This document shows positions 1-5,369 of a stretch of 5,369 bases of DNA, piece by piece. Each line of letters begins with the position of its first letter. The stretch's first letter is position 1. The position numbers and the translations under genes were made by a program. The notes below the pieces were generated by a model, which did not search any database, was not told the origin of the DNA, and worked only from the letters and a program-made list of their open reading frames with translations. Source of the DNA: an uncultured Bacteroidales bacterium (GTDB lineage Bacteria; Bacteroidota; Bacteroidia; Bacteroidales; UBA932). The DNA is taken from NCBI GenBank assembly GCA_945912085.1, contig CAMEBJ010000098.1:1-5369 (forward strand), given 5' to 3'.

Positions 1-93
1 ATCAAGACCTTCCTTCTGGGCTTCCGCAATCCGGAAGACTACTTTGCCGAAAACGGAACATCTGCCGCGGAAATCGCAAAAACAAGAATCTGA
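1..93 (+). CDS. C-terminal fragment of an unidentified protein (5' end outside window)
   Basis: Frame 1 is open from the window edge to a TGA at 91-93 and encodes about 30 residues, beginning IKTFLLGFRNPEDYF and ending AAEIAKTRI. It stops two bases before the ATG of the thiamine pyrophosphokinase gene, a typical within-operon spacing. In many Bacteroidota the neighbour of this kinase is the vitamin transporter PnuC, but this tail is not recognisably a PnuC C-terminus: it is polar, with no membrane segment. I do not recognise the family. That it is a real gene end is inferred from the open frame, the tight junction and the same strand as the genes that follow. Confidence 0.55.
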   Translation: MKTFLLGFRNPEDYFAENGTSAAEIAKTRI

Positions 94-95
94 TT

Positions 96-755
96 ATGGG
101 AAAGACAGCGGTAATAATAGGCAACGGGGAATTCCCGAAGAAGGAATATCCGAGATATGTCATCTCAAGGGCCGACTATATAGTCTGCTGCGATGGCGCG
201 CTTGCCAAATATCTCCGCAACTGCGAAAAGATCTTCGGCACTCTCCGCGAACCTGATGCCGTCGTGGGGGATATGGATTCCCTGAGCGATGGCCTTCGCC
301 GGAAATACGGACATCTGATTGTTCACCAAAGCGAACAGCAGACCAACGACCAGACAAAGGCTATGCGCCACATAATGCAAAATTTTCCTGACGTCAGCGA
401 TATATTCATCACAGGCGCAACCGGCCTGAGGGAGGACCACACAATAGGAAATATTTCCCTGATGATGGAATATGCAAGGGAATATGACCTCTCCCGCATA
501 AATCTCACGATGGTCTCCGACCATTCGGTCATATTTCCCGTAACCGACTCCATCGAACTGGATTGCGGCATCGGGAGGGAGATCTCAATTCTAACACCAG
601 ACAACAGTCTGAGAATCAAATCAAAAGGATTGGAATGGAAGACCGATGACGTGGTCTTTGACAACTGGTGGAAAGCGACCCTCAACAGGGCTTCGGAAGA
701 CACCGTCAAACTCGAATTCAACCACAGCTCATTGGCTGTTATCATAATGAATTAA
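96..755 (+). CDS. thiN: Thiamine pyrophosphokinase
   Basis: The 219-residue product should transfer pyrophosphate from ATP to thiamine, giving thiamine diphosphate (EC 2.7.6.2) in the cytoplasm. Visible family motifs are CCDGA at residues 31-35, VVGDMDS at 56-62 (acidic, metal and nucleotide binding), QQTNDQTKA at 81-89 (the usual place of the D-x-T-D metal motif) and the signature GATGLREDHTIGN at 107-119. The C-terminal third (about 150-219) corresponds to the beta-rich thiamine-binding domain, including a late S-S/L-A-V-I-I strand. Length is normal for the family. The ATG at 96 is two bases after the preceding stop and gives a compact N-terminus with the expected hydrophobic first strand (AVIIGNG). 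No clear Shine-Dalgarno is seen, as is usual in Bacteroidota. The gene lies 4 bases upstream of ilvA and is probably cotranscribed with it. The salvage symbol tnr3 is also used for this family. Confidence 0.93.
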   Translation: MGKTAVIIGNGEFPKKEYPRYVISRADYIVCCDGALAKYLRNCEKIFGTLREPDAVVGDMDSLSDGLRRKYGHLIVHQSEQQTNDQTKAMRHIMQNFPDVSDIFITGATGLREDHTIGNISLMMEYAREYDLSRINLTMVSDHSVIFPVTDSIELDCGIGREISILTPDNSLRIKSKGLEWKTDDVVFDNWWKATLNRASEDTVKLEFNHSSLAVIIMN

Positions 756-759
756 AGCA

Positions 760-2019
760 ATGGGAAACACTAATTACTTTCCGTCCGTAAAGGACATTGA
801 AAAAGCCGCAGGCATACTCGAGGAAATTCTCGAACCCACACCCCTGCAGATCAACCACAGACTCTCTGTAAGCTATGATGCGGAAATCTACCTCAAGAGG
901 GAAGATCTCCAGACCGTAAGGTCCTACAAGATAAGGGGGGCATACAACAAGATCCGCAGTCTGTCTCCTGATGTTCTGAAATATGGAATAGTCTGCGCCA
1001 GCGCAGGAAACCATGCGCAGGGAGTAGCCTTCTCCTGCAACAAGCTTCAGATAATGGGCTCCATCTATATGCCGACAACGACCCCGCGCCAGAAAATCGA
1101 TTCCGTCAAGATGTTCGGAAAGGAATATGTTGACATCGTGCTGACCGGCGACACCTTTGACGCGGCGAACACTGCCGCTGTCGAATATGCAAAGAGGAGC
1201 GGAAAGACCTTCATCCCTCCGTTTGATGACAAGAAAATCATTGAGGGACAGGGCACAATAGGACTTGAAATCTGCAAGCAGATGAAGACCCCTCTTGATT
1301 ACATATTCATCCCGATTGGAGGTGGCGGACTTGCCTCCGGAGTAGGTGCCTTCATCAGGCAGACCTGGCCTGACACCAAGATCATCGGGGTGGAACCTGC
1401 CGGAGCAGCCTGTATGAAAGCCTCCATCGACAACGGCTACCCGACAGAACTGGAGAGTATCAACAAATTCGTGGACGGAGCGGCAGTCAAGAAAGCCGGT
1501 CAGTTGACCTACGGGGTCTGCAAGGATGTCCTTGACGATATCATCCTCGTTCCGGAAGGAGCTGTCTGCACGGCCATCATTGAGATGTACAACAAGAACG
1601 CAATCGTGGTGGAGCCTGCCGGAGCACTTTCCGTGGCTGCCCTGAGGCAGTATTCCGACAAGATTAAGGGCAAGAAGGTTGGCTGCATCATCAGCGGAAG
1701 CAACAACGACATCATCAGGATGGAAGAAATCCGCGAGAAATCAATGATTTACGAAGGGTTGAAACATTACTTCATAGTCAACTTCCAGCAGAGGCCCGGT
1801 GCAATCCTGTCGTTCATCAGGGACATCATCGGTCCTACGGACGAACTCGCGTATATTCAATATATCAAAAAGACCAACAAAGAGGAGGGACCGGCCCTCA
1901 TAGGCATAGAAGTCGCGAGCAAGGACGATTTCCACGCGCTGATCAAGCGTATGGAGGCAAACAATATTCTCTACGAGTATATAAACGAAAACAACAAACT
2001 TCTTGAAATACTTATTTGA
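760..2019 (+). CDS. ilvA: Threonine dehydratase (threonine ammonia-lyase), biosynthetic, short single-ACT-like form
   Basis: The 419-residue product is a PLP enzyme converting L-threonine to 2-oxobutanoate and ammonia (EC 4.3.1.19), the committed step of isoleucine synthesis. The PLP-binding lysine is K57 in SYKIRGAYN (codon 928-930). Other fold-type II landmarks are SAGNHAQGVA at 81-90, the phosphate-binding glycine loop GGGGLASG at 187-194 and SGSNND at 312-317. After the catalytic core, residues about 333-419 form one ACT-like regulatory domain (HYFIVNFQQRPGAIL, then an IQYIKKTNKEEGPALIGIEV-like strand). This matches the shorter family (about 400-420 residues, TIGR02079 type) rather than the E. 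coli form of about 514 residues with two ACT-like subdomains. The start ATG lies 4 bases after the thiN stop. The stop TGA overlaps the ilvE start by one base. Isoleucine feedback through the ACT-like domain is inferred from the family. Confidence 0.96.
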   Translation: MGNTNYFPSVKDIEKAAGILEEILEPTPLQINHRLSVSYDAEIYLKREDLQTVRSYKIRGAYNKIRSLSPDVLKYGIVCASAGNHAQGVAFSCNKLQIMGSIYMPTTTPRQKIDSVKMFGKEYVDIVLTGDTFDAANTAAVEYAKRSGKTFIPPFDDKKIIEGQGTIGLEICKQMKTPLDYIFIPIGGGGLASGVGAFIRQTWPDTKIIGVEPAGAACMKASIDNGYPTELESINKFVDGAAVKKAGQLTYGVCKDVLDDIILVPEGAVCTAIIEMYNKNAIVVEPAGALSVAALRQYSDKIKGKKVGCIISGSNNDIIRMEEIREKSMIYEGLKHYFIVNFQQRPGAILSFIRDIIGPTDELAYIQYIKKTNKEEGPALIGIEVASKDDFHALIKRMEANNILYEYINENNKLLEILI

Positions 2020-3050
2020 TGATGGATTGGAATAATCTTGGATTCTGCTACAGGAAATCCGCGACAATGTTGATTTGCCGCTATAATGGCGGAGCGTGGG
2101 GGAAAATCGAAAGCAGCACAGACGACCACATCCTGCTGAGCGCATTTGCAGGTGCATTGCACTACAGCATCGAATGCTTCGAAGGCTTGAAGGCTTTCCG
2201 TGGTGTTGACGGAAAAATCAGGATTTTCAGGCCTGAGGAGAATGCACGGAGGATGATTTCCTCTGCCGAATTTCTCAACCTGCCCTGCCCAAGTGAGGAA
2301 CTTTTCATTGAGATGTGCAAACAAGCAGTCAGGGAGAATCTCGATTTTCTGCCTCCTTACGGGACAGGAGCTTCGCTTTACCTGAGACCAACCCTCATAG
2401 GAAGCAATCCTCAACTGGGAGTCCAGAGCGCCAAAGAGGCTCTTTTCCTTCTGCTCTGCGCTCCGGTGGGTGCCTACACGGGAGGAAATCTTGAGCCTTG
2501 CAATGCCGTGATTGCCAGAAACTATGACAGGGCGGCCACCTACGGGACAGGGTGTTACAAACTTGGTGGCAACTATGCCGCTTCCCTCCGTTCCCTGAAC
2601 ATAGCACACAGCCAGGGCTACAAGGCAACTCTTTACCTTGACCCTCACTCGCACACTCTCATCGATGAGTTCAACTCATCCAACTTCTTCGGAATCAAAG
2701 GGAACACATATGTCACTCCGCTTTCGGATACCATTCTTCCGTCCATCACCAACAAGACCCTCGAAGCGGTTGCAAAGCACCTCGGGATGGAGGTGGAAAG
2801 AAGGGCCGTTCCTGTGGAGGAGCTTGCAGAGTTCGAGGAGGTCGGTGAATGCGGAACTGCTGTGATCATCACTCCTGTGGATTACATCGATGACAAGCCT
2901 TTCCTCGAGACCACGGATCCGGAACTTGTCAAGCGTTACACTTTCGTGACTGAAGGATGCGGGCCGAAGAGCCTGAAACTTTACAGGCAGATTACCGGCA
3001 TTCAGTATGGGGAGTTGGATGACACCTTCGGCTGGTGCCTGTTCGTATAA
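2019..3050 (+). CDS. ilvE: Branched-chain amino acid aminotransferase, type II
   Basis: This class IV PLP aminotransferase (about 343 residues, EC 2.6.1.42) should catalyse the reversible last step of isoleucine, leucine and valine synthesis with glutamate as amino donor. Family landmarks, numbered from the ATG at 2019, are ALHYSIECFEGLKAFR at 46-61, the active-site lysine K181 in GCYKLGGNYAAS (codon 2559-2561), LIDEFNSSNFFGIKG at about 214-228 containing the PLP-contacting glutamate, LPSITNKTLE at about 240-249 and GECGTAVIITP near residues 277-287. The architecture matches the eukaryote-like type II group (TIGR01123). TTG 2016, ATG 2019 and ATG 2022 are in frame. I prefer ATG 2019, which forms a TGATG stop-start junction with ilvA and suggests translational coupling, though ATG 2022 (342 residues) is equally plausible. 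The stop TAA (3048-3050) lies inside the left arm of the foldback element, so the last residues may have been changed by its insertion. Confidence 0.94.
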   Translation: MMDWNNLGFCYRKSATMLICRYNGGAWGKIESSTDDHILLSAFAGALHYSIECFEGLKAFRGVDGKIRIFRPEENARRMISSAEFLNLPCPSEELFIEMCKQAVRENLDFLPPYGTGASLYLRPTLIGSNPQLGVQSAKEALFLLLCAPVGAYTGGNLEPCNAVIARNYDRAATYGTGCYKLGGNYAASLRSLNIAHSQGYKATLYLDPHSHTLIDEFNSSNFFGIKGNTYVTPLSDTILPSITNKTLEAVAKHLGMEVERRAVPVEELAEFEEVGECGTAVIITPVDYIDDKPFLETTDPELVKRYTFVTEGCGPKSLKLYRQITGIQYGELDDTFGWCLFV

Positions 3051-3067
3051 AATAATTTTGAGGAGAC
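3045..3067 (+). repeat. Left terminal inverted repeat of foldback element
   Basis: This 23-base arm starts GTATAAAATAATTTT and ends GAGGAGAC, and it pairs without mismatch with 3181-3203. It contains the last sense codon (GTA) and the stop codon (TAA) of ilvE. The outer part is A/T-rich and the inner part purine-rich, so the stem is stronger toward the element's interior. Confidence 0.9.
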
Positions 3068-3075
3068 CAGGCCCT

Positions 3076-3093
3076 CCCAAAACAAGTTTTGGG
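3076..3093. repeat. Perfect internal hairpin on the left flank of the element
   Basis: CCCAAAAC at 3076-3083 is followed by AA and its exact complement GTTTTGGG at 3086-3093. It is bracketed by CCCTCC-like direct repeats (CCCTCC at 3072-3077 and at 3095-3100). The hairpin lies in the 34-base stretch (3068-3101) that has no counterpart on the right side of the large foldback, so it would protrude as a side branch. Confidence 0.8.
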
Positions 3094-3118
3094 TCCCTCC
3101 TGCCGTCGGCTGCTCACG

Positions 3119-3144
3119 GTGAAAAGTCCACTGGACTGTTTCAC
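3119..3144. repeat. Apical hairpin of the foldback element
   Basis: GTGAAA (3119-3124) pairs with TTTCAC (3139-3144), and AGTCC (3125-3129) pairs with GGACT (3133-3137), leaving an ACT loop and one bulged G at 3138. This gives an 11-pair stem near the centre of the element. Competing pairings exist: AAAAGT (3122-3127) with ACTTTT (3143-3148), and GTGAA (3119-3123) with TTCAC (3152-3156). The tip may therefore switch between folds. Confidence 0.75.
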
Positions 3145-3165
3145 TTTTGCGTTCACGACCTCTAG

Positions 3166-3179
3166 AGCCGAGGGCGGCT
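3166..3179. repeat. Small GC hairpin near the right arm
   Basis: AGCCG (3166-3170) and CGGCT (3175-3179) are complementary around an AGGG loop. The same bases can instead pair with GCCG-T-CGGCT at 3102-3111 on the left side, so local and long-range pairing are alternatives. A CTCTAGAG palindrome lies immediately before, at 3160-3167. Confidence 0.6.
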
Positions 3180-3180
3180 A

Positions 3181-3203
3181 GTCTCCTCAAAATTATTTTA
3201 TAC
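3181..3203 (-). repeat. Right terminal inverted repeat of foldback element
   Basis: This is the exact 23-base reverse complement of the left arm. It begins GTCTCCTCAAAATT and ends TTTTATAC, 24 bases before the stop codon of the minus-strand permease gene. With the A/T-rich tail after a GC-containing stem it could help end plus-strand transcription, but the T-run is interrupted and no canonical intrinsic terminator is claimed. Confidence 0.9.
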
Positions 3204-3227
3204 TATGGTAGTGAGTTATGTGAATGG

Positions 3228-4331
3228 CTATTTTGGAGCTATTTTGTAGAGGAAGCCGGCGATGAACAGGTAGATGACATTAGGCAACCACAGGGCTATC
3301 CAAGGCGGCAGAACCCCGGTGAAGACGAACATCTGGCTGAATCGCAGGAAAAGGATGTAGGTGAATGCCAGGGCGATGCCTATTCCGATATTCCATCCGA
3401 TGCCTCCCCGGCGTTTCTTTGAAGACAGAGCCACTCCCATAATGGTCAGGATGAATGCCGAGAATGGCAGGGCGAATCTGGTGTTTTTTTCAATCAAGGC
3501 GAGTTTGACATCCGGGTCACCGCGCATCTTCTTGATGTGTATAACCTCATTCAACTCCTTGAAGGAAAGAGTTTCCATCTCATCTATCTGCGTCACGAGA
3601 TCACTGACTGACAGGTTTATGACGGTGTCCAGACTCGCTCCGCTTTTTACGTGGTCCTCGATGCCGTCGCCATATTCCCTTATGAAATATTTCTTCAGCC
3701 TCCAGCTGCATTTTGTACTGTCCCACACAGCCTGCTCCGCACTGATCTTCGAAACGAGTTTGTTGTCCTCGACTTTCTCAAGAGTGAAACGGTAGGCCGT
3801 GTTGTTCCAGGTACTGAATGACTCGACAAAGACGAATTCTCCCGGGTTGATTTGGTAGTGAACGTTTCTGTTGGTCTTGACATTGTGCCCGCGTATATAT
3901 TTGTCTTCAAACACCATACGGTCCTTGTTGGCCTGGGGTATGATGAAAAGGTTCAGACAGAGGGACAGCAATGCGATGAGGGAAGCCGAGAATATGTAGG
4001 GAACCATCATCCTGTGAAAGCTTATTCCGCAGCTCAGAATCGCCACAATCTCGGAATTGGCGGCAAGTTTAGAAGTGAAGAATATTACCGTAATGAACAC
4101 GAACAGAGGGCTGAACATATTCATAAAGTACGGTATGAAATTCATATAGTAATCAAAGATGATGGCCTTCAGCGGAGCCTCCTTGCTGACAAAATCATCG
4201 ATTTTTTCACTGATGTCAAAGATGATTACGATGCCGATAATCAGGAGCAGGGCAATGAAAAAAGTCAGGAGGAAGCGCTTGACGATGTAAACGTCAAGTT
4301 TTTTCGGCTTTAGTCTGAACTCTCTGTGCAT
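3228..4331 (-). CDS. lptF/lptG: LptF/LptG family lipopolysaccharide-export permease (YjgP/YjgQ)
   Basis: The 367-residue inner-membrane protein belongs to the LptF/LptG family (COG0795), the membrane half of the LptB2FG transporter that extracts lipopolysaccharide from the inner membrane. Six hydrophobic segments are visible at about residues 18-38, 64-86, 108-132, 286-303, 311-334 and 343-362. A soluble block at about 133-280 between the third and fourth corresponds to the periplasmic beta-jellyroll domain. Family-typical stretches are SPLFVFITVIFFTSKLAANSEIVAIL (about 74-99) and FALPFSAFILTIMGVALSS near 286-304. Length is normal for the family. The start ATG at 4329-4331 is supported by an AGGAGG six bases upstream. 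The gene follows tgt by 13 bases and is probably cotranscribed with it. Bacteroidota normally carry two divergent family members, and sequence alone does not say whether this one acts as LptF or LptG. Its stop TAG (3228-3230) faces the ilvE end across the foldback element. Confidence 0.92.
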   Translation of the reverse strand: MHREFRLKPKKLDVYIVKRFLLTFFIALLLIIGIVIIFDISEKIDDFVSKEAPLKAIIFDYYMNFIPYFMNMFSPLFVFITVIFFTSKLAANSEIVAILSCGISFHRMMVPYIFSASLIALLSLCLNLFIIPQANKDRMVFEDKYIRGHNVKTNRNVHYQINPGEFVFVESFSTWNNTAYRFTLEKVEDNKLVSKISAEQAVWDSTKCSWRLKKYFIREYGDGIEDHVKSGASLDTVINLSVSDLVTQIDEMETLSFKELNEVIHIKKMRGDPDVKLALIEKNTRFALPFSAFILTIMGVALSSKKRRGGIGWNIGIGIALAFTYILFLRFSQMFVFTGVLPPWIALWLPNVIYLFIAGFLYKIAPK

Positions 4332-4337
4332 AGGCGG

Positions 4338-4343
4338 CCTCCT
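4338..4343 (-). promoter_or_regulatory. Strong Shine-Dalgarno for the permease gene
   Basis: On the minus strand the sequence reads AGGAGG followed by six bases (CCGCCT) and the ATG at 4331. This is a near-ideal ribosome-binding site and fixes the start. It lies within the 13-base gap after the tgt stop. The other genes here lack an obvious one, which fits the weak use of Shine-Dalgarno sequences in Bacteroidota. Confidence 0.7.
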
Positions 4344-4344
4344 G

Positions 4345-5369
4345 TCAAAGTCTTGTGGTAAGTTTCACGACGGCGGCATCCTTCCAGGCTCGGAAATCCC
4401 CCTTTTCGATGTGCTCGCGTGCCTGGCGGACAACGTCAAGATAGAATGCGAGGTTGTGCTCGCTGGCAATCTCGGCAGCGAGCATTTCACCGGCCACGAA
4501 AAGATGCCGCAGGTAGGCCTTGGTGTAAGTCCTGTCCACGAAAGAGGTTCCCTTCGGGTCAATCGGAGAAAAGTCGTCAGCCCATTTCTGATTGCGCATA
4601 TTGATGATTCCGTCCCAGGTGAAGAGCATTCCGTTGCGTCCGTTGCGGGTCGGCATCACGCAATCGAACATATCCACTCCCCTGGCAATCCCTTCAAGCA
4701 GGTTTGCGGGAGTACCCACTCCCATCAGGTAGCGCGGCCTGTCCTGCGGCAGAAGCGGGCAGACCAGCTCAAGCATCTCGTACATCACCTCGGTCGGTTC
4801 TCCCACGGCAAGTCCCCCGATGGCATAACCTTCCCTGTCAAAAGAAACCGCGTGTTCCACGGCCTCCTTTCTCAAATCCGGATAGACACATCCCTGGACA
4901 ATCGGGAAAAGGGCCTGCGAGTAGCCGTACAGAGGCGGCGTCGAGTCAAAGCGTCTGATGCATCTCTCCAACCAGGACTTGGTCATATCCAATGACTTGC
5001 GGGCATACTTCCAGTCTGCCTGACCCGGAGTGCATTCATCCAGCGCCATAATAATGTCCGCCCCGATTATTCTCTGGATGTCCATATTGTTCTCCGGAGT
5101 GAAAGTGTGGCGCGAGCCGTCTATGTGCGAGGCGAACGTGACTCCGCTCCCGTCCTTTGCGAATTTGCGCATTGAGGCAAGGGAAAAGACCTGGAATCCA
5201 CCGCTGTCAGTCAGGATTGGACGGTCCCAGGAAGTGAACTTGTGCAGTCCGCCTGCCTGACGCAGAAGGTCCAGTCCGGGGCGCAGGTAGAGATGATAGG
5301 AGTTCCCGAGGATAATCTCGGCACCTATGTCCTCACGCAGGTCGCGGTGGTACACACCTTTGACGGAGC
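4345..5369 (-). CDS. tgt: Queuine/preQ1 tRNA-guanine transglycosylase, 5' end beyond window
   Basis: Tgt (EC 2.4.2.29) exchanges guanine at the wobble position of GUN-anticodon tRNAs for preQ1 in queuosine synthesis, or for queuine when salvaged. The frame stays open to the window edge: SVKG precedes VYHRDLRED, matching the conserved family N-terminal region, so the GTG at 5355 is internal and roughly 35-45 N-terminal residues are missing. Visible motifs are LGNSYHLYLRPG, TDSGGFQVFS containing the general-base aspartate (codon 5206-5208), YAIGGLAVGEP for substrate binding, and FDCVMPTRNGRNG with the nucleophilic aspartate (codon 4663-4665). The usual C-x-C-x-x-C zinc ligands are replaced by GTSFVD (4534-4551), although the later histidine in EHNLAFYL is kept. 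The catalytic residues are intact, so activity is expected. It lies directly upstream of the permease gene, an arrangement I recall from other Bacteroidota. Confidence 0.95.
   Translation of the reverse strand, partial: SVKGVYHRDLREDIGAEIILGNSYHLYLRPGLDLLRQAGGLHKFTSWDRPILTDSGGFQVFSLASMRKFAKDGSGVTFASHIDGSRHTFTPENNMDIQRIIGADIIMALDECTPGQADWKYARKSLDMTKSWLERCIRRFDSTPPLYGYSQALFPIVQGCVYPDLRKEAVEHAVSFDREGYAIGGLAVGEPTEVMYEMLELVCPLLPQDRPRYLMGVGTPANLLEGIARGVDMFDCVMPTRNGRNGMLFTWDGIINMRNQKWADDFSPIDPKGTSFVDRTYTKAYLRHLFVAGEMLAAEIASEHNLAFYLDVVRQAREHIEKGDFRAWKDAAVVKLTTRL

Follow-up and report, generated by a model that had tools for sequence, protein, structure and literature searches.

A dispersed REP-like repeat in the tip of a private, perfect stem between convergent ilvE and permease genes of an uncultured Bacteroidales bacterium

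The window, that is, the whole stretch of 5369 bases that was analysed, is one contig of an uncultured Bacteroidales genome of 1.56 Mb (272 contigs, 61% complete). Pfam signatures identify a thiamin pyrophosphokinase encoded at 96-755 and a PLP enzyme with a threonine dehydratase C-terminal domain at 760-2019, followed by an ilvE-like gene. On the strand opposite to ilvE are found an LptF/LptG permease gene and, from position 4345, a gene for a queuine tRNA-ribosyltransferase. A foldback at 3045-3203 is found where the ilvE and permease genes converge. The features discussed below are as follows:

2016-3050, plus strand: ilvE-like class IV aminotransferase gene (Pfam PF01063), whose end falls inside the left arm
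3045-3067, plus strand: left arm of the foldback, taken from the inverted-repeat listing; private, its own-genome match being the right arm only
3070-3073, plus strand: left side of the inner complementary tract, pairing with 3176-3179 in the predicted fold
3076-3093, plus strand: first protruding hairpin of the predicted fold, with a 7-bp stem and a 4-nt loop (CCCAAAA-CAAG-TTTTGGG)
3096-3163, plus strand: dispersed REP-like core (covariance model R1, 76.9 bits), with DNA matches elsewhere in the genome
3119-3144 (about), plus strand: core hairpin according to the predicted fold and the ten-copy alignment (AGTCC-ACT-GGACT with flanking pairs)
3176-3179, plus strand: right side of the inner complementary tract in the predicted fold
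3181-3203, plus strand: right arm, the perfect reverse complement of the left arm
3228-4331, minus strand: LptF/LptG permease gene (Pfam PF03739), transcribed towards the element, with 24 nt between it and the right arm

The two arms are the sole inverted repeat listed within 2900-3350, and they can be extended to 3045-3070 and 3178-3203 (26 nt, 96%, 107 nt apart). The first-pass annotation of this DNA had described perfect 23-base inverted ends, a second, inner complementary tract and two protruding hairpins. All of these were recovered: the arms are complementary at all 23 bases, the inner tract pairs 3070-3073 with 3176-3179 in the predicted fold of the plus strand, and hairpins are present in the predicted fold at 3076-3093 and about 3119-3144. 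It had also reported flanking TA dinucleotides, which on reading the sequence turn out to sit within the arms (GTATAA...TTATAC), and we saw no target-site direct repeat in the sequence just outside 3045-3203. RNA folding yielded -73.4 kcal/mol for the plus strand (z -8.8) and -77.2 kcal/mol for the minus strand (z -9.1), and on neither strand did any of 200 dinucleotide shuffles give a fold as good. The left arm is not purely intergenic, since its first six bases (3045-3050) supply the final sense codon and the stop of the ilvE-like gene. The stretch 2700-3500 had no match among plasmids.

A search of the host genome with 3030-3220 returned nine matches, consisting of the window itself, the two arms to each other and six matches confined to the inside. 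Within this 61% complete genome the window arms thus match each other only. DNA matches of the core were found on contigs C165, C81, C8 (three matches) and C194, as well as on C135, and a covariance model built from ten core copies detected the core in nine places, window included. The same model found it in 42 of 300 genomes of the genus, including this one. The element therefore has two layers, a private stem and a REP-like repeat in its tip. The earlier description of a 'dispersed structured repeat' is borne out for the inside, at 3096-3163, with its nine places in this genome and its presence across the genus, and does not apply to the stem, which is single-copy.

The number of core copies reaches 13 in one genome, G146, and seven matches were found in another, G136. 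Eight of the 13 copies of G146 lie less than 500 bases from a contig end, a situation that is frequent for true repeats. In a survey of the order, two of 247 genomes matched the core, both from its own genus, one of the 173 genera sampled; with the stricter Infernal filters of this survey, no core was found outside the genus among the 247 genomes. An exact degenerate core pattern had no match in viral contigs. In a collection of 84,980 species genomes it retrieved 40 stretches, each from a MAG titled Bacteroidales or Bacteroidia and many with ruminant sample names. We also noticed a longer type of repeat, whose inverted ends are TTGCGAAA-like and which contains the core (L003, L006, L077-L085, L056 and L102), several copies of which are present in G146. 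At L064 and L095-L100, the core lies in or beside 'gattgccacgtcg ... cctcgcaatgaca' repeats, which are also found nearby without the core.

The core bears some resemblance to REP elements. In the accessible part of PMC3733652, the REPs of the GTAG- and CGTC-tagged superfamilies are presented as short dispersed hairpins, often located at convergent gene ends, with some inside coding genes, truB among them; some are thought to be moved by RAYTs, and others have no known transposase. The core is similarly a short dispersed hairpin, and its window copy is located at convergent gene ends. However, the alignment of ten cores contains no conserved GTAG tag and CGTC is not kept, no link with a RAYT was found, and the parts of PMC3733652 available to us do not describe a private long stem around a REP. 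That a RAYT-type (Y1) transposase moved the repeat, the arms being due to chance or to later mutation, is consistent with the nature of the core and with Y1_Tnp matches in eight of 12 core-bearing genomes. Nevertheless, we consider this scenario improbable, since no Y1 was found in the genome of the window (61% complete) or in G136 with its seven core matches, G263 and G083. In addition, none of the five Y1 loci that were fetched, 12 further matches aside, has a core nearby (best match 8.8 bits, E 0.73).

We then compared the flanks of the core copies. From 87 model matches, 10 were left out (seven places fetched twice, one weaker second match at L015 and two partial matches, one repeating the other), and 77 copies were kept. 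Seven of them, with less than 90 nt on one side, were left unscored. For each of the 70 others, the left flank was aligned to the reverse complement of its own right flank, and the right flanks of every other copy served as controls, giving 4830 cross-pairs. Arm scores of at least 15 were obtained for 15 of the 70 copies, as compared with eight of the 4830 cross-pairs. Eight copies, including that of the window, scored above every cross-pair (maximum 21). The window copy, at 25.5, ranks third together with L054, after L063 (29) and L061 (28), and its best cross-pair score is 10.5. The arms of the 15 armed copies are mutually dissimilar (best score 10.5), and therefore the same core is found in hairpins with site-specific stems. 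Several of these armed copies are located between convergent genes (L030, L049 and L109).

The remaining 55 of the 70 copies score below 15. They include copies with weak or decayed arms scoring 11.5-13.5 (L086, L087, L088, L091, L092 and L110), and many low-scoring copies are located within other repeats, accompanied by a TTGCGAAA-like pair or adjacent to 'gattgccacgtcg...cctcgcaatgaca'-like sequences. At L088 and L093, intergenic copies are found beside what is apparently the same gene in two species, and the similarity between the arms extends in the direction of the coding end of that gene or enters it. Their arm scores are 12 and 17.5, each above all 138 of their cross-pairs, and at both loci the far arm looks as if it were the copy.

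These comparisons bear on the earlier proposal of a MITE whose 23-base inverted ends are mobilized in trans by an IS630/Tc1-mariner-like transposase. MITEs are short, non-coding elements with inverted ends, and the foldback has these properties and is in part dispersed. However, its arms have no other match in the 61% complete genome, the ends of the armed core copies differ at each of the 15, and no target-site duplication was seen. A MITE with conserved ends is thus not supported, the arms being private, and we find mobilization of this kind barely credible.

To what extent the stem belongs to its location can be appreciated from the same junction in sister species. Among 56 loci examined, which are the best-scoring ones fetched and represent a subset of the genus, 11 hold the ilvE and permease genes together, and in eight of those the gap is at most 204 nt. 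In seven of these eight compact junctions, the gap folds into a long hairpin that is unrelated in sequence and lacks the core. The exception has a gap of 27 nt; in a ninth locus the two genes touch each other, and in two others they are ~1 kb apart. The hairpins of the sister junctions are mostly simple. That of L025 combines 21-bp arms with a different kind of branched loop. It is therefore common for this junction to hold a hairpin whose sequence has been renewed, as would be the case for a bidirectional terminator, and what makes the window special is the repeat in the hairpin tip, not the presence of a hairpin.

The first-pass annotation had envisaged that a single-copy structure conserved at this site across the genus would be a local regulatory RNA or a terminator. 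The stem is indeed single-copy and seven of the eight compact junctions have a hairpin; those hairpins are nevertheless unrelated to it in sequence. For this reason, the window hairpin does not represent one conserved regulatory RNA of the ilvE-lptG junction. We regard such an RNA as very improbable in spite of the very stable fold and of the hairpins at the same junction in sister species, given that the latter are mostly simple, that the foldback has no Rfam match (E up to 1) and that the core is present at other loci.

An older bidirectional terminator hairpin between ilvE and lptG might also have had its loop invaded by the REP-like core, in which case the arms would be the old terminator stem. 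The unrelated, core-less hairpins of the seven compact junctions, the arms and branched loop of L025 and the armed copies at convergent genes (L030, L049 and L109) all agree with such a history. However, a terminator scan listed two partial sites, one per strand (against 0.4 in shuffles, sd 0.7), neither of which equals the full stem, and the stem does not look like a textbook terminator, although its position would suit one. The private-arm design is also found in open reading frames, where no terminator is expected, and empty hutI loops have room for one arm only (n=3), as described below. We thus deem loop invasion rather unlikely, if worth serious attention.

Three copies of the core are located in open frames, those of LpxB, of TruB and of an amidohydrolase that we read as HutI. 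We used the three filled proteins as queries in protein searches and analysed the best 120 matches of each. A recognised insert is present in 71 of 120 LpxB, 97 of 120 TruB and 101 of 120 HutI matches. Its position is constant among the best-scoring proteins, and it exists in a short form without the core and in a long form; some proteins lack the insert wholly or partly, with variable ends. As judged from motifs in the same sets of 120, both orientations occur, in proportions of 57 to 14 for LpxB, 93 to 4 for TruB and 12 to 89 for HutI. We compared five pairs of proteins for inversion of the insert, three of which are near-identical outside the insert and carry it in opposite orientations: P0007/P0034 (43/43 and 333/336 residues in the flanks), P0002/P0017 (42/43 and 335/338) and P0241/P0242 (51/52 and 353/354), the last pair having one member with the core and one without. 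The other two are not near-identical, with flanks of 42/43 and 326/338 for P0021/P0002 and a right flank of 297/338 for P0008/P0017.

At the DNA level, the five lpxB loci with this sister module have arms of 22-28 nt, which differ between loci at one and the same codon site, and the weakest arms among the module loci are those of L157 (12.5). In truB, 17 of 30 loci harbour an inverted repeat scoring at least 15, with several kinds of spacer. Arms are shared within two groups of three species (L257/L258/L260 and L261/L264/L266), and therefore they are not always renewed between species.

In order to obtain an unbiased set, we selected loci by a signature of the module and not by their arms. The signature was found in 37 of 400 genomes, and a reversed-pattern control in none. 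Thirty loci were fetched, at most one per genome of the 37; they partly overlap with the earlier loci (e.g. L288 and L293), and two of the 30 were too near a contig end. Of the 28 others, 25 are in open frames of 200 aa or more, and 20 have arms that score at least 15, are 17-30 nt long and are mutually dissimilar (best 13). The spacer length is a multiple of three in 18 of these 20 armed loci. Sequence reading assigned the 25 in-frame loci to nine lpxB, seven M20-peptidase-like, four hutI, four truB and one miaA-like gene, the M20-peptidase-like and miaA-like names being our presumptive labels.

How closely the window element is related to the sister module was assessed outside the core. Its first hairpin with flanks is the part of the window most like the module, in L157, with a score reached by four of 500 shuffles. 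In nine comparisons, 14, 86, 258, 4, 486, 39, 89, 128 and 56 of 500 single-base shuffles did as well, so that, beyond the core, the window insert is only weakly homologous to the sister module. The module signature, with up to two mismatches, was found in none of the contigs of the host genome.

Rickettsia palindromic elements (RPEs) are palindromic modules inserted in frame in unrelated protein genes. The sister module is likewise in frame, at 25 of 28 loci, whereas the window copy is an intergenic one, starting at the very end of ilvE and continuing beyond it, and to our knowledge site-renewed private arms are no feature of RPEs. The latter are among the elements named in the accessible part of PMC3733652.

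The hutI loop offers a way to count arms, since 23 of 30 loci have no recognised repeat there. In 21 of these 23, the loop comprises 42-48 aa between fixed anchors, and the two outlying loops have 55 and 58 aa. Three loci have a module at the same codon site with different arms, of 29 bp in L214, 21 bp in L215 and 23 of 24 in L216, and their loops amount to 86, 71 and 69 aa between the anchors. Subtracting the spacer and one arm leaves 46.3, 46.0 and 42.0 aa, whereas subtracting the spacer and both arms leaves 36.7, 39.0 and 34.0 aa, and subtracting the spacer alone leaves 56, 53 and 50 aa. With three loci, these counts favour a native arm plus an inverted copy over arms brought by the module or a pre-existing palindrome. 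The lpxB and truB loops are too variable in length to separate one arm from two. The remaining four of the 30 hutI loci contain other inserts. Other repeat-like inserts are in frame in the hutI loop at L217, L218, L241 and L242, and that of L218 contains a TGTCATTCTGA...CAGGATGACA palindromic repeat. In some congeners, hutI matches carry one in-frame stop codon (L227, L228 and L230).

Altogether, the foldback combines a 23-bp stem private to its locus with a REP-like core that is dispersed, and we consider it somewhat more likely than not that the stem was written, and kept perfect, by template switching of DNA polymerase, whereby flanking sequence is copied back in inverted orientation. The core would reach new places as a non-autonomous REP-like repeat. 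At the hairpin, the nascent strand would switch template and thereby add or correct an inverted copy of the flank, and such a switch would sometimes invert the spacer. At the ilvE-permease site, the product may serve, or may be tolerated, as an RNA hairpin that closes both converging transcripts. For the window locus itself, template switching is inferred from its relatives. Our preferred view is of a REP-like repeat carried by a private stem, itself probably built by template switching, in the position of a bidirectional terminator.

Template switching fits the private and perfect arms, the different arms at one site and the spacers in both orientations, the last of which were seen for the sister module and not for the window copy. 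According to the parts of PMC8604942 that could be consulted, it homogenises the arms of inverted repeats and inverts spacers in coding DNA, and the accessible text of PMC8794818 indicates that it can make perfect hairpin stems in one event. Conversely, the count of one extra arm comes from three hutI loci only, 55 of the 70 core copies score below 15 in the arm test, in truB each of two three-species groups shares its arms, and the window insert has weak homology to the sister module outside the core, with no place bearing the module signature in the host genome, all of which speak against this mechanism. Selection for an RNA stem could keep intergenic arms matched as well, and the opposite orientations, which come from metagenome assemblies, could partly be assembly errors at palindromes. 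The spacers considered here are 54-113 nt long, as against the 2-5 nt of the inverted spacers reported for yeast in the consulted parts of PMC8604942.

The yeast repeats share with the elements described here the matched arms, the two spacer orientations and the occurrence in coding genes, and they differ in the small size of the changed spacers, with no dispersed module mentioned there in the portion of PMC8604942 at hand. The stems of RNA genes attributed to template switching are similar in that a one-event inverted copy gives a perfect stem, and they differ by having no mobile module in the loop, as far as the available part of PMC8794818 goes. The coding palindromes of Nematomorpha mitochondria are also long, perfect inverted repeats in coding genes; however, both of their arms encode conserved protein regions, and no repeat module is named in the accessible sections of PMC6649704. 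In our literature search, mostly of open-access work, we recognised private-armed repeats of this kind in none of the descriptions.

A bolder proposal, which we hold to be possible if doubtful, is that the genus has a class of mobile hairpin modules whose insertion duplicates the target in inverted form. A newly arrived module would copy 20-30 bp of flank in reverse complement, so that such modules would have no fixed ends and each site would have a private stem. They would settle both at terminator positions and, in frame, within protein genes, flip in place between strains and switch the encoded loop.

The element bears on two questions, namely by what means small palindromic repeats spread and where long perfect stems come from. 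As the tip marks the repeat and the stem is private to each armed copy, an origin of the stem by template switching is testable locus by locus. Perfect inverted ends, moreover, need not mean transposon ends. In lpxB, truB and hutI, the same design would keep supplying new protein loops that can be inverted, and the related in-frame modules are more surprising than the window copy.

Some further observations were made on in-frame palindromes. In L304, the signature of the module is present in frame in the miaA-like gene, and its arms measure 20 nt. A variant of the signature match, CCTCTGCGGCCAGAGGGG, is recurrent, and in this variant both sides of the module hairpin are changed with the pairing kept. 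The truB loops of L255-L268 contain more in-frame palindromes, of 20-32 bp with spacers of 14 to 129 nt, that are unrelated to the core, and the longest perfect one, of 32 bp, is found in L268.
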